DNA of 64,000 nucleotides from Alcanivorax sp. (GTDB lineage Bacteria; Pseudomonadota; Gammaproteobacteria; Pseudomonadales; Alcanivoracaceae): assembly GCA_013823245.1 (NCBI GenBank), contig PNLU01000001.1, positions 29,031 to 93,030 on the forward strand, read 5' to 3'. A program made the translations under genes and the position numbers. Under the pieces are notes generated by a model. It made no database searches and was not told where the DNA came from. It saw only the letters and a list, made by a program, of their open reading frames with translations. This document shows positions 1 through 64,000 of this stretch, piece by piece; positions within the stretch are counted from its first letter, which is position 1; every line of letters starts with the position of its first letter.

Positions 1-856
1 CAGCGGCCTGGCCATGCAGGAGAACTACAACCTCGAGATCAAAACCAACATCCGCGATCTGGCCGGCAATTCACTGGAAGCCCCCTTCTCCAGCGACTTC
101 CGCACCGGTGGCGTGGTAGTGCTGCTCAACGATGAACTGATCAGCCAGATTCCGGGCCTGGGCGACGCGCTCAACTTTATCGGCGGCACCCTGCTGGAAA
201 ACCTGCAACTGGGTGACGGCGATGATGGCCTGAGCAACCTGGACAACTTGCTGATCGTGAAGCTGCCGTTGTCAAACCTGCCGAGCCGGGAAGATTTCGG
301 TGACTTCGATTTCGACAACTTCGCACTGGAAAATACCCTGGTGGCGATCTGCGACCCCTCCACCCCGGGTGAAAACTGCACCCTGGCGCTGGATATCGGT
401 CTGAACCCGCTGGCCCTGCGACAACTGGCCGATGCGTTCACCGGTGGCGACCCGGCAGAGATTCCGGGCCTGCTGGCTGAAGCGCTGATTGGCGAAGGCG
501 GCGTGCTGGGCATTGACCTGTCCATCCTCGACCCCAACGGTCTCGGCCTGCTGCCCGACCCGCTGGAGGATGCTCTGAACAGGGTTCTCGGCGAGCTGCA
601 AGGTGCGCTGGAACAGGTTCCGGTGCTGAACACGCTGTTTGAAAACTTCAGCGTCGAAGCCCTGGTGCAGGCGAGCCTGCTGCAAGGCGCATTGCTGGAT
701 GTTCAAGTCGGTGGCCTACTGAGTGTCAACGTGCTGGGTCTGGGCGGCAACAGCTTGATTGATCTGAGCGGCGGCCTGGTCGATGCCCTGGCACCCGTGC
801 TGGATACACTGTCTCCCATTCTTTGCACCCGTCTTCGGTTAATTTGCACGAGTTGA
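1..856 (+). CDS. C-terminal part of a secreted/surface protein with a bacterial Ig-like (Big_5-type) segment; 5' truncated by window edge
   Basis: Open frame runs in from the left edge (track ORF 14..856); motif YNLEIKTNIRDLAGNSLEAPFSSDFRTG resembles Big_5/SbsA Ig-like domains; stop at 856 followed by a terminator. Confidence 0.6.
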   Translation, partial: SGLAMQENYNLEIKTNIRDLAGNSLEAPFSSDFRTGGVVVLLNDELISQIPGLGDALNFIGGTLLENLQLGDGDDGLSNLDNLLIVKLPLSNLPSREDFGDFDFDNFALENTLVAICDPSTPGENCTLALDIGLNPLALRQLADAFTGGDPAEIPGLLAEALIGEGGVLGIDLSILDPNGLGLLPDPLEDALNRVLGELQGALEQVPVLNTLFENFSVEALVQASLLQGALLDVQVGGLLSVNVLGLGGNSLIDLSGGLVDALAPVLDTLSPILCTRLRLICTS

Positions 857-884
857 TTTGACTCCCGCATAACCATGCGGCGTC

Positions 885-917
885 GGGCGCCTCTCCCCTC
901 AGAGGCGCCCTTTTTTT
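885..917 (+). terminator. Rho-independent terminator
   Basis: GGGCGCCTCT-cccctc-AGAGGCGCCC followed by TTTTTTT. Confidence 0.9.
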
Positions 918-1037
918 ACCCGCTTTTCACTCCCTGTTGCCACGCGGCCCTCTTCACAGGGCGACGCAGTCATTGTGAGTCAGCGCCCTCACCGCATAAT
1001 CGGAAGCTTCTCCGACAACCGACAGAGGATTTCCGTC

Positions 1038-2345
1038 ATGGCCAAAGATGCAGTCGGCTATGCATTGACCGCGCTGAACAAGATGGCCAGCTCCAGCATG
1101 CTGGACAAGCTCGGTCTGCGCCGGGTGATCGAACGGGTGGCCTATTCCCTGACCCGCACCGGCTTCCGCGTGATCACCACTTCGGCGCGTACCTTCAGCA
1201 GTCGCAACAAACTGGACAAGCCGGAACGACTGAACGCCCCGGGACACACCCAGGGCCTGCTCGACCTGAACATCACCGAAGAACAGCAGATGATGCGCGA
1301 CTCGGTGAGATCCTTTGCCAGCGAGGTCCTGCGCCCCCGTGGCGAGGAAGCCGATGCCGCACAGGCCACCAGCGACGAGACACTGGCCGCAGCGCTGGAG
1401 CTGGGTCTGAATTTCTTTGCCGTGCCGGAATCCCTGGGCGGCGCCGCCAGCGAGCGCTCGCCGGTCACCACCATGCTGATCGCCGAAGATCTGGCCTGGG
1501 GTGATATGGGTCAGGCGGTCGCCATCCTTTCGCCCATGAGTGTCGCCAATGCGCTCACACAATGGGGCTCAGCAGAGCAGCAGGCCCGTTATCTGCCTGC
1601 CTTTGCAGGCGAACAACCGCCGAAAGCGGCCATCGCCGTCACCGAACCGCATCTGATGTTCGACCCGATGAAACTGAAAACCACCGCCACCCGGCAGGGC
1701 GACGGTTATGTGCTCAACGGCACCAAGGCCCTGGTGCCGCTGGCCGCCGAAGCCGAATTGTTCCTGGTGGCCGCGCAGACCGAAAACGGCCCGGCGGTGT
1801 TTATCGTCGAGGGCGGCAACGAAGGCCTGAGTGCGGGCGAAGACCCGTCCATGGGGATTCGCGCCAGCGCCCAGCGCCCCCTGATTCTGGAAAACGTCAA
1901 AGTCCCTGCCTCCCAGCGTCTCGGCGGCGACGACTTCGATTACCGCAAGTTTGTCGATCTGGGCACGCTGGCCTGGTGCGCACTGGCGGTGGGCAATGCC
2001 CAGGCGGTGCTCGACTATGTGATCCCCTACTGCAATGAGCGCAAGGCCTTTGGTGAGCCGATCAGCCATCGTCAGGCGGTCGCCTTCCTGATCGCAGACA
2101 TGGCCATTGAAGTGGATGCCATGCGCATGCTGACCTGGCGTGCGGTGAGCCGTGCCGAACAGGGCAAGGACTTCCAGCGCGAAGCGTATCTGGCGCGCAT
2201 CCTGGTCAAGGAAAAAGCGATGAAGATCGGCACCGACGGTGTGCAACTGCTCGGCGGCCATGGCTTCACTCACGAATATCCGGTTGAACGCTGGTACCGC
2301 GACCTTCGGGCCGTCGGTGTCCTGTTCGGCGGCCTGCATCTTTAA
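1038..2345 (+). CDS. acyl-CoA dehydrogenase family protein
   Basis: ACAD signatures (ITEEQQMMRDSVRSFASEVL, LLGGHGFTHEYPVERWYRDLRA); start taken at MAKDAVGYALT. Confidence 0.88.
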   Translation: MAKDAVGYALTALNKMASSSMLDKLGLRRVIERVAYSLTRTGFRVITTSARTFSSRNKLDKPERLNAPGHTQGLLDLNITEEQQMMRDSVRSFASEVLRPRGEEADAAQATSDETLAAALELGLNFFAVPESLGGAASERSPVTTMLIAEDLAWGDMGQAVAILSPMSVANALTQWGSAEQQARYLPAFAGEQPPKAAIAVTEPHLMFDPMKLKTTATRQGDGYVLNGTKALVPLAAEAELFLVAAQTENGPAVFIVEGGNEGLSAGEDPSMGIRASAQRPLILENVKVPASQRLGGDDFDYRKFVDLGTLAWCALAVGNAQAVLDYVIPYCNERKAFGEPISHRQAVAFLIADMAIEVDAMRMLTWRAVSRAEQGKDFQREAYLARILVKEKAMKIGTDGVQLLGGHGFTHEYPVERWYRDLRAVGVLFGGLHL

Positions 2346-2363
2346 TCAGCGGAGGACTGCATC

Positions 2364-3572
2364 ATGAATTTTGATCTGCCAAAGAAAATGAATTCGCTGA
2401 TCAACAATGCGCATCAGGTGGCCCTGAGTGTGTTCCGGCCGATCTCGCGCAAATACGACCGCGCTGAGCACGAGTATCCGAAAGAACTGGACATGCTGGC
2501 GTCGGTCCTGGACGGCATGAACGACGGAGACCCGACCTCCAGCGCCGGGGCCAGCCAGACCGGCAAGGGCCGCGACAAGCGCGACGACAATACGGTCAAG
2601 AACGGCGCCAACATGACCACTTGCCTGGGCGCGCTGGAGCTGTGTTACGGCGACGTGGGTCTGCTCTTGTCGATGCCGCGTCAGGGCCTGGGTAACGCTG
2701 CCATTGCCGCCGTGGCCAACGACGAGCAGCTGGAGCGCTTCAAGGGCAAATGGGCCGCCATGGCGATCACCGAGCCGGGCGCCGGTTCCGACTCCGCCGC
2801 CATTCGTACTACTGCGAAAGAAGATGGCGATCACTATGTACTGAACGGCGAAAAGATCTATGTGACCTCCGGTGAGCGTGCCGACTGCGTCGTGGTATGG
2901 GCCAGCCTGGATCTGGCACTGGGTCGCGCGGCGATCAAATCGTTCGTGGTCGAGTGGGGCACCCCGGGCATGGAGCTGGTTCGCCTGGAGAAAAAGCTCG
3001 GCATTCGCGCCTCGGACACGGCCGCGATCACGTTTACCAATTGCCGCGTGCCGAAGGAAAACCTGCTCGGCAATCCGGAGGTGGATGTCGCCAAGGGCTT
3101 TGCCGGTGTAATGGAAACCTTCGACAACACGCGGCCTTTGGTGGCCTGTTTCGCCCTGGGCTGTGCCAAGGCGGCACTGGAGCGCACCCGCGAATTGATG
3201 GCTGAGCACACCCGGCTGGATTATGACGCGCCGATCAGCAATGTCAGCGCCATGGAAGCCGAGCTGTACACCATGGAAGCCGAATGGGAGGCCGCCTACT
3301 GGCTGACCGTAAAAGCAGCCTGGATGGCGGACAACCGCAAGCCGAACTCGGTGGAAGCGTCCATCTCCAAGGCCAAGGCCGGACGCGTGGGCAACACCAT
3401 CACTCTGCGTTGCGTCGAGCTGTGTGGTGCCCTGGGGTATACTGAGGACGAACTGCTGGAGAAGTGGGCGCGCGACTCGAAGATTCTGGACATCTTCGAG
3501 GGTACCCAGCAAATCCAGTTGCTGATCATCGCCCGGCGTCTGCTGGGCCTGACCTCAAAAGAACTCAAGTAA
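2364..3572 (+). CDS. acyl-CoA dehydrogenase family protein
   Basis: AITEPGAGSDSAAIRTTA, CVELCGALGYTEDELLEKWARDSKILDIFEGTQQIQ. Confidence 0.9.
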   Translation: MNFDLPKKMNSLINNAHQVALSVFRPISRKYDRAEHEYPKELDMLASVLDGMNDGDPTSSAGASQTGKGRDKRDDNTVKNGANMTTCLGALELCYGDVGLLLSMPRQGLGNAAIAAVANDEQLERFKGKWAAMAITEPGAGSDSAAIRTTAKEDGDHYVLNGEKIYVTSGERADCVVVWASLDLALGRAAIKSFVVEWGTPGMELVRLEKKLGIRASDTAAITFTNCRVPKENLLGNPEVDVAKGFAGVMETFDNTRPLVACFALGCAKAALERTRELMAEHTRLDYDAPISNVSAMEAELYTMEAEWEAAYWLTVKAAWMADNRKPNSVEASISKAKAGRVGNTITLRCVELCGALGYTEDELLEKWARDSKILDIFEGTQQIQLLIIARRLLGLTSKELK

Positions 3573-3695
3573 GCAGCTGAAGCAAGAAAAAGCACTGACC
3601 GCCGCCCCGGACCCCGGGGCGGCACACCCGGCTGGCCAGTGGCCCGCCGGCGTCGCATAATCGGGTGGCGCGTATGGAAACCCAGGGAGCCCGTC

Positions 3696-4097
3696 ATGAT
3701 CAGGATTGCCTTCAGAACCTTGCTAGCCAGCAGCGTTTTGCTGCTCCTCAGCGGCTGCGGCGAACCCGAACCGCCACAACCGGATGTGGCTGCCGAAACA
3801 CCCGCCACCACCCCGAGGGACACCCTTCCCGACAGCGCGGTGATCAGCGAAGTGCGCTACCAGTGCGCCGAAGACCTTCAGGTGCAGGCCAGCTACAAGC
3901 AGGACAGCGTTACCCTGCATTTACAGGGCGAAACACACCTTCTGGAAGTGTTGCCCCGTGACGCCTCACTCGCCCAGACCCCGAGTGCCTCCGGCGTGCG
4001 CTACGCCAACGAGGACCTGACCTGGCACAGCAAGGGCAGCGAGGCCCTGCTCAGTGCTGGCGACGACACCCGTGTCTGCCTGCAACTGTCACACTAG
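3696..4097 (+). CDS. lipoprotein with MliC-like (membrane-bound lysozyme inhibitor) domain
   Basis: Lipobox LLSGC; C-terminal YQCAEDLQVQASYKQDSVTLHLQG...YANEDLTWHSKGSEALL is MliC-like. Confidence 0.65.
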   Translation: MIRIAFRTLLASSVLLLLSGCGEPEPPQPDVAAETPATTPRDTLPDSAVISEVRYQCAEDLQVQASYKQDSVTLHLQGETHLLEVLPRDASLAQTPSASGVRYANEDLTWHSKGSEALLSAGDDTRVCLQLSH

Positions 4098-4112
4098 CCC
4101 GGGGCATATCCC

Positions 4113-4646
4113 ATGACGGTTCCTCTGACCACTGCGCGTCTGCGCACCGCCTTCAACCTGCCATGGCTACTGTGCGTCTCCGGCCTGGTGTTCCTGCTGT
4201 CACAGACCTTGCTGGGGCTGGCCTTCGCCCCGCTGGGCGGCCCGGATACCCTGCTGCGGATACAACTCGGCTTTACCAGTGCAGAGGCCTATCAGGCCCA
4301 GTTCCAGGCCTGGGATGAGGCGGGTTTGCTGGGCGTCTATCAGGCGCATTTCCTGCTCGATGCCCTGCACCCCTTCTGGTACGCGATTTTGGGTACCTGC
4401 GCCCTGGCGATCGTGTTCTCGTGGCGCGGAGCCAGCGCGGTGTGGGACCGGTTGCTGCCACTGCCGATGCTCTCCGGGCTGCTGGATGTGATGGAAAACA
4501 GCGTGCAGCGGGTCTTTCTGGCAGAACCTCTGCTGATTACCGATGGGCTGGCACGGCTCAGCTGGCTCTGCTCACTGGGAAAATGGACGCTGGTGATGGT
4601 CTATGTACTGGCAGTGCTCTACTGGCTGCTGCCGTTGCGCCGCTGA
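4113..4646 (+). CDS. hypothetical multi-pass membrane protein
   Basis: 177-aa ORF with several hydrophobic segments. Confidence 0.7.
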   Translation: MTVPLTTARLRTAFNLPWLLCVSGLVFLLSQTLLGLAFAPLGGPDTLLRIQLGFTSAEAYQAQFQAWDEAGLLGVYQAHFLLDALHPFWYAILGTCALAIVFSWRGASAVWDRLLPLPMLSGLLDVMENSVQRVFLAEPLLITDGLARLSWLCSLGKWTLVMVYVLAVLYWLLPLRR

Positions 4647-4712
4647 GTGGCGCTTTGCGTCAGGCACCGGTTCACGTCACAATGACGCCATAAAACAAGG
4701 AGATTCATCCTC

Positions 4713-5042
4713 ATGCCCTCTCCCCTGCTCGTCGGCGCCATGGCCTTGCTGCTGCTGTTCGCTGGCACCGCGCAGGCCAGCCGTGCTGGCACCGTGATCC
4801 TGAGCGGTCAGGAATGCGGCTATATCATGATGAACACCGGACAGGGCCAGGTACTGCTCAAGTTGATTCGTGGCGAGGCCCCCAAAGCCGGGGACCGCCT
4901 TGAATCAAGCGGCCCGCTACCGTCCAGCGATTTTGCCGACATGACCAACCGCCGCACCCAGGAACCGCTGACGGTCTGGGTGGACATGGTGGACCGCTCC
5001 GGCTCCCGCGCTCTGGGGCGCTACGGCCAGTACTGCAACTGA
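4713..5042 (+). CDS. hypothetical exported protein
   Basis: N-terminal signal peptide (LLVGAMALLLLFAGTAQA); small soluble domain. Confidence 0.6.
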   Translation: MPSPLLVGAMALLLLFAGTAQASRAGTVILSGQECGYIMMNTGQGQVLLKLIRGEAPKAGDRLESSGPLPSSDFADMTNRRTQEPLTVWVDMVDRSGSRALGRYGQYCN

Positions 5043-5055
5043 CGAACGGCAGGAC

Positions 5056-7160
<2,105 letters not shown>

Positions 7161-7191
7161 AAGACTCAAAAGGACACACACGAGACACGCC

Positions 7192-7803
7192 ATGGCCAGC
7201 CATCCCGACAAACCCGGCTATCATCACGGTGACCTGCGCGCCGCCCTGCTGCGCGAGGCAGATCAACTGCTGCGTGAAGACGGCATCAGCGGTCTGAGCC
7301 TGCGCAAGCTGGCCGAGCGCACCGGGGTCTCCCGCATGGCGCCCTATCATCACTTTCGCGACAAGAACGCCCTGCTCAGTGCGCTGGCCGAGGAAGGCTT
7401 TCGCGCACTGAAGGCCATGATTGATAACGCCCGCCTGGGCACAGGCAACGACCCCGCCGACGGGCTGCGTGATTTTGTCCGTGATTACCTGCGCTTCGCC
7501 ACGGATCACCCGGAACGCTATGAGCTGATGTTCGGACGTCCGTTGTGGAAAAGCGGTGAACCGACAGATGCCCTGCGCGAGACCGCCTTCGCTGCCTTCC
7601 GCCACTATGCCGATCGCATCGCGGGCTTGCTGCAACACGGCACCCTGCCAGAGGGCAGCAAGCCGCTTCGTCTGGCACAAGCCAGCTGGGCCACCCTGCA
7701 CGGGCTGTGCAAGCTGCTCAACGATGGCATTTATGTGGACAGGCGGGACATGGAAGAAGTCAGTGAAGAGGCGGTGCGATTGATGCTGGCGGCGGTGCGA
7801 TAG
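7192..7803 (+). CDS. TetR/AcrR family transcriptional regulator
   Basis: HTH LRKLAERTGVSRMAPYHHFRDKNALLSALAEEGF; start taken at MASHPDKPGYHHG. Confidence 0.88.
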   Translation: MASHPDKPGYHHGDLRAALLREADQLLREDGISGLSLRKLAERTGVSRMAPYHHFRDKNALLSALAEEGFRALKAMIDNARLGTGNDPADGLRDFVRDYLRFATDHPERYELMFGRPLWKSGEPTDALRETAFAAFRHYADRIAGLLQHGTLPEGSKPLRLAQASWATLHGLCKLLNDGIYVDRRDMEEVSEEAVRLMLAAVR

Positions 7804-7839
7804 ATTTTCGCACCGCCGCCGAAGGACTTACTTGTCGAC

Positions 7840-9126
7840 TTACTTTTCCAGGATCGCCACGACGCCCTGGCCGCCTGCGGCGCAGATGGAAATCAGGCAA
7901 CGACCGCTGCCCTTTTCGTTCAGCAGCTTGGCGGCATTGGCCACGATCCGCGCGCCGGTGGCGGCGAACGGGTGACCGGCGGCCAGAGAGCTGCCCTTGA
8001 CGTTCAGCTTGCTGCGGTCGATGGCACCCAGCGGCTTGTCCAGACCCAGGCGGTCCTTGCAGAACTTCGGATCTTCCCAGGCTTTCAGGGTCGCCAGTAC
8101 CTGCGAGGCGAAGGCTTCGTGGATTTCATAGAAATCGAAGTCCTGCAGGGTCAGCTCGGCTTTTTCCAGCATGCGCGGCACGGCATAGGCCGGGGCCATC
8201 AGCAGGCCTTCTTTCTTCTGCACGAAATCCACCGAGGCGGCTTCGCCCAGGGTCAGATACGCCAGCACCGGCAGGCCACGCTCTTTGGCCCACTCTTCCG
8301 ACGCCAGCAGTACCGCAGAGGCGCCGTCGGTCAGCGGGGTGGAGTTGGCGGCGGTCATGGTGCCGTCTTCACCACCGAACACCGGTTTCAGGGACGCCAG
8401 CTTCTCCAGAGTGGAGTTGCCTCGCAGGTTGTTATCGCGCTCCAGGCCCTTGAACGGTGAAATCAGGTCTTTCTGCCAGCCTTCGTCGTAGGCCTTGGCC
8501 AGATTGTGGTGTGACGCCAGCGCCAGCTGGTCCTGATCTTCGCGCGGGATGCTCCACTCTTTCGCGGTCACGGCGGCGTGGTCACCCATGGACAGACCGG
8601 TGCGCGGCTCAGCGTTCTTCGGGATGTCCGGCAGGAACCATTTCGGGTTCAGCAGCTTGACCGCCAGCTTGGCTTTCTCGCCGGTGGTCTTGGCCTTGTT
8701 GATGGCCATGAACACCTTGCGCTTCTCGTCGTTGACCCCCAGCGGCGCGTCGGAGGTGGTGTCCACGCCCCCGGCAATGCCAGCATCAATCTGACCCAGG
8801 GCGATCTTGTTAGCGACCAGAATCGCCGCTTCCAGGCCCGTACCGCAGGCCTGCTGCAGGTCGTAGGCGGGGGTTTCCGGCGCCAGGCCGGAATCCAGCA
8901 CGGCTTCGCGCACCAGGTTGAAATCGCGCGAGTGCTTCATCACGGCGCCAGCGGCCACTTCACCCAGGCGCTCGCCCTTCAGGTTGAAGCGCTGCACCAG
9001 ACCCTGCAGGGCAGCGGTCAGCATTTCCTGGTTGGAAACGCCGAAATACGCGGTGTTGCTGCGTGCGAACGGGATCCGGTTGCCACCGACAATGGCGACC
9101 TTGCGTACACTCTTTCCTGCCAGCAT
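7840..9126 (-). CDS. fadI: acetyl-CoA C-acyltransferase (thiolase, FadI-like)
   Basis: Thiolase motifs QQACGTGLEAAILVANKIALG, NVKGSSLAAGHPFAATGARIV, CAAGGQGVVAILE. Confidence 0.85.
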   Translation of the reverse strand: MLAGKSVRKVAIVGGNRIPFARSNTAYFGVSNQEMLTAALQGLVQRFNLKGERLGEVAAGAVMKHSRDFNLVREAVLDSGLAPETPAYDLQQACGTGLEAAILVANKIALGQIDAGIAGGVDTTSDAPLGVNDEKRKVFMAINKAKTTGEKAKLAVKLLNPKWFLPDIPKNAEPRTGLSMGDHAAVTAKEWSIPREDQDQLALASHHNLAKAYDEGWQKDLISPFKGLERDNNLRGNSTLEKLASLKPVFGGEDGTMTAANSTPLTDGASAVLLASEEWAKERGLPVLAYLTLGEAASVDFVQKKEGLLMAPAYAVPRMLEKAELTLQDFDFYEIHEAFASQVLATLKAWEDPKFCKDRLGLDKPLGAIDRSKLNVKGSSLAAGHPFAATGARIVANAAKLLNEKGSGRCLISICAAGGQGVVAILEK

Positions 9127-9363
9127 CGTGATTCCTCCGTAGATGGGCGCGTGAAGCGGTCAAGCTATACAAAAGACTGGCGGCAGTCTAGCGGCAAGCC
9201 AGCGCCGCTCATTGGCTGCACCGCCCTTCACGCCTCTGTGGCCGGTCAATACCCATGCGGCCCCGGGGTGCTTCAATAGCGCCACTTTTCCCGGGCGCCC
9301 GGCCAGATATGCTATGGTGCGGCCCATCAGGTACATCCCGAACTTACAGTCAAGGTGAGGATA

Positions 9364-10782
9364 ATGAGCGACGTCTATCAGGCTATTGCCAACTCCGCAG
9401 TGGGCAAGAAGGTCTTCAGCACCCTGAATCTGCCGATCCCGGTGATGCTCGAGCGCCATCAGCCGGGCGAAACCTCCTTCATCAAGGGCAAGGTCGTGCT
9501 CGGCGGCGCCGCCGGTGGCAGCGCCTTTGAAACCGTGCTGAGCACCCTCAAGGGTGCCCCCCAGGCCAGTGTCTATACGTTGTCCGGCGCGGCGGCCGAA
9601 GCGGACGTACAGGCGGCGGCCAGGACCAGCGGCGAGAGCGTCACCAGCTACGCACCGGAGCGCGACGACGGCGAGAAGTTCAAGGGCCTCATTTTTGACG
9701 CCACCGGCATCCGCAATACCGCCGAACTGCGTGCCATCTGGGACTTCTTCAACCCGGTGATCCGCAAGATGGACAAGTGCGGCCGCATCCTGGTCATCGG
9801 CCGCACCCCGGAAACCTGCGATCTGGCGCAGCGCATTGCCCAGCGCGGTCTGGTGGGCCTGGTGAAGAGCCTGGGCAAGGAATCCAAAAAAGGCACCATC
9901 GCCAATCTGGTCTATGTGGATCAGGGCGCCGAGAGCCAGCTGGCCAGCCCGCTTCAGTTCTTCCTGTCACCCAAGGCGGCCTATGTGTCCGGCCAGAAAG
10001 TGCATGTCGGCGCCGCCACCTTCGACAGCGCCGGTTTCAACTGGCAGCAGCCCCTGGCGGGCAAGACCGCACTGGTGACCGGCGCAGCCCGGGGCATCGG
10101 CGCCGCCATTGCCCAGGTGCTGGCCCGCGATGGCGCCAAGGTCATCGTGCTGGATATCCCGCCGATGGCCGATGACCTGAAGCAGGTCGCCGAGCAGATC
10201 AACGGCATCGCTCTGGAAGCCGACATTACCGCCGCTGAAGCGCCGAAGCTGATCAGCGACGCGGCCAAGGCCCAGGGCGGCCTGGACATCATCGTCCACA
10301 ACGCCGGGGTAACGCGCGACAAGACCCTGGCGGGCATGCCGGACAAGTTCTGGGACATGGTGATCGACATCAACATCGCGTCCGAGGAGCGCATCAACCA
10401 GCAACTGCTGGATGACAAGACGCTCAACGAAGGCGGTCGCATTGTCTGTGTCAGTTCCATTTCCGGCATCGCCGGCAACATGGGCCAGACCAACTACGCC
10501 ACCTCCAAGGCGGCCGTGATTGGTATGGTGCAGGGCATGGCACCGCAACTGGCCGAGCGCCATATCACCATCAATGCGGTGGCGCCGGGCTTCATCGAAA
10601 CACAGATGACCGCGGCCATTCCGTTTGCCATCCGTGAAGCGGGCCGTCGCATGAACTCGATGAACCAGGGCGGCCAGCCGGTGGACGTGGCGGAGACCAT
10701 CTCGTTCTTCTCCAGCCCGGCCTCCCAGGGCGTCAGCGGCAACATTGTCCGCGTGTGCGGGCAGAGCCTGATCGGCGCCTGA
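9364..10782 (+). CDS. 3-oxoacyl-ACP reductase (long FabG-type SDR with N-terminal extension)
   Basis: SDR motif ALVTGAARGIGAAIAQVLARDGAKV, HNAGVTRDKTLAGM, YATSKAAVIG; N-terminal ~210-aa extension. Confidence 0.9.
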   Translation: MSDVYQAIANSAVGKKVFSTLNLPIPVMLERHQPGETSFIKGKVVLGGAAGGSAFETVLSTLKGAPQASVYTLSGAAAEADVQAAARTSGESVTSYAPERDDGEKFKGLIFDATGIRNTAELRAIWDFFNPVIRKMDKCGRILVIGRTPETCDLAQRIAQRGLVGLVKSLGKESKKGTIANLVYVDQGAESQLASPLQFFLSPKAAYVSGQKVHVGAATFDSAGFNWQQPLAGKTALVTGAARGIGAAIAQVLARDGAKVIVLDIPPMADDLKQVAEQINGIALEADITAAEAPKLISDAAKAQGGLDIIVHNAGVTRDKTLAGMPDKFWDMVIDINIASEERINQQLLDDKTLNEGGRIVCVSSISGIAGNMGQTNYATSKAAVIGMVQGMAPQLAERHITINAVAPGFIETQMTAAIPFAIREAGRRMNSMNQGGQPVDVAETISFFSSPASQGVSGNIVRVCGQSLIGA

Positions 10783-10804
10783 CACGACTGCGCACCTTCG
10801 GAAC

Positions 10805-10836
10805 AAAAAAAGGCGAGCCTCTGGCTCGCCTTTTTT
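10805..10836. terminator. bidirectional intrinsic terminator between convergent genes
   Basis: AAAAAAAGGCGAGCC-tct-GGCTCGCCTTTTTT. Confidence 0.9.
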
Positions 10837-10851
10837 GTGGTGATTGACCCG

Positions 10852-11853
10852 TCACTCGTCGCTTTTGGCCTTGCGATACTCGATGGGCGTCATCCCCACC
10901 CAACGCTTGAACGCACGATAGAAGGTACTCGGCTCCGAAAAGCCGGTCAGATAGACAATCTCGTCGATGGATTCCTCCGTCCCGCCCAGCAAACGCTTGG
11001 CCAGACGACAACGGTAATCCGCCACCAGTTGATTGAAGTTGGTCCCCGCATCCGCCAGTCGCGTGCGCAACTGCCGAGGCTTGATACCCAGCCGCGCCGC
11101 CACATCCTCAAGATTGGCATGCCCCGACTCCAGCAACTCGGCGATCAGCCGGTTCACCTGCGCCACCAGATCCTGCTTCTCCAGCCGCGCCACCTGCTCA
11201 ATGGCCAACTGCTCATGCAGACGCAGCAATTCCGGCTCATGGTGTGCCGACGGCAACGCCATCACCTCACGCGAGAAACGCAGCCCTGTGTGCGGCTGAT
11301 CGAACAGGATCGGACAACCGAACACCCGCTGGTATTCCTGCATGTCGGCATGGGCGGAATGCTTGAAACTGATCTGCAACGGCTCGAAGGCGCCGTCGGT
11401 CACGAACCGGAAGAACTTGATCACCCCCACCATGCCGCACTCGTTGAAGTGGTGCAGGCGGCGGCTCCAGAACATCTGCTTGAGCAGCACCGTGTCGTCG
11501 TCTTCTTCCAGCTCGCCTTGCGCGGCATCCGACAACAGACGCTGGTAGTTCAGGGCCCGTTTCAGCCCCTCACCAAACGTCGGGCTGCTGAGAAACAGAT
11601 ATTCCAGCACCTGGCCCTTGAAGATCGGGATATGGTCACCCAGATGCAGACCCACATGGGGGTCGCCGGACACCTCTTCGGCGGCCTGCCAGAACCATTC
11701 CTGGGCATCATGGGGGGTGCGCAGATCCGGCTGGCCCATGACTGACGCATTCAGGCCTACCTTCTGCAATACCGCATCGGCATCTATACCGGCGGACTGC
11801 ATGCCCTTGTAGGCCATGCGCAGCAATACCCCGGAGTCGGTCAGTTCTGCCAT
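10852..11853 (-). CDS. AraC-family transcriptional regulator
   Basis: C-terminal AraC HTH (LEDVAARLGIKPRQLRTRLADAGTNFNQLVADYRCRLAKRLLGG, TGFSEPSTFYRAFKRWVGMTPIEYRK). Confidence 0.92.
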   Translation of the reverse strand: MAELTDSGVLLRMAYKGMQSAGIDADAVLQKVGLNASVMGQPDLRTPHDAQEWFWQAAEEVSGDPHVGLHLGDHIPIFKGQVLEYLFLSSPTFGEGLKRALNYQRLLSDAAQGELEEDDDTVLLKQMFWSRRLHHFNECGMVGVIKFFRFVTDGAFEPLQISFKHSAHADMQEYQRVFGCPILFDQPHTGLRFSREVMALPSAHHEPELLRLHEQLAIEQVARLEKQDLVAQVNRLIAELLESGHANLEDVAARLGIKPRQLRTRLADAGTNFNQLVADYRCRLAKRLLGGTEESIDEIVYLTGFSEPSTFYRAFKRWVGMTPIEYRKAKSDE

Positions 11854-11951
11854 CCTGCTTTGTTATCCTGACAGTTCAGTATCAGTTGGCAGATTAGCAC
11901 AGCCTTGCCCGGCGCCGGAACCGGCACCGGGCAAGGTGTTGGCAAAGGGCC

Positions 11952-13073
11952 TCAGGCGGTCGCCGCCGCCCGGCGACGACCCGGCAACGCCAGGCGATGG
12001 ATACGCTTGAGTACCGTGCCAAACTGGCGCGGCAGGCTGCCGGTGTTGTACTGCAGGCCATAACGCTTGCAGATCTCCTGTACCCGGGGCCCGATCTCGG
12101 CGTAACGGTGCGCCGGCATGTCCGGGAACAGATGGTGCTCGATCTGGTGACTCAGGTGGCCGGTCAGGATATGGAACGCGCGGCCGCCTTCCAGGTTGCT
12201 GGAGCCCAGCAGCTGGCGCAGATACCACTCCGAGCGGGTTTCGCCCTCGACCTCTTCCTCGGAGAACATTTCCACGCCCTCGGTGAAGTGGCCACAGAAG
12301 ATCACCGCATAGGCCCACAGGTTGCGGATCAGGTTGGCGGTGACGTTACCGGCCAGGGTAAACACGAAGCCGGGACCCGCCAGGGCCGGGAACAGCAGGT
12401 AGTCCTTGAACACCTGCTTGCGGGCTTTCTTCCAGATACCGCTCAGTTGCTTGCGCGCCTCGGCAAACGATTTGCCACGGCCGATGCGCTCGAACTCGAC
12501 ATCATGCAGGGCCACACCCCACTGGAAGAAGGCGGCCAGAATCCAGTTATAGGCTGGCTGGAACAGATACTGCGGCTTCCACGGCTGGTCGTCCGACAAG
12601 CGCATGATGCCGTAGCCCACATCCCGGTCCTTGCCCACGATGTTGGTAAAGGTGTGGTGCATGTAGTTGTGCGAATGCTTCCACTGGTCGCCCGGGCAGG
12701 TGTTGTCCCAGTCATAGGTCATGGAGTTCAGCGCCGGATCCTTGAGCCAGTCCCACTGGCCGTGCATCACGTTATGGCCGATCTCCATGTTCTCCAGGAT
12801 CTTGGACAGCGACAGCAGCGCGGTCCCGGCAATCCAGGCGGGCGGCAGGAAGCCGGCGAACAGCAGCGCCCGACCCGCGACTTCGGAATAGCGCTGGGTC
12901 TTGAGGATGCGGCGGATATAGCGCGCATCGCGCTCACCCAGATCAGCCATGACTTCCTTGCGCAGGGCGTCCAGCTCGGCACCGAAGGCCTCGACCTGCT
13001 CGGCACTCAGGTGGCGCCAGCCACGTTTCGGGGTGATGTTTTGCGGCATTGCATTGACGGCGGCGTTCATCAT
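11952..13073 (-). CDS. membrane fatty acid desaturase (DesB-like)
   Basis: His boxes HNVMHGQ, HSHNYMHH, HQIEHHLFPDMPAHRY. Confidence 0.9.
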   Translation of the reverse strand: MMNAAVNAMPQNITPKRGWRHLSAEQVEAFGAELDALRKEVMADLGERDARYIRRILKTQRYSEVAGRALLFAGFLPPAWIAGTALLSLSKILENMEIGHNVMHGQWDWLKDPALNSMTYDWDNTCPGDQWKHSHNYMHHTFTNIVGKDRDVGYGIMRLSDDQPWKPQYLFQPAYNWILAAFFQWGVALHDVEFERIGRGKSFAEARKQLSGIWKKARKQVFKDYLLFPALAGPGFVFTLAGNVTANLIRNLWAYAVIFCGHFTEGVEMFSEEEVEGETRSEWYLRQLLGSSNLEGGRAFHILTGHLSHQIEHHLFPDMPAHRYAEIGPRVQEICKRYGLQYNTGSLPRQFGTVLKRIHRLALPGRRRAAATA

Positions 13074-13098
13074 GAGCCTCCTGGTCAGTGGGTTCGTA

Positions 13099-14205
13099 TC
13101 AGAGCTCGACCTGCACGGCGCCGGCGGCGGCGTGCACGCAAAGCTGGATGTCTTCGTCTTTCACGTCGCGCACTTCACCGTTGCGCAGATCGCGCACCCG
13201 GCCTTCGCTGACGTGACATTTGCAGGCATGGCAGATACCCATGCGGCAACCGGATTCCGGATTCAGGCCCTGTTGCTCGGCCAACTCCAACAGACTGCCG
13301 GCACTGTCACCTGCAGCCTCGCGACCACTCTTGCTGAACAGCACCACACCTTCACCGGCTGCGCTGCTGACCTTGACCTGGAACTGCTCCTGGGCAGGCG
13401 TTGCCAGCCCGGCGCGCTCGAAGGCGGCGTTGACCCGCTCCATCAGGGCAGGCGGACCGCACAGCAGCGGCGTACGCGCTGCGTAATCCGGCACCAGTTC
13501 AACCAGTTGTTCCGCGCTGAACAGGCCACGGCGGTCACCCGCCAGCGGGGCCCCTTCATTAACCACCTGAATCAGGGTCAACCACTCGAACCGCTCGGCC
13601 AGGGCACGCAGCTCGGCGCGGAACAGGGTGTCGATGTAGCTGTTGCTGTAATGCAGGAACACCACATCGCGCTGCTGCCCCTCACGAACGCACTGGCGCA
13701 GCATGGCCATCAGCGGGGTGATACCGCTGCCGCCGCTGATCATCAGCAGCGGGCCATTCCCCTCGGGCAACAGGAACTCGCCGCGCGCCTGGCTCAGATG
13801 CAGGATCTCGCCAGCGCGGGCCTGATCCACCAGGTAGTTGCTGACCAGACCCTGACCGTTGCGCTTTACCGAGACCGTGATGCCCGCATCCGCCGGTGCA
13901 GAGGAGATGGAGAAGCAGCGGCTGTGACGCACGCCTTCAATCTCGACCCCCAGCACCAGGTGCTGGCCAGCACGGTGCCCTTGCCAGTGGCCGTTGGGCG
14001 TAATGTGCAGGGTCACGGCGTCCGCCGTTTCCCGCTCTACCCGCTCGATACGGCCCCGCACCTCGGCCACGGACCACAGCGGGTTGAACTGGGTCAGGTA
14101 ATCATCCACGGACAGCGGTGACGCCATCGCGCGGGTAATCGGGTTATCCAGCAGTTTCCATCCTGTGCCACGCATGGAGGGTTCCTCAATCTGCGTTGTG
14201 AACAT
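13099..14205 (-). CDS. ferredoxin/flavodoxin reductase-type oxidoreductase with C-terminal 2Fe-2S domain (DesC-like)
   Basis: FAD/NAD(P) segments (HSRCFSISSAP, LLMISGGSGITPLMAMLR) and CRMGICHACKCH 2Fe-2S motif. Confidence 0.9.
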   Translation of the reverse strand: MFTTQIEEPSMRGTGWKLLDNPITRAMASPLSVDDYLTQFNPLWSVAEVRGRIERVERETADAVTLHITPNGHWQGHRAGQHLVLGVEIEGVRHSRCFSISSAPADAGITVSVKRNGQGLVSNYLVDQARAGEILHLSQARGEFLLPEGNGPLLMISGGSGITPLMAMLRQCVREGQQRDVVFLHYSNSYIDTLFRAELRALAERFEWLTLIQVVNEGAPLAGDRRGLFSAEQLVELVPDYAARTPLLCGPPALMERVNAAFERAGLATPAQEQFQVKVSSAAGEGVVLFSKSGREAAGDSAGSLLELAEQQGLNPESGCRMGICHACKCHVSEGRVRDLRNGEVRDVKDEDIQLCVHAAAGAVQVEL

Positions 14206-14373
14206 GCGTGCACTTTATTTCTGCGGCCCCACCAATGTCAACACCTGTACACAAAGTTATTTTTTATCTATATATATCATTAGGTTATAAAGTGAACACC
14301 CGGGAATGCTTTTATTGCGGGGGCAGAGCGGGGACAATGACGTACACAGATCAGGGCGAACAGCGGACGGCAC

Positions 14374-15012
14374 ATGGACCAGACAGGGGAAACCCGACGC
14401 GACCCGCGGCGCGGGCGCACACGCCGGGCGCTGCTGGATGCAGCACTCGAACTTGTTGAAAAGAAAGACAATTTTACAGCGCTATCGCTGAGACTGGTGG
14501 CCCGCAAGGCGGGCGTGGTGCCCACCGCTTTCTATCGGCACTTCCCCGATATGGATGCCCTGGGGCTGGCCCTGGTGGACGAATCCTTCCGTACCTTGCG
14601 GCAGTTGATGCGCGATGTACGCGCCGTGGGGCTACCCCAGAAGCAGGTCATCAGCACCTCGGTGCAGACTTACGTGCGCTATGTGCGTGATAACGCTCGA
14701 CATTTCCAGTTTGTGGCCAAGGAACGCTTCAGCGGCAGCCAACCCATTCGCACCGCCATCCGTCAGGAAATACGACTGTTCACAAGTGAACTGGCCACTG
14801 ACCTGTCCCGCATTCCGTTTCTGGCCAAGGTCAGCGCCGAAGATCTGCAGATGATGGCGTCCCTGGTGGTCAACAACATGACCTCCCTGACCGAGCAGAT
14901 TCTGGATATCCCGGTGGACGACCGCGCGGAGGAGGCCTTCCTGGCCCGCGTGGCAGAGAAGCAGCTGCGCCTGATCTTCCTCGGCGCCGCCAGCTGGCGC
15001 AGCCAGCCCTGA
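14374..15012 (+). CDS. TetR-family regulator (DesT/FabR-like)
   Basis: HTH FTALSLRLVARKAGVVPTAFYRHFPDMDALGLALVDESF; divergent from desaturase pair. Confidence 0.85.
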   Translation: MDQTGETRRDPRRGRTRRALLDAALELVEKKDNFTALSLRLVARKAGVVPTAFYRHFPDMDALGLALVDESFRTLRQLMRDVRAVGLPQKQVISTSVQTYVRYVRDNARHFQFVAKERFSGSQPIRTAIRQEIRLFTSELATDLSRIPFLAKVSAEDLQMMASLVVNNMTSLTEQILDIPVDDRAEEAFLARVAEKQLRLIFLGAASWRSQP

Positions 15013-15029
15013 CAACACACCGGCCCGGC

Positions 15030-16112
15030 TCAGAGAGGTCGGAAGGTGCGCTGGATATCGGTCTGCATGGCGCCGTACTGCTCGTCCAGCACCCGGTCGT
15101 AGGCACGCATCAGGCTGCTGCGCAGCTCCTCATGCATTTCATCCAGGCTCTTTTGCAGGGCCGCTTCCAGTTCATCGCGATTCAGCGCTTCGTCCAGACG
15201 CAGCAGAGCCCAGTCCGTGGCCAACCAACCGGCGGTACCGGCCACCAGCGCGCAGGCCAGGGCGCCGGGGCCGCTGGGCGCACACAGGGTGGCACCACCC
15301 GCCGCTGCCGTACCGGCCCGGGCTGCGCCGCGGCCTGCCCCCCGTGCGGCCACAGCCCGGCCTGAGGTGGCCGCTGCACGGCGGCTGGCAGCACGCCAGA
15401 TGAGCGGCCCGGCGGCGATACCCACCGCCGCCGCGCTGCTGAGTGACATCCGGGCAATGAATTCCGGGCTGCCGTACCCGGTCAGTTGTTGTGTCAGCTC
15501 ATCCAGCGCCAGGGTCTCGGTATCCGGTAACGGCGCCACCGGCATCCGGTCGGCGTCCAGCAGGTCGAGCATTTCCGCCAACCAGTGTTCCCGCGTTTCA
15601 CGGGCCGCTCGCAGCAGGCGCGCGTCCGCCTGAACACGCAATATCTCCAGCCGGTTTTCAAAGTCGGCGGCCTCGAAGATCAACGCCTCGGCACGCCGGG
15701 CCACAAAACCTTCGTCCGCCAGGCTGGCCTTTTCCAGCGCCCACATGGACAGCCGCGCATACTCACCGCCCAGGGAGTAGTACCAGTCAGCAAACACCGG
15801 CAACCGGGCCGACAAATCCGCAAACAGGCGATCCAGCGACTGATCCAGATGATGGGCCACGGCCTCCCGCGCGGCCTCCTCGCCCTCGGCAAAACGCAGC
15901 GCAGACAGCAACGCCAGTTCCTCCGCACGGCGCGGCGACACCTGATAGTGCGCGTCGCCCACCCGCACCACCACCGGTGCGCCGGGATCGCGCGCCGCCT
16001 GCCAGGCTTCGCGCTGCACCAGCACCAGGCATAACGCCGCCACCCCGGCCAGCAAGGCCAGCAGACGAACCACCGGGACGGCGGTTTCCGGGGTCGAGGC
16101 GGTCACGGTCAT
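15030..16112 (-). CDS. hypothetical membrane protein
   Basis: Start at MTVTASTPETAVPVVRLLALLAG, 4-nt ATGA-type overlap with the upstream gene; hydrophobic N- and C-terminal segments. Confidence 0.7.
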   Translation of the reverse strand: MTVTASTPETAVPVVRLLALLAGVAALCLVLVQREAWQAARDPGAPVVVRVGDAHYQVSPRRAEELALLSALRFAEGEEAAREAVAHHLDQSLDRLFADLSARLPVFADWYYSLGGEYARLSMWALEKASLADEGFVARRAEALIFEAADFENRLEILRVQADARLLRAARETREHWLAEMLDLLDADRMPVAPLPDTETLALDELTQQLTGYGSPEFIARMSLSSAAAVGIAAGPLIWRAASRRAAATSGRAVAARGAGRGAARAGTAAAGGATLCAPSGPGALACALVAGTAGWLATDWALLRLDEALNRDELEAALQKSLDEMHEELRSSLMRAYDRVLDEQYGAMQTDIQRTFRPL

Positions 16113-16942
16113 CACGGGCTCCGTGTCAGGGGATCGATGCGACGGCGCGCCAGCGTCAGGGCGCCAGCGCAAGCCACCAGGTATGACCACACAAACAGGC
16201 CATTTGCGGCAAGCAATACCAGCCAGCCGCCAATACGCAGCATCGGGCTGCCGCTGCCGGGCAGATATTGCTGCCCGAGCCAACTCACCAGTGCATCCTT
16301 GCCTGCGGCCGCCTGCAACAGCGCCTCCAGCCACGCGCTATGTGCATACTGGGCCTGCATCGCATGCCACAGCGCCTGACGCAGCCCGACATCAGTGTAA
16401 TCCGGGTAGGCCACGCGCAGCGCCAATACCGTCGCCACCACAAACAGCACCAGGAACAGCGCAACCAGCGTAACCCGCATGGCCAGCTCCGGCAGGTAGC
16501 GTGGCGCAGCATGCCGCGCAAGCAGGCGCTCACATACCCCCTGGACAATCACCATCAACGGCAAGGTCGCCGCCAGCAACCACCAGAACCCGTTCTGCTG
16601 CAAACGCACCACTGCCACACCCAGCACCAGCGCCAGCACCAGCGCCTGGGCCGCCTGCCGCAGCCATAACAGCAGCCCACCCCGCAGGCGCCAGCGCCAA
16701 CGGCTGTCCGCATGCAGATACGCAGCCAGAAACGCCTGCCGCCGGCTCAGGGCCCGGCGCCACAGCCCGGCCTGCATGATCGCCGCCAGCAACAGCCAGG
16801 CCAGCACCAGGCCGGCATGGCTCCACTGGCGCCCAGACAGATGCAGCGCCAGCAATAACGCCATGGGCACCAGCAACCACAAGCCCTGATTTACCCAGTG
16901 CCAGCGCGGCAGGCGCCGCGTGTCGGTCGTCACTTCGGCCAA
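16112..16942 (-). CDS. hypothetical multi-pass membrane protein
   Basis: 276-aa ORF, multiple hydrophobic stretches; translationally coupled to 15030..16112. Confidence 0.7.
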   Translation of the reverse strand: MAEVTTDTRRLPRWHWVNQGLWLLVPMALLLALHLSGRQWSHAGLVLAWLLLAAIMQAGLWRRALSRRQAFLAAYLHADSRWRWRLRGGLLLWLRQAAQALVLALVLGVAVVRLQQNGFWWLLAATLPLMVIVQGVCERLLARHAAPRYLPELAMRVTLVALFLVLFVVATVLALRVAYPDYTDVGLRQALWHAMQAQYAHSAWLEALLQAAAGKDALVSWLGQQYLPGSGSPMLRIGGWLVLLAANGLFVWSYLVACAGALTLARRRIDPLTRSP

Positions 16943-17016
16943 TCCACCCTCCCCCTGTGCTTGCCTATACTGCCCTGCATTGAATTCACCCTGCTGACGT
17001 CATCAAGGATGCCACC

Positions 17017-17886
17017 ATGAGTGCCACAGAAATTCGCGAACTGCGCAACGCGCCCGCCATGCTGCCCCTGTTTGCCAAAGCCGTGGTGCGGGCCGGTGTG
17101 AAACCCGGCAAGAACCCGGAACTGCCGAACAAGGGTGTGCGCCTGAGCGATATCATGCTCGATGCGAAACATCTGGCCACTTACCGCAAGGTATGCGGTT
17201 TCAAGGCCGACGGCTACCTGCCGGTGACCTATCCGCACCTGCACGCGCACCCGCTGTTCATGAGCCTGCTGCTGGACAAGGACTTCCCGTTTGCCGCCAT
17301 GGGCCTGGTGCATGTACGCAACCGTATCACGCAATACCGCCGTATCCAGGAGCGCGAGCAACTGGATGTGGAATGCCGCTTTGGCGAGCTCACGCGGGTG
17401 GCCAAGGGCTACGAATTCTCGATCCTGACGCATATCAGCACCGGCGGCGAGCTGGTCTGGGAAAGCGAATCCACCATGTTCCGCCGGGGCGGTGGCACGG
17501 GTGAGGACAAGGGCAGCAAGAAGCCGGGGGCAGCAGAGCCGGTAACGAATGCCACCGAGTGGAAGGTCCCGGGCAGCATGGGCCGCCAATACGGTGCCGT
17601 ATCGGGCGACCGCAATCCGATCCACCTGTATCCGCTGACCGCGAAGCTGTTCGGCTTCAAGCGTCAGATCGTGCACGGGATGTGGTCCAAGGCGCGCTGC
17701 CTGGCCGAGGTAAACGATCAGTTGCCGGAGAACGGTTTCAGCGTGGACGTGCAATTCAAGTTGCCGATGTTTATTCCGGCGACGGTAAAGTTCGCGCAGG
17801 AGAAGCAGGGCTCGGGGCTGGATTTTCGCCTGCTGGCCGCGGATGGCGTAAAGCCGCACCTCAGTGGTGAGATTCGCGCGCTCTGA
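17017..17886 (+). CDS. MaoC-like (R)-specific enoyl-CoA hydratase/dehydratase
   Basis: Hotdog fold signature YGAVSGDRNPIHLYPLTAKLFGFKRQIVHGMW. Confidence 0.9.
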   Translation: MSATEIRELRNAPAMLPLFAKAVVRAGVKPGKNPELPNKGVRLSDIMLDAKHLATYRKVCGFKADGYLPVTYPHLHAHPLFMSLLLDKDFPFAAMGLVHVRNRITQYRRIQEREQLDVECRFGELTRVAKGYEFSILTHISTGGELVWESESTMFRRGGGTGEDKGSKKPGAAEPVTNATEWKVPGSMGRQYGAVSGDRNPIHLYPLTAKLFGFKRQIVHGMWSKARCLAEVNDQLPENGFSVDVQFKLPMFIPATVKFAQEKQGSGLDFRLLAADGVKPHLSGEIRAL

Positions 17887-17898
17887 AGCGTAGTTTGG

Positions 17899-18024
17899 GT
17901 GGTTATGGCCCGAGGGGGCGGGTATCCCCTTTCAGGACACGCTGCAAGTACATCCATGTAAGCTCGCGTTCGGCATCCATGCCTCTCGACGGTCCTGAAA
18001 GGGGATACCCGCCCCCTCGGGCCG
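17899..18024 (-). repeat. Hairpin element A: perfect 32-bp inverted repeat around a 53-nt conserved centre with two GGA-loop mini-hairpins (sense strand = minus)
   Basis: Left arm 17907-17938 GGCCCGAGGGGGCGGGTATCCCCTTTCAGGAC, right arm 17992-18023 exact reverse complement; mini-hairpins at 17972-17983 (GGCAUGGAUGCC on minus) and 17949-17960 (UACAUGGAUGUA on minus). Confidence 0.93.
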
Positions 18025-18099
18025 TCACGTTCAGAGCAGTCTTCCGATACCCAGCCAGCGGAACGCGTGGTTCTTGCTCGAAATCAAACCTGCCCGCGT

Positions 18100-18122
18100 C
18101 CGGGTTCTCTGGAGAAACCCGG
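18100..18122. repeat. Short inverted repeat in the spacer between elements A and B
   Basis: CCGGGTT-CTCTGGAGA-AACCCGG. Confidence 0.75.
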
Positions 18123-18125
18123 CCC

Positions 18126-18157
18126 GCAGCCCGTCGAGCTCTTGACGAGCGGGCTGC
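18126..18157. repeat. Second inverted repeat in the A/B spacer
   Basis: GCAGCCCG-(16 nt)-CGGGCTGC. Confidence 0.7.
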
Positions 18158-18163
18158 GCGTGA

Positions 18164-18292
18164 CGGCCCTCGGGTGGCGGGCATGGGTGTTCAGGACTGT
18201 CGAGAGGCATGGATGCCGAACGCAAGCCCCCAGGGACGGGTTCACGGCGTGTCCTGAACACCCATGCCCGCCACCCGAGGGCCATAACCACC
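18164..18292 (+). repeat. Hairpin element B: perfect 33-bp inverted repeat around a 53-nt conserved centre with two GGA-loop mini-hairpins (sense strand = plus)
   Basis: Left arm 18165-18197 GGCCCTCGGGTGGCGGGCATGGGTGTTCAGGAC, right arm 18251-18283 exact reverse complement; mini-hairpins 18206-18217 GGCAUGGAUGCC and 18229-18240 CCCAGGGACGGG. Confidence 0.93.
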
Positions 18293-18298
18293 ACAACC

Positions 18299-18730
18299 TC
18301 AAGGAACGGAAGTAAAGCTCACCATCCACTGAATACCAAACGCATCCACGCAGATGCCGAACAGCTTCGCCCACTCGGTGGCTTGTAACGGCATGCTGAC
18401 CTCGCCGCCCTCGGCCAAGGCGCCATGCACGCGGCGCGCCTCCTCTTCCGAATCAGCCTCCAGCGCAATAAAAAAGTTGTTGCCCGCCACAAAACGCCCA
18501 GTGTGCTCCGCGCTGATCACGTCCGTACCCATCAGGATATTGTCGCCCCCCAGCGGCAGCCCGATATGCGCAATCGCATCCAGCTTGTCCTCTGGCGCAC
18601 CCATGGGGTTGCCCGGAAAATCCCGGTAGCGGATCACCTCGGTGAAATCGCCACCAAAGATACTGCGATAGTGGTTGAACGCCGCTTCAGTAGTGCCTTT
18701 GAAATTCAGATAAGGATTGGCCATTTTCAT
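18299..18730 (-). CDS. VOC/PhnB-like glyoxalase-fold protein
   Basis: MANPYLNFKGTTEAAFNHYRSIFGGDF...WAKLFGICVDAFGIQWMVSF, typical of PhnB/3-demethylubiquinone-9 methyltransferase-like VOC proteins. Confidence 0.88.
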   Translation of the reverse strand: MKMANPYLNFKGTTEAAFNHYRSIFGGDFTEVIRYRDFPGNPMGAPEDKLDAIAHIGLPLGGDNILMGTDVISAEHTGRFVAGNNFFIALEADSEEEARRVHGALAEGGEVSMPLQATEWAKLFGICVDAFGIQWMVSFTSVP

Positions 18731-18934
18731 AAGCAGGTGTCCTGTCATGGTTTCGGGGTATAACGCTGTTGTGTTGTCGCTTTCCCCCGGTCGCTTTCGA
18801 CAGCAGTTGCTGGCCAGCGCAGAAGAAGTGGCCGAAGCGCTCACGCGCCGCTGACGCAGGCCATTGTGAGCTGTCGGCTTTGCACGCACAGTGGGGCATT
18901 GCCAGCCCCCCGAAATCTGTCAAGGAGCACAGAC

Positions 18935-19855
18935 ATGGCTTCATCTTCCCCACGATTGCAAGGCAAGACCATCGCCGTCACTGGCGCCAGCGGCATGATC
19001 GGTGTTTATCTGTGCCGCAGTCTGCTGGCCGCCGGTGCGCGTGTGGTCGGTGTGGTACGGAATCCGTCCAAGGCGGCTTTTCTGGCCGATGAGGGCGTTG
19101 AGTTCCGCCAGGCGGACCTGACCGATCCGGCGGCGCTGGAAGCTGCTTTCCAGGGCTGCGATGCGGTGATCTCCAATGCGGCCATGTATGTGGCCAGCAA
19201 GGGCTTCGGGGCCTGGGAGGCGCATCTGACGGCCAACGTCGAGGGCACCCGCAATGTATTCGAGGCGGCGCACCGTGCCGGGGTGAAGCGGATCGTGCAT
19301 GTGAGCACCTTCGGCATCTACCGCTGGTCGCTGCGCAAGCCGATGGACGAACAGTGGCCACAACTGGACGGCCAGCGACGCAAGGGCGGGACCTACCGCG
19401 CCAGCAAGCAGATCAGCGAAGACGTCGCCTGGCAACTGGCGCGGGAGCTGGATCTGCAACTGACCACCGTACGCCCCAGCGGGGTCTATGGTGCCCGTGA
19501 TCCCAATACCATGGCGATGGTCTACAAGGCGCTGAAATTGCCAGTGCTGGTGCTGCCCAGTATCGGCTTTCCGCTGGTGTACGCGGGGGATGTGGCGGAC
19601 GCCACCGCACAGGCGCTAGTGAATGATGCGGCCATCAACCAGGCCTACAACGTCGGTGGCGAGGGGCATCAGTTGTCGAGTTTCCTGCGCGCTGTCGTCA
19701 GGGCGCGGAAAAAAGGCCCGGCCATTCTCTCTGTGCCGTTGCCCGCCCGAATCAGGACGGACAACAGCAAGGCCCGTCGCGATCTGGGCTTCAGCAATCG
19801 GGACTTTGATGAAGCGCTGGCGGAGGTCATCGCCGAAGACCGGGCGCGCCGGTAA
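18935..19855 (+). CDS. NAD-dependent epimerase/dehydratase family protein
   Basis: GKTIAVTGASGMIGVYLCRSLLAAGARVVGVVRN, extended SDR. Confidence 0.88.
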   Translation: MASSSPRLQGKTIAVTGASGMIGVYLCRSLLAAGARVVGVVRNPSKAAFLADEGVEFRQADLTDPAALEAAFQGCDAVISNAAMYVASKGFGAWEAHLTANVEGTRNVFEAAHRAGVKRIVHVSTFGIYRWSLRKPMDEQWPQLDGQRRKGGTYRASKQISEDVAWQLARELDLQLTTVRPSGVYGARDPNTMAMVYKALKLPVLVLPSIGFPLVYAGDVADATAQALVNDAAINQAYNVGGEGHQLSSFLRAVVRARKKGPAILSVPLPARIRTDNSKARRDLGFSNRDFDEALAEVIAEDRARR

Positions 19856-19864
19856 CCGGCGTGT

Positions 19865-20191
19865 TCAGATAAAAAGCGCGACGCCTGCCAGCAGCAGTGC
19901 AGCGGCGGCCAGGCCGGTGGTCAGGTGGAGTTGACGCTGCAGGCGCTGGATGTACTGGCGCTGGACCTCGGCGGCGTCGTTGATCCGGGTGACGGTGTCC
20001 TGCAGTGAGGTCGCCAGCGCTTGTATGGCCTCGGCGTTATGGGTGGCGGCCTGCTGCAATTCCTCGATCTGCTGTGCCAGCAACGGGTCCTGCTTGCCAA
20101 TCCGGGCGGCAGTGAACGCCGGGATGGCGGACGTCACGATCTGGGTGACATACGGCAGGGAAATCTTCAGCAGGGGGATCCAGGCGGGCAT
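19865..20191 (-). CDS. hypothetical small coiled-coil membrane protein
   Basis: MPAWIPLLKISLPYVTQIV... with C-terminal TM helix. Confidence 0.6.
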   Translation of the reverse strand: MPAWIPLLKISLPYVTQIVTSAIPAFTAARIGKQDPLLAQQIEELQQAATHNAEAIQALATSLQDTVTRINDAAEVQRQYIQRLQRQLHLTTGLAAAALLLAGVALFI

Positions 20192-20208
20192 ATCGCAGGC
20201 ACTCCTCG

Positions 20209-20949
20209 TCAGTGGCCACAGACCGGGCAGGCGGGGTCGCGTTTCAGACTCAGGGTACGCCATGTCAGGGTGGTGGCGTCCAGCAGATGCAAGGTGCCGC
20301 CGACCTCGGCGCCGGTGAGCAGGCGCAAGGCCAGGTGGGCCTGCAGGGTACCCAGGGTGCCGACCACCGGGCCGAGAATGCCGGATTCGCTGCACAGGGT
20401 ATCCGGGGCGGCGCCGTCGCCATATATGCAGGCGTAGCAGGGGCTGTCCGGGCGGCGGAAATCGAACGCCGCCAGTTGGCCTTCCAGGCGGATGGCTGCA
20501 GCGCTGATCAGGGGGATGCCCGCCCGGTGGCAGGCGCGATTGATCTGGTCGCGGCTGGCGAAATTGTCGGTGCAGTCCAGCGCCAGTGTCATGCCGGGCA
20601 GGTGCTCGGCCAACCAGTTGGCGTCAGCCGCCCGGGGCCAGGCCGCTACCCGGATACCGCTGTTCAGGGCCATCAACTGTGCGGCCAGGGCCTGGGCCTT
20701 GGGTTGGCCGATATCGCTTTCGCGGTAGGCCACCTGCCGGTGCAGGTTACTGGCTTCCACCGTATCAGGGTCCACCAGCACGATCTCGCCGACGCCGGCT
20801 CCGGCCAGATACAGGGCCGCCGGACATCCCAGACCGCCCGCGCCGACAATCATTACGCGGGACGCAGCCACGTTTTCCTGGCCTTCCACATCGAACGAGG
20901 GCAGCAGTATCTGGCGGCTGTAGCGCAGCAGGGCGTCGTCACTGAGCAT
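20209..20949 (-). CDS. moeB: HesA/MoeB/ThiF family adenylyltransferase
   Basis: MIVGAGGLGCPAALYLAGAGVGEIVLVDPDTVEASNLHRQ; CysXXCys CYACIYG and CPVCGH. Confidence 0.9.
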   Translation of the reverse strand: MLSDDALLRYSRQILLPSFDVEGQENVAASRVMIVGAGGLGCPAALYLAGAGVGEIVLVDPDTVEASNLHRQVAYRESDIGQPKAQALAAQLMALNSGIRVAAWPRAADANWLAEHLPGMTLALDCTDNFASRDQINRACHRAGIPLISAAAIRLEGQLAAFDFRRPDSPCYACIYGDGAAPDTLCSESGILGPVVGTLGTLQAHLALRLLTGAEVGGTLHLLDATTLTWRTLSLKRDPACPVCGH

Positions 20950-21802
20950 CGGTGTCTCCGGGCGGTGTCCGGCCCAGTGTAACGCGGTCATGACCGGCGA
21001 GGTCACGGCGGGTTTCGATACCGATAAATCCGGCATCATGCAGAATCTGCCGTACCGCTTCGCCCTGGTCGTAGCCATGCTCCAGGGCCAGCAGTCCACC
21101 GGCGCGCAGGCGCTCATGGCTCTGCGCGGCGATGATGCGGATATCCGCCAGCCCGTCGCTGCCTGCGGCCAGGGCGGTGCGCGGCTCAAAGCGCACGTCG
21201 CCCTCCTCCAGATGCGGGTCATCGTCGGGAATATAGGGGGGATTGCTGACCACGGCGTCGAGGGGCCCCTGCAACTGGCTGCACCAGTTGGATTGCAGCG
21301 GCTGCACATTGCCAGCACCCAGCCGCTGCCGGTTACGCTCCACCAGGTCGAGGATCGCGGTACTGGTGTCCACGGCGATTACTTGCCAGGCCGGGCGCGC
21401 CAGCGCCAGGCTGATGGCAATGGCGCCGGTACCGGTACCCAGGTCGGCCACGCGTTGTGGCCGATCCGCCGACAGGCTGTCGAGCACCGTATCCAGCAGC
21501 AGTTCGGTGTCCGGGCGCGGAATCAGGGTATCCGGTGACACCAGAAATTCATGCCCGTAAAACTCGCGACGACCAATCAGATAGGCCACCGGCTCACCGG
21601 CAACACGCCGCGCCACCCATTCCTGAAATTGCCGTGCTTCGCTGTCGCGGGGGATGTGCTCGGGCCAGGTGAACAGAAAGCTGGTCGGCTTGCCGAGGCA
21701 GTGCGCCATCAGCACGCGGGCATCCAGGTCTGCGCTGGGGCTGTGGCCGTCCAGCCGTTGCCGGGCGGCGCGCAGCAATTCGCCGACGCTGGCCGTCATC
21801 AC
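20939..21802 (-). CDS. prmC: peptide chain release factor N5-glutamine methyltransferase
   Basis: [18 protein letters not shown] motif; located next to prfA. Confidence 0.95.
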
Positions 21803-22887
21803 GCCTGCCCGGACAAGGCCGCAAGCTGCTCGGCCTGGTGTTCGGCCTGCAGGGCATCCAGCACATCATCCAGACTGCCCTCCATGACTTCAGCCAGTTT
21901 GTAGAGGGTCAGATTGATGCGATGATCGGTGAGCCGCCCCTGCGGAAAATTGTAGGTGCGAATGCGCTCGGAGCGATCGCCGGAGCCGACCAGCGACTTG
22001 CGGGTGGCGGCCATGTCCTGCTGCTGTTTTTGCTGCTGGGCATCGTAGATACGTGCCTGCAGCAATGACATGGCCTTGGCCTTGTTCTTGTGCTGGCTGC
22101 GTTCATCCTGGCATTCGACCACGATACCCGTGGGCAAGTGCGTCAGGCGCACCGCCGAATCGGTGGTGTTCACGTGCTGCCCGCCCGCACCGGAAGAACG
22201 GTAGGTGTCGACACGCAGATCTTCGTTGCGGATCGTCACGGCTTCCAGTTCATCAGCTTCCGCCATGACCGCCACGGTGCAGGCCGATGTGTGGATGCGC
22301 CCCTGGGATTCCGTCGCCGGTACGCGCTGGACACGATGGGCGCCGGACTCGAACTTGAGCCGCGAATAAACGCCATTGCCCGTGACACGGCAGATCACTT
22401 CCTTGTAACCGCCCATTTCGCCTTCGCTGGCACTGACCTGTTCAACGCGCCAACCCTGGCTGTCGGCATAGCGGCTGTACATGCGCAGCAGATCACCGGC
22501 AAACAGCGCGGCTTCGTCGCCCCCCGTGCCGGCACGAATTTCCAGAAAAACATTACTGTTGTCGCGCGGATCCCGGGGCAACATCAGGCGCTGCAATTCG
22601 GTCTCCAGTTCCTCACGACGACTGCGGGCCTGGCGCGCTTCATCCTGCCCCATGGCGCGCATGTCGGGGTCGCTGTCCTGCTGCATCGCCTCCGCTTCGG
22701 CCAGCGTTGTCTCGATCTGCCGATAGGCCGCAAAACACTGCACCACATCTTCCAGTTCGGCGTACTCGCGCGACAGGTCACGAAAGCGCCCCTGCTGATT
22801 GATCACGTCAGGATCAGACAGCAACGCCGAGAGTTCTTCATGGCGGTCGCACAGGCGTTCAAGTTTGGTGCGCAGGGAATCTTTCAT
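21799..22887 (-). CDS. prfA: peptide chain release factor 1
   Basis: GGQ motif [40 protein letters not shown]. Confidence 0.97.
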
Positions 22888-22889
22888 GG

Positions 22890-24155
22890 TCAGTCGTCAC
22901 GCAACAGCAGTTCGCGGGCAATGGACAGGGACTCGGTGCGATTTTCCGCCGCAAAACGGCGCAGCTGCACACTGGGCTGGTGCATGACCTTGTTCAGCAG
23001 CGCATGCTGGAAGCGCCGCAGGACCTCTGCCGGGTCCCCGCCCGCTTCCAGTTGTGTCATGGCCTTGTGCAATTCTTCGTCACCCATGGCGGCCACCTGC
23101 TCGCGGTAGCTGCGCAGGGTATCCACCGCCGTCAGTTCACGCTGTTCGCGGGCATAACGCGACAGCGCCTGATCGATGATGCGTTCGGCTTCAGCCGCCG
23201 CATCCTGACGCTGCCGGACATTTTCCTCGATCGCCTCGTGCAGGTCATCCACGGTGTACAGATATATGTCCTGCAGGGTGCCCACCTCGGGTTCGATATC
23301 TCGCGGCACGGCAATATCCACCATGAAGATCGGCCGATGGCGGCGCTTCTTCAAGGCGCGCTCGACCATCCCCTTACCCAGTACCGGCACCGGGGCGGCG
23401 GTACAGGAAATCACGATGTCGGTGCGCTCGAGCACCACGGGAATTTCTTCCAGCGTCACGGCACGCCCCTGCACCTCACGGGCCAGCGCATCGGCGCGGT
23501 TCAGGGTGCGGTTGGCGATGGTGATGTCGGCCACGCCCTGATCCCGCAGGTGGCGGGCCACCAGTTCGATCATGTCACCGGCGCCGATCAGCAGTGCGCG
23601 GCTCTGCCGCAGGTCTGCAAAAATATGCCGGGCAAAGGACACTGCCGCGTAGGCCACAGACACCGGATGCGCACCGATGCCGGTGTCCGTGCGAATACGT
23701 TTGGCGACGCTGAAGACGTGCTGGAAGGTACGGGCCAGACTGGTTTCCAGCGCGCCGCTTTCATGGGCCCGGGCATAGGCATCACGCATCTGGCCCAGAA
23801 TCTGCGGCTCGCCCAGCACCAGGGAATCCAGGCCGCCAGCGACACGCATCATGTGCCGTAGCGCCTGATCGTCCTGATGCAGATACAGCGCCTCACGCAG
23901 ACGTGCCGTCTCCAGCCCGTGCCAGCGCGCCAGCCACAGCGCCAGATCCGGCCCGGTGCCCGTGGCCGCGTCGCTATCGATCAGGCAATAGATTTCAGTG
24001 CGATTGCAGGTGGAGAGCAGTGCTGCCTCGCGCACCCCGGGCTGCTGGCGCAGATCCGCCAGAGCGGCCGGGATCTGCGCCTCGGGGAACGTCAGGCGTT
24101 CGCGCAAGCCCAATTCGGCCGTGGTGTGATTGACGCCTGTGGCGAGTAGCTTCAT
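22890..24155 (-). CDS. hemA: glutamyl-tRNA reductase
   Basis: [28 protein letters not shown]. Confidence 0.97.
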
Positions 24156-24180
24156 GCCCGATATGCCCGCTCGGTGCCGA

Positions 24181-24214
24181 AATGGACGGTGTCTGGGAAT
24201 GGACGGTGTCTGGG
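24181..24214. repeat. perfect 17-bp tandem duplication
   Basis: AATGGACGGTGTCTGGG x2 head-to-tail in the hemA / TPR-lipoprotein divergent intergenic region. Confidence 0.9.
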
Positions 24215-24346
24215 TGGCGCATTTTGCGGGATTTATCCCGCCAAAACAATGTCATAGCCACTATAGCGCCAATAGGCACGGTGGGCAGCCGCGCGCCCTT
24301 GTGCCATTATTGGCCCTCGTTCTCTGCCAGCGGATTACCCACCGCA

Positions 24347-26059
24347 ATGCCGACCATGCCTTATGCCCTGCCTGTCACTCTGGCCCTGATGCTTGCCCTG
24401 ACCGGCTGTGCCCGGCATGCCACCGACACCATGCCGCCGGAACCAGAGCCAGCCCCGACCCCGGTGTATGCCCCTTACGATACCGCCATTCTGGCCGATC
24501 TGCTGGCGGCCGAGTTGGCCGCCCAGCGCAATCGTCTGGATGTCAGCCTGGCCTATTATGCCGAAGCCGCACGCCGCACCCGCAGCCCGGAAGTGACCGG
24601 TCAGGCTGCGCGCCTGGCGGCCTATCTGGAAGAACCGGCGCTGGCGCTGGAGCTGTCCGAACGCTGGCTGCAAATGACACCGCACGACACCACCGCCCTG
24701 GAGATTGCGGCGCTATCGCATATCAGCCTGGGCGATACCGATGCGGCCGCAACCTATATCGACACGCTGCTGTCCCGCGATCCGCAAGGGGCTCTGGTAC
24801 GCCTGGTTACCCAGGCGCGGGGGCTGGATGCGGCGGGCAACACCCGCCTGCTGGCTGCGCTGGCGGGCCTGACGGACCGTTACCCGGACCAGGCACCGCT
24901 GTGGTACGCCCGCGCCCTGCACCTGCAATTGCAGGACAATCCCGAAGCCGCACTCGCCGCCACCGAGGAAGCCCTGCGACGCCAGAGCGACCATGAAGAA
25001 GCGCTGCTGCTCAAGGGTCGTCTGCTGTTCGAACTCGGACACCGCGACCAGTCCCTGCGGCATATGCAACGGCTGGTAAGGCGTTACCCCGAGGCGCGCC
25101 GCGCCCGTGTGCTGTATGTGCGGTTGTTATTGCAGGATGGCCAGACCCGTGCCGCCTTCCGCCAGCTCGAAGTCCTGGCCGAACAACACCCCGACGACCC
25201 GGACCTGCGTTACTCGCTGGCCCTGTACGGCATGGAACATGGCGCCCGGGATCAGGCGCGCGAAGTGCTGATATCGCTGATGGACAGTGGCTACCGGGAA
25301 GACGAAATCCGCAGCTTCCTGGCACAGATCGCCGAACAGGATGGCGATATCGATCAGGCCATTGACCATTATCTGGCGATTCGTGATCCGGAAATCGCAT
25401 TGCGTGCCCGGGTGCAGGCGGCCCGCCTGTATCAGGAGAGCGGCCGCTCTGCGGAACGCGAGGCGCTCATGGCGCGCCTGCGCGACCATTACCCGGCGCA
25501 TCTGCCCACCCTCTATGCCGCCGAGGCGGAGCTGATCGGCACCGAGGACCCGCAGGCGGCTTACACCCTGCTGGATCAGGCGGTGGCTGACCTGCCGGAG
25601 AATATCGAGTTGCGCTATGCCCGCGCCCTGGCCGCCGAGCGCATTGACGAGCTGGCACAAACCGAAGCCGACCTGCGTTTTATCCTGGCGCAGCGGCCGG
25701 ACGATCCGGATGCGCTCAATGCGCTGGGCTACACCCTGACAGACCGGACAGACCGCCACGAGGAAGCCTACGATTATATTCGCCGTGCGCTGGATCAGAA
25801 GCCGGACAATCCGGCGATTCTGGACAGCATGGGCTGGGTACTGTTCAACCTGGGGCGCGCCGAGGAAGCGCTGCCCTACCTGAAACGCGCCTATGAAATG
25901 TACCCGGACAATGAAGTCGCCGCGCATCTGGGCGAGGTGCTCTGGACGCTGGGCCGCCAGGATGAGGCTCGCGCCGTGTGGGAAGACGCACAGCAGCGCG
26001 AGCCCGACGGACGCCATGTCCGTGACACCCTGGAACGACTGACCGGACAGAATTCATGA
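24347..26059 (+). CDS. TPR-repeat lipoprotein
   Basis: Lipobox LTGC, multiple TPR repeats (EEAYDYIRRALDQKPDNPAILDSMGWVLFNLGRAEEALPYLKRAYEMYPDN). Confidence 0.88.
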   Translation: MPTMPYALPVTLALMLALTGCARHATDTMPPEPEPAPTPVYAPYDTAILADLLAAELAAQRNRLDVSLAYYAEAARRTRSPEVTGQAARLAAYLEEPALALELSERWLQMTPHDTTALEIAALSHISLGDTDAAATYIDTLLSRDPQGALVRLVTQARGLDAAGNTRLLAALAGLTDRYPDQAPLWYARALHLQLQDNPEAALAATEEALRRQSDHEEALLLKGRLLFELGHRDQSLRHMQRLVRRYPEARRARVLYVRLLLQDGQTRAAFRQLEVLAEQHPDDPDLRYSLALYGMEHGARDQAREVLISLMDSGYREDEIRSFLAQIAEQDGDIDQAIDHYLAIRDPEIALRARVQAARLYQESGRSAEREALMARLRDHYPAHLPTLYAAEAELIGTEDPQAAYTLLDQAVADLPENIELRYARALAAERIDELAQTEADLRFILAQRPDDPDALNALGYTLTDRTDRHEEAYDYIRRALDQKPDNPAILDSMGWVLFNLGRAEEALPYLKRAYEMYPDNEVAAHLGEVLWTLGRQDEARAVWEDAQQREPDGRHVRDTLERLTGQNS

Positions 26060-26634
26060 TCCGCAACGCCCTGCCCCTGCTCTTCATATTCAATCTGCTG
26101 CTTCTCAGCGCGTGTCAGACCCGTCCGCTGGTCACGGTCGATGACTTCGAGCGCGCCGAAGACCTGCAACACTGGAACATCACCGGCCGACTGGGTTACC
26201 GCACCGCCAGCGACGGTGGCAATGCCAGCCTCGACTGGCGCCAGCGCCGCGAGGGTGGCCGCATCCATTTCTCCGGCCCGCTGGGTTTCGGCAGTGCCGA
26301 ACTGCGTTGGGACGACACCAGTGCCATGCTCGACACCGGCCGCGAGCAACTGACCGCCACTTCCCCGGCCGCACTGGCCTGGCACCTGACCGGCCTGATG
26401 ATTCCCGTGGATGCCCTGTATTACTGGGTGCGCGGCCTGCCCTGGCCGTGGGCCGAGAGCACGCCGCAGTACGACGATCAGGGCCGTCTGGTGACGCTGG
26501 ATCAACTGGGCTGGTCGCTGCGTTTTGACCGCCATGAGCGAGTCGCAGGACTGGAATTGCCACACCGGGTACGCGCCAACCTCAATGGCGACAGCTTTAC
26601 CCTGATTGTCCAGCACTGGGTGCCACAACCGTGA
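26056..26634 (+). CDS. lolB: outer-membrane lipoprotein insertion protein LolB
   Basis: Lipobox LLSAC; WNITGRLGYRT...; genomic position between TPR protein and ispE. Confidence 0.9.
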   Translation: MIRNALPLLFIFNLLLLSACQTRPLVTVDDFERAEDLQHWNITGRLGYRTASDGGNASLDWRQRREGGRIHFSGPLGFGSAELRWDDTSAMLDTGREQLTATSPAALAWHLTGLMIPVDALYYWVRGLPWPWAESTPQYDDQGRLVTLDQLGWSLRFDRHERVAGLELPHRVRANLNGDSFTLIVQHWVPQP

Positions 26635-27518
26635 CACCGGCGCACGACACGCTGGTGCTGCCGGCACCCGCCAAACTGAACCTGTTCCTGCACGTGACCG
26701 GCCGCCGCCCGGACGGCTACCACACCCTGCAAACCCTGTTCACGCTGCTGGATCACGGCGACACCCTGACCCTGCACCGGGCAGACGCTCTGCAGCTGGA
26801 CGCGCCCGACGTGCCGGGCCCCATGGAGGACAACCTGGTCTGGCGCGCCGCACGCCTGTTGCAGACACACACTGGCTGCACACAGGGGGCGCATCTGACA
26901 CTGACCAAGCGACTGCCGGCGGGTGGCGGGGTGGGCGGCGGCTCCAGCGATGCCGCCACCACCCTGCTCGGTCTCAACCGGCTCTGGAAACTGAATCTGG
27001 AACCTGCCGAACTGGCCACGCTGGCGTTGCAACTGGGTGCCGACGTGCCGGTGTTCGTGCACGGCCACACGGCATTTGCAGAGGGGATCGGTGAGCAGCT
27101 GACGCCGGTGCTTTTGCCGCCTTGTGACTATGTCGTGATACACCCCGGAATCAGCGTCGCGACCGCACAAATATTCAATGACCGGGAATTGACAAGGCAT
27201 ACCCCCGTCAGTACAGTAGCGGCCTTTCTTGAGCCGGGCACCCGGAAGCACTTTCGCAACGACTGTGAACCCGTTGTACGGCGGCTTTTCAGGCCCATTG
27301 CTGATGCACTGGACTGGCTCAGGGAAGCAGTTGGCGAGAGCCACCTGACCGGCACCGGAGCCTGCATTTTTGCGCCCGTGCCGAGTCGGCAGAACGGCAC
27401 AGCAGTGCTGGCCAATCTGCCGCCGCGCTGGACAGGTTTCGTCGCGCGGAGCTGCAATCGCTCACCGCTGCTTGCGGCACTGGATGAGCACACAGCTTCG
27501 CACTGCGACAACGGTTAG
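26631..27518 (+). CDS. ispE: 4-diphosphocytidyl-2-C-methyl-D-erythritol kinase
   Basis: PAPAKLNLFLHVTGRRPDGYHTLQTLF, LPAGGGVGGGSSDAATTLLGLN. Confidence 0.96.
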   Translation: MTPAHDTLVLPAPAKLNLFLHVTGRRPDGYHTLQTLFTLLDHGDTLTLHRADALQLDAPDVPGPMEDNLVWRAARLLQTHTGCTQGAHLTLTKRLPAGGGVGGGSSDAATTLLGLNRLWKLNLEPAELATLALQLGADVPVFVHGHTAFAEGIGEQLTPVLLPPCDYVVIHPGISVATAQIFNDRELTRHTPVSTVAAFLEPGTRKHFRNDCEPVVRRLFRPIADALDWLREAVGESHLTGTGACIFAPVPSRQNGTAVLANLPPRWTGFVARSCNRSPLLAALDEHTASHCDNG

Positions 27519-27521
27519 CGT

Positions 27522-27597
27522 TGGGGTATAGCCAAGTTGGTAAGGCAGCGGGTTTTGATCCCGTCATTCCCAGGTTCGAGTCCTGGTACCCCAGCCA
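27522..27597 (+). tRNA. tRNA-Gln (anticodon TTG)
   Basis: TGGGGTATAGCCAAGTTGGTAAGGCAGCGGGTTTTGATCCCGTCATTCCCAGGTTCGAGTCCTGGTACCCCAGCCA, cloverleaf with encoded CCA. Confidence 0.97.
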
Positions 27598-27765
27598 CTA
27601 ATTCACAGTCACGTGATAGATCATGCCGGCGACGGCTGCCTCTGGCGCCCACCGGCTGATCGGGTTACGACAGCGCCGGCCCGCCGCTACCTGCATCAGC
27701 GTCCCCCCTGCGTTGTCGTGTTATCCAGACACAACAGAAACCGACACGATCCCCGGGGAGCGCCA

Positions 27766-28725
27766 GTGTCCAAACTCGTTATCTTTACCGGCAACGCCAA
27801 TCCCGAACTGGCCCAGGCCATGGTGCGCCAGCTGAATATTCCGCTGGGCGCGGCCAACGTGGGCACCTTCAGTGACGGCGAAGTCGCCATCGACATCCAC
27901 GAGAATGTGCGCGGCAAGGACGTCTTCATCGTCCAGTCCACCTGCAACCCGACCAACAACAACCTGATGGAAATCCTGGTCATGGCGGATGCGTTGCGAC
28001 GCTCTTCCGCAGGCCGGATCACCGCGGTCATTCCCTACTTTGGTTATGCCCGTCAGGATCGCCGGGTGCGTTCGGCCCGGGTACCGATTACCGCCAAGGT
28101 GGTCGCCGACATGATCACCACCGTCGGCATCGACCGCGTGGTAACAGTGGACCTGCATGCTGACCAGATTCAGGGCTTCTTCGATATTCCGGTGGACAAC
28201 GTCTACGCCACCCCGCTGATCGTGGCCGACATCGAGCGCCAGAATTACGAGGACATGATGGTGGTGTCCCCGGACGTGGGCGGTGTGGTACGGGCCCGCG
28301 CACTGGCCAAGCAGCTCAACGATGCCGACCTGGCGATCATCGACAAGCGCCGCCCGAAGGCCAACGAATCCCAGGTCATGCACATCATCGGTGAAGTCGA
28401 AGACCGCAGCTGCATTCTGGTGGACGACATGGTCGACACCGCAGGCACCCTGTGCAAGGCCGCCAAGGCCCTGAAAGAGCATGGCGCCAGGAAGGTGGTC
28501 GCCTACTGTACCCACCCGGTGCTGTCCGGCGCCGCCATCAGCAATATCAAGGACTCCGAACTGGACCAGCTGGTGGTGACCGACACCATCCCGCTGTCCA
28601 CCGCCGCCCGGGACTGCGGCCGCATTCGCGTGCTGTCGCTGGCGCCGATGCTGGCCGAAACCATCCGCCGGGTGAACAACGAGGAATCCCTGTCTGCCAT
28701 GTTCGACCGGCTCGAACTGGTCTGA
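27766..28725 (+). CDS. prs: ribose-phosphate pyrophosphokinase
   Basis: [46 protein letters not shown] start proposed. Confidence 0.97.
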
Positions 28726-28734
28726 GCCGCCCGG

Positions 28735-28769
28735 GGCGGGGCCTGCGGCCCCGCCAGCACTGGCTTTTT
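28735..28769 (+). terminator. probable terminator-like hairpin downstream of prs
   Basis: GGCGGGGCC-TGC-GGCCCCGCC, T-run about 10 nt further downstream. Confidence 0.45.
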
Positions 28770-28863
28770 GCAGTGTGCCAGTAGATAATGCGCCCCCTTT
28801 TTAACCAAACCTCCCGGCAGGCCTGGTCGCAGGGCCCGTCAGGGACATACCGGAGATTCACCC

Positions 28864-29496
28864 ATGAGCAATGAATTTTTGCTGCATGCAGAGGGCCGCA
28901 GCGATGTGGGGAAAGGTGCGAGCCGCCGCCTGCGTCGTCTGGAAGCCCGCATTCCCGGCATCATCTACGGTGGCAAGACGGCCCCGCAGATGGTGACCCT
29001 GGAACTGCGTGAGCTGGCCAAGGCACTGGAAAATGAGGCGTTCTACAGCCACGTCCTGACCCTGGATGTCGATGGCAAGAAGCAGCAGGCCGTTCTGCGT
29101 GACCTGCAGCGTCACCCGGCCAAAGGCACGCCGATGCACGCTGACTTCCTGCGCGTGGACAAGACCCACAAGATCACCATGCAGGTCCCGCTGCACTTCA
29201 TCAACGAAGACAAGTGTGTGGGCGTGAAGCAGCAAGGCGGCAAGATCAACCACAACGCCTCTGAAGTGGAAGTCAGCTGTCTGCCGCAGAACCTGCCGGA
29301 GTTCATCGAAGTCGATATGGCTGCGGTAACCCTGGACCAGGTGGTTCACCTGTCTGACCTGAAACTGCCGAAAGGCGTGGAGCTGGTCGCCCTGAGTCAT
29401 GGCGAAGACCATGACCTGCCGGTAGCCGCCGTCCACGCGCCGAAAGGCGGTGCGGTTGACGAGGCAGAAGACGGCGAAGACGGCGAAGAAGACTGA
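28864..29496 (+). CDS. rplY: 50S ribosomal protein L25/general stress protein Ctc
   Basis: [41 protein letters not shown]. Confidence 0.96.
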
Positions 29497-29507
29497 CAGG
29501 CAGGACT

Positions 29508-30098
29508 GTGGCGGATCCGATACGACTGATCGTTGGCCTGGGCAATCCGGGCGCGCAGTATGCGGACACCCGCCACAATGCCGGTGCCTGGTATGTGGAC
29601 GCCCTGGCGAGAAGCCAGGGCGTTTCACTTTCCGAAGACAAGAAGTATTTCGGCCTGACCGGCCATTTCACCTTCGGCGGCGAAACCGTTCGTCTGCTGA
29701 TCCCCACGACGTATATGAATCGCAGTGGCCAGGCCACCGCCGCACTCGCCAATTTTTTCCGTATTCCCGTTACGCAGATACTCGTGGCCCACGATGAACT
29801 GGACCTGCCGCCGGGTGTAATCCGTCTGAAAAAGGGCGGCGGCCACGGCGGGCACAACGGCTTGCGCGACATGATCAGCAAACACGCCAATCAGCGTGAT
29901 TTTGTGCGACTGCGGATTGGCATCAGCCATCCCGGCAGCGCCGACCTGGTCACCCCCCATGTGCTGGGCAAACCGGCCCCCGCAGACCGGGAACGGATCG
30001 AGCGCGCCATTGACGAAGCACTGCGCTACACCGGTGAAATCGTGCGTGGCGAGATTGATCAGGCGATGAACCAGTTGAACGGTTTCCGCGCCAACTGA
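29508..30098 (+). CDS. pth: peptidyl-tRNA hydrolase
   Basis: [38 protein letters not shown]. Confidence 0.97.
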
Positions 30099-30104
30099 TC
30101 CGGC

Positions 30105-30887
30105 TTACATCACCATCGCTTCGTCAGCCAGCACCACCCCGGCCTGACGATCCTGCGCATAGCGCTGCATCACCCACTGGCCGGCCGACTGCGCACGCAG
30201 CACCGCAGACTGTTCCCGCAGTACCGCAGGCCTGCGCGCCTCGGGGAGGAAATCCCAGGGTGTGCCCGGCGGCATGAACAAGGGCGCATACAGCGATGCC
30301 GCCGTGATATCCGCCAGCGTCAGGCGCTGCCCGACCAGATAGCGAGAGGGGTTACCCTGAATGCGTTTTTCAATCAGGGCCAGACCTTCCTGAAGGCGCT
30401 GGAAGGAGTGCGCGACGGGCTCTGCGCTGACGCGGTACAGCCGCGCCACACCCTTTTCCGTCACCGGCATCAGCAGGCGCTGCACCATACCCGGCAGGCG
30501 ATAGGGCCCGAACATGGCCTGCATCACCTCCGGCCGCCCCAGCAACTGACCGTAGAGCCAACGCCGCACATGCACACCATAGCGGTCGAACTGCTGCTCC
30601 AGCTCAATCACCTGCTGGCGCTGCTCGGCGTCATCGGGCACCAGCGGGTTGTTGGGGTAATACTTGTCCAGGTAATAGGCAATCCGAGTGGAATCGCCCA
30701 CCAGCCGCTTGCCATCACGCAACACCGGCAGCGTATTGACCCCGGCCCGGGCGCGGGTGAACAAGCGGTGCGGGCCGGGCAGCAGATTGCGCTCCACATA
30801 GGCCAGCCCCTTGTGATCCAGCAGCCAGCGCGCCTTCTCGCAATAGTGGGAAATCGGAAACTGGTACAACACGCGTGTCGCCGACAT
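30105..30887 (-). CDS. glutathione S-transferase family protein
   Basis: LYQFPISHYCEKARWLLDHKGLAYVERNL, LTLADITAASLYAPL. Confidence 0.88.
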   Translation of the reverse strand: MSATRVLYQFPISHYCEKARWLLDHKGLAYVERNLLPGPHRLFTRARAGVNTLPVLRDGKRLVGDSTRIAYYLDKYYPNNPLVPDDAEQRQQVIELEQQFDRYGVHVRRWLYGQLLGRPEVMQAMFGPYRLPGMVQRLLMPVTEKGVARLYRVSAEPVAHSFQRLQEGLALIEKRIQGNPSRYLVGQRLTLADITAASLYAPLFMPPGTPWDFLPEARRPAVLREQSAVLRAQSAGQWVMQRYAQDRQAGVVLADEAMVM

Positions 30888-31052
30888 GAAGCTCTCCTGA
30901 CAGGTATGCGTGCAGTCTAGAAGCGCTGCAGCGTACCGCCACGGCGTGGGCGCCACGGTCAATCGTCATCAGGGCCAATCCGGACCCGCGCCGGTGGCGG
31001 AGCCCCGCGACTTTCAGTAGCATTGCGGCCCTCGGTCAACCGGAGCACCTCC

Positions 31053-32144
31053 ATGGGTTTCAAATGCGGTATCGTCGGCCTGCCCAACGTGGGCAAGTCC
31101 ACCCTGTTCAATGCCCTCACCAAGGCCGGCATCGAAGCCCAGAATTTCCCGTTCTGCACCATTGAGCCGAACACCGGCGTGGTGCCCGTGCCGGATCCGC
31201 GTCTGGATCAACTGGCCGCTATCGTCAGTCCTGAACGGGTACTGCCTGCGACCATGGAGTTTGTCGATATCGCCGGTCTGGTAGCCGGTGCTTCCCAGGG
31301 CGAAGGGCTCGGTAACAAGTTCCTGGCCAATATTCGCGAAACCGAAGCGATTGCCCATGTGGTGCGCTGCTTCGAAGACGACAATATTGTCCACGTGGCG
31401 GGCCGCGTGGCACCGCTGGATGATATCGCCACCATCAACACCGAGCTGGCGCTGGCGGATATGGAAACTGTGGAAAAGGCGCTGCTGCGTGCACAGAAAG
31501 CCGCCAAGGGCCAGGACAAGGACGCCGCTGCACTCGTCGTGGTGCTGGAAAAGGTGCTGCCCGCGCTGAACGAAGGCCGTCCGGCCCGCAGCGTCGCACT
31601 GGATGACGATGAATTGAAACGGCTGCGTTCCTACAACCTGCTGACGCTCAAGCCGACCATGTACATCGCCAACGTCAACGAAGACGGCTTCGACAATAAT
31701 CCACTGCTCGACGCCGTGCGCGAACTGGCCGAGAGCGAACAGGCGGTGGTGGTGCCGATCTGCGCCAAGATCGAATCCGAAATCGCCGAACTGGACGACG
31801 ACGAGAAACAGGAATTCATGGCCGACCTGGGCATGGAAGAGCCGGGCCTGAACCGCGTGATCCGCGGTGGTTACCGCTTGCTCGGCCTGCATAACTACTT
31901 TACGGCGGGCAAGAAGGAAGTGCGCGCCTGGACACTGCCCGTTGGCGCCACGGCACCGAAAGCCGCGGGTGTGATCCACACCGATTTCGAAAAGGGCTTC
32001 ATTCGCGCCGAGGTGACCGCGTTCGACGATTTTGTTGCCTGCAACGGCGAACAAGGCGCCAAGGACGCGGGCAAATGGCGTCTGGAAGGCAAGGAATACG
32101 TGGTCAAGGATGGCGACGTTATCCACTTCCGTTTCAACGTCTGA
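31053..32144 (+). CDS. ychF: redox-regulated ATPase YchF
   Basis: [39 protein letters not shown]. Confidence 0.97.
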
Positions 32145-32195
32145 GAGGGCTTGACAGGGCACCGCCCCTGCCGGAGAATTCGCGCTCTCCAAAAT

Positions 32196-32272
32196 GGCTA
32201 CGTAGCTCAGCTGGTTAGAGCACAGCACTCATAATGCTGGGGTCGGTGGTTCAAGTCCACCCGTAGCCACCA
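32196..32272 (+). tRNA. tRNA-Met (anticodon CAT)
   Basis: GGCTACGTAGCTCAGCTGGTTAGAGCACAGCACTCATAATGCTGGGGTCGGTGGTTCAAGTCCACCCGTAGCCACCA. Confidence 0.96.
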
Positions 32273-32304
32273 TCTCCTTGCTCCGTCCTTCGCGCATGAA
32301 TCAC

Positions 32305-32349
32305 TAAACCATATTGGTTTACTTTCCCTGATTAAACCGATACGGTTTA
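32305..32349. promoter_or_regulatory. two copies of a palindromic operator-like motif immediately upstream of the satD-like gene
   Basis: TAAACCATATTGGTTTA (32305-32321) and TAAACCGATACGGTTTA (32333-32349), 28 bp centre-to-centre, second abuts the ATG at 32353. Confidence 0.75.
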
Positions 32350-32352
32350 GTC

Positions 32353-33033
32353 ATGACAACGCCCGACCCTTCGCCTTATCTGGTCCTGATTGCGGACATC
32401 CGCGACTCCCGTCGCCTGCCGGACCGCCAGGCCACGCAAGCCCGGCTGCATGAGGTGCTGATGCAGCTGAACACCGCTGCGCCAGACCGTCTGGCCTCAC
32501 CCTATACCATTACTCTGGGCGACGAATTCCAGACCGTCCTGCTGCGCGGCGATACCGTCTTCGCCGACATCGTTTACGTGATGTCTGCCATGCACCCGGT
32601 GACGCTGCGCTTTGCGCTGGCGACCGGGACGCTGGACACACCGATCAATCCCGACCAGGCCATTGGCATGGACGGCCCGGCCTTCCATGCTGCACGCAAG
32701 GCCATCGAGCATCTCAAGACAACGGACGGCGTACTGGCGATTGTCCACGGAGACAGCGAGACTGGCGGTGCCCTGCTGGACGATCTGCTGGACGACCTGG
32801 TGGAGGGTTCGCTGGGACTGCTCAATCATCACCTGCGCAAGTGGAAACCGTCGCGACTGGCTGTGCTCAGTGGGCTACTGAACGACATGGGCGTCCCGAC
32901 CATCGCCAGACACCTGGGCATGAGTGAACAGGCCGTGTACAAGAACATGCGCGCTGGCGAGCTGGAACACGTCATCCACCTGTTCCAGACATTTACCACG
33001 CTGATCAACCGCCGACTGCAACAGGTGTCATGA
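32353..33033 (+). CDS. SatD family protein with C-terminal HTH-like segment
   Basis: YLVLIADIRDSRRLPDR..., FALATGTLDTPINPDQAIGMDGPAFHAARKAIE; C-term MGVPTIARHLGMSEQAVYKNMRAGELE. Confidence 0.8.
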   Translation: MTTPDPSPYLVLIADIRDSRRLPDRQATQARLHEVLMQLNTAAPDRLASPYTITLGDEFQTVLLRGDTVFADIVYVMSAMHPVTLRFALATGTLDTPINPDQAIGMDGPAFHAARKAIEHLKTTDGVLAIVHGDSETGGALLDDLLDDLVEGSLGLLNHHLRKWKPSRLAVLSGLLNDMGVPTIARHLGMSEQAVYKNMRAGELEHVIHLFQTFTTLINRRLQQVS

Positions 33034-33034
33034 C

Positions 33035-33760
33035 ATGGCCGTCTTCACCTTTCTGATCATCTACCTGCTTTGTCGCCTGGTCCATCTGCGCCACGACGAG
33101 CGACTACCCACACTTCCCCTTGCCAGTCTGTGCGGGCTGCTCGCCATCGCCGCTCTGCTCTGCTCCACCTCGATGATCATGTGGGCCCTGCTGCTGCCGT
33201 TGACCCTGCTGGGTTTCTGGGGGGCCGAGCGCCTTCTGCCCGCGCGCGGACTGAACGAGTGGCGCCTGATTGGCTTGCTGCTGGTGCTGCTGCCCGCACT
33301 GGTACTGCAATCATCAGTGCCCGCCGGGCCGCTGCTGACCTGGCTACTGACCAGCACGGGACTGACGCCGCAGGCCTTGCACCACGCGGCCTGGATATTG
33401 CTGGGCTTCCTGCTGGTCGCCCACGAGGCCAACCTGCCGATCCGGAGCCTGCTGCGCTGGTCCGGCCTGGCCCCTCGCCACGCCGATACGGATGAAACCT
33501 GCGATACCGTGATCGACCGGCAGGAATACAACGCTGGCCGTATGATCGGACTGATGGAACGCTGGCTGATGTACGCTGTACTGGTGGCCGCCCAGAACTA
33601 CAACGTGATTGCCTTTGTGCTGGCCGCCAAGGGATTTGCCCGTTTCCGGCAGATGGACCAGCGTGCCTTCGCCGAATACGTGCTTATCGGCACCCTCGCC
33701 TCCACCCTGTTCACGGTGCTGATCAGCCTGCTGATCCTGCGCATGATCGCCCCGGCCTGA
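33035..33760 (+). CDS. DUF3307-like membrane protein
   Basis: Polytopic protein directly following SatD; DRQEYNAGRMIGLMERWLMYAVLVAAQNYNVIAFVLAAKGFARF. Confidence 0.65.
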   Translation: MAVFTFLIIYLLCRLVHLRHDERLPTLPLASLCGLLAIAALLCSTSMIMWALLLPLTLLGFWGAERLLPARGLNEWRLIGLLLVLLPALVLQSSVPAGPLLTWLLTSTGLTPQALHHAAWILLGFLLVAHEANLPIRSLLRWSGLAPRHADTDETCDTVIDRQEYNAGRMIGLMERWLMYAVLVAAQNYNVIAFVLAAKGFARFRQMDQRAFAEYVLIGTLASTLFTVLISLLILRMIAPA

Positions 33761-33835
33761 GTGCCGACGTTGAACCCGATGCGGGCTTTGTGGTCTTTCT
33801 GGTAATCCCATTGAACGCAGCATGGACACCCCCTC

Positions 33836-34264
33836 ATGAAAAAGCTGGCCCGTAACAGTCTTCTCGCCATTACCGCCATGGCCTGGCTGGGCCAGCCTGT
33901 GATGGCGGACAGCAAGCGCACCGACGGCAGCGGGCTGCAGAGCGCCATGGCGGCACAGGCTGAAGGCGGTGATGCGCCGGTGGCGACTCGCTTCAGCGCC
34001 GGAGAACGTGCCCTGTTGAGCAGCGGCTTGCGTGAACTGCCCCGCAGCGGCCCCGTGTTTGCCGATGCAGGCCGACGAGCACCGCTGCAACGGGGTGACC
34101 TCCTGAACGCCAGCGACCTGCTCACGGCCAGGACCCTCCCGGCCGTCCTCCAGACCGCGCTGGGCCACGACAGCCCTGGCCACCAGGACCTGCTGATCGG
34201 CCATCAGGTGGTGCGACTGACCCTGCCCGCGCGCCAGGTCGTGGACGTGCTGACGCTGGCCTGA
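33836..34264 (+). CDS. exported hypothetical protein, RcnB-like C-terminus
   Basis: Signal peptide MKKLARNSLLAITAMAWLGQPVMA; C-term GHQVVRLTLPARQVVDVLTLA. Confidence 0.55.
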   Translation: MKKLARNSLLAITAMAWLGQPVMADSKRTDGSGLQSAMAAQAEGGDAPVATRFSAGERALLSSGLRELPRSGPVFADAGRRAPLQRGDLLNASDLLTARTLPAVLQTALGHDSPGHQDLLIGHQVVRLTLPARQVVDVLTLA

Positions 34265-34414
34265 GCCCCGCACACGGTTGATGCCCGCCACAGATCAGGC
34301 ATGACCTGCTGCACACTTTTCAGCTTTCACTGTCCCAACCGGAACCCGGCGACCCATCGGTCGCTCATAATGGCATCAGGCCCATCCGGGCCGGGATCGC
34401 AGGGAGAGTCGATC

Positions 34415-34822
34415 ATGGGTGCACAGGTTCGCGACCGCAGCGGCAATCAACCGTTGCGCCAACAGCTTCTTCAGGATGGCCTGCAAATGATGGCCTTCAC
34501 CGCGCAGGACAGGGAGACGTTCCGCCAGTACCTGGCCGTGCGCTTCCAGCCCCCGGCATGGCTCCAGCAGGTGCGCTTCAGGCAACCCCTGCCCCCCGGC
34601 CTGCTGGCTCGCGGCCGCCATGTGCCACTGCGGCTGGCCAACAGCCTCAGCCAACCCGCACGGGGCACCCGGGACATCTATCTGGAAGGTTGTGTGATAC
34701 GCCTGGTGCTGGACAGCTGGGTGGTCATCGACATCCTGACCCCGGTCAGCGACCGCTCCGGGGACCTGGCCCGACGGGCAAGGGAAACGCGTGGATATTA
34801 CCGGACTGACCGGCGTCGGTAA
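34415..34822 (+). CDS. hypothetical protein, RcnB-like
   Basis: QPLPPGLLARGRHVPLRL...IYLEGCVIRLVLDSWVVIDILTP. Confidence 0.5.
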   Translation: MGAQVRDRSGNQPLRQQLLQDGLQMMAFTAQDRETFRQYLAVRFQPPAWLQQVRFRQPLPPGLLARGRHVPLRLANSLSQPARGTRDIYLEGCVIRLVLDSWVVIDILTPVSDRSGDLARRARETRGYYRTDRRR

Positions 34823-35086
34823 TCTTGCCCACGCCCTCTTTCTCCACTTCATCAATGCGGATCACCGCATGCATGGGAATGAAAGAGCGCTGTACGCCTG
34901 CGAATTCACCCTTCAGCCGCTCTTCCGACGGGTCCACCACCATGCTGGCCCGCTCACCGAACAGAAATTCCTCCACCTCGATAAAACCGTGCAGGTCGCT
35001 CTGATAGATGTGGGTGACGTAAATTTCGTAGATCTGGGCCTGATTGTGAAAGATGACCCGATAGATCTGGCGTGAGCTGGACATTG
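34746..35086 (-). CDS. DUF1820-like protein
   Basis: MSSSRQIYRVIFHNQAQIYEIYVTHIYQSDLHGFIEVEEFLFGERASMVVDPSEERLKGEF. Confidence 0.8.
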
Positions 35087-35494
35087 CGGTGTTCCCGGGG
35101 CGTCTGTGTTGCGAGGCGGCAAGCATAGCACAAGCATCCGGCGCAGGTGACTGAAAACCCAGCACAAAACCCTGCACTTCGGCTGGACTTTACCCCCCCG
35201 AATGACTAGAGTTAGCGCCCACAATGCAACGTGGGGCAATTTGCCGCACCCCGGGCAGTGCTGCCGCATCCCCTGGCTCCCCAGGTGATTGATTTTATTG
35301 CACTTCCCTTCCCTGGCGAAGAAATGATCATCCCCTGATCTGCAGCACGCCAAGGGGCACGGGGACCTCTTCACGGGCCGGCATGGGTCCCACACGCATC
35401 ATCCTGAAACGCTTTCCAGGTGCCGCACCTAAACCGGCGATAACAAGCGTCTGCCCGCCCAGGCAGCCGCTGGGGAAAACAGGGAGCCTACGTA

Positions 35495-36718
35495 ATGCAG
35501 TCTACACTGTTCCACCGTGCAGCCACGCTGCTCACGACACTGATGCTCAGTGGCGTAGCGGCTGCTGACTGGACCGAACGATCTGACCTCAACCTGCGTC
35601 CCGGGGTTACCGCAGTCAGTCAGGACGTCTACAACCTGCACATGATCATTCTCGGCATCGTGACCCTGATCGGCATACTCGTTTTTGCGCTGATCATGTG
35701 GTCGGTCTTCGCCCACCGCAAGGAGAAGAATCCGGTACCTGCCAAGTTCCACGAAAATGTGGTGCTGGAAGTGGTCTGGACGGTGATTCCCTTCTTCATC
35801 CTGATCGGCATGGCCATCCCGGCCACCCGCGTGCTGATCAACATGGAAGACACCGGCGATTCCGAACTGACCGTCAAGGTCACCGGCTCCCAGTGGCGCT
35901 GGCATTACGAATATCTGGCCTATGAAGACGACAACGACATCAATGTCGGCTTCTTCAGTGACCTGGCCACCCCGCCGGAAGTCTGGCAGCGCCCGATCCT
36001 GAGCGGCGGCCTGTTCCCGGTGGGCTCGTATCAGGAACGCGTCGGCGAGGAGCGGGTCCCCCTGACCCGCGATAACGAAGACGTGTTCAACTATATGATC
36101 GAAGTAGACAACCCGCTGGTCATCCCGGCCGGGCAGAAAGTCCGCTTCCTGATCACCGCCGATGACGTGATCCACTCTTTCTGGGTTCCGGACTTTGGCT
36201 GGAAGAAGGACGCCATCCCCGGCTTCGTCAACGAAGCCTGGACCCTGGTGCCGGAAGATCAGGCCGGTCGCACCTTCCGCGGCCAGTGCGCCGAGCTGTG
36301 CGGTCGTCTGCATGCCTTCATGCCCATCGAGGTTAAAGTGAAGTCGCAGGAAGATTTCGCCGAGTGGCTGGCTGAGCAGCAGGCGGCTGCCGCTGACGGT
36401 CCGGACATGACGCCGTTTGCGAGCATCGAAGAAGCCATGGAGATGGGCAAGCCAATCTATGATCGCGCCTGCGCCATGTGTCATGGTGCTCAGGGTCAGG
36501 GCCAGGGCATGTTCCCGAGCTTCCAGCAGTCTGCCCTGATGATGGACGCAGACCGCCAACAAGAAAATATCGACATCCTGCTCCGGGGCCGTGGCGCCAT
36601 GCCCGCCTTCCGGGCGCAGCTGTCACCCAAGGAGATTGCCGCCGTCATCACTTACCAGCGTAACGCGTTCGGTAACGAGACTGGCGATCTGATTCAACCT
36701 GACGACGTGCAGAACTGA
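35495..36718 (+). CDS. coxB: cytochrome c oxidase subunit II with fused C-terminal cytochrome c domain (caa3-type)
   Basis: CuA motif QCAELCGRLHAFMPI; C-terminal haem motif CAMCH with MPAFRAQLSPKEIAAVITYQRNAF. Confidence 0.95.
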   Translation: MQSTLFHRAATLLTTLMLSGVAAADWTERSDLNLRPGVTAVSQDVYNLHMIILGIVTLIGILVFALIMWSVFAHRKEKNPVPAKFHENVVLEVVWTVIPFFILIGMAIPATRVLINMEDTGDSELTVKVTGSQWRWHYEYLAYEDDNDINVGFFSDLATPPEVWQRPILSGGLFPVGSYQERVGEERVPLTRDNEDVFNYMIEVDNPLVIPAGQKVRFLITADDVIHSFWVPDFGWKKDAIPGFVNEAWTLVPEDQAGRTFRGQCAELCGRLHAFMPIEVKVKSQEDFAEWLAEQQAAAADGPDMTPFASIEEAMEMGKPIYDRACAMCHGAQGQGQGMFPSFQQSALMMDADRQQENIDILLRGRGAMPAFRAQLSPKEIAAVITYQRNAFGNETGDLIQPDDVQN

Positions 36719-36732
36719 CGGAGGCGCGCAAC

Positions 36733-38319
36733 ATGGCAGACCATCACGAGCATCACGCCCCGACCGGCTGGCGCCGCTGGCTTCTGAGTACCAACCACAA
36801 GGACATCGGTTCGCTGTACCTCTGGTTCAGCTTCGCCATGTTCCTGGTGGGCGGCCTGCTGGCCATGGTCATCCGCGCTGAGCTGATGTACCCCGGTATG
36901 CAGGTCGTAGACCCTGACTTCTTCAACCAGATGACCACCACCCATGGCCTGATCATGGTGTTCGGCGCCGTGATGCCGGCCTTTGTGGGCTTGGCCAACT
37001 GGATGATTCCCCTGATGATCGGCGCGCCGGACATGGCCCTGCCGCGCATGAACAACTGGTCCTTCTGGATCCTGCCGTTCGCCTTCGCGATCCTGATCGG
37101 CTCGGTCCTGATGAGCGCCTTTGGTCCGGGCAACCCGCCGGCACCGAACTTTGGCTGGACCTTCTATGCGCCGCTGTCCACTACCTACGGCCCGGCTTCC
37201 ACTGACTTCTTCATTCTCTCGGTTCACCTGATGGGTATTTCTTCCATCATGGGCGCCATCAACGTCATCGTGACGGTGATGAACATGCGCGCACCGGGCA
37301 TGACCATGATGAAGATGCCGCTGTTCGTCTGGACCTGGCTGATCACCGCCTTCCTGCTGATCGCAGTGATGCCGGTACTGGCCGGTGCGGTCACCATGAT
37401 GCTGACCGACCGTCACTTCGGCACCAGCTTCTTCGATGCCGCCGGTGGCGGTGACCCGGTCCTGTTCCAGCATATCTTCTGGTTCTTCGGGCACCCCGAG
37501 GTGTACATCATGATCCTGCCGGCGTTCGGTGTGGTCTCCGCCATCATCCCGACCTTCGCCCGCAAGCCGCTGTTCGGTTACGCCTCCATGGTGTACGCGA
37601 CCGCGTCCATTGCGCTGCTGTCGTTCGTTGTGTGGGCACACCATATGTTCACCGTGGGCATGCCGCTGGCCGGGATGCTGTTCTTCATGTACATGACCAT
37701 GCTGATCTCGGTACCGACCGGCGTGAAAGTGTTCAACTGGGTAGCCACCATGTGGCGCGGTTCGCTGACCTTTGAACTGCCCATGAAGTGGGCGATCGCC
37801 TTCGTGATCCTGTTCACCATCGGCGGTCTGTCCGGCCTGATGCTGTCGATCACCCCGGTGGACTTCCAGTATCACGACTCCTACTTCGTCGTGGCGCACT
37901 TCCACTACGTACTGGTGTCCGGTGCTGTATTCTCCATGTTCGCCGCCGTGTATTACTGGCTGCCGAAGTGGACCGGCGTGATGTACGACAAGTTCTGGGG
38001 CGAAGTGCACTTCTGGAGCTCGCTGATCTCCGTGAACCTGCTGTTCTTCCCGATGCACTTTGTAGGTCTGGCCGGCATGCCGCGTCGTTACGCTGACTAT
38101 GCCCTGCAGTTTGCCGACTACAACTGGTGGATCACGATCGGTGCCTTCTGGTTCGGTATTTCCCAGCTGTTCCTGCTGTGGGTACTGATCAAGGCCTGCT
38201 TCCTCAAGAAAGGCGAGAAAGCCACCGACGAAGTGTGGGAAGGTGCGGACGGCCTGGAGTGGACGGTTCCGTCTCCGGCTCCGTTCCATACCTTCGATAC
38301 ACCGCCGGTAGTGAAGTAA
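36733..38319 (+). CDS. ctaD: cytochrome c oxidase subunit I
   Basis: WFFGHPEVYIMILPAFGVVSAI, DSYFVVAHFHYVLVSGAVF. Confidence 0.98.
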   Translation: MADHHEHHAPTGWRRWLLSTNHKDIGSLYLWFSFAMFLVGGLLAMVIRAELMYPGMQVVDPDFFNQMTTTHGLIMVFGAVMPAFVGLANWMIPLMIGAPDMALPRMNNWSFWILPFAFAILIGSVLMSAFGPGNPPAPNFGWTFYAPLSTTYGPASTDFFILSVHLMGISSIMGAINVIVTVMNMRAPGMTMMKMPLFVWTWLITAFLLIAVMPVLAGAVTMMLTDRHFGTSFFDAAGGGDPVLFQHIFWFFGHPEVYIMILPAFGVVSAIIPTFARKPLFGYASMVYATASIALLSFVVWAHHMFTVGMPLAGMLFFMYMTMLISVPTGVKVFNWVATMWRGSLTFELPMKWAIAFVILFTIGGLSGLMLSITPVDFQYHDSYFVVAHFHYVLVSGAVFSMFAAVYYWLPKWTGVMYDKFWGEVHFWSSLISVNLLFFPMHFVGLAGMPRRYADYALQFADYNWWITIGAFWFGISQLFLLWVLIKACFLKKGEKATDEVWEGADGLEWTVPSPAPFHTFDTPPVVK

Positions 38320-38357
38320 GTTTTTCAAATACATCCTCGATGTAACAGGAGGGCAAC

Positions 38358-38936
38358 ATGGCCGAAGACAAACTGAGCAGAGTCAACCGTCGCTCCATCA
38401 CCAAGCTGATGATTGCGGTGGTCTGCATGTTCGGTTTCGCCTACGCACTGGCGCCTCTCTATTACGCTGTCTGCGAGGCCCTGGGCATCGGTGGGCGCAC
38501 TAACAGTGTGCCCATCGTTGAGGTGCCCGAGGGCATGCAAAAGGATGAGGACAGAAGCGTACTGGTGCAGTTCGTGACCCGCTCGGCCCAGGGCATGCCC
38601 TGGGATTTCGAGCCGATGGAGCGCTCTGTGCGCGTCCACCCCGGCGAGATCAAGGCGGTCAATTTCCGGGTGCGCAACCGCACCGGCGAAGACATGGTAG
38701 GTCAGGCGATTCCCTCGCTGGTACCCGGACAGGCGGCCCCGCATTTCAAGAAGACGCAGTGCTTCTGCTTCGACCAGCAGCCACTGGTCGCTGAAGGCGA
38801 GGAAGTGATGCCGATGATCTTCTATCTGGATCCCGCCATCCCGCGAAGTGTCACGACAATTACCCTGTCCTATACGCTTTACGATATTACTGAAAGGGCA
38901 CGTGCAGGCGAGGTTGCCGCTCGCCAGGCGCCTTAA
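38358..38936 (+). CDS. ctaG: cytochrome c oxidase assembly protein CtaG/Cox11
   Basis: KKTQCFCFDQQPL, FYLDPAIP. Confidence 0.95.
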   Translation: MAEDKLSRVNRRSITKLMIAVVCMFGFAYALAPLYYAVCEALGIGGRTNSVPIVEVPEGMQKDEDRSVLVQFVTRSAQGMPWDFEPMERSVRVHPGEIKAVNFRVRNRTGEDMVGQAIPSLVPGQAAPHFKKTQCFCFDQQPLVAEGEEVMPMIFYLDPAIPRSVTTITLSYTLYDITERARAGEVAARQAP

Positions 38937-38960
38937 AAACAGGTTTCAGGAGATTCCGGC

Positions 38961-39848
38961 ATGGCAGAGAAAACAACGCAATATTATGTGCCCGAAAGCA
39001 GCCCCTGGCCGCTGCTCGCTTCGGTGGGGCTGTTCCTGATCGCTATCGGCGGCGCGAACTTCATCCAGCAAAGCACGGGCGTCGGCGGCAACGAAGGCAG
39101 CATGGGCGGCATCGTCCTGACCATCGGCGTGCTGTGGATTATCGGCTGTCTGTTCGGCTGGTGGCGCGACACCATCAAGGAATCCATCGGTGGTCTGCAC
39201 AGCGATCAGCTGGATCGCTCCTATCGCCAGGGCATGCTGTGGTTCATCTTCTCCGAGGTGATGTTCTTTGGTGCGTTCTTCGGTGCCATGTTCTACGCTC
39301 GCTGGCTGATCGTGCCATGGCTGGGCGGTGAAGGCATCGGCGCCATGACCCATGAGCTGCTGTGGCCTGACTTCCAGGCGATCTGGCCCGTCACCACCAC
39401 GCCGGATGGCCGCACCACTCAGGCCATGGGCGCCTGGGGTCTGCCGATGATCAACACCGCAATCCTGCTGACCAGCTCTGTGACGCTGAGTATCGCGCAC
39501 CATGCCCTGCTGGCCGGTGATCGCAGCAAGACGCTGATCTTCCAGGGTGCGACCATTATTCTGGCGCTGATCTTTACCGGCGTGCAGGGTTACGAGTACG
39601 TTCACGCCTACCGCGATCTGGGGCTGACGCTGGACGCTGGCATCTATGGCTCGCTGTTCTTCCTGATGACAGGCTTCCACGGCATCCACGTGATCATCGG
39701 CAGTATCTTCCTGATCGTCACTTTCTTCCGGGTGGTGAAGCACCATCACCTGGACGGCAATAACTTTGCCTGGGAAGCGGCGGCCTGGTACTGGCACTTC
39801 GTTGACGTGGTGTGGCTGTTCCTCTTCATCACGGTGTACTGGCTGTAA
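38961..39848 (+). CDS. ctaE: cytochrome c oxidase subunit III
   Basis: MLWFIFSEVMFFGAFFGAMFYARW, FHGIHVIIGSIFLIV, WHFVDVVWLFLF. Confidence 0.97.
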   Translation: MAEKTTQYYVPESSPWPLLASVGLFLIAIGGANFIQQSTGVGGNEGSMGGIVLTIGVLWIIGCLFGWWRDTIKESIGGLHSDQLDRSYRQGMLWFIFSEVMFFGAFFGAMFYARWLIVPWLGGEGIGAMTHELLWPDFQAIWPVTTTPDGRTTQAMGAWGLPMINTAILLTSSVTLSIAHHALLAGDRSKTLIFQGATIILALIFTGVQGYEYVHAYRDLGLTLDAGIYGSLFFLMTGFHGIHVIIGSIFLIVTFFRVVKHHHLDGNNFAWEAAAWYWHFVDVVWLFLFITVYWL

Positions 39849-39866
39849 GGCCTCTGCACTGATCTG

Positions 39867-39894
39867 AAAAAGGCGCCCTCGAGGCGCCTTTTTT
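39867..39894. terminator. intrinsic terminator after ctaE (bidirectional character)
   Basis: AAAAAGGCGCC-ctcga-GGCGCCTTTTTT. Confidence 0.9.
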
Positions 39895-39917
39895 GTTTCT
39901 GCCATTCTTCGGATTCT

Positions 39918-40046
39918 GGTGGTTATGGCCCTCGGGGGGCGGGTAAGGGTTTTCTGGACACGCTGCAAGTACGTCCCTGTAAGCTCTCGTTCGGCATCCA
40001 TGCCTCTCGAAGGTCCAGAAAACCCTTACCCGCCCCCCGAGGGCCG
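39918..40046 (-). repeat. Hairpin element C: perfect 33-bp inverted repeat around a 53-nt conserved centre with two GGA-loop mini-hairpins (sense strand = minus)
   Basis: Left arm 39927-39959 GGCCCTCGGGGGGCGGGTAAGGGTTTTCTGGAC, right arm 40013-40045 exact reverse complement; mini-hairpins 39993-40004 (GGCAUGGAUGCC on minus) and 39970-39981 (UACAGGGACGUA on minus). Confidence 0.93.
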
Positions 40047-40099
40047 TCACGTGCAGCCCGATTAACAACTTCCAGCCAACCGAGAGTTTCGTTCAACCA

Positions 40100-40184
40100 G
40101 TAGGCTGGGCTGAGCGCAGCGAAGCCCGGCATCAGGCAGAATTTCCCACGAGCAAGACGTCCAACCTGCCGGGCTTCGCGCTGC
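40100..40184. repeat. Imperfect inverted repeat in the C/D spacer
   Basis: GCAGCGAAGCCCGGCA (40116-40131) versus TGCCGGGCTTCGCGCTGC (40167-40184), 2-nt indel. Confidence 0.65.
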
Positions 40185-40217
40185 GAAGTGGCAAGCGTAC
40201 GGTTGGCACTGAATTGA

Positions 40218-40330
40218 GGCCTCGGTGCGGGGCAAGCCCTTCCAGAAGTGTGTGAGGCAGGAAGCCGAACGCAAGCCTACAGGGATGTATTTACGGCGGC
40301 TTCTGGAAGGGCTTGCCCCGCACCGAGGCC
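40218..40330 (+). repeat. Hairpin element D: perfect 31-bp inverted repeat around a 51-nt centre with two GGA-loop mini-hairpins (sense strand = plus); divergent subfamily
   Basis: Left arm 40218-40248 GGCCTCGGTGCGGGGCAAGCCCTTCCAGAAG, right arm 40300-40330 exact reverse complement; mini-hairpins 40256-40266 GGCAGGAAGCC and 40278-40289 UACAGGGAUGUA. Confidence 0.92.
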
Positions 40331-40357
40331 GCGCTACGAAGCGCCCCGTCCAGCCAC

Positions 40358-40618
40358 CTACTCCCCACCACCAGCCGACTGCTCGATAGGAACGCCATCG
40401 CGCAGGGTGGGGTTCACGTCGTGGGGCGCGATCCAGCCCATCCAGGTCGAAACCACCAGCAGCAGAAACACTGCCACCGAGAAGCCCACTCGCCAGGTCA
40501 GCGCCCGCGCTGTGCCCTTGTCACGGCCATCACTGCGCATCAGCGCCGCCAGCCCCCGGAACAGCGACACCACCGCCGCAGCGACCAGAAGCAGGATCAG
40601 GACCTTTAACCACCACAT
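40358..40618 (-). CDS. small twin-transmembrane protein (DUF2909-like) in cytochrome oxidase cluster
   Basis: MWWLKVLILLLVAAAVVSLFRGLAALMRSDGRDKGTARALTWRVGFSVAVFLLLVV; usual location next to SURF1. Confidence 0.8.
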   Translation of the reverse strand: MWWLKVLILLLVAAAVVSLFRGLAALMRSDGRDKGTARALTWRVGFSVAVFLLLVVSTWMGWIAPHDVNPTLRDGVPIEQSAGGGE

Positions 40619-40666
40619 AACGCCTACCTTGTGTACAATGAGCGCCCATTTTAAGGGCCAGAGATC

Positions 40667-41413
40667 ATGACTGCACGCAGGTTTCGACCAAGCTGGATCG
40701 GCTTTCTTGCCACGCTTGTGGTGGCCGCCGTGTGCCTGCAGGCTGCGTTCTGGCAGCTTTCCCGCGCGGACGAAAAGCGCACCCTGGCCAGCGACCTGGT
40801 TGCGCGTGCTGAGCAAGGCTATCAATCGATGGCCTCGCTGGCCGTGAAAGCCGACCCGCACAACTATCCTCTGGAAGTGCGTGGCCACTTCGACAACCGG
40901 TACAACATCCTGCTCGACAACCGCATGCTCGACGGTGTTGCCGGATACCACCTGTTGACCCCCCTGCAAACCGAGGCGGGCCAGTGGCTGCTGGTGAATC
41001 GTGGCTGGCTGCCCCGGGGGCGCGACCGAGCCGTGCTACCGGAAATCCCCGCCATCGACGGCCCGGTCACGGTGCAGGGGCAAAGCTATGTCTACAGCCC
41101 GCGCACTTTTGTGCTGGCTGAAGATGACCTGTCCGAGCCGTCCTGGCCCCTGCGACTGCAAAAAGTGGAAATGGACGTGCTTTCCCCGCTGCTTGGGGTA
41201 GAATTGGCGCCGTTCGAGCTGAGGGTCGCCCCTGGCGTGCCGCTCGAACAGGGCGAGCAGTTGCCAAGAGTCTGGCACGACCCGGTGATGGGGCCCGAGC
41301 GCCACCAGGCCTACGCCGTGCAATGGTTTGCCATGGCCGCCACCGTGGTGATCTTTTTCCTCGCCGTCAGTTTTCGCCGCCGCGACGCTGACCATCCGCA
41401 AATGAAAGCCTGA
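40667..41413 (+). CDS. SURF1 family cytochrome oxidase biogenesis protein
   Basis: FWQLSRADEKRTLA, VNRGWLPRGRDR, YAVQWFAMA. Confidence 0.93.
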   Translation: MTARRFRPSWIGFLATLVVAAVCLQAAFWQLSRADEKRTLASDLVARAEQGYQSMASLAVKADPHNYPLEVRGHFDNRYNILLDNRMLDGVAGYHLLTPLQTEAGQWLLVNRGWLPRGRDRAVLPEIPAIDGPVTVQGQSYVYSPRTFVLAEDDLSEPSWPLRLQKVEMDVLSPLLGVELAPFELRVAPGVPLEQGEQLPRVWHDPVMGPERHQAYAVQWFAMAATVVIFFLAVSFRRRDADHPQMKA

Positions 41414-41420
41414 GTCAATC

Positions 41421-42032
41421 ATGCAGGAACGGACCAAGAATTTCGTAATACTGGGGCTGATCTTCGGCGTCTTCATCGCGTTTTTCGTGACAGGCCGCTT
41501 TCTGATCAACGTCGATGAGCTGCCGAAGCTCAACAAGGGAACCCTGATCGTACCCCACGTCGACATCGACAAGCTCGGCCTGACCCACGACGGTGAGCCC
41601 TTCACCAACAGGAACACCCGCGGTCAGTGGTGGCTGGGCTATGTGGCCGATGGCACCTGCGATACCGCCTGCAAGAACGGTCTTTTTTATCTGATGCGCC
41701 AGTTGGAACGGTCGCTGGACCGCGATGCCTCACGCGTCAGCCGGTTAATTATTCATACCGCCCCCCCGAACCCCGAGTTGCGCGCATTCCTGGACGAGAA
41801 TGTCGCCGGCATGGTGGAGATCGACGGCCCGGCCGACACGATCAACACTCTGCTCCTCCCCGCGATGGACAGCAGTTCCGACAGCGCCAGTCATCATATC
41901 TTCCTGATCAGCCCCGACGGCCTGATCTTCATGTGGTATCCCACCCATGAAGACATGGACGACGTACTGCTGGAGGCCGACAAGATTCGTGATGACCTGA
42001 AGCGCACCCTGAAAGGCTCACTGGTAGGGTAA
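41421..42032 (+). CDS. membrane-anchored protein with CxxxC motif, candidate SCO/thioredoxin-like oxidase assembly factor
   Basis: N-terminal TM, GYVADGTCDTACKNGLFYLMRQLERSL; sits between SURF1 and ctaA. Confidence 0.65.
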   Translation: MQERTKNFVILGLIFGVFIAFFVTGRFLINVDELPKLNKGTLIVPHVDIDKLGLTHDGEPFTNRNTRGQWWLGYVADGTCDTACKNGLFYLMRQLERSLDRDASRVSRLIIHTAPPNPELRAFLDENVAGMVEIDGPADTINTLLLPAMDSSSDSASHHIFLISPDGLIFMWYPTHEDMDDVLLEADKIRDDLKRTLKGSLVG

Positions 42033-42038
42033 CCTGAT

Positions 42039-43082
42039 ATGTCGACTGTGAATCGTTCGTTGATCTGGCAACGCCGTCTCGCCGTGGCTTCCGTGCTGAT
42101 GGTCGCCACCGTCATTATTCTGGGGGCCTGGACCCGCCTGACCGATGCGGGCCTGGGCTGTCCGGACTGGCCGGGCTGTTATGGGCACATGGATGTACGC
42201 AAGGCACACGCCTATGTATCCGGCACCAACGAGATGGAGCCAGGCACCTACCGCGATGCCTTCAAGACCATACCAGAAATGGTGCATCGTTATTTCGCCG
42301 GCTTTCTCGGCATGATGATTCTGGCGCTGACCATTCTGGCGTGGCGCAACCGGGCGCACCCGCTGCAGCGTGTGGGTCTGCCCACGACGCTGCTGGTGCT
42401 GGTGATCGCGCAGGGCATTCTGGGCAAATGGACGGTGACCATGGGCCTGCAGCCAACCATTGTGATGCTGCACCTGATGGGTGGCTTCACGACGGCCATC
42501 CTGCTGTGCTGGCACACCGCCAAACTGTACGACTGGCCACAGTTCCGCAATGATTGTGATGTGCGTGTGCTCAAACCGCTGGGGATTGCAGCACTGGCGG
42601 TGGTGATGTTGCAAAGCGCGCTGGGCGGCTGGACCACCGCCAACTACGCGGCCATCGTCTGTACCGAACTGCCCATCTGCGAGCAAGGCTGGCGCGACCA
42701 TCTGAATTTCAGCGACGCCTTTACCTTCTTCGGCCATGATCACGATGGCGAGGATTACGAATTCGGCGTACTCGCCAATGATGCGCGCACGACCATCCAT
42801 GTGATGCATCGCTTCGGCGCGCTTGTCACGATGTTGGTGGTGGGTCTGCTGTCGGTCCTGATCATCAAGCGGGCACGCAGCACGCTGTTCCGCAACTTCG
42901 GCCTCGTGATCGGGGGCGTGCTGCTGGTACAGTTCGCGCTGGGCGTGAGCAATATCGTGTTCATGGTGCCCATCAAGGTGGCCGTGGCACACAATTTCGG
43001 CGCCCTGACACTACTGGTGGCTGTGGTCCTGTTCCTCAGAGCCGTGAATATAAAACCGGAACGGAGACAGACTGATGCCTGA
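42039..43082 (+). CDS. ctaA: haem A synthase (COX15/CtaA)
   Basis: GAWTRLTDAGLGCPDWPGCYGHM, polytopic, conserved His. Confidence 0.95.
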   Translation: MSTVNRSLIWQRRLAVASVLMVATVIILGAWTRLTDAGLGCPDWPGCYGHMDVRKAHAYVSGTNEMEPGTYRDAFKTIPEMVHRYFAGFLGMMILALTILAWRNRAHPLQRVGLPTTLLVLVIAQGILGKWTVTMGLQPTIVMLHLMGGFTTAILLCWHTAKLYDWPQFRNDCDVRVLKPLGIAALAVVMLQSALGGWTTANYAAIVCTELPICEQGWRDHLNFSDAFTFFGHDHDGEDYEFGVLANDARTTIHVMHRFGALVTMLVVGLLSVLIIKRARSTLFRNFGLVIGGVLLVQFALGVSNIVFMVPIKVAVAHNFGALTLLVAVVLFLRAVNIKPERRQTDA

Positions 43083-43971
43083 ATCGGCAGGTTGGCGGGA
43101 TTACCTGGCCCTGACCAAGCCCGGCGTGGTGCTGTTGCTGATGGTCACCGCCGTCGCGGGCATGTTCCTGGCGACCGATCCACCCGGCATGGTGCCGCTG
43201 GACGTACTGGTACCCGCTACCCTGGGTCTGACCCTGGCGATGATGGCCTCTGCGGCCATCAACCAGATCATGGACCAGAAGATTGATGCGATCATGGCCC
43301 GCACAGAGAAGCGGCCCATTGTCACCGGTCGTATCAACAACCGCTCCGCCATTGCGTTTGCCATCGCGCTGGCGGCGCTGTCCATGCTGGTGCTGGATCA
43401 ACTGGTCAATCGTCTGACAGCCCTGCTGACGCTATTCGGCTTCGTCGGCTACGCCTTCATCTACACGCTGTACCTGAAGCGGGCCACTCCCCAGAACATC
43501 GTCATCGGCGGACTGGCCGGGGCCATACCACCCCTGCTGGGCTGGACGGCGGTGGCTGGTGAACTGCACCCCTACGCCTGGCTGCTGGTGCTGATCATCT
43601 TTGTCTGGACCCCCCCCCATTTCTGGGCGCTGGCCATTCATCGCCGCGACGAGTACGCCAAGGCAGAGATCCCGATGCTGCCGGTGACCCATGGCGTGCC
43701 CTTTACCCGCAGCAGCGTGCTCTATTACACCATCCTGCTGGTGATCACCTCGCTGCTGCCGTACCTGACCGGCATGAGCGGGCTGATCTACCTGGTGACG
43801 GCGGTCGTGCTCGGTGCCATTTTCCTGTTCCATGCCATGCAGTTGCGTTTCGGTGATGACCCGCGCACGCCGATGAAAACCTTCGGTTACTCCATCACTT
43901 ACCTGTTCGTGCTGTTCGGGGCGCTGCTGGTGGATCACTACCTGCCCATCGGCGTGGTGCCGGTCCGCTGA
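43075..43971 (+). CDS. cyoE: protohaem IX farnesyltransferase
   Basis: NQIMDQKIDAIMARTEKRPI, WTPPHFWALAI. Confidence 0.97.
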   Translation: MPESAGWRDYLALTKPGVVLLLMVTAVAGMFLATDPPGMVPLDVLVPATLGLTLAMMASAAINQIMDQKIDAIMARTEKRPIVTGRINNRSAIAFAIALAALSMLVLDQLVNRLTALLTLFGFVGYAFIYTLYLKRATPQNIVIGGLAGAIPPLLGWTAVAGELHPYAWLLVLIIFVWTPPHFWALAIHRRDEYAKAEIPMLPVTHGVPFTRSSVLYYTILLVITSLLPYLTGMSGLIYLVTAVVLGAIFLFHAMQLRFGDDPRTPMKTFGYSITYLFVLFGALLVDHYLPIGVVPVR

Positions 43972-44048
43972 AACCTGCGCACCACGCACTGTCCAGCCCC
44001 CCGAAGTTGCGTTAGTCTTCGTCCATAACAACACACGGGGAAGGGACC

Positions 44049-44639
44049 ATGACGGGTACGTTTATTTTTCTGGGGATCCTGGTGTTGATCGTGGTGCTCA
44101 TCATCATGATCTACAACCGTCTCATCGCGCTCAAGAACCGCTTCAAGAATGCCTTTGCCCAGATTGATGTGCAGCTGCAACGCCGCCATGATCTGGTGCC
44201 CAATCTGGTGGAGACCGCCCGCGCTTACATGACCCACGAGCGCGAAACGCTGACCCAGGTGACCGAAGCGCGCAACCGCGCCGCCGGAGCACGTCAGGCC
44301 GCCCGAGCCAAACCGGACGATGCGGGCGCCATCGCCGCCCTGGGCCAGGCTGAAAGCATGCTGTCCGGCTCGCTGGCCAACTTCTTTGCACTGTCCGAGA
44401 ACTACCCGGATCTCAAGGCCAACCAGACCATGAGCCAGTTGATGGAAGAGCTGACCTCGACGGAAAACCGTATCAGCTTTGCCCGCCAGGCCTTCAACGA
44501 CATGGTGATGGCCTACAACACCTACCGCGAGCAGTTCCCGAACAACTTCATCGCCGGTCTGTTTGGCAGCTTCACCGCCGCCCGGTTGCTGGAAATCGAG
44601 AACCCGGAGGCGCGGCAGGCTCCCAAGGTCAGTTTCTGA
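44049..44639 (+). CDS. LemA family protein
   Basis: YNRLIALKNRFKNAFAQIDVQLQRRHDLVPNLVETARAYM. Confidence 0.95.
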   Translation: MTGTFIFLGILVLIVVLIIMIYNRLIALKNRFKNAFAQIDVQLQRRHDLVPNLVETARAYMTHERETLTQVTEARNRAAGARQAARAKPDDAGAIAALGQAESMLSGSLANFFALSENYPDLKANQTMSQLMEELTSTENRISFARQAFNDMVMAYNTYREQFPNNFIAGLFGSFTAARLLEIENPEARQAPKVSF

Positions 44640-44656
44640 GACCGGACTGAGCCGCC

Positions 44657-46621
44657 ATGAACTTCTTCGAGCAGCAGGCCCGAGCCCGGCGCCGCACTGG
44701 CCTGCTGATGCTCTATTTCGCGCTGGCCATCGTACTGACCACCCTGGCCGTGAACCTGGTGATCTACGGCGGGCTCTACTGGCTGGGCGCCGCCTGGCCG
44801 CTGGCAGACTGGTTGTTGTCTCCGTTCAGCGCGTGGATTACCGGCATCACCCTGCTGATTATCGTGGGTGGCAGTCTGGTTCGCCTGTGGCAACTGCGCG
44901 GCGGCGGCCCGGCACTGGCCAACCTGCTGGGCGCGCGACAGATTGATCCCGGCAGCAAGGATGCGGACGAGCGTCGCCTGATCAACGTGGTGGAGGAAAT
45001 GGCTATTGCATCGGGTATCCCGGTGCCGCAGTTGTTTGTGCTGGACAAGGAGGCCGCCATCAACGCCTTTGTCGCCGGCTTCCGCCCCACCGAATCCACC
45101 GTGATGGTGACCCACGGCGCGCTGACCCAGCTGAACCGCGATGAACTGCAAGGGGTGATCGCCCACGAGTTCAGTCATATTTTCAATGCCGACATGCGCC
45201 TGAACCTGCGCCTGATGGCGGTGCTGACCGGCATTCTGTCCATTGGCAAGGTGGGCGAAATACTGCTGCGCAGCAATGCCCGGCGCGGCCTTTATGTGCG
45301 CAGCAACAGCCGCAACGGCGGCGGCGTGGCCGCCGTCATGGCCCTCGGCGCGGCGCTCATGGCCATCGGCTATATCGGTCTGTTCTTCGGGCGCCTGATC
45401 AAGGCCGCCATCTCGCGCCAGCGCGAATTGCTGGCCGATGCGTCCTCGGTGCAGTTCACCCGCAATCCGGCGGGCATCGCCAACGCGCTGATTCGGATCC
45501 GTAATGGCGAGGGCTCTTACCTGGACAGCCCCCAGGCCGAGGACATGAGCCACATGTGCTTCGGCCCCACCCTGCGCTTCTCCCTGCGTCAGTGGCTGGC
45601 CACTCACCCGGATATCGACGCCCGGCTGGCCGCTATCGGCCCGGAGTGGCCCGCCCGGGCGCGCGCCCGCGCCGCCAGTCAGGCCAGTGCCGTGTCCGCT
45701 GCGGCCGACAACGGCGCAGACCTGTTCAGCAGTGATACCGCCAGCCCCGGGGCCACCACCCCCATAGGCTTTGCGGCACCGCGCGCTGCGGCGGCCCACA
45801 GCCCGGCGACCGCGACCCATACCAGGCTGTCCAGCCAGGTCGGCACCGTGGCACCAGTACATATGGGGTATGCCCGCCGGATTCTCGAATCGGTACCGGA
45901 TGCCCTCCGTGATGTGGTGCACGATCCACAAGGCGCCGAGCACATCATCTACGCCCTGGCGGCCAGCGTCAGCCAGAGCGACCCGGGCAGCCTGATTCCT
46001 GCGCTGGGCCTGGCGGAGAGTGATGCGGCTTCCATCACTGCCCTGGTGCCCGCCGTGCAGGCACTGGGCACCCGTCTGCGTCTGCCTCTGGTGGATATGG
46101 CCATCCCCGCGCTGAAGCCCAGACCGCAACCGGAACGCGACCAGATACTGACCCGGCTGGAAGCACTGGTCCGGGCCGATAAACGCATGACCCTGTTTGA
46201 ATTCATGCTTCTGCATCTGCTGCGCGACCACCTGCGCCATGATGCCGGACGCAACCAGCCTGTGCGCCATCGCAGCCTGCGCAACGTCGGCGAGTCACTG
46301 CGCGTTCTGCTGTCGGCCATGGTGCATGCCAGCGGACAACGCGGCGAGCAAGCCTCGGCCCTGTTTGCGGCCACCGGCGCCGTGATGCTGCCCCCGGGCA
46401 GCGTCCTGCTGCCGCGCGAGGCCTGCAATCTGAACCGTCTGGCACCCGCGCTGGAGGAACTGGCCGGGCTCACCCCCATGCTGAAAGCCTCGGTGGTCGA
46501 CGCCTGTGCCGACATCGTGCTCGCCGACAAACGGGTTCAGGTGGGGGAAGCCGAGTTGCTGCGGGCCGTCTGTACGCTGCTGGACTGCCCGATGCCACCA
46601 CTGTTTACAGATGTAGCCTGA
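44657..46621 (+). CDS. M48 family metallopeptidase (membrane, HtpX-like, with C-terminal extension)
   Basis: HEFSHIFNADMRL zinc motif (HExxH), RELLADASSVQFTRNPAGIANAL. Confidence 0.92.
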   Translation: MNFFEQQARARRRTGLLMLYFALAIVLTTLAVNLVIYGGLYWLGAAWPLADWLLSPFSAWITGITLLIIVGGSLVRLWQLRGGGPALANLLGARQIDPGSKDADERRLINVVEEMAIASGIPVPQLFVLDKEAAINAFVAGFRPTESTVMVTHGALTQLNRDELQGVIAHEFSHIFNADMRLNLRLMAVLTGILSIGKVGEILLRSNARRGLYVRSNSRNGGGVAAVMALGAALMAIGYIGLFFGRLIKAAISRQRELLADASSVQFTRNPAGIANALIRIRNGEGSYLDSPQAEDMSHMCFGPTLRFSLRQWLATHPDIDARLAAIGPEWPARARARAASQASAVSAAADNGADLFSSDTASPGATTPIGFAAPRAAAAHSPATATHTRLSSQVGTVAPVHMGYARRILESVPDALRDVVHDPQGAEHIIYALAASVSQSDPGSLIPALGLAESDAASITALVPAVQALGTRLRLPLVDMAIPALKPRPQPERDQILTRLEALVRADKRMTLFEFMLLHLLRDHLRHDAGRNQPVRHRSLRNVGESLRVLLSAMVHASGQRGEQASALFAATGAVMLPPGSVLLPREACNLNRLAPALEELAGLTPMLKASVVDACADIVLADKRVQVGEAELLRAVCTLLDCPMPPLFTDVA

Positions 46622-46837
46622 CTTGTACGTCATGGCTTACAGAAATCATGGCAATTATCCTAATCCCGGCCGTGCCATGATCTGACAGACTACCATTCAT
46701 CCGGAAATACACTCCGGCAGTCGGAGAGGCAGCCGCAAGATGTATACCAGGTCACATTTTTTGGCCTCAATACCTGCCACACGACAAAGCGGGATGTAGA
46801 CAGTACACACAGGGAAGCGAAGCAAGGGGGAACCAGC

Positions 46838-47209
46838 ATGGAGTTCCAGAAAGACAGTGAGCGCAATGCCTGGCAAGCGGTCGCTCAGGCCACCGAGTCG
46901 GTACGCCGCAATCACATTGCCCGCAGCGACCTGTTGCAGTGGCTGCAAGAGAAAGGCGTCGACATCGCCAGTGCGGTCTTCCCGTGCATTGGCCTGTTCG
47001 ACAAGGATGTGTTCTCCGGCACGCTGGTGTCCCAGGACCGCCGTGTATTCGAATACTTTGTTGACCTCACCGACCCTCAGGACGGTGACTTCGAGGACGT
47101 GACCGATCAGCTGGGCCCCAAGGACCCCGCTCATCCGGACAGCGATGTGCGTGACCTGATCACCATGGCCCTGGTCTACTTCGACCGCCATCGCGAGCGC
47201 GCGGCCTGA
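46838..47209 (+). CDS. hypothetical protein
   Basis: Plausible 123-aa ORF MEFQKDSERNAWQAVAQATESVRRNHIARSDLLQWLQEKGVDIAS... Confidence 0.6.
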   Translation: MEFQKDSERNAWQAVAQATESVRRNHIARSDLLQWLQEKGVDIASAVFPCIGLFDKDVFSGTLVSQDRRVFEYFVDLTDPQDGDFEDVTDQLGPKDPAHPDSDVRDLITMALVYFDRHRERAA

Positions 47210-48335
47210 GCACCAGTGGTGGCGTATCGCGGTGCAGGAACCAGCGATCCGTCACCACCCGCCGGGTAAACCACGGACTGCGCATCAAGGGTCCGGCCAG
47301 ACTTGCCTTGAGCCACTCCGGCACACCCCACCCTCGCACACCCCATTGCGACACATCCCCGCGCCGCCCGAAACGGGCCCGCAATGCGGCCTCGTAATCG
47401 CTGAGCACGGCCTGATCCGGCGCCTGCTGCAACGCCTCTGCCGCCATCAGTGCCGATTCCACCGCAGGCCGGATACCCTCTCCGCTCTGGGTGTAGGCCA
47501 GCCCGGCAGCATCCCCGATCAGACACACGCCGGGCCCCACCAGCGGACGCTGCGCATGTCCGTAAAGCAGGTAGGCGTGTCCCTGATAGCGCTCACCCGC
47601 TTCAGGCAGGCGACCTTGTGACTGCATCCAGGTCACGAACGCCTGCAAATGCTCACTCAGCCGATGGTTGTCCTCGCGCCCCAGCCCCACGTTGAGGTAA
47701 TCCCCCTTGCGAAACACCCAGGCGTAGCCCTTCAGATCACGGCAGAACCACAACTCCGGGCACTCGCCCTGAACCGGGCATTGTGCCGCCTGCTCTGGTG
47801 TCATGCGGAATTCGGCTTCGCGCGCGGCCACCACACACTCATGGCGCCCGGGACCCGCCCCCAGCCAGCGTGCCACCGGGCAGAAGTGCCCGCCTGCGCC
47901 CACCAGCCAACGCGCCCGATGGCGGCCATTCACGCACCAGAGTTTGCCTTCGCGGCGAATATCGCGCACCGACTCCCCCAGCACCTTGTCCACCGGCGCC
48001 CGCGACAGCAGGTAGTGATCAAATTCACAGCGGCGAATCCCGTAGCTGACCGGCTCTGAGCCGTGATCGTTGACGCAGGCCGGCTGCCCCATCAGACCGA
48101 TGCTGAACGCATGAATCGGCTGCAACACCCGCCCCTCACTGCCGTAGTCTTCCGGCGTCACCGACAACGCATCCAGTACCGCCGGCGTTACCCAACCGGC
48201 ACAGGTCTTGTCGCGCGGGAACTGCGCCTTGTCCAGCAGGCGCACTTGCCAGCCGCGCTGTGCCATCTCCCGTGCCAGGGTGCTGCCCGCCGGGCCGCCC
48301 CCGATAATCAGCAGATCCAGAACCGGCTCATTCAT
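47160..48335 (-). CDS. geranylgeranyl-reductase-like FAD-dependent oxidoreductase
   Basis: MNEPVLDLLIIGGGPAGSTLAREMAQRGWQVRLLDKAQFPRDKTCAGW, GVCLIGDAAGLAYTQSGEGIRPAVESA. Confidence 0.9.
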   Translation of the reverse strand: MNEPVLDLLIIGGGPAGSTLAREMAQRGWQVRLLDKAQFPRDKTCAGWVTPAVLDALSVTPEDYGSEGRVLQPIHAFSIGLMGQPACVNDHGSEPVSYGIRRCEFDHYLLSRAPVDKVLGESVRDIRREGKLWCVNGRHRARWLVGAGGHFCPVARWLGAGPGRHECVVAAREAEFRMTPEQAAQCPVQGECPELWFCRDLKGYAWVFRKGDYLNVGLGREDNHRLSEHLQAFVTWMQSQGRLPEAGERYQGHAYLLYGHAQRPLVGPGVCLIGDAAGLAYTQSGEGIRPAVESALMAAEALQQAPDQAVLSDYEAALRARFGRRGDVSQWGVRGWGVPEWLKASLAGPLMRSPWFTRRVVTDRWFLHRDTPPLVLRPRARDGGRSRPGPW

Positions 48336-49698
48336 GTCGGGCACCTCCGGCCTCAAGGGCCGAGCCGACATACAGATCACGGCGATGGCGCGGCACGACA
48401 TTCGAATCGGCAGGTGCGAACACCACCTGGAACAGTTGCAGCGTGCCCGCCTGAAACGCGGCCGTGGATCCGGCCAGATAAAGCTCCCAGGCACGCACAA
48501 AGGTATCGTCGTAATCAGCGCGAATCTGCTCCCGATGCGCCTGGAAACGATCATGCCAGTGGCGCAGTGTATCGGCGTAATGCAGACGCAGGTTCTCCAC
48601 ATCCAGCACCGAAAAACCGCCGTCCTCAAACAACCGCATCAGTTCCACCGGGCTGGGCACATAGCTGCCGGGAAAGATGCGGCGTTCGATCCAGCCGTTG
48701 ATGGGTGCTGGCCGATTGCGGCCAATGGTATGAATCAGACCGATGCCCGTGGGCGCCAGCACCCGGCGAATGGCGGCCGACAACGCCTGATAATTTTCCG
48801 GGCCGACATGCTCCAGCATACCCACCGAGACAAACGCATCGCAGCGCTGTGATGCAGCGCCGGTACCAATATTCCGATAGTCGTCCTCGATATAGGTGAC
48901 CCGGTCATCCAGTCCTTCGCGCCTGGCCTGCTCCCGCGCCCAGGTAATCTGTTCGCCGGAAATATTGAACGCCTGCACTCGTACACCGTAGTAGCGCGCC
49001 ATGTAGCGCGCCAGACCGCCCCAGCCACACCCTGCCTCGACCACCGTCTGTCCGGGGCGCAAACGCAACTTGCGGCAGACATGCTCCAGCTTGGCCAGTT
49101 GTGCCTGCTCCAGGGTGAAGTCCGGTTGCTCGAAATAGGCGCAGGTGTATTGCATGGCTGCGGTATCCAGCCACAAGCGGTAAAAGGCATTACCCAGATC
49201 ATAATGATGATGAATGTTCAGACGCGCATCCTGCTCGCTGGCGCCCTTCGGTGCGCGATCTCGCCACAAGGCCGCCAGCCAGGCCGGTTGCGATTGACGG
49301 CCTCGCTCCAGACAGGGATAGAGTCGGGTCAGGAAATCATCCAGCCGCCCGCTGACCCGCAACCGGCCACTGGCATACAGATCGCCAAACGCCATGTTGG
49401 GATTACGCAGCAACGCGTAGAGCGCCGCGCGATCGCGCAGGGTGACGGTATGTTCAGCCTGCGCGGGCCCGACCAGACTGCCGTCCCAGAGGCACAGATT
49501 CATCGGCGGGGTACCGGCCATGCGCAGCAGCCAGGCCAGCAAACGGCGCTCCAGCGCCAGTACCGCCCCCGTGCCACCACCGGCCCGGGCAGGCAGCGCC
49601 AGCGCATTGCGACGCCGACGGGTATTGAGAGAACTCGCAGTATCACGCGGCATGGTTGCCTCCCACATGTCCATGTCGAAAGTCTCACCACGCACCAC
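48328..49698 (-). CDS. cyclopropane-fatty-acyl-phospholipid synthase family methyltransferase
   Basis: HYDLGNAFYRLWLDTAAMQYTCAYF, VEAGCGWGGLARYMARYYGVRVQAFNISGEQ. Confidence 0.93.
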   Translation of the reverse strand: MVRGETFDMDMWEATMPRDTASSLNTRRRRNALALPARAGGGTGAVLALERRLLAWLLRMAGTPPMNLCLWDGSLVGPAQAEHTVTLRDRAALYALLRNPNMAFGDLYASGRLRVSGRLDDFLTRLYPCLERGRQSQPAWLAALWRDRAPKGASEQDARLNIHHHYDLGNAFYRLWLDTAAMQYTCAYFEQPDFTLEQAQLAKLEHVCRKLRLRPGQTVVEAGCGWGGLARYMARYYGVRVQAFNISGEQITWAREQARREGLDDRVTYIEDDYRNIGTGAASQRCDAFVSVGMLEHVGPENYQALSAAIRRVLAPTGIGLIHTIGRNRPAPINGWIERRIFPGSYVPSPVELMRLFEDGGFSVLDVENLRLHYADTLRHWHDRFQAHREQIRADYDDTFVRAWELYLAGSTAAFQAGTLQLFQVVFAPADSNVVPRHRRDLYVGSALEAGGARHE

Positions 49699-49779
49699 GA
49701 CTGCCTGCGGCAGCCACTGCCCGGATGCGTACAGCAGCCGCTCCAGTATAGCGGCCCCCGCCCGGGACCGGGCAAGTCT

Positions 49780-50838
49780 CTAGCCGCGCCGGTAGGGCAG
49801 ATAATTCAGCGCTTCTTCCCGGTACGCCTGCACCGCCTCCGCCTCGGCCTCGCAGAAGCGCCCGATGGCATCATGGAAACGCGGGTCGGCGTGCCAGTGC
49901 AGCGACCATGTGATCACCGGCTCGAAACCGCGCAGCAGCTTGTGCTCCCCCTGCACCCCGGGGTCGAACGCCGCCAGGCCATGCTCGATGGCAAACTCGA
50001 TACCCTGGTAGTAACACAGCTCGAAATGCAGACCATCCAGGTCCCGCTGCGCCCCCCAGTAGCGGCCGTAAAGACACTCATCGTCGAACAGGTACAAGGC
50101 CATGGCCAGCGGCGGCGCCTCGGCAGACGCCCCCGGTAGTGCGGCCGCCAGCATCAACTGGTCCCCCAGGCGACTGGCCAGCGCCTGAAAGAACGCCGGC
50201 GTCAGGTAGGGCCGCTGCCCGCGCACCAGATAGGTCCGTGCATAGCAGCCATAAAAGGCCTCCCACCAATGCTCGGGAATCGCCTGCCCTGCAGCACGTC
50301 GCACGGTGATCCCCTGCTCCGCCACCCGGGCGCGCTCCTTGCGCAGGGTCTTGCGCTTGCGCGACATCAATGCCGCCAGGAAGTCATCAAAACTCTGATA
50401 GCCGCGATTGAACCAGCGGAAGTGGCAGGCCTGGCGCGCGGTCAGCGGCAGCGGCGCCAGAGCGGCGCGGGCCGCATCATCGGGGAACAGCAGATGCCAG
50501 CTGCTGGCCCGCTGCGCGGCCACCTGCTCGCGCAGACGCGGCCACAGCCAGTCTGCTGCGCCGCGTCCCGCAGGCAGGCGCCAGCGGGGTCCGGTAACCG
50601 GTGTAAAGGGAATGGCCGTCAACAGGCGAGGGTAATAACGCACGCCATGCTGGTGATAGGCCATGGCCCAGCGCTGGTCGAACACGAACTCACCACGGGA
50701 GTCACTGCGGGCATACAGCGGCAGCAAGCCGCCGTCCTCGTGCCAGCTCAGATCACGCCAGCCGGAATCCGCGCCCACGGCGCCCGTATCGGCCAGCGCA
50801 CCCAGAAAAGCGTCTGTGAGAAACGGGTAAGCCGCCAT
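49780..50838 (-). CDS. FemAB/GNAT-like protein (DUF482/peptidogalycan-type)
   Basis: DQRWAMAYHQHGVRYYPRLLTAIPFTPVTGPR, LHFELCYYQGIEFAIEHGLAAFDPGVQGEHKLLRGFEPV. Confidence 0.88.
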   Translation of the reverse strand: MAAYPFLTDAFLGALADTGAVGADSGWRDLSWHEDGGLLPLYARSDSRGEFVFDQRWAMAYHQHGVRYYPRLLTAIPFTPVTGPRWRLPAGRGAADWLWPRLREQVAAQRASSWHLLFPDDAARAALAPLPLTARQACHFRWFNRGYQSFDDFLAALMSRKRKTLRKERARVAEQGITVRRAAGQAIPEHWWEAFYGCYARTYLVRGQRPYLTPAFFQALASRLGDQLMLAAALPGASAEAPPLAMALYLFDDECLYGRYWGAQRDLDGLHFELCYYQGIEFAIEHGLAAFDPGVQGEHKLLRGFEPVITWSLHWHADPRFHDAIGRFCEAEAEAVQAYREEALNYLPYRRG

Positions 50839-50847
50839 ATCCGCGTC

Positions 50848-51441
50848 TCAGGAGGCCAGCGGCGGCGCCGCCGGGCCGCCGGGCCGGTACAGACGCCAGC
50901 CCCACCACCCCAGGGCCGCCGCCCCCAGCCAGGGGTCCAGCAGGTAGTGCCAGAGATTGCCTGCGGGCAACAGGCCCACCGCAAACCCGCACTGGGCTGC
51001 GACCAGCAGCAGGCACAGTGCATAGGCGCGCAGCACCCAGAGCCCCAGGCCGATGCACAGCAGCACCGTGGACAGCCGGAAGTCGCCAAAACCCAGCGCC
51101 CACAGGTCGCCGCTGACACTGCTCAAGGGCGGGAACCAGAGCACCGCAGCCAGGGGCGGCAGGGCGAGGATCAGCCAGCGTCGATCCTGAGTGGGCAACC
51201 AGGGCTCCGGTCGCGGCCACCAGGGGGTCAGCAGAAAGCCGAGCGCCAGCAGGCCGCTGGTCAGACTCAAGCCACCCAGACCGAGCCAGACACTGCCGGC
51301 CCAGCCCTGCATCGACAGCCCCAGCAGCACGCCACCTGCCACCAGCAGCGCTCGCGGCCAGGCCCCCCGCTGGCGAAGCAGCGCGGCGGCGAGAGCCGCC
51401 CACACCAGCGCAAAGATCACCACGGGCACCAGCTCAGTCAT
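50848..51441 (-). CDS. hypothetical multi-pass membrane protein
   Basis: Hydrophobic 197-aa ORF, overlaps the downstream end of 51434..52492. Confidence 0.65.
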   Translation of the reverse strand: MTELVPVVIFALVWAALAAALLRQRGAWPRALLVAGGVLLGLSMQGWAGSVWLGLGGLSLTSGLLALGFLLTPWWPRPEPWLPTQDRRWLILALPPLAAVLWFPPLSSVSGDLWALGFGDFRLSTVLLCIGLGLWVLRAYALCLLLVAAQCGFAVGLLPAGNLWHYLLDPWLGAAALGWWGWRLYRPGGPAAPPLAS

Positions 51442-52492
51442 CCCGGCTCTCCTGATTCAGCACGCCACCATCAGCCCGCAGGGCCATGTAATGCAGGCGG
51501 CAATCCTCCGCCTGCGGGTACACCAGATGCAATACGCCATCGCGACCACCATGCAGAGCGGGCGGCTGTTGCTGCAGACACGCGATGCGACTGCGCGCCA
51601 GTTCCTGCGGTGCCTGCCACTGCTGCCCCCCATCACGGCTGCGATGCCAGAACAGGCGCCCCGATGCATCACTGCGCAGCAGGCCCCAGTCCCGCGCATC
51701 CAGTCGCAATGCCGCCAGCGGCACCGGCGCCACGTCGGCCAGCGCCTGCAATGGCGCGGCAGGTGTCCAGCGTTGCCCCAGATCGGCGCTGGCCCGCCAC
51801 CGCGCTGCGCCAGCCGCCGCCGGTGCCAGCAGCGCCAGCAATTCCACTTCGCTCTCGCCCAGCAGCGTCAGTTGTTCCCCCGGCGCCGAAACGAACTGGC
51901 GCCCCGCCAGGCGGCCATCGGCAGATACCGAGTAGATGGCATTGCGGTCATCGAGGTCCACAATCATCCATATACCGCCATCCGCCAGAGGTAATCCCGG
52001 AGCACGCAGCACCGGGTTGCCCCCTGGTAGCGGCTGCACCTGCCCGGCGTGGCTGATCTGCCAGTCAGCGCCCGCACGCTGGCGTGCGCTGGCCAGCGCC
52101 GGGAAGGGACCGGGGCGAATGAAATGAATAACCAGGCTGTCATCCGCGAGGCGTTGCGGGACAAAGCCGCCTGCCAGCCAGCCCGCGCCGGGTTGCTCAT
52201 TCCCCAGCACACGGCGAGGTTCGGACCAGGCTGACGCGCCGGGCGCCCAGGCGCTGCCCCGGAGTTCGTCGTCCTGCGCCCAGAGCAGCTCTACACCGCC
52301 TTCCGCCGTGGCCACCCAGGCCGCATGCTGCCCCACCCGGGCAGGCATGGCGGGCGGGGCCCCGGTGGCGCGGGTCAGGGCTGGCGTGGTGGCCAGGCCG
52401 CTACCCGGCGTCCACAGAAACCCCGGCAGCCCGGCGAAATAGCCCAGCACCAGCAACGCGCCAATGCCCAGATGAATGATCCTGTTGCGCAT
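51434..52492 (-). CDS. exported/membrane-anchored protein with sialidase-like (BNR-type beta-propeller) character
   Basis: N-terminal TM MRNRIIHLGIGALLVLGYFAGLPGFLW; repeats such as RASADLGQRWTPAAPL and HRSRDGGQQWQAPQEL resemble BNR/Asp-box motifs. Confidence 0.6.
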   Translation of the reverse strand: MRNRIIHLGIGALLVLGYFAGLPGFLWTPGSGLATTPALTRATGAPPAMPARVGQHAAWVATAEGGVELLWAQDDELRGSAWAPGASAWSEPRRVLGNEQPGAGWLAGGFVPQRLADDSLVIHFIRPGPFPALASARQRAGADWQISHAGQVQPLPGGNPVLRAPGLPLADGGIWMIVDLDDRNAIYSVSADGRLAGRQFVSAPGEQLTLLGESEVELLALLAPAAAGAARWRASADLGQRWTPAAPLQALADVAPVPLAALRLDARDWGLLRSDASGRLFWHRSRDGGQQWQAPQELARSRIACLQQQPPALHGGRDGVLHLVYPQAEDCRLHYMALRADGGVLNQESRDD

Positions 52493-52644
52493 ATCCCCTC
52501 TCAATCCCACGTGCGATGCGGCGCAGAGTGTTCCAATCCACCAGCGCCGACGCAAGGACTTGTGCTGGTCTTCACCCACTGATAATTTGAACCAGTTCAA
52601 AAAAAGCCCACCCCTGACCAACAACAACAACAGTGGGGAACCTT

Positions 52645-54408
52645 ATGCCTTTCTCTCTGAAACGGGCCGGCCTCGTGGGGACGAGCCCCGACCATGATGC
52701 ACCGCATGATCCGCTGCGCATGGCCCGCCGCCTCGCTGATCAGGAAGATTTCAGCCGCCTGCTGCAGGACACCGCCGATATCGTTGTCCTGATCCAGGAC
52801 GCCCAGGGTCGTCTGCTGTCCGTCAACCGCTACGGCCGCTGGCTGTGCGGGCTGCCTGCCACACGCCTGCGGCGGCGTGCCTTTGCCAGCCTGCTGGAAG
52901 ATCCACCGTCTACCCTGACCACCGACCTTGCCCGCGTGGCAGCGGGCGCGCAACACGCGCTGCGCCACGAAAGCGCCCTGCGTCGCCCCGGCGGCGACAC
53001 CCTGCTGCTGTCCTGGTGGCACACCCTGTGGCGCTCCGGCGCAGGGGGCAAATCCCGCCTGGTCTCCATCGGCCTGGATATCTCTGACCAGCGCATTGCC
53101 GAGGCCCACATCGGCTGGCTGGCCAGCCACGATCCGCTGACCGGCCTGTTCAACCGCCGCCGCTTCCTGGAGGAAGGCCGCCGCTGGCAACAGGCCGTGC
53201 TCGCCGGAGAGCGGGACGGCTTCGCTCTGATGCTGCTGGACCTGGATCAATTCCGCGACATCAATGATCTCGGCGGCCCCCAACATGGCGACCGCTTGCT
53301 GCAACAGGTTGCCCGGGCATTAAGGGCCGACCTGCGTCAGTCGGACGTGATTGCCCGGCTCGGCGGCGATGAGTTTGGCATTCTGCTCGACACCACCCGC
53401 ATGTCGCGGATTCGCGATACCGCCGAGCGCTGCTGCAATGCCTTGGCGGGCCTGACCGTCACGCAACCGCTGCGCCAGGGTCTGACCCGCCTGCCGGTCA
53501 CCACAAGCATCGGCATCAGCCGCTTCCCCCAGCATGGGGACAGCATCGACACCTTGCTCGCCAACGCCGACATTGCGATGTATCAGGCCAAAAGCATCGG
53601 TCGCAATGCCTGGTGCCTGTTCGACGGCGATGACCTGCATCGCGCCCGTATCCACGAGCGGGTGTTCTGGGAGCAGCATGTGCGCGATCTGATTGCGGGC
53701 AGCCCCCTGACCCTGCATGGCCAGCCGATTATCAATGTGGCAACCGGCGAAGCCAGCCACCATGAAGCCTTGCTGCGCGTCAGTGACAACCACGGCGGCT
53801 GGCTGCCCACCCAGAACCTGATCAACGCCGCCGAGCAGGGCGCGATGATCCAGCAACTGGATGAGCGGGTGATTGACCGGGCCTGCCAACTGATCGGTAG
53901 CCCTGTGGCGGCGGCCTCCACCCTGGCAGTGAATCTGTCCGGATTATCGTTCCATAACCCCGGCCTGGTGGAACATGTGCGCCAGGCCATGCAACGTCAC
54001 AAGGTCCCGCGCGGCGCATTGATTTTCGAAATTACGGAAACCGCCGCCCTGGCCGATGTCGACAACACCGTGGAGGTGATGGAAGCCCTGCGCACGCTGG
54101 GCTGCCGCTTTGCCCTGGATGATTTCGGCGTCGGCTTCTCGTCCCTGTACTATCTGAAGAAACTGCCGGTGGATTTCGTCAAGATAGACGGCTCCTTTAT
54201 TCGCAACCTGGCGGACAACACCGAACACCGGGTGCTGATCCGCGCCCTGGTTGATGTGGCCCGCGCCTTCCATCTGCAGACCGTGGCCGAATGTGTCGAG
54301 GATGCCAGTGTCCTCGCGCTGCTGGCAGAACTGGGCGTGGACTATGCCCAGGGTTACCACCTCGGCAGACCCGCTCCCTTGCGACGACAGATGGTCCCGA
54401 AATGCTGA
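52645..54408 (+). CDS. PAS-GGDEF-EAL domain protein (cyclic-di-GMP turnover)
   Basis: PAS segment DIVVLIQDAQGRLLSVN; degenerate GGDEF LGGDEFGILLD; EAL variant HHEALLRV, DDFGVGFSSLYYLKKLPVDFVKIDGSFIRNL. Confidence 0.93.
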   Translation: MPFSLKRAGLVGTSPDHDAPHDPLRMARRLADQEDFSRLLQDTADIVVLIQDAQGRLLSVNRYGRWLCGLPATRLRRRAFASLLEDPPSTLTTDLARVAAGAQHALRHESALRRPGGDTLLLSWWHTLWRSGAGGKSRLVSIGLDISDQRIAEAHIGWLASHDPLTGLFNRRRFLEEGRRWQQAVLAGERDGFALMLLDLDQFRDINDLGGPQHGDRLLQQVARALRADLRQSDVIARLGGDEFGILLDTTRMSRIRDTAERCCNALAGLTVTQPLRQGLTRLPVTTSIGISRFPQHGDSIDTLLANADIAMYQAKSIGRNAWCLFDGDDLHRARIHERVFWEQHVRDLIAGSPLTLHGQPIINVATGEASHHEALLRVSDNHGGWLPTQNLINAAEQGAMIQQLDERVIDRACQLIGSPVAAASTLAVNLSGLSFHNPGLVEHVRQAMQRHKVPRGALIFEITETAALADVDNTVEVMEALRTLGCRFALDDFGVGFSSLYYLKKLPVDFVKIDGSFIRNLADNTEHRVLIRALVDVARAFHLQTVAECVEDASVLALLAELGVDYAQGYHLGRPAPLRRQMVPKC

Positions 54409-54552
54409 CTGACCAACGGTCTGCGCCAGGTCGGCCCCAACGCGTATAATCGGCCGCCGACCGGTTGCCGGGAATCATTTCCCGGCATCAGGCTCAAACG
54501 GAATTGACGGGCAGGAGCATGCCCGTGACCGGGAAAATCAGGAGCTTCCAGC

Positions 54553-55290
54553 ATGAAAATACCGGCAAACCTGCCGTACCGCCTCCTGGGCGTGGTCCTG
54601 CTCTGGCTGTTGATCGGCGCTGCCCGCGCTGACAACCTGCCCGCCGCCATGGAGGACCTGGACGACACCTGGCGCCTGGTCAGCGATCGCAATGATATCC
54701 AGGTGTACATGCGCCACCGGGATGACTCGCGCCTGAAAACCTTTCGTGGCGTCACCCGCATGACGCTGCGCGACCAGTACGCCCTGGCCGCTGTGCTGGA
54801 GGATTACGCCAGCTATCCGCGCTGGCTGCACTTTGTCGACGGCGCCGAGGAATTCGACCGCGATTCCCCGCTGCGCCGCTACCTGCGTTTCACCACCCAC
54901 TTGCCGTGGCCGCTGGCCAACCGTGAGGCGGTGTTGCAGGCGGACGTGGTGCAGACCCCCGGAGGCCCGGAGGGTGGGATCACCATCTATCTGAGCAATC
55001 GCCCGGAGCTGCTGCCTCCCACAGACCGCTATGTACGTTTCCCGGAAATGCAGGGCCTGATCTCAGTGGAATTTCTGGACGGCGACGAGGTCGAGTTGAC
55101 CTACCAGTTGATCCTGGATGCAGGCGGATACATTCCGACATGGTTATCCAATATCCTGCTGCGCGACGCCCCCTATTTCACCCTGGATCGCCTGCGCCGC
55201 ATCGTGCTGCGGCCTGAGTATCAGGGGCAGTATTACCCCTACCTGGATCTGCGCGGCCCCGGCCGGCCCGCCATATCTGCGCCTGAATAG
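54553..55290 (+). CDS. START-domain protein
   Basis: DTWRLVSDRNDIQVYMRHRDDSRLKTFRGVTRM...LPWPLANREAVLQADV. Confidence 0.85.
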   Translation: MKIPANLPYRLLGVVLLWLLIGAARADNLPAAMEDLDDTWRLVSDRNDIQVYMRHRDDSRLKTFRGVTRMTLRDQYALAAVLEDYASYPRWLHFVDGAEEFDRDSPLRRYLRFTTHLPWPLANREAVLQADVVQTPGGPEGGITIYLSNRPELLPPTDRYVRFPEMQGLISVEFLDGDEVELTYQLILDAGGYIPTWLSNILLRDAPYFTLDRLRRIVLRPEYQGQYYPYLDLRGPGRPAISAPE

Positions 55291-55388
55291 CACATCTGTA
55301 ACAATTCTGTTCTTTGCGCTGCACCCCCGGAAACGCTGCGTTATCATGACGACACGGTAATCGAAGAGCAGGACCGGGGAGCTGCGCG

Positions 55389-56135
55389 ATGCCAAGACTT
55401 GTTTACACCCTGTACATCTGGCTGGCGTTCATTCCGGTCATGGCACTGGTTACCCTGATCCTCGGCGCCTCCTGCCTGGCCACCGCGCCGTTCATCGGCC
55501 CGCGCCGTGCCGGGCGTTTCTATGCCGTACCCTGGTCCCGGATCGGCCTGGCCCTCAGTGGCATCTCGGTGCGCGTCGAAGGGAGCCACAATATCCGGCC
55601 CGGCCAGAGCTATGTGGTAGTGGCCAATCATCTGAGCCATATCGACATCTGGGTGCTGTACGGCTACCTGGGCATGGACATCCGCTGGGTCGCCAAGCAG
55701 GAAGTCCGGCGTATCCCCGTAGTGGGTATTTCCTGCGTCGCGCTGGGGCATGTCTTCATTGATCGGTCGCACCCGGACCGGGCCATTGCCAGCCTGAACG
55801 CCGCCAAACAGCAGATTGTCGACGGCACCAGCATCCTGTTTTTCCCCGAAGGCACCCGCAGCCGGGACGGCATGCTGCACGCGTTCAAGAAAGGGGCCTT
55901 CAGAATGGCCACTGACCTGGAACTGCCGGTGCTGCCGGTCAGCCTGTCAGGCACCCGTGACGCACTGCCCCCGGAAAGCCTGCGCTTCTCGCCGGGCCAG
56001 GTCGTGGTCAATATCCTGCCGTCGCTGACCGCGCGCGATCATTCCGACGAGGCCGTCGAGCAGCTGCTGCGCACCAGCCACGAACGCATCGCCAGTGCCA
56101 CGGAGCAACGCGAGCTGACCGCCTGCCCGCGTTGA
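55389..56135 (+). CDS. 1-acyl-sn-glycerol-3-phosphate acyltransferase (PlsC family)
   Basis: VVVANHLSHIDIWVLYG (NHxxxxD), FFPEGTRSRDG. Confidence 0.93.
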   Translation: MPRLVYTLYIWLAFIPVMALVTLILGASCLATAPFIGPRRAGRFYAVPWSRIGLALSGISVRVEGSHNIRPGQSYVVVANHLSHIDIWVLYGYLGMDIRWVAKQEVRRIPVVGISCVALGHVFIDRSHPDRAIASLNAAKQQIVDGTSILFFPEGTRSRDGMLHAFKKGAFRMATDLELPVLPVSLSGTRDALPPESLRFSPGQVVVNILPSLTARDHSDEAVEQLLRTSHERIASATEQRELTACPR

Positions 56136-56288
56136 CCTTCCCCACCGACCTTCCCTGGTCGAGAGCGCCGTCTTGGCAGAAATAACCCACCTCCGGGGCC
56201 GTGCGGCCAATTGTGACATCAGTCAATGTCACAATATACTCAGCGACTTGCTTGCACCCTTACTCAGGACACTCAGGAGACATTCCGC

Positions 56289-57131
56289 ATGAAGGTACTG
56301 GATAACCGCGTAGCCGTAATTACCGGCGCGGCGTCCGGCATTGGCCGCTCGCTGGCCCTGCAACTGGCTGACGCCGGCTGCAGACTGGCCATTTCCGACG
56401 TTAACGAGGCGGGCCTCAAGGACGTGACCGAAGCACTGAACGCCAAGGGTGCCGAGGTCCACAGCGAACGGCTGGACGTGGCAGACCGCGCCGCCTTTCA
56501 TGCCTACGCCGACCGCGTACACGCCCATTTCGGCGAAGTCCATCTGGTCATCAATAATGCCGGTGTCGCCCTGGGCGCCACCGTCGAAGACATGAGCTAC
56601 GACGATTTCGACTGGCTGATGGGCATCAACTTCTGGGGCGTGGTGCACGGCACCAAGGCGTTCCTGCCCTACCTGAAGCAGGCGGATGCCGGTCATATCG
56701 TCAATATTTCCAGCGTCTTCGGTCTGATCGGGGTCCCCACCCAGTCGGCCTACAACGCCGCCAAGTTCGCCGTGCGTGGCTTCACCGAGTCCTTGCGCAT
56801 GGAACTGGAAATCGAGGGCAGTCAGGTGTCCTGTACGTCGGTTCATCCCGGTGGCATCAAGACCAACATCGCTCGCAACGCGCGCATGAACGATGTCTCG
56901 CACATCACCGGCAGCGACTCGGAAAAGGCCATCGCCGACTTCGAGAAGATGTTCCGCACCACCGCCGATGAAGCCGCCCGCACCATCATCAACGGTATTC
57001 GCAACAACAAGCGCCGGGTGCTGATCGGCAGCGACGCCTACGCCATCGACACGATGCAGCGCTCCATGCCGACCCTGTACCAGAAGCTGATGATCAGCGG
57101 GCAGAAGCTGATGCGCAAACGTCAGGGATGA
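56289..57131 (+). CDS. short-chain dehydrogenase/reductase
   Basis: VAVITGAASGIGRSLALQLADAGCRLAISD, NNAGVALGATVEDM, YNAAKFAVRG. Confidence 0.93.
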   Translation: MKVLDNRVAVITGAASGIGRSLALQLADAGCRLAISDVNEAGLKDVTEALNAKGAEVHSERLDVADRAAFHAYADRVHAHFGEVHLVINNAGVALGATVEDMSYDDFDWLMGINFWGVVHGTKAFLPYLKQADAGHIVNISSVFGLIGVPTQSAYNAAKFAVRGFTESLRMELEIEGSQVSCTSVHPGGIKTNIARNARMNDVSHITGSDSEKAIADFEKMFRTTADEAARTIINGIRNNKRRVLIGSDAYAIDTMQRSMPTLYQKLMISGQKLMRKRQG

Positions 57132-57730
57132 TCAGCAAGCCTTTTTCACAGGCCTGCGACAATAACCGGGGGCCGATCCTTCGGGTGCTGCAACAGTACC
57201 TGAAGGCCCCCGGCACGCTGCTGGAACTCGGCAGTGGCACCGGCCAGCATGCGGCCTGGATGCCACATTTCCTGCCCCATATTCACTGGCAGCCCTCTGA
57301 TCTGCCTGAACGCCTCCCCGGCATTCGTGCCTGGCTGGCCGACAATCGCCCCGCCAATGTGGCAGACCCGCTGGTACTGGACATGGCGCAGCCCTGGCCA
57401 TCGCTGGCCTGCGACTACCTGCTCACCGTCAATACGTTCCACATCCTCGCGCAGGACGACGTCGCCCGCGCCATCCAGCACGCGGGCGAGCACTTGCCGG
57501 CTGGCGGGCTGTTTGTGGTGTATGGCCCCTTCAACTACGATGGGCGCTTCACATCAGAGAGCAATGCCCGGTTCAATGACTGGCTGCGGCAACAACATCC
57601 AGCCTCTGCCATTCGCGATATCGAGTGGGTCTGTGCGGCCATGAACGCCGCCGGCATGACACTGGAAGCTGACCAGGCCATGCCCGCCAACAACCGGACA
57701 CTGGTCTTCCGCCGTACAGCAGAAGAATAA
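57128..57730 (+). CDS. DUF938 family SAM-dependent methyltransferase
   Basis: FSQACDNNRGPILRVLQQYLKAPGTLLELGSGTGQHAAWMPHFLPHIHWQPSD. Confidence 0.93.
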   Translation: MISKPFSQACDNNRGPILRVLQQYLKAPGTLLELGSGTGQHAAWMPHFLPHIHWQPSDLPERLPGIRAWLADNRPANVADPLVLDMAQPWPSLACDYLLTVNTFHILAQDDVARAIQHAGEHLPAGGLFVVYGPFNYDGRFTSESNARFNDWLRQQHPASAIRDIEWVCAAMNAAGMTLEADQAMPANNRTLVFRRTAEE

Positions 57731-57794
57731 AGGTTCCCCTTGCCTGTGCATTTTTTCTACAATGACGGCCTTCAAAGCAGGACAGTAGAGCATT

Positions 57795-59144
57795 ATGTCG
57801 AACAGCGATAAGAGCTGGAGCCTGGATCAGTTCCAGGTCGAACCCAAAGACGGCGAAACCCGCTTTCATGATTTTGATCTCGCCCCCGCGCTGATGCGTG
57901 GTATCGCTGATCAGGGCTTTCAATATGCCACGCCGATTCAGGCCCAGGTGCTGACCCACACCCTGGCTGGCGCCGATGCCATCGGCCGCGCCCAGACCGG
58001 CACCGGCAAGACGGCCGCCTTTCTGATCACCATCATCAATGACCTGCTCAAGCACCCGATCGAGGTCAAACGCTACGCTGGTGAGCCACGCGCACTTATT
58101 GTGGCACCAACCCGCGAACTGGCCCTGCAGATCGAGAAAGACGCCCGCGCCCTGTGCAAGTACACCGATCTGCGTGTGATGAGCGTGGTCGGCGGCATGA
58201 ACTTCAATCGCCAGCAGGAGCGCCTGCAACGCTCACTGGTGGATATCCTGGTGGCCACCCCCGGCCGCCTGCTGGACTTCTGCACCCGCCGCGACCTGTG
58301 GCTGGACCGCGTCGAGGTGCTGGTGCTGGACGAAGCCGACCGCATGCTGGACATGGGCTTTATCCCCGACGTGAAGCGCATCGTGCGCCACACCCCGACC
58401 TCTGAATTCCGGCAAACCCTGCTGTTCTCCGCCACCTTCAATCAGGACGTGATGAACCTGGCACGGCGCTGGACCCAGGACCCGGAAGTGGTCGAGATCG
58501 AACCGGCCCAGGTGACCACCGAAACGGTGGAGCAGAAGGTCTATATCACTGAGACGTCGCAGAAATTTGCCCTGCTCTACAACCTGATCAACGAGCAGAA
58601 CCTGGACAAGGTGATGGTGTTCGCCAACCGCCGCGACATTACCCGGCGGGTGTGCGAGCGCCTGCAGAAGAAAGGCATGAACGCCGCCATGATTTCCGGT
58701 GACGTGCCGCAGAATCAGCGCCTGAAAACACTGGAGCGGTTCCGTAACGGCAAGGTGCGTGTACTGATCGCCACCGACGTCGCCGGTCGCGGCATTCATA
58801 TCGACGGCATCTCGCACGTGGTGAACTACAACCTGCCGGAAGACCCGGAGGACTATGTCCACCGTATCGGCCGTACTGGCCGCGCTGGCGCCAGCGGCAC
58901 CTCGGTCAGCTTTGCCTGCGAGGACGACGCCTTCCTGTTGCCGGAGCTGGAAAAGGCGATCGGCATGAAGCTGGAGTGCGAATATCCGCCGGAGGAACTG
59001 CTGACGGAAAAACCGCCCGCCCCCTCCCGCCGCGATCGTCCTGCACAGCAGGATGATGCTGCAAAGGATGCGAAGAAGGACACCACCCCGCCGTCTGATA
59101 CGGCAGAACAGGCACCCGCCGACGAGGAAAGCACTCGCGAGTGA
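57795..59144 (+). CDS. DEAD-box RNA helicase (RhlB/RhlE-like)
   Basis: [36 protein letters not shown]. Confidence 0.95.
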
Positions 59145-59179
59145 GGCTCGCCAGCTGAAAGCCCCACCGGGGCGGCGAT

Positions 59180-60652
59180 TCAGCCCGCCCCGTCCGCCTC
59201 GCTCGGCGGCACCATCACCTCTTCCATACTGGCGTCATCGCTCCAGCCACCGCCCAGCGCCTTGAACAGGCCCGCAGTGGCCACCAGTTGATCACGTTGC
59301 ACCTGGGCATACGCCAGTTCGGCCTCCAGCAGCCCGCGCTCTGCATCCAGCAGGGTAATGAAATCCACAAAGCCTTCATCGTAGCGCGTGCGCGCCACGT
59401 CTCGGGTCCGGCTGAGCGCCGCCACCTGACGTTCTGCTGCCGCGATGCGTTCCAGGCTGGTTTCGTACAACGACAGCGCATCACGCACTTCATTGAAGGC
59501 CATCAACGCCGTCGCCCGGTACTGGATCTCGGCCTGATCGCGGGCGGCTTTCGCGGCATCCACATTGGCACGGCGGCGACCAAAATCCACCAGCGGCGCC
59601 ACCACCGACGCCCCGACGCCCCAGGTCCGCGCCTCACTGGTAAACAGATCATCGGACTCGATCGCAGCCGAACCGATCGCGGCGCGCAGGTTGATTTGCG
59701 GCAAGCGCGCCGCCTGGCCCATGCCGATGTCCGCCGTGGCGGCCATCAGTTCAGCTTCCGCCGCGCGGATGTCCGGACGGCGCTGCAACAGCTCCGAGGG
59801 CAATACCGCCGGCACCGCTTGCGGCAAGGCGATATCACCCAACTCGCCATCGCCAAAGGACAGTTCCGCCATCAACTGCGCCGGTGTCAGGCCCAGCAGC
59901 ACCGCCAGCGCGCCCTCCAGTTCATGCACCTGCTGGCGCTGCATGGGCAAACGCACGTTCAGCGCTTCCAGTTCAGCCTCGGCCTGCCGCAAGGTCAGCT
60001 CATCCGAATCACCGGCGTCACGGCGCAGCTGTTCGATTTCCACCGCGCGCTCACGTGAGGCCAGTGTCTGCTCGGTAATAGCCAACTCGCGTTGTGCGGT
60101 GCGCAGGTTCACATAGGTGGTCACCACATCGGTGATCACTTGCAGGCGCACCGCATCACGGCCAAAGGTGGTCTGCGCCAGCAAGGCGCGCGCCGCTTCT
60201 TCCTGACGCGCCACACGGCCCCACAGGTCGAGTTCATACCCGAGCACCGCCGACACGGAAAACGCATTGCGCACGCCGCCGAAGCCCGCCACCGGGAACG
60301 AGGCACCGGACTGGCGCTCACGCGCCGCTTCGCCCTGCGAATCCAGACTCGGCAGCCGCTCGGCGCGGGCAAAGCCCAGCCGCGCACGCGCTTCGCTGAC
60401 CCGCGCGATCTGCACCTGTACGTCCGGGTTATCCGCCAGCGCCAGCGCCACCACATGATTGAGATCCTCATCACCGAAGTGCGTCCACCAGTCCAGCCAG
60501 TGCCCGGCTTCCTCCGGTGACAGCAAGGCATGCTCGGGCCAGGCTTCAGGCAACGCCACGTCTGCCGCTTCATAGTCCGGCCCCACCATGCAACCGGCCA
60601 GCAGCAGGCCGCACAGCGATACCAGGCTGGTGCCGAAAAACGACTTACCCAT
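59180..60652 (-). CDS. RND efflux outer-membrane lipoprotein (NodT/OprM family)
   Basis: Lipobox [59 protein letters not shown]. Confidence 0.95.
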
Positions 60653-63600
60653 GATCAGCCTCCTGCTTGCGCTGCTGGTGACGGCTGCTGATGCGATCCA
60701 TCAACAGGTAGAACATCGGCACGAAAATCAGCGCCAGGGTACTGGCCGCGATCATACCGCCTACCACCACCGTGCCGATCTCCTGGCGGCTGGCCGCCCC
60801 GGCCCCCGACGCCAGCACCAGCGGCATGGAACCGATGATAAACGTCATGGCGGTCATGATGATGGCGCGGAAACGCTGCCGTGCCGCCGCCGAGGCCGCC
60901 TCGAAGCCGGACATGCCGTCACGCCGGTTCTGCGCCGCAAACTCGACAATCAGAATGGCGTTCTTGGCCGCCAGACCGATCAGCACCAGCAACCCGACCT
61001 GGAAATAAATATCGTTGGGGAAACCACGCAAGGTGGAGAACACCGCCGCCCCCAACACCCCGAACGGCACCGCCGAGGCCACCGCCAGCGGCAGTGTCCA
61101 GCGCTCGTACTGCGCCGCCAGAATCAGGAACACCATCAGCAGCCCGAGCCCGAACGCCAACCCACCGGCACCGGCAGCGGCTTCCAGCTGGTAGGCTTCG
61201 CCCACCCAGCCGATGCTGCTGTTGCCATCCAGTATCTCGCGGGCCAGGGCATCCATCACCGCCTTCGCTTCACCGGAGGTGTAGCCCGGCGCCGGATCGG
61301 CCAGCAACTTGGCCGCCGGATTGATATTGAAACGGTTGATGATGTCCGGGCCCGGCTCACGATCCAGCCTCACCAGCGTGCTCAGCGGAATCATTTCACC
61401 GTGATCGGAACGCACGAACACGCGATTCAGGTCTTCCGGTTTGCTGCGGAATTCGCCTTCCGATTGCAGGTTCACCTGCCAGTTGCGCCCGGCCAGAGTG
61501 AAGTCATTCACATAGAGTGAACCGAAGGTGGCGCGCATGGTGTCGAAGATCTGGTTGATCGGCACCCCCACGGCACGCGCTTTCTCGCGATCCACATGAG
61601 CCGTGAAGCGCGGAATGTTTGTGTCCAGCGTAATGCGCGCGTTGACCAGCTCCGGACGCTCATTGGCGGCCGCCATCAGTTCCTGCCCGATGCGCTCGAT
61701 ATCCGCCGGGGTGGCACCGCCCCGCACTTCCAGATAGCCCTCCACACCGCCGGTGAGCGACAGGCCCATGATCGGTGGCGGAATAAAGGAAATTACGAAC
61801 GCCTCGGGAATCTGCGCGCCCATTCCCATGATGCGGCCTGCCAGCGACTCGGCATCCTGGCCGCGCCCGGTGCGTTCGCTCCAGTCCGCCAGATTGACGA
61901 AGCCGACCCCGGCATTACTGCGCAACGACCCGGCGATGATGTCGAAACCGGCAAACGCCGTGAAGTCCGACACCTCATCCATCTGCAACAGCATTTCGGA
62001 CAAATCATCACGGGCCTTGGCGGTGCGCGACAGCGCGGAAACCGGCGGCAACTGTACCACTGCAAGCGCCACACCCTGATCTTCCTGCGGCACCAGCCCC
62101 GAGGGCATGCGATTCATCAGGAAAAAGGCCACCAGCAACACCGCCGCAAACAACACACTGCCCATCACGACACGCGCCAGCAGAAAATCCACTGCACGAC
62201 TGAAGCCGTTGGTCAGACGCTCGAAGAAACGATTGAACCAGCGGAAAAATGCAGGCTCATCATGCGGCTGCTTGTCCAGCAACAGGGCGCACATGGCCGG
62301 GGTCAACGTCAGGGCCACGATCCCCGACACCACCACGGAAATGGCAATGGTGACCGCAAACTGGCGATACAGCTCACCGGTCAGACCGCCCAGGAAAGTC
62401 ACCGGCGCAAACACGGCCACCAGCACCAGTGTCGAGGCCACCACCGCACCGGCCACCTGCTGCATCGTTTCGATCGACGCCTCGCGGGCACGCATGCCTT
62501 TCTCATTCATCAGCCGGTCCACGTTCTCCAGCACGATGATCGCGTTATCCACCACGATGCCAATGGCCAGCACCAGACCGAACAACGTCAGCAGGTTGAC
62601 CGAAAAACCGAATGCCATCATGCCGGCAAACGTACCGATCAATGAGACCGGGATGGCGGCCACCGGAATCAGGGTGGCGCGCAGGTGCTGCAGGAACAGG
62701 AAGGTCACCAGCACCACCAGGAACACCGCTACCAGCAGGGTGATGAACACCTCGCGGATGGAAATTTCCACGAACTCGGTGGTGTCGTAGGGCACCGCGT
62801 AGGCAATGCCTTCCGGGAACCGGTCGGACAGATCATCCAGCACAGCACGCACCGCTGTAGCGGTATCCAGGGCGTTGGCCCCCGGTTGCAGGTACACCCC
62901 CATGGGCACCGCCGCCTGCCCGTTATAGGTCGCCGAGAAGGAATAATCCTGGGCCCCCAGCTCGGCCCGCGCCACATCGCCCAGCCGCAGCGTGCCGCCG
63001 TCTTCGTCGGAGCGCAGGATAATGCGCTCGAACTCTTCCGGGTCCGCCAGCTGTCCGCGTGTGGTCACGGTAAAGGTAAACGCCTGGTCCTCCGGCGCCG
63101 GTTCAGCGCCCAGGCGACCCGCCGCAAACTGGGCATTCTGCTCGCGCACGGCGGCCGCCACATCCGACGGGGTCAGATCAAACTGCGCCAGCTTGTCCGG
63201 CCGCAACCAGATCCGCATGGAATAATCCTGCGCACCAAACAGGGAGGCATCCCCCACACCGGGAATACGCACCAGTTCATCCAGCACGTTGAGCAGCGCA
63301 TAGTTGCTGATGAACAGGGTGTCCTGACTGCCATCCGGCGAGTACATTACCGGCACCATGAGGATGTTGGTGGAGCGGGCTTCCACGCGCACGCCCTGGT
63401 CACGCACCTGCTGCGGCAGACGCGCCATGGCGGCCTGCACACGGTTGTTGACGTTGATGGCCGCCTGATCCGGATCGGTGCCGATCTCGAACGACACATT
63501 GATCTGCAGACTGCCCGCGTCGGTGGCACTGGACTCCATGTAGATCATGTTGTCGACGCCGTTGATTTCCTGTTCCAGCGGCGCCGCCACCGACTCTGCC

Positions 63601-63770
63601 AGCACTTCGGCGCTGGCGCCCGGATAGGCCGCCTGCACCACGACCTGCGGCGGCACGACGTCGGGGTATTGCTCCACCGGCAGCGCCCGCAGCGCCGCCA
63701 GCCCGGCCAGCACAATAATGATGGAAATGACCGATGCAAAAATCGGCCGATCAATGAAGAATCTGAGCAT
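60645..63770 (-). CDS. RND efflux permease (AcrB/HAE1 family)
   Basis: [67 protein letters not shown]. Confidence 0.97.
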
Positions 63771-64000
63771 CAGTCTTCCTCCGGCGCGGCCTCAACCGCA
63801 GTGCGCTCCGCTTCATCGAGCGCGGTATCCATGGCGACCCGCTGGGCCTCCACCGGCATGCCGTCCTGCAACATCACCTGACCGTTGACGATCACCTGGT
63901 CGCCCGCCTCCAGACCGGACAACACCACTTGCTGCCCGCGAATCACCGGGCCGACCGCCACGGGCGTAGCCTTGGCCTGCCCGTCGCGCACCACGAACAC
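63770..64000 (-). CDS. RND efflux periplasmic adaptor (AcrA family), N-terminal part beyond window edge
   Basis: C-terminal [47 protein letters not shown]. Confidence 0.9.

Follow-up and report, generated by a model that had tools for sequence, protein, structure and literature searches.

The window analysed here is a 64,000-nucleotide stretch of an Alcanivorax sp. genome (G000). Within it, a MaoC-domain gene identified as an open reading frame (17017-17886, + strand; Pfam PF01575, E=1.1e-12) converges on a called gene of the VOC/glyoxalase family (18299-18730, - strand; Pfam PF00903, E=4.4e-6). The former stops at 17886 and the stop codon of the latter is at 18299-18301. As the initial annotation had described, the gap between them is filled by two elements in opposite orientation, A and B, each of which was recognized both as an inverted repeat and by the covariance model R1, which was built from an alignment of 24 sequences (A2). 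Unit A (17907-18023, GGA-sense on the - strand) has arms at 17907-17938 and 17992-18023, and unit B (18165-18283, GGA-sense on the + strand) has arms at 18165-18197 and 18251-18283. Both enclose a loop of 53 nt, and all arm pairs (32/32 in A and 33/33 in B) are Watson-Crick. Each loop contains two small hairpins. Those of A, on the - strand, are P3 (UAC-AUGGAU-GUA, 17949-17960) and P2 (GGC-AUGGAU-GCC, 17972-17983), with CsrA-type loops whose ANGGA is essentially invariant in 57 relatives; those of B, on the + strand and read with the alignment of relatives, are P2 (GGC-AUGGAU-GCC, 18206-18217) and P3 (CCC-AGGGAC-GGG, 18229-18240).

A linker of 141 nt (18024-18164), partly conserved between copies, separates A from B; it starts with GTCACG and ends with CGTGAC. 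The outer flank of A, GGTGGTTAT (17898-17906; ATAACCACC on the GGA strand), is shared by most copies with a 53-nt loop and matches the outer flank of B, ATAACCACC (18284-18292). Both of the matching ends noticed earlier are thus real (GGTGGTTATGGCCC and GGGCCATAACCACC): the right one lies exactly at 18279-18292, whereas the left one occupies 17898-17911 and not 17899-17912. This match belongs to the repeat itself, as GGA-sense copies elsewhere have CGTGAC before the stem and ATAACCACC after it.

The fold of the gap had a z-score of -12.6 with none of 100 shuffles equally stable, and the paired structure of A and B is far beyond chance. The composite was the only strong structure within the gap; no GC-rich hairpin followed by a T-tract, as in an intrinsic terminator, was found in 17850-18350, and no match to a sigma-70-like promoter was found in the linker or the composite. 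Given the strands of A (-) and B (+), a read-through transcript from whichever gene encounters the near copy in antisense and the far copy in GGA-sense orientation, as had been proposed. A second composite of like kind lies at 39927-40330 in the window, consisting of 39927-40045 (- strand, 53-nt loop) and 40218-40330 (+ strand, 51-nt loop). It has the same polarity as A/B, mixes units of the two loop lengths, and sits in a gap between tandem genes.

Conserved fold and the folded strand

Each copy consists of an outer stem of about 32 bp, free in sequence and almost perfectly paired, and two small hairpins with A-N-G-G-A loops. In alignment A2, all named pairs were intact; 25 of the 40 carried two-sided changes and no pair had a one-sided change, indicating that the arms are free in sequence but remain paired. 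In this family P2 was GGC-AUGGAU-GCC, and the variants of P3 included UAC-AGGGAU-GUA and CCC-AUGGAC-GGG. When 57 elements from many gammaproteobacterial genera were compared, 97.2% of the cells were paired, 39 of 40 pairs showed two-sided changes, and the covariation score was 0.995, as against 0.208 when shuffled and at most 0.175 when slid. The loops held most of the conservation: apart from one position conserved in 56/57, the A, G, G, and A of both loops were invariant in these elements. The base that separates A from GGA was free, and the closing pair was C-G in 55 and 56 of the 57.

Stem mismatches read on the GGA strand were 35 G-U versus 4 A-C across genera (p=3e-7) and 16 G-U versus 4 A-C within Alcanivorax, with a small sample bias in these counts because R1 scores G-U slightly higher than A-C. 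Equal numbers are expected if mutation is symmetric; the excess of G-U therefore indicates that the GGA strand is maintained as a single-stranded fold. The molecule would be RNA or, less likely in our view, single-stranded DNA, for which the same bias is expected.

Distribution, pairing, and placement of the copies

Using the MaoC/VOC gap as a BLAST query, 92 matches were obtained in its own genome, including matches to the whole composite. Among the matches listed for R1, 80 were in the Alcanivorax genome (some being one copy on both strands) and 96 in the sister genome (G005); these copy numbers come from model searches of fragmented assemblies in which some copies are counted on both strands and a capped set of candidates is scored. 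Sites occupied in the sister map beside contig ends of G000 (196 contigs), which suggests that the repeats break this assembly and that the copy number is underestimated. R1 copies also occurred outside the genus, both in two further genera of its family and in further families of its order, and 30 of 185 sampled Gammaproteobacteria genomes carried an R1 element. No R1 element was found in three congeners (G002, G004, and G006), and this patchy presence within the genus means that the element is dispensable.

The type with a 53-nt loop has a conserved leader, TTTTCCATTCT...GTGGTGGTTAT as read on the gene strand, and a trailer, GTCACGCGCAGCCCGG..., while the type with a 51-nt loop carries another pair of flanks. 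We also observed a second element type of unrelated sequence (hairpins GGCCATGGATGGCC and GCCCATGGATGGC; L006 1728-1840, L007 1320-1432, and L008 1320-1432), which has a twin-GGA design too, scores below the threshold with RF01731, and partners with the 53-nt-loop type.

Adjacent pairs from the two Alcanivorax genomes (19) and inverted pairs from other genomes (11) all had their GGA strands outward, 30 of 30 in total. This uniform polarity in the genome, its sister, and other genera, together with the whole-composite matches in the genome, upholds the earlier view of A and B as one composite unit. The sole non-inverted arrangement was a direct array in another genome (G008, L110 1274-2504), with about six elements in the same orientation at a spacing of about 227 nt.

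Genes around the elements were called with a simple codon-usage caller. Of 62 Alcanivorax element sites, 30 were convergent, 27 tandem, and 5 divergent, whereas gaps in general were 23 convergent, 119 tandem, and 56 divergent; hence convergent gaps made up 48% of element sites versus 12% of all gaps, a four-fold enrichment, and divergent gaps 8% versus 28%. Between the stem and the stop codon of the gene facing it, the median distance was 39 nt. The bias toward gene ends was weaker in other genera (14 convergent, 31 tandem, and 13 divergent).

At the MaoC/VOC gap of the sister genome the composite is kept, with only the outer stem tips left of the collapsed A hairpin and with a B that belongs to the 51-nt-loop subtype; the composite is therefore older than the split from the sister. 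In A. limicola and another congener, the same gap has only a simple GC-rich inverted repeat. From these versions of the gap, the elements are replaceable, with no clean insertion scar. The initial annotation had set a precise empty site against gradual sequence drift as possible outcomes, and neither was seen: the sister strain and A. limicola gave no precise empty site, and in the sister the collapse of A and the change of subtype in B were not gradual drift. Most element sites are common to the sister genome and others lie at contig ends. Several orthologous copies differ in blocks, which would be consistent with exchange between copies.

Some further observations were made at related loci. 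Long-stem hairpins seem to be lost between the sisters by internal collapse that leaves the stem tips (L163/L025, and the window gap/L042). A sister locus considered as an empty site (L153) gave no clean test since its right-hand gene differs. In G006 and G004, the region after the MaoC gene (L045 2537-3121, and L046) appeared by eye to contain, in place of the A/B-type elements, a RAYT-type transposase ORF and REP-like repeats.

Kinship with TwoAYGGAY and predicted CsrA binding

The TwoAYGGAY motif (Rfam RF01731) was reportedly described by Weinberg et al. in 2010, and to our knowledge it has so far had a CsrA hypothesis only, without a confirmed role or strand. It was suggested as a CsrA-binding RNA (PMC4333381), and Rfam places it in the Csr-Rsm binding clan, CL00106 (PMC5753348). 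In the search with RF01731 (gathering cut-off, 43 bits), A and B were unmatched up to E=10; R1-family copies elsewhere scored 51 bits in the sister genome, 44.3 bits in A. limicola, and 47.6 and 43.5 bits in other genera, and both GGA loops of the sister and A. limicola copies fell on the loops of the model. Both units have two loops of the AYGGAY type on an enclosing stem, namely AUGGAU and AUGGAU in A, and AUGGAU and AGGGAC in B. As judged from these sequence comparisons, A and B would best be explained as a divergent, high-copy form of TwoAYGGAY RNA. A perfect stem of about 32 bp, high copy number, inverted pairing with fixed outward polarity, and placement after stop codons were not found described for TwoAYGGAY in the literature searched, and the loop sequence as a literature query returned unrelated hits only. 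At the gathering level, Rfam detected only two tRNAs in the whole window. Weak microRNA matches were generic long-hairpin hits, and in neither of the two genomes did a hit of the RsmZ model reach the threshold.

SELEX of CsrA ligands gave the consensus RUACARGGAUGU, whose GGA is presented by a hairpin loop (PMC4347634, PMC7652899). A, B, and their relatives carry GGA in hairpin loops of this kind, and the P3 hairpin is commonly UACAGGGAUGUA, which matches the consensus. About 20 nt separate the two GGAs of each unit, a spacing that falls within the 10-63 nt reported for dual-site binding by one CsrA dimer, with an optimum above 18 nt (PMC7652899). The csrA gene is present in the Alcanivorax genome and in all element-bearing genomes tested except three drafts that are 67-88% complete; it is near-universal in element-free genomes too, so that the co-occurrence is uninformative. 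The invariant loops show the recognition pattern of CsrA/RsmA, and A and B are probably RNA elements that bind a protein of the CsrA family.

In the mechanism we propose, the GGA strand would be transcribed. At this locus, that would happen mainly when transcription runs on past one or the other of the convergent genes, and each read-through RNA would carry the far unit in sense. One CsrA/RsmA dimer could then clamp both loops of one unit, and the copies may serve as dispersed sites of CsrA docking or titration, linking CsrA to antisense RNA or to read-through at 3' ends. The step in which read-through RNA acts as a sponge is, on its own, only tentatively put forward; alternatively, the composite may be a 3' region controlled by CsrA. 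Counting against the CsrA reading is the fact that, beside genes, the GGA strand mostly runs antisense to whichever gene is closer. The failure to find a promoter-like site in the composite and the patchy presence within the genus also count against it.

Alternative explanations and known systems

The placement of the elements might instead reflect a bidirectional 3'-end module, in which the long stems protect or define both mRNA 3' ends by blocking exonucleases once Rho has ended transcription, a role that has been proposed for REP/BIME elements, and the loops are secondary. Placement is the part of this earlier proposal that stood: the elements are enriched in convergent gaps and depleted in divergent ones, the median distance from the stop codon is 39 nt, the composite is the sole strong structure in its gap, and the orthologous gap of A. 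limicola holds a simple GC-rich inverted repeat. Its termination part was not supported: a U-tract is missing, and gene ends beside elements (11 of 60) did not have significantly fewer intrinsic terminators than those in other convergent gaps (10 of 36). An apparent replacement of intrinsic terminators by elements, seen against 8 control gene ends, disappeared once the control was extended to 400 kb. Moreover, a plain stem would have no need of two invariant ANGGA loops, the bias fades in other genera, and hairpin A has been lost at the MaoC/VOC site in the sister. We consider this explanation unlikely.

The initial annotation had also suggested a mobile-like unit, and a palindromic repeat of the MITE or REP kind, either selfish or mobile in the past, could insert, or survive, just after stop codons; its GGA strand would be the substrate of a single-stranded DNA recombinase and its loops a coincidence or a host-derived mimic. 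High dispersed copy number, patchiness within the genus, the sharp spacing between stop codon and stem, and the blockwise differences of same-site copies, as if exchanged, all fit such a repeat, and recombination sites in single-stranded DNA likewise typically fold in a strand-specific manner. Nevertheless, searches of 72,556 plasmid records, 50,697 phage records, and viral contigs found no element. The Y1 transposase, the family screened for the cognate transposase and autonomous copy of a MITE, has a single gene per genome, away from the elements, and the long-spaced pairs examined contained neither a transposase between the copies nor an autonomous version. Neither a clean empty site nor a target duplication was found in the sister genome, in which sites were mostly occupied or at contig ends, or in A. 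limicola; mobility of the unit was thus not borne out. The conserved ANGGA and the stems covarying across genera fit a protein ligand better, and a selfish repeat appears rather doubtful, though worth weighing.

Under the preferred reading as predicted CsrA-binding RNA, the outward pairing recurring in many related bacteria suggests dozens of scattered predicted CsrA docking sites at gene ends. The covariation, the invariant ANGGA loops, and the strand-specific wobble bias open the strand and ligand of TwoAYGGAY to direct tests. A new question arises from the constant outward orientation of the pairs and from their expansion into dozens of gene-end copies: why paired predicted CsrA sites sit where only read-through RNA has them in sense. 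Speculatively, and with a low probability in our estimation, Gammaproteobacteria with expanded TwoAYGGAY pairs may possess a genome-wide CsrA decoy network, whose 3'-end modules expose a high-affinity clamp on read-through RNA from convergent gaps. If so, the modules would be silent in properly ended mRNAs, and free CsrA would report read-through and antisense transcription genome-wide.

Several known systems resemble the A/B family in part. As an analogy in mode of action only, the attC sites of integrons fold on one strand into a long hairpin free in sequence, with an orientation fixed relative to the preceding gene, and the A/B family shares these properties; unlike attC, it is dispersed in inverted pairs with ANGGA loops, and neither an integrase nor a cassette array was seen. 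REP/BIME elements and REPINs, with their RAYT transposases, are likewise palindromes scattered among intergenic regions, and inverted pairs of them are frequent. REP elements are characterized as palindromes of 20-40 bp with a GTAG or CGTC tag (PMC3733652), a tag that is absent from the ends of the A and B units. The units described here also differ in their length of 117-119 bp (arms of 32-33 bp), conserved loops, and free stems, with no link to RAYT found. The antagonist sRNAs RsmX/Y/Z and CsrB/C dock CsrA/RsmA dimers on several GGA hairpin loops, as is predicted for A and B. Each of them, however, is encoded by a single-copy sRNA gene that has its own promoter, and carries many loops, whereas a unit of the A/B family has two loops, a genome contains dozens of such units, and no promoter was found. 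TwoAYGGAY shares with the A/B family the outer stem, the two hairpins with AYGGAY-type loops, and a conserved GAGC...CGGCGU core on the same strand; in contrast to the motif as described, the A/B copies have a perfect stem of about 32 bp, a high copy number, outward inverted pairing, and a position after stop codons.
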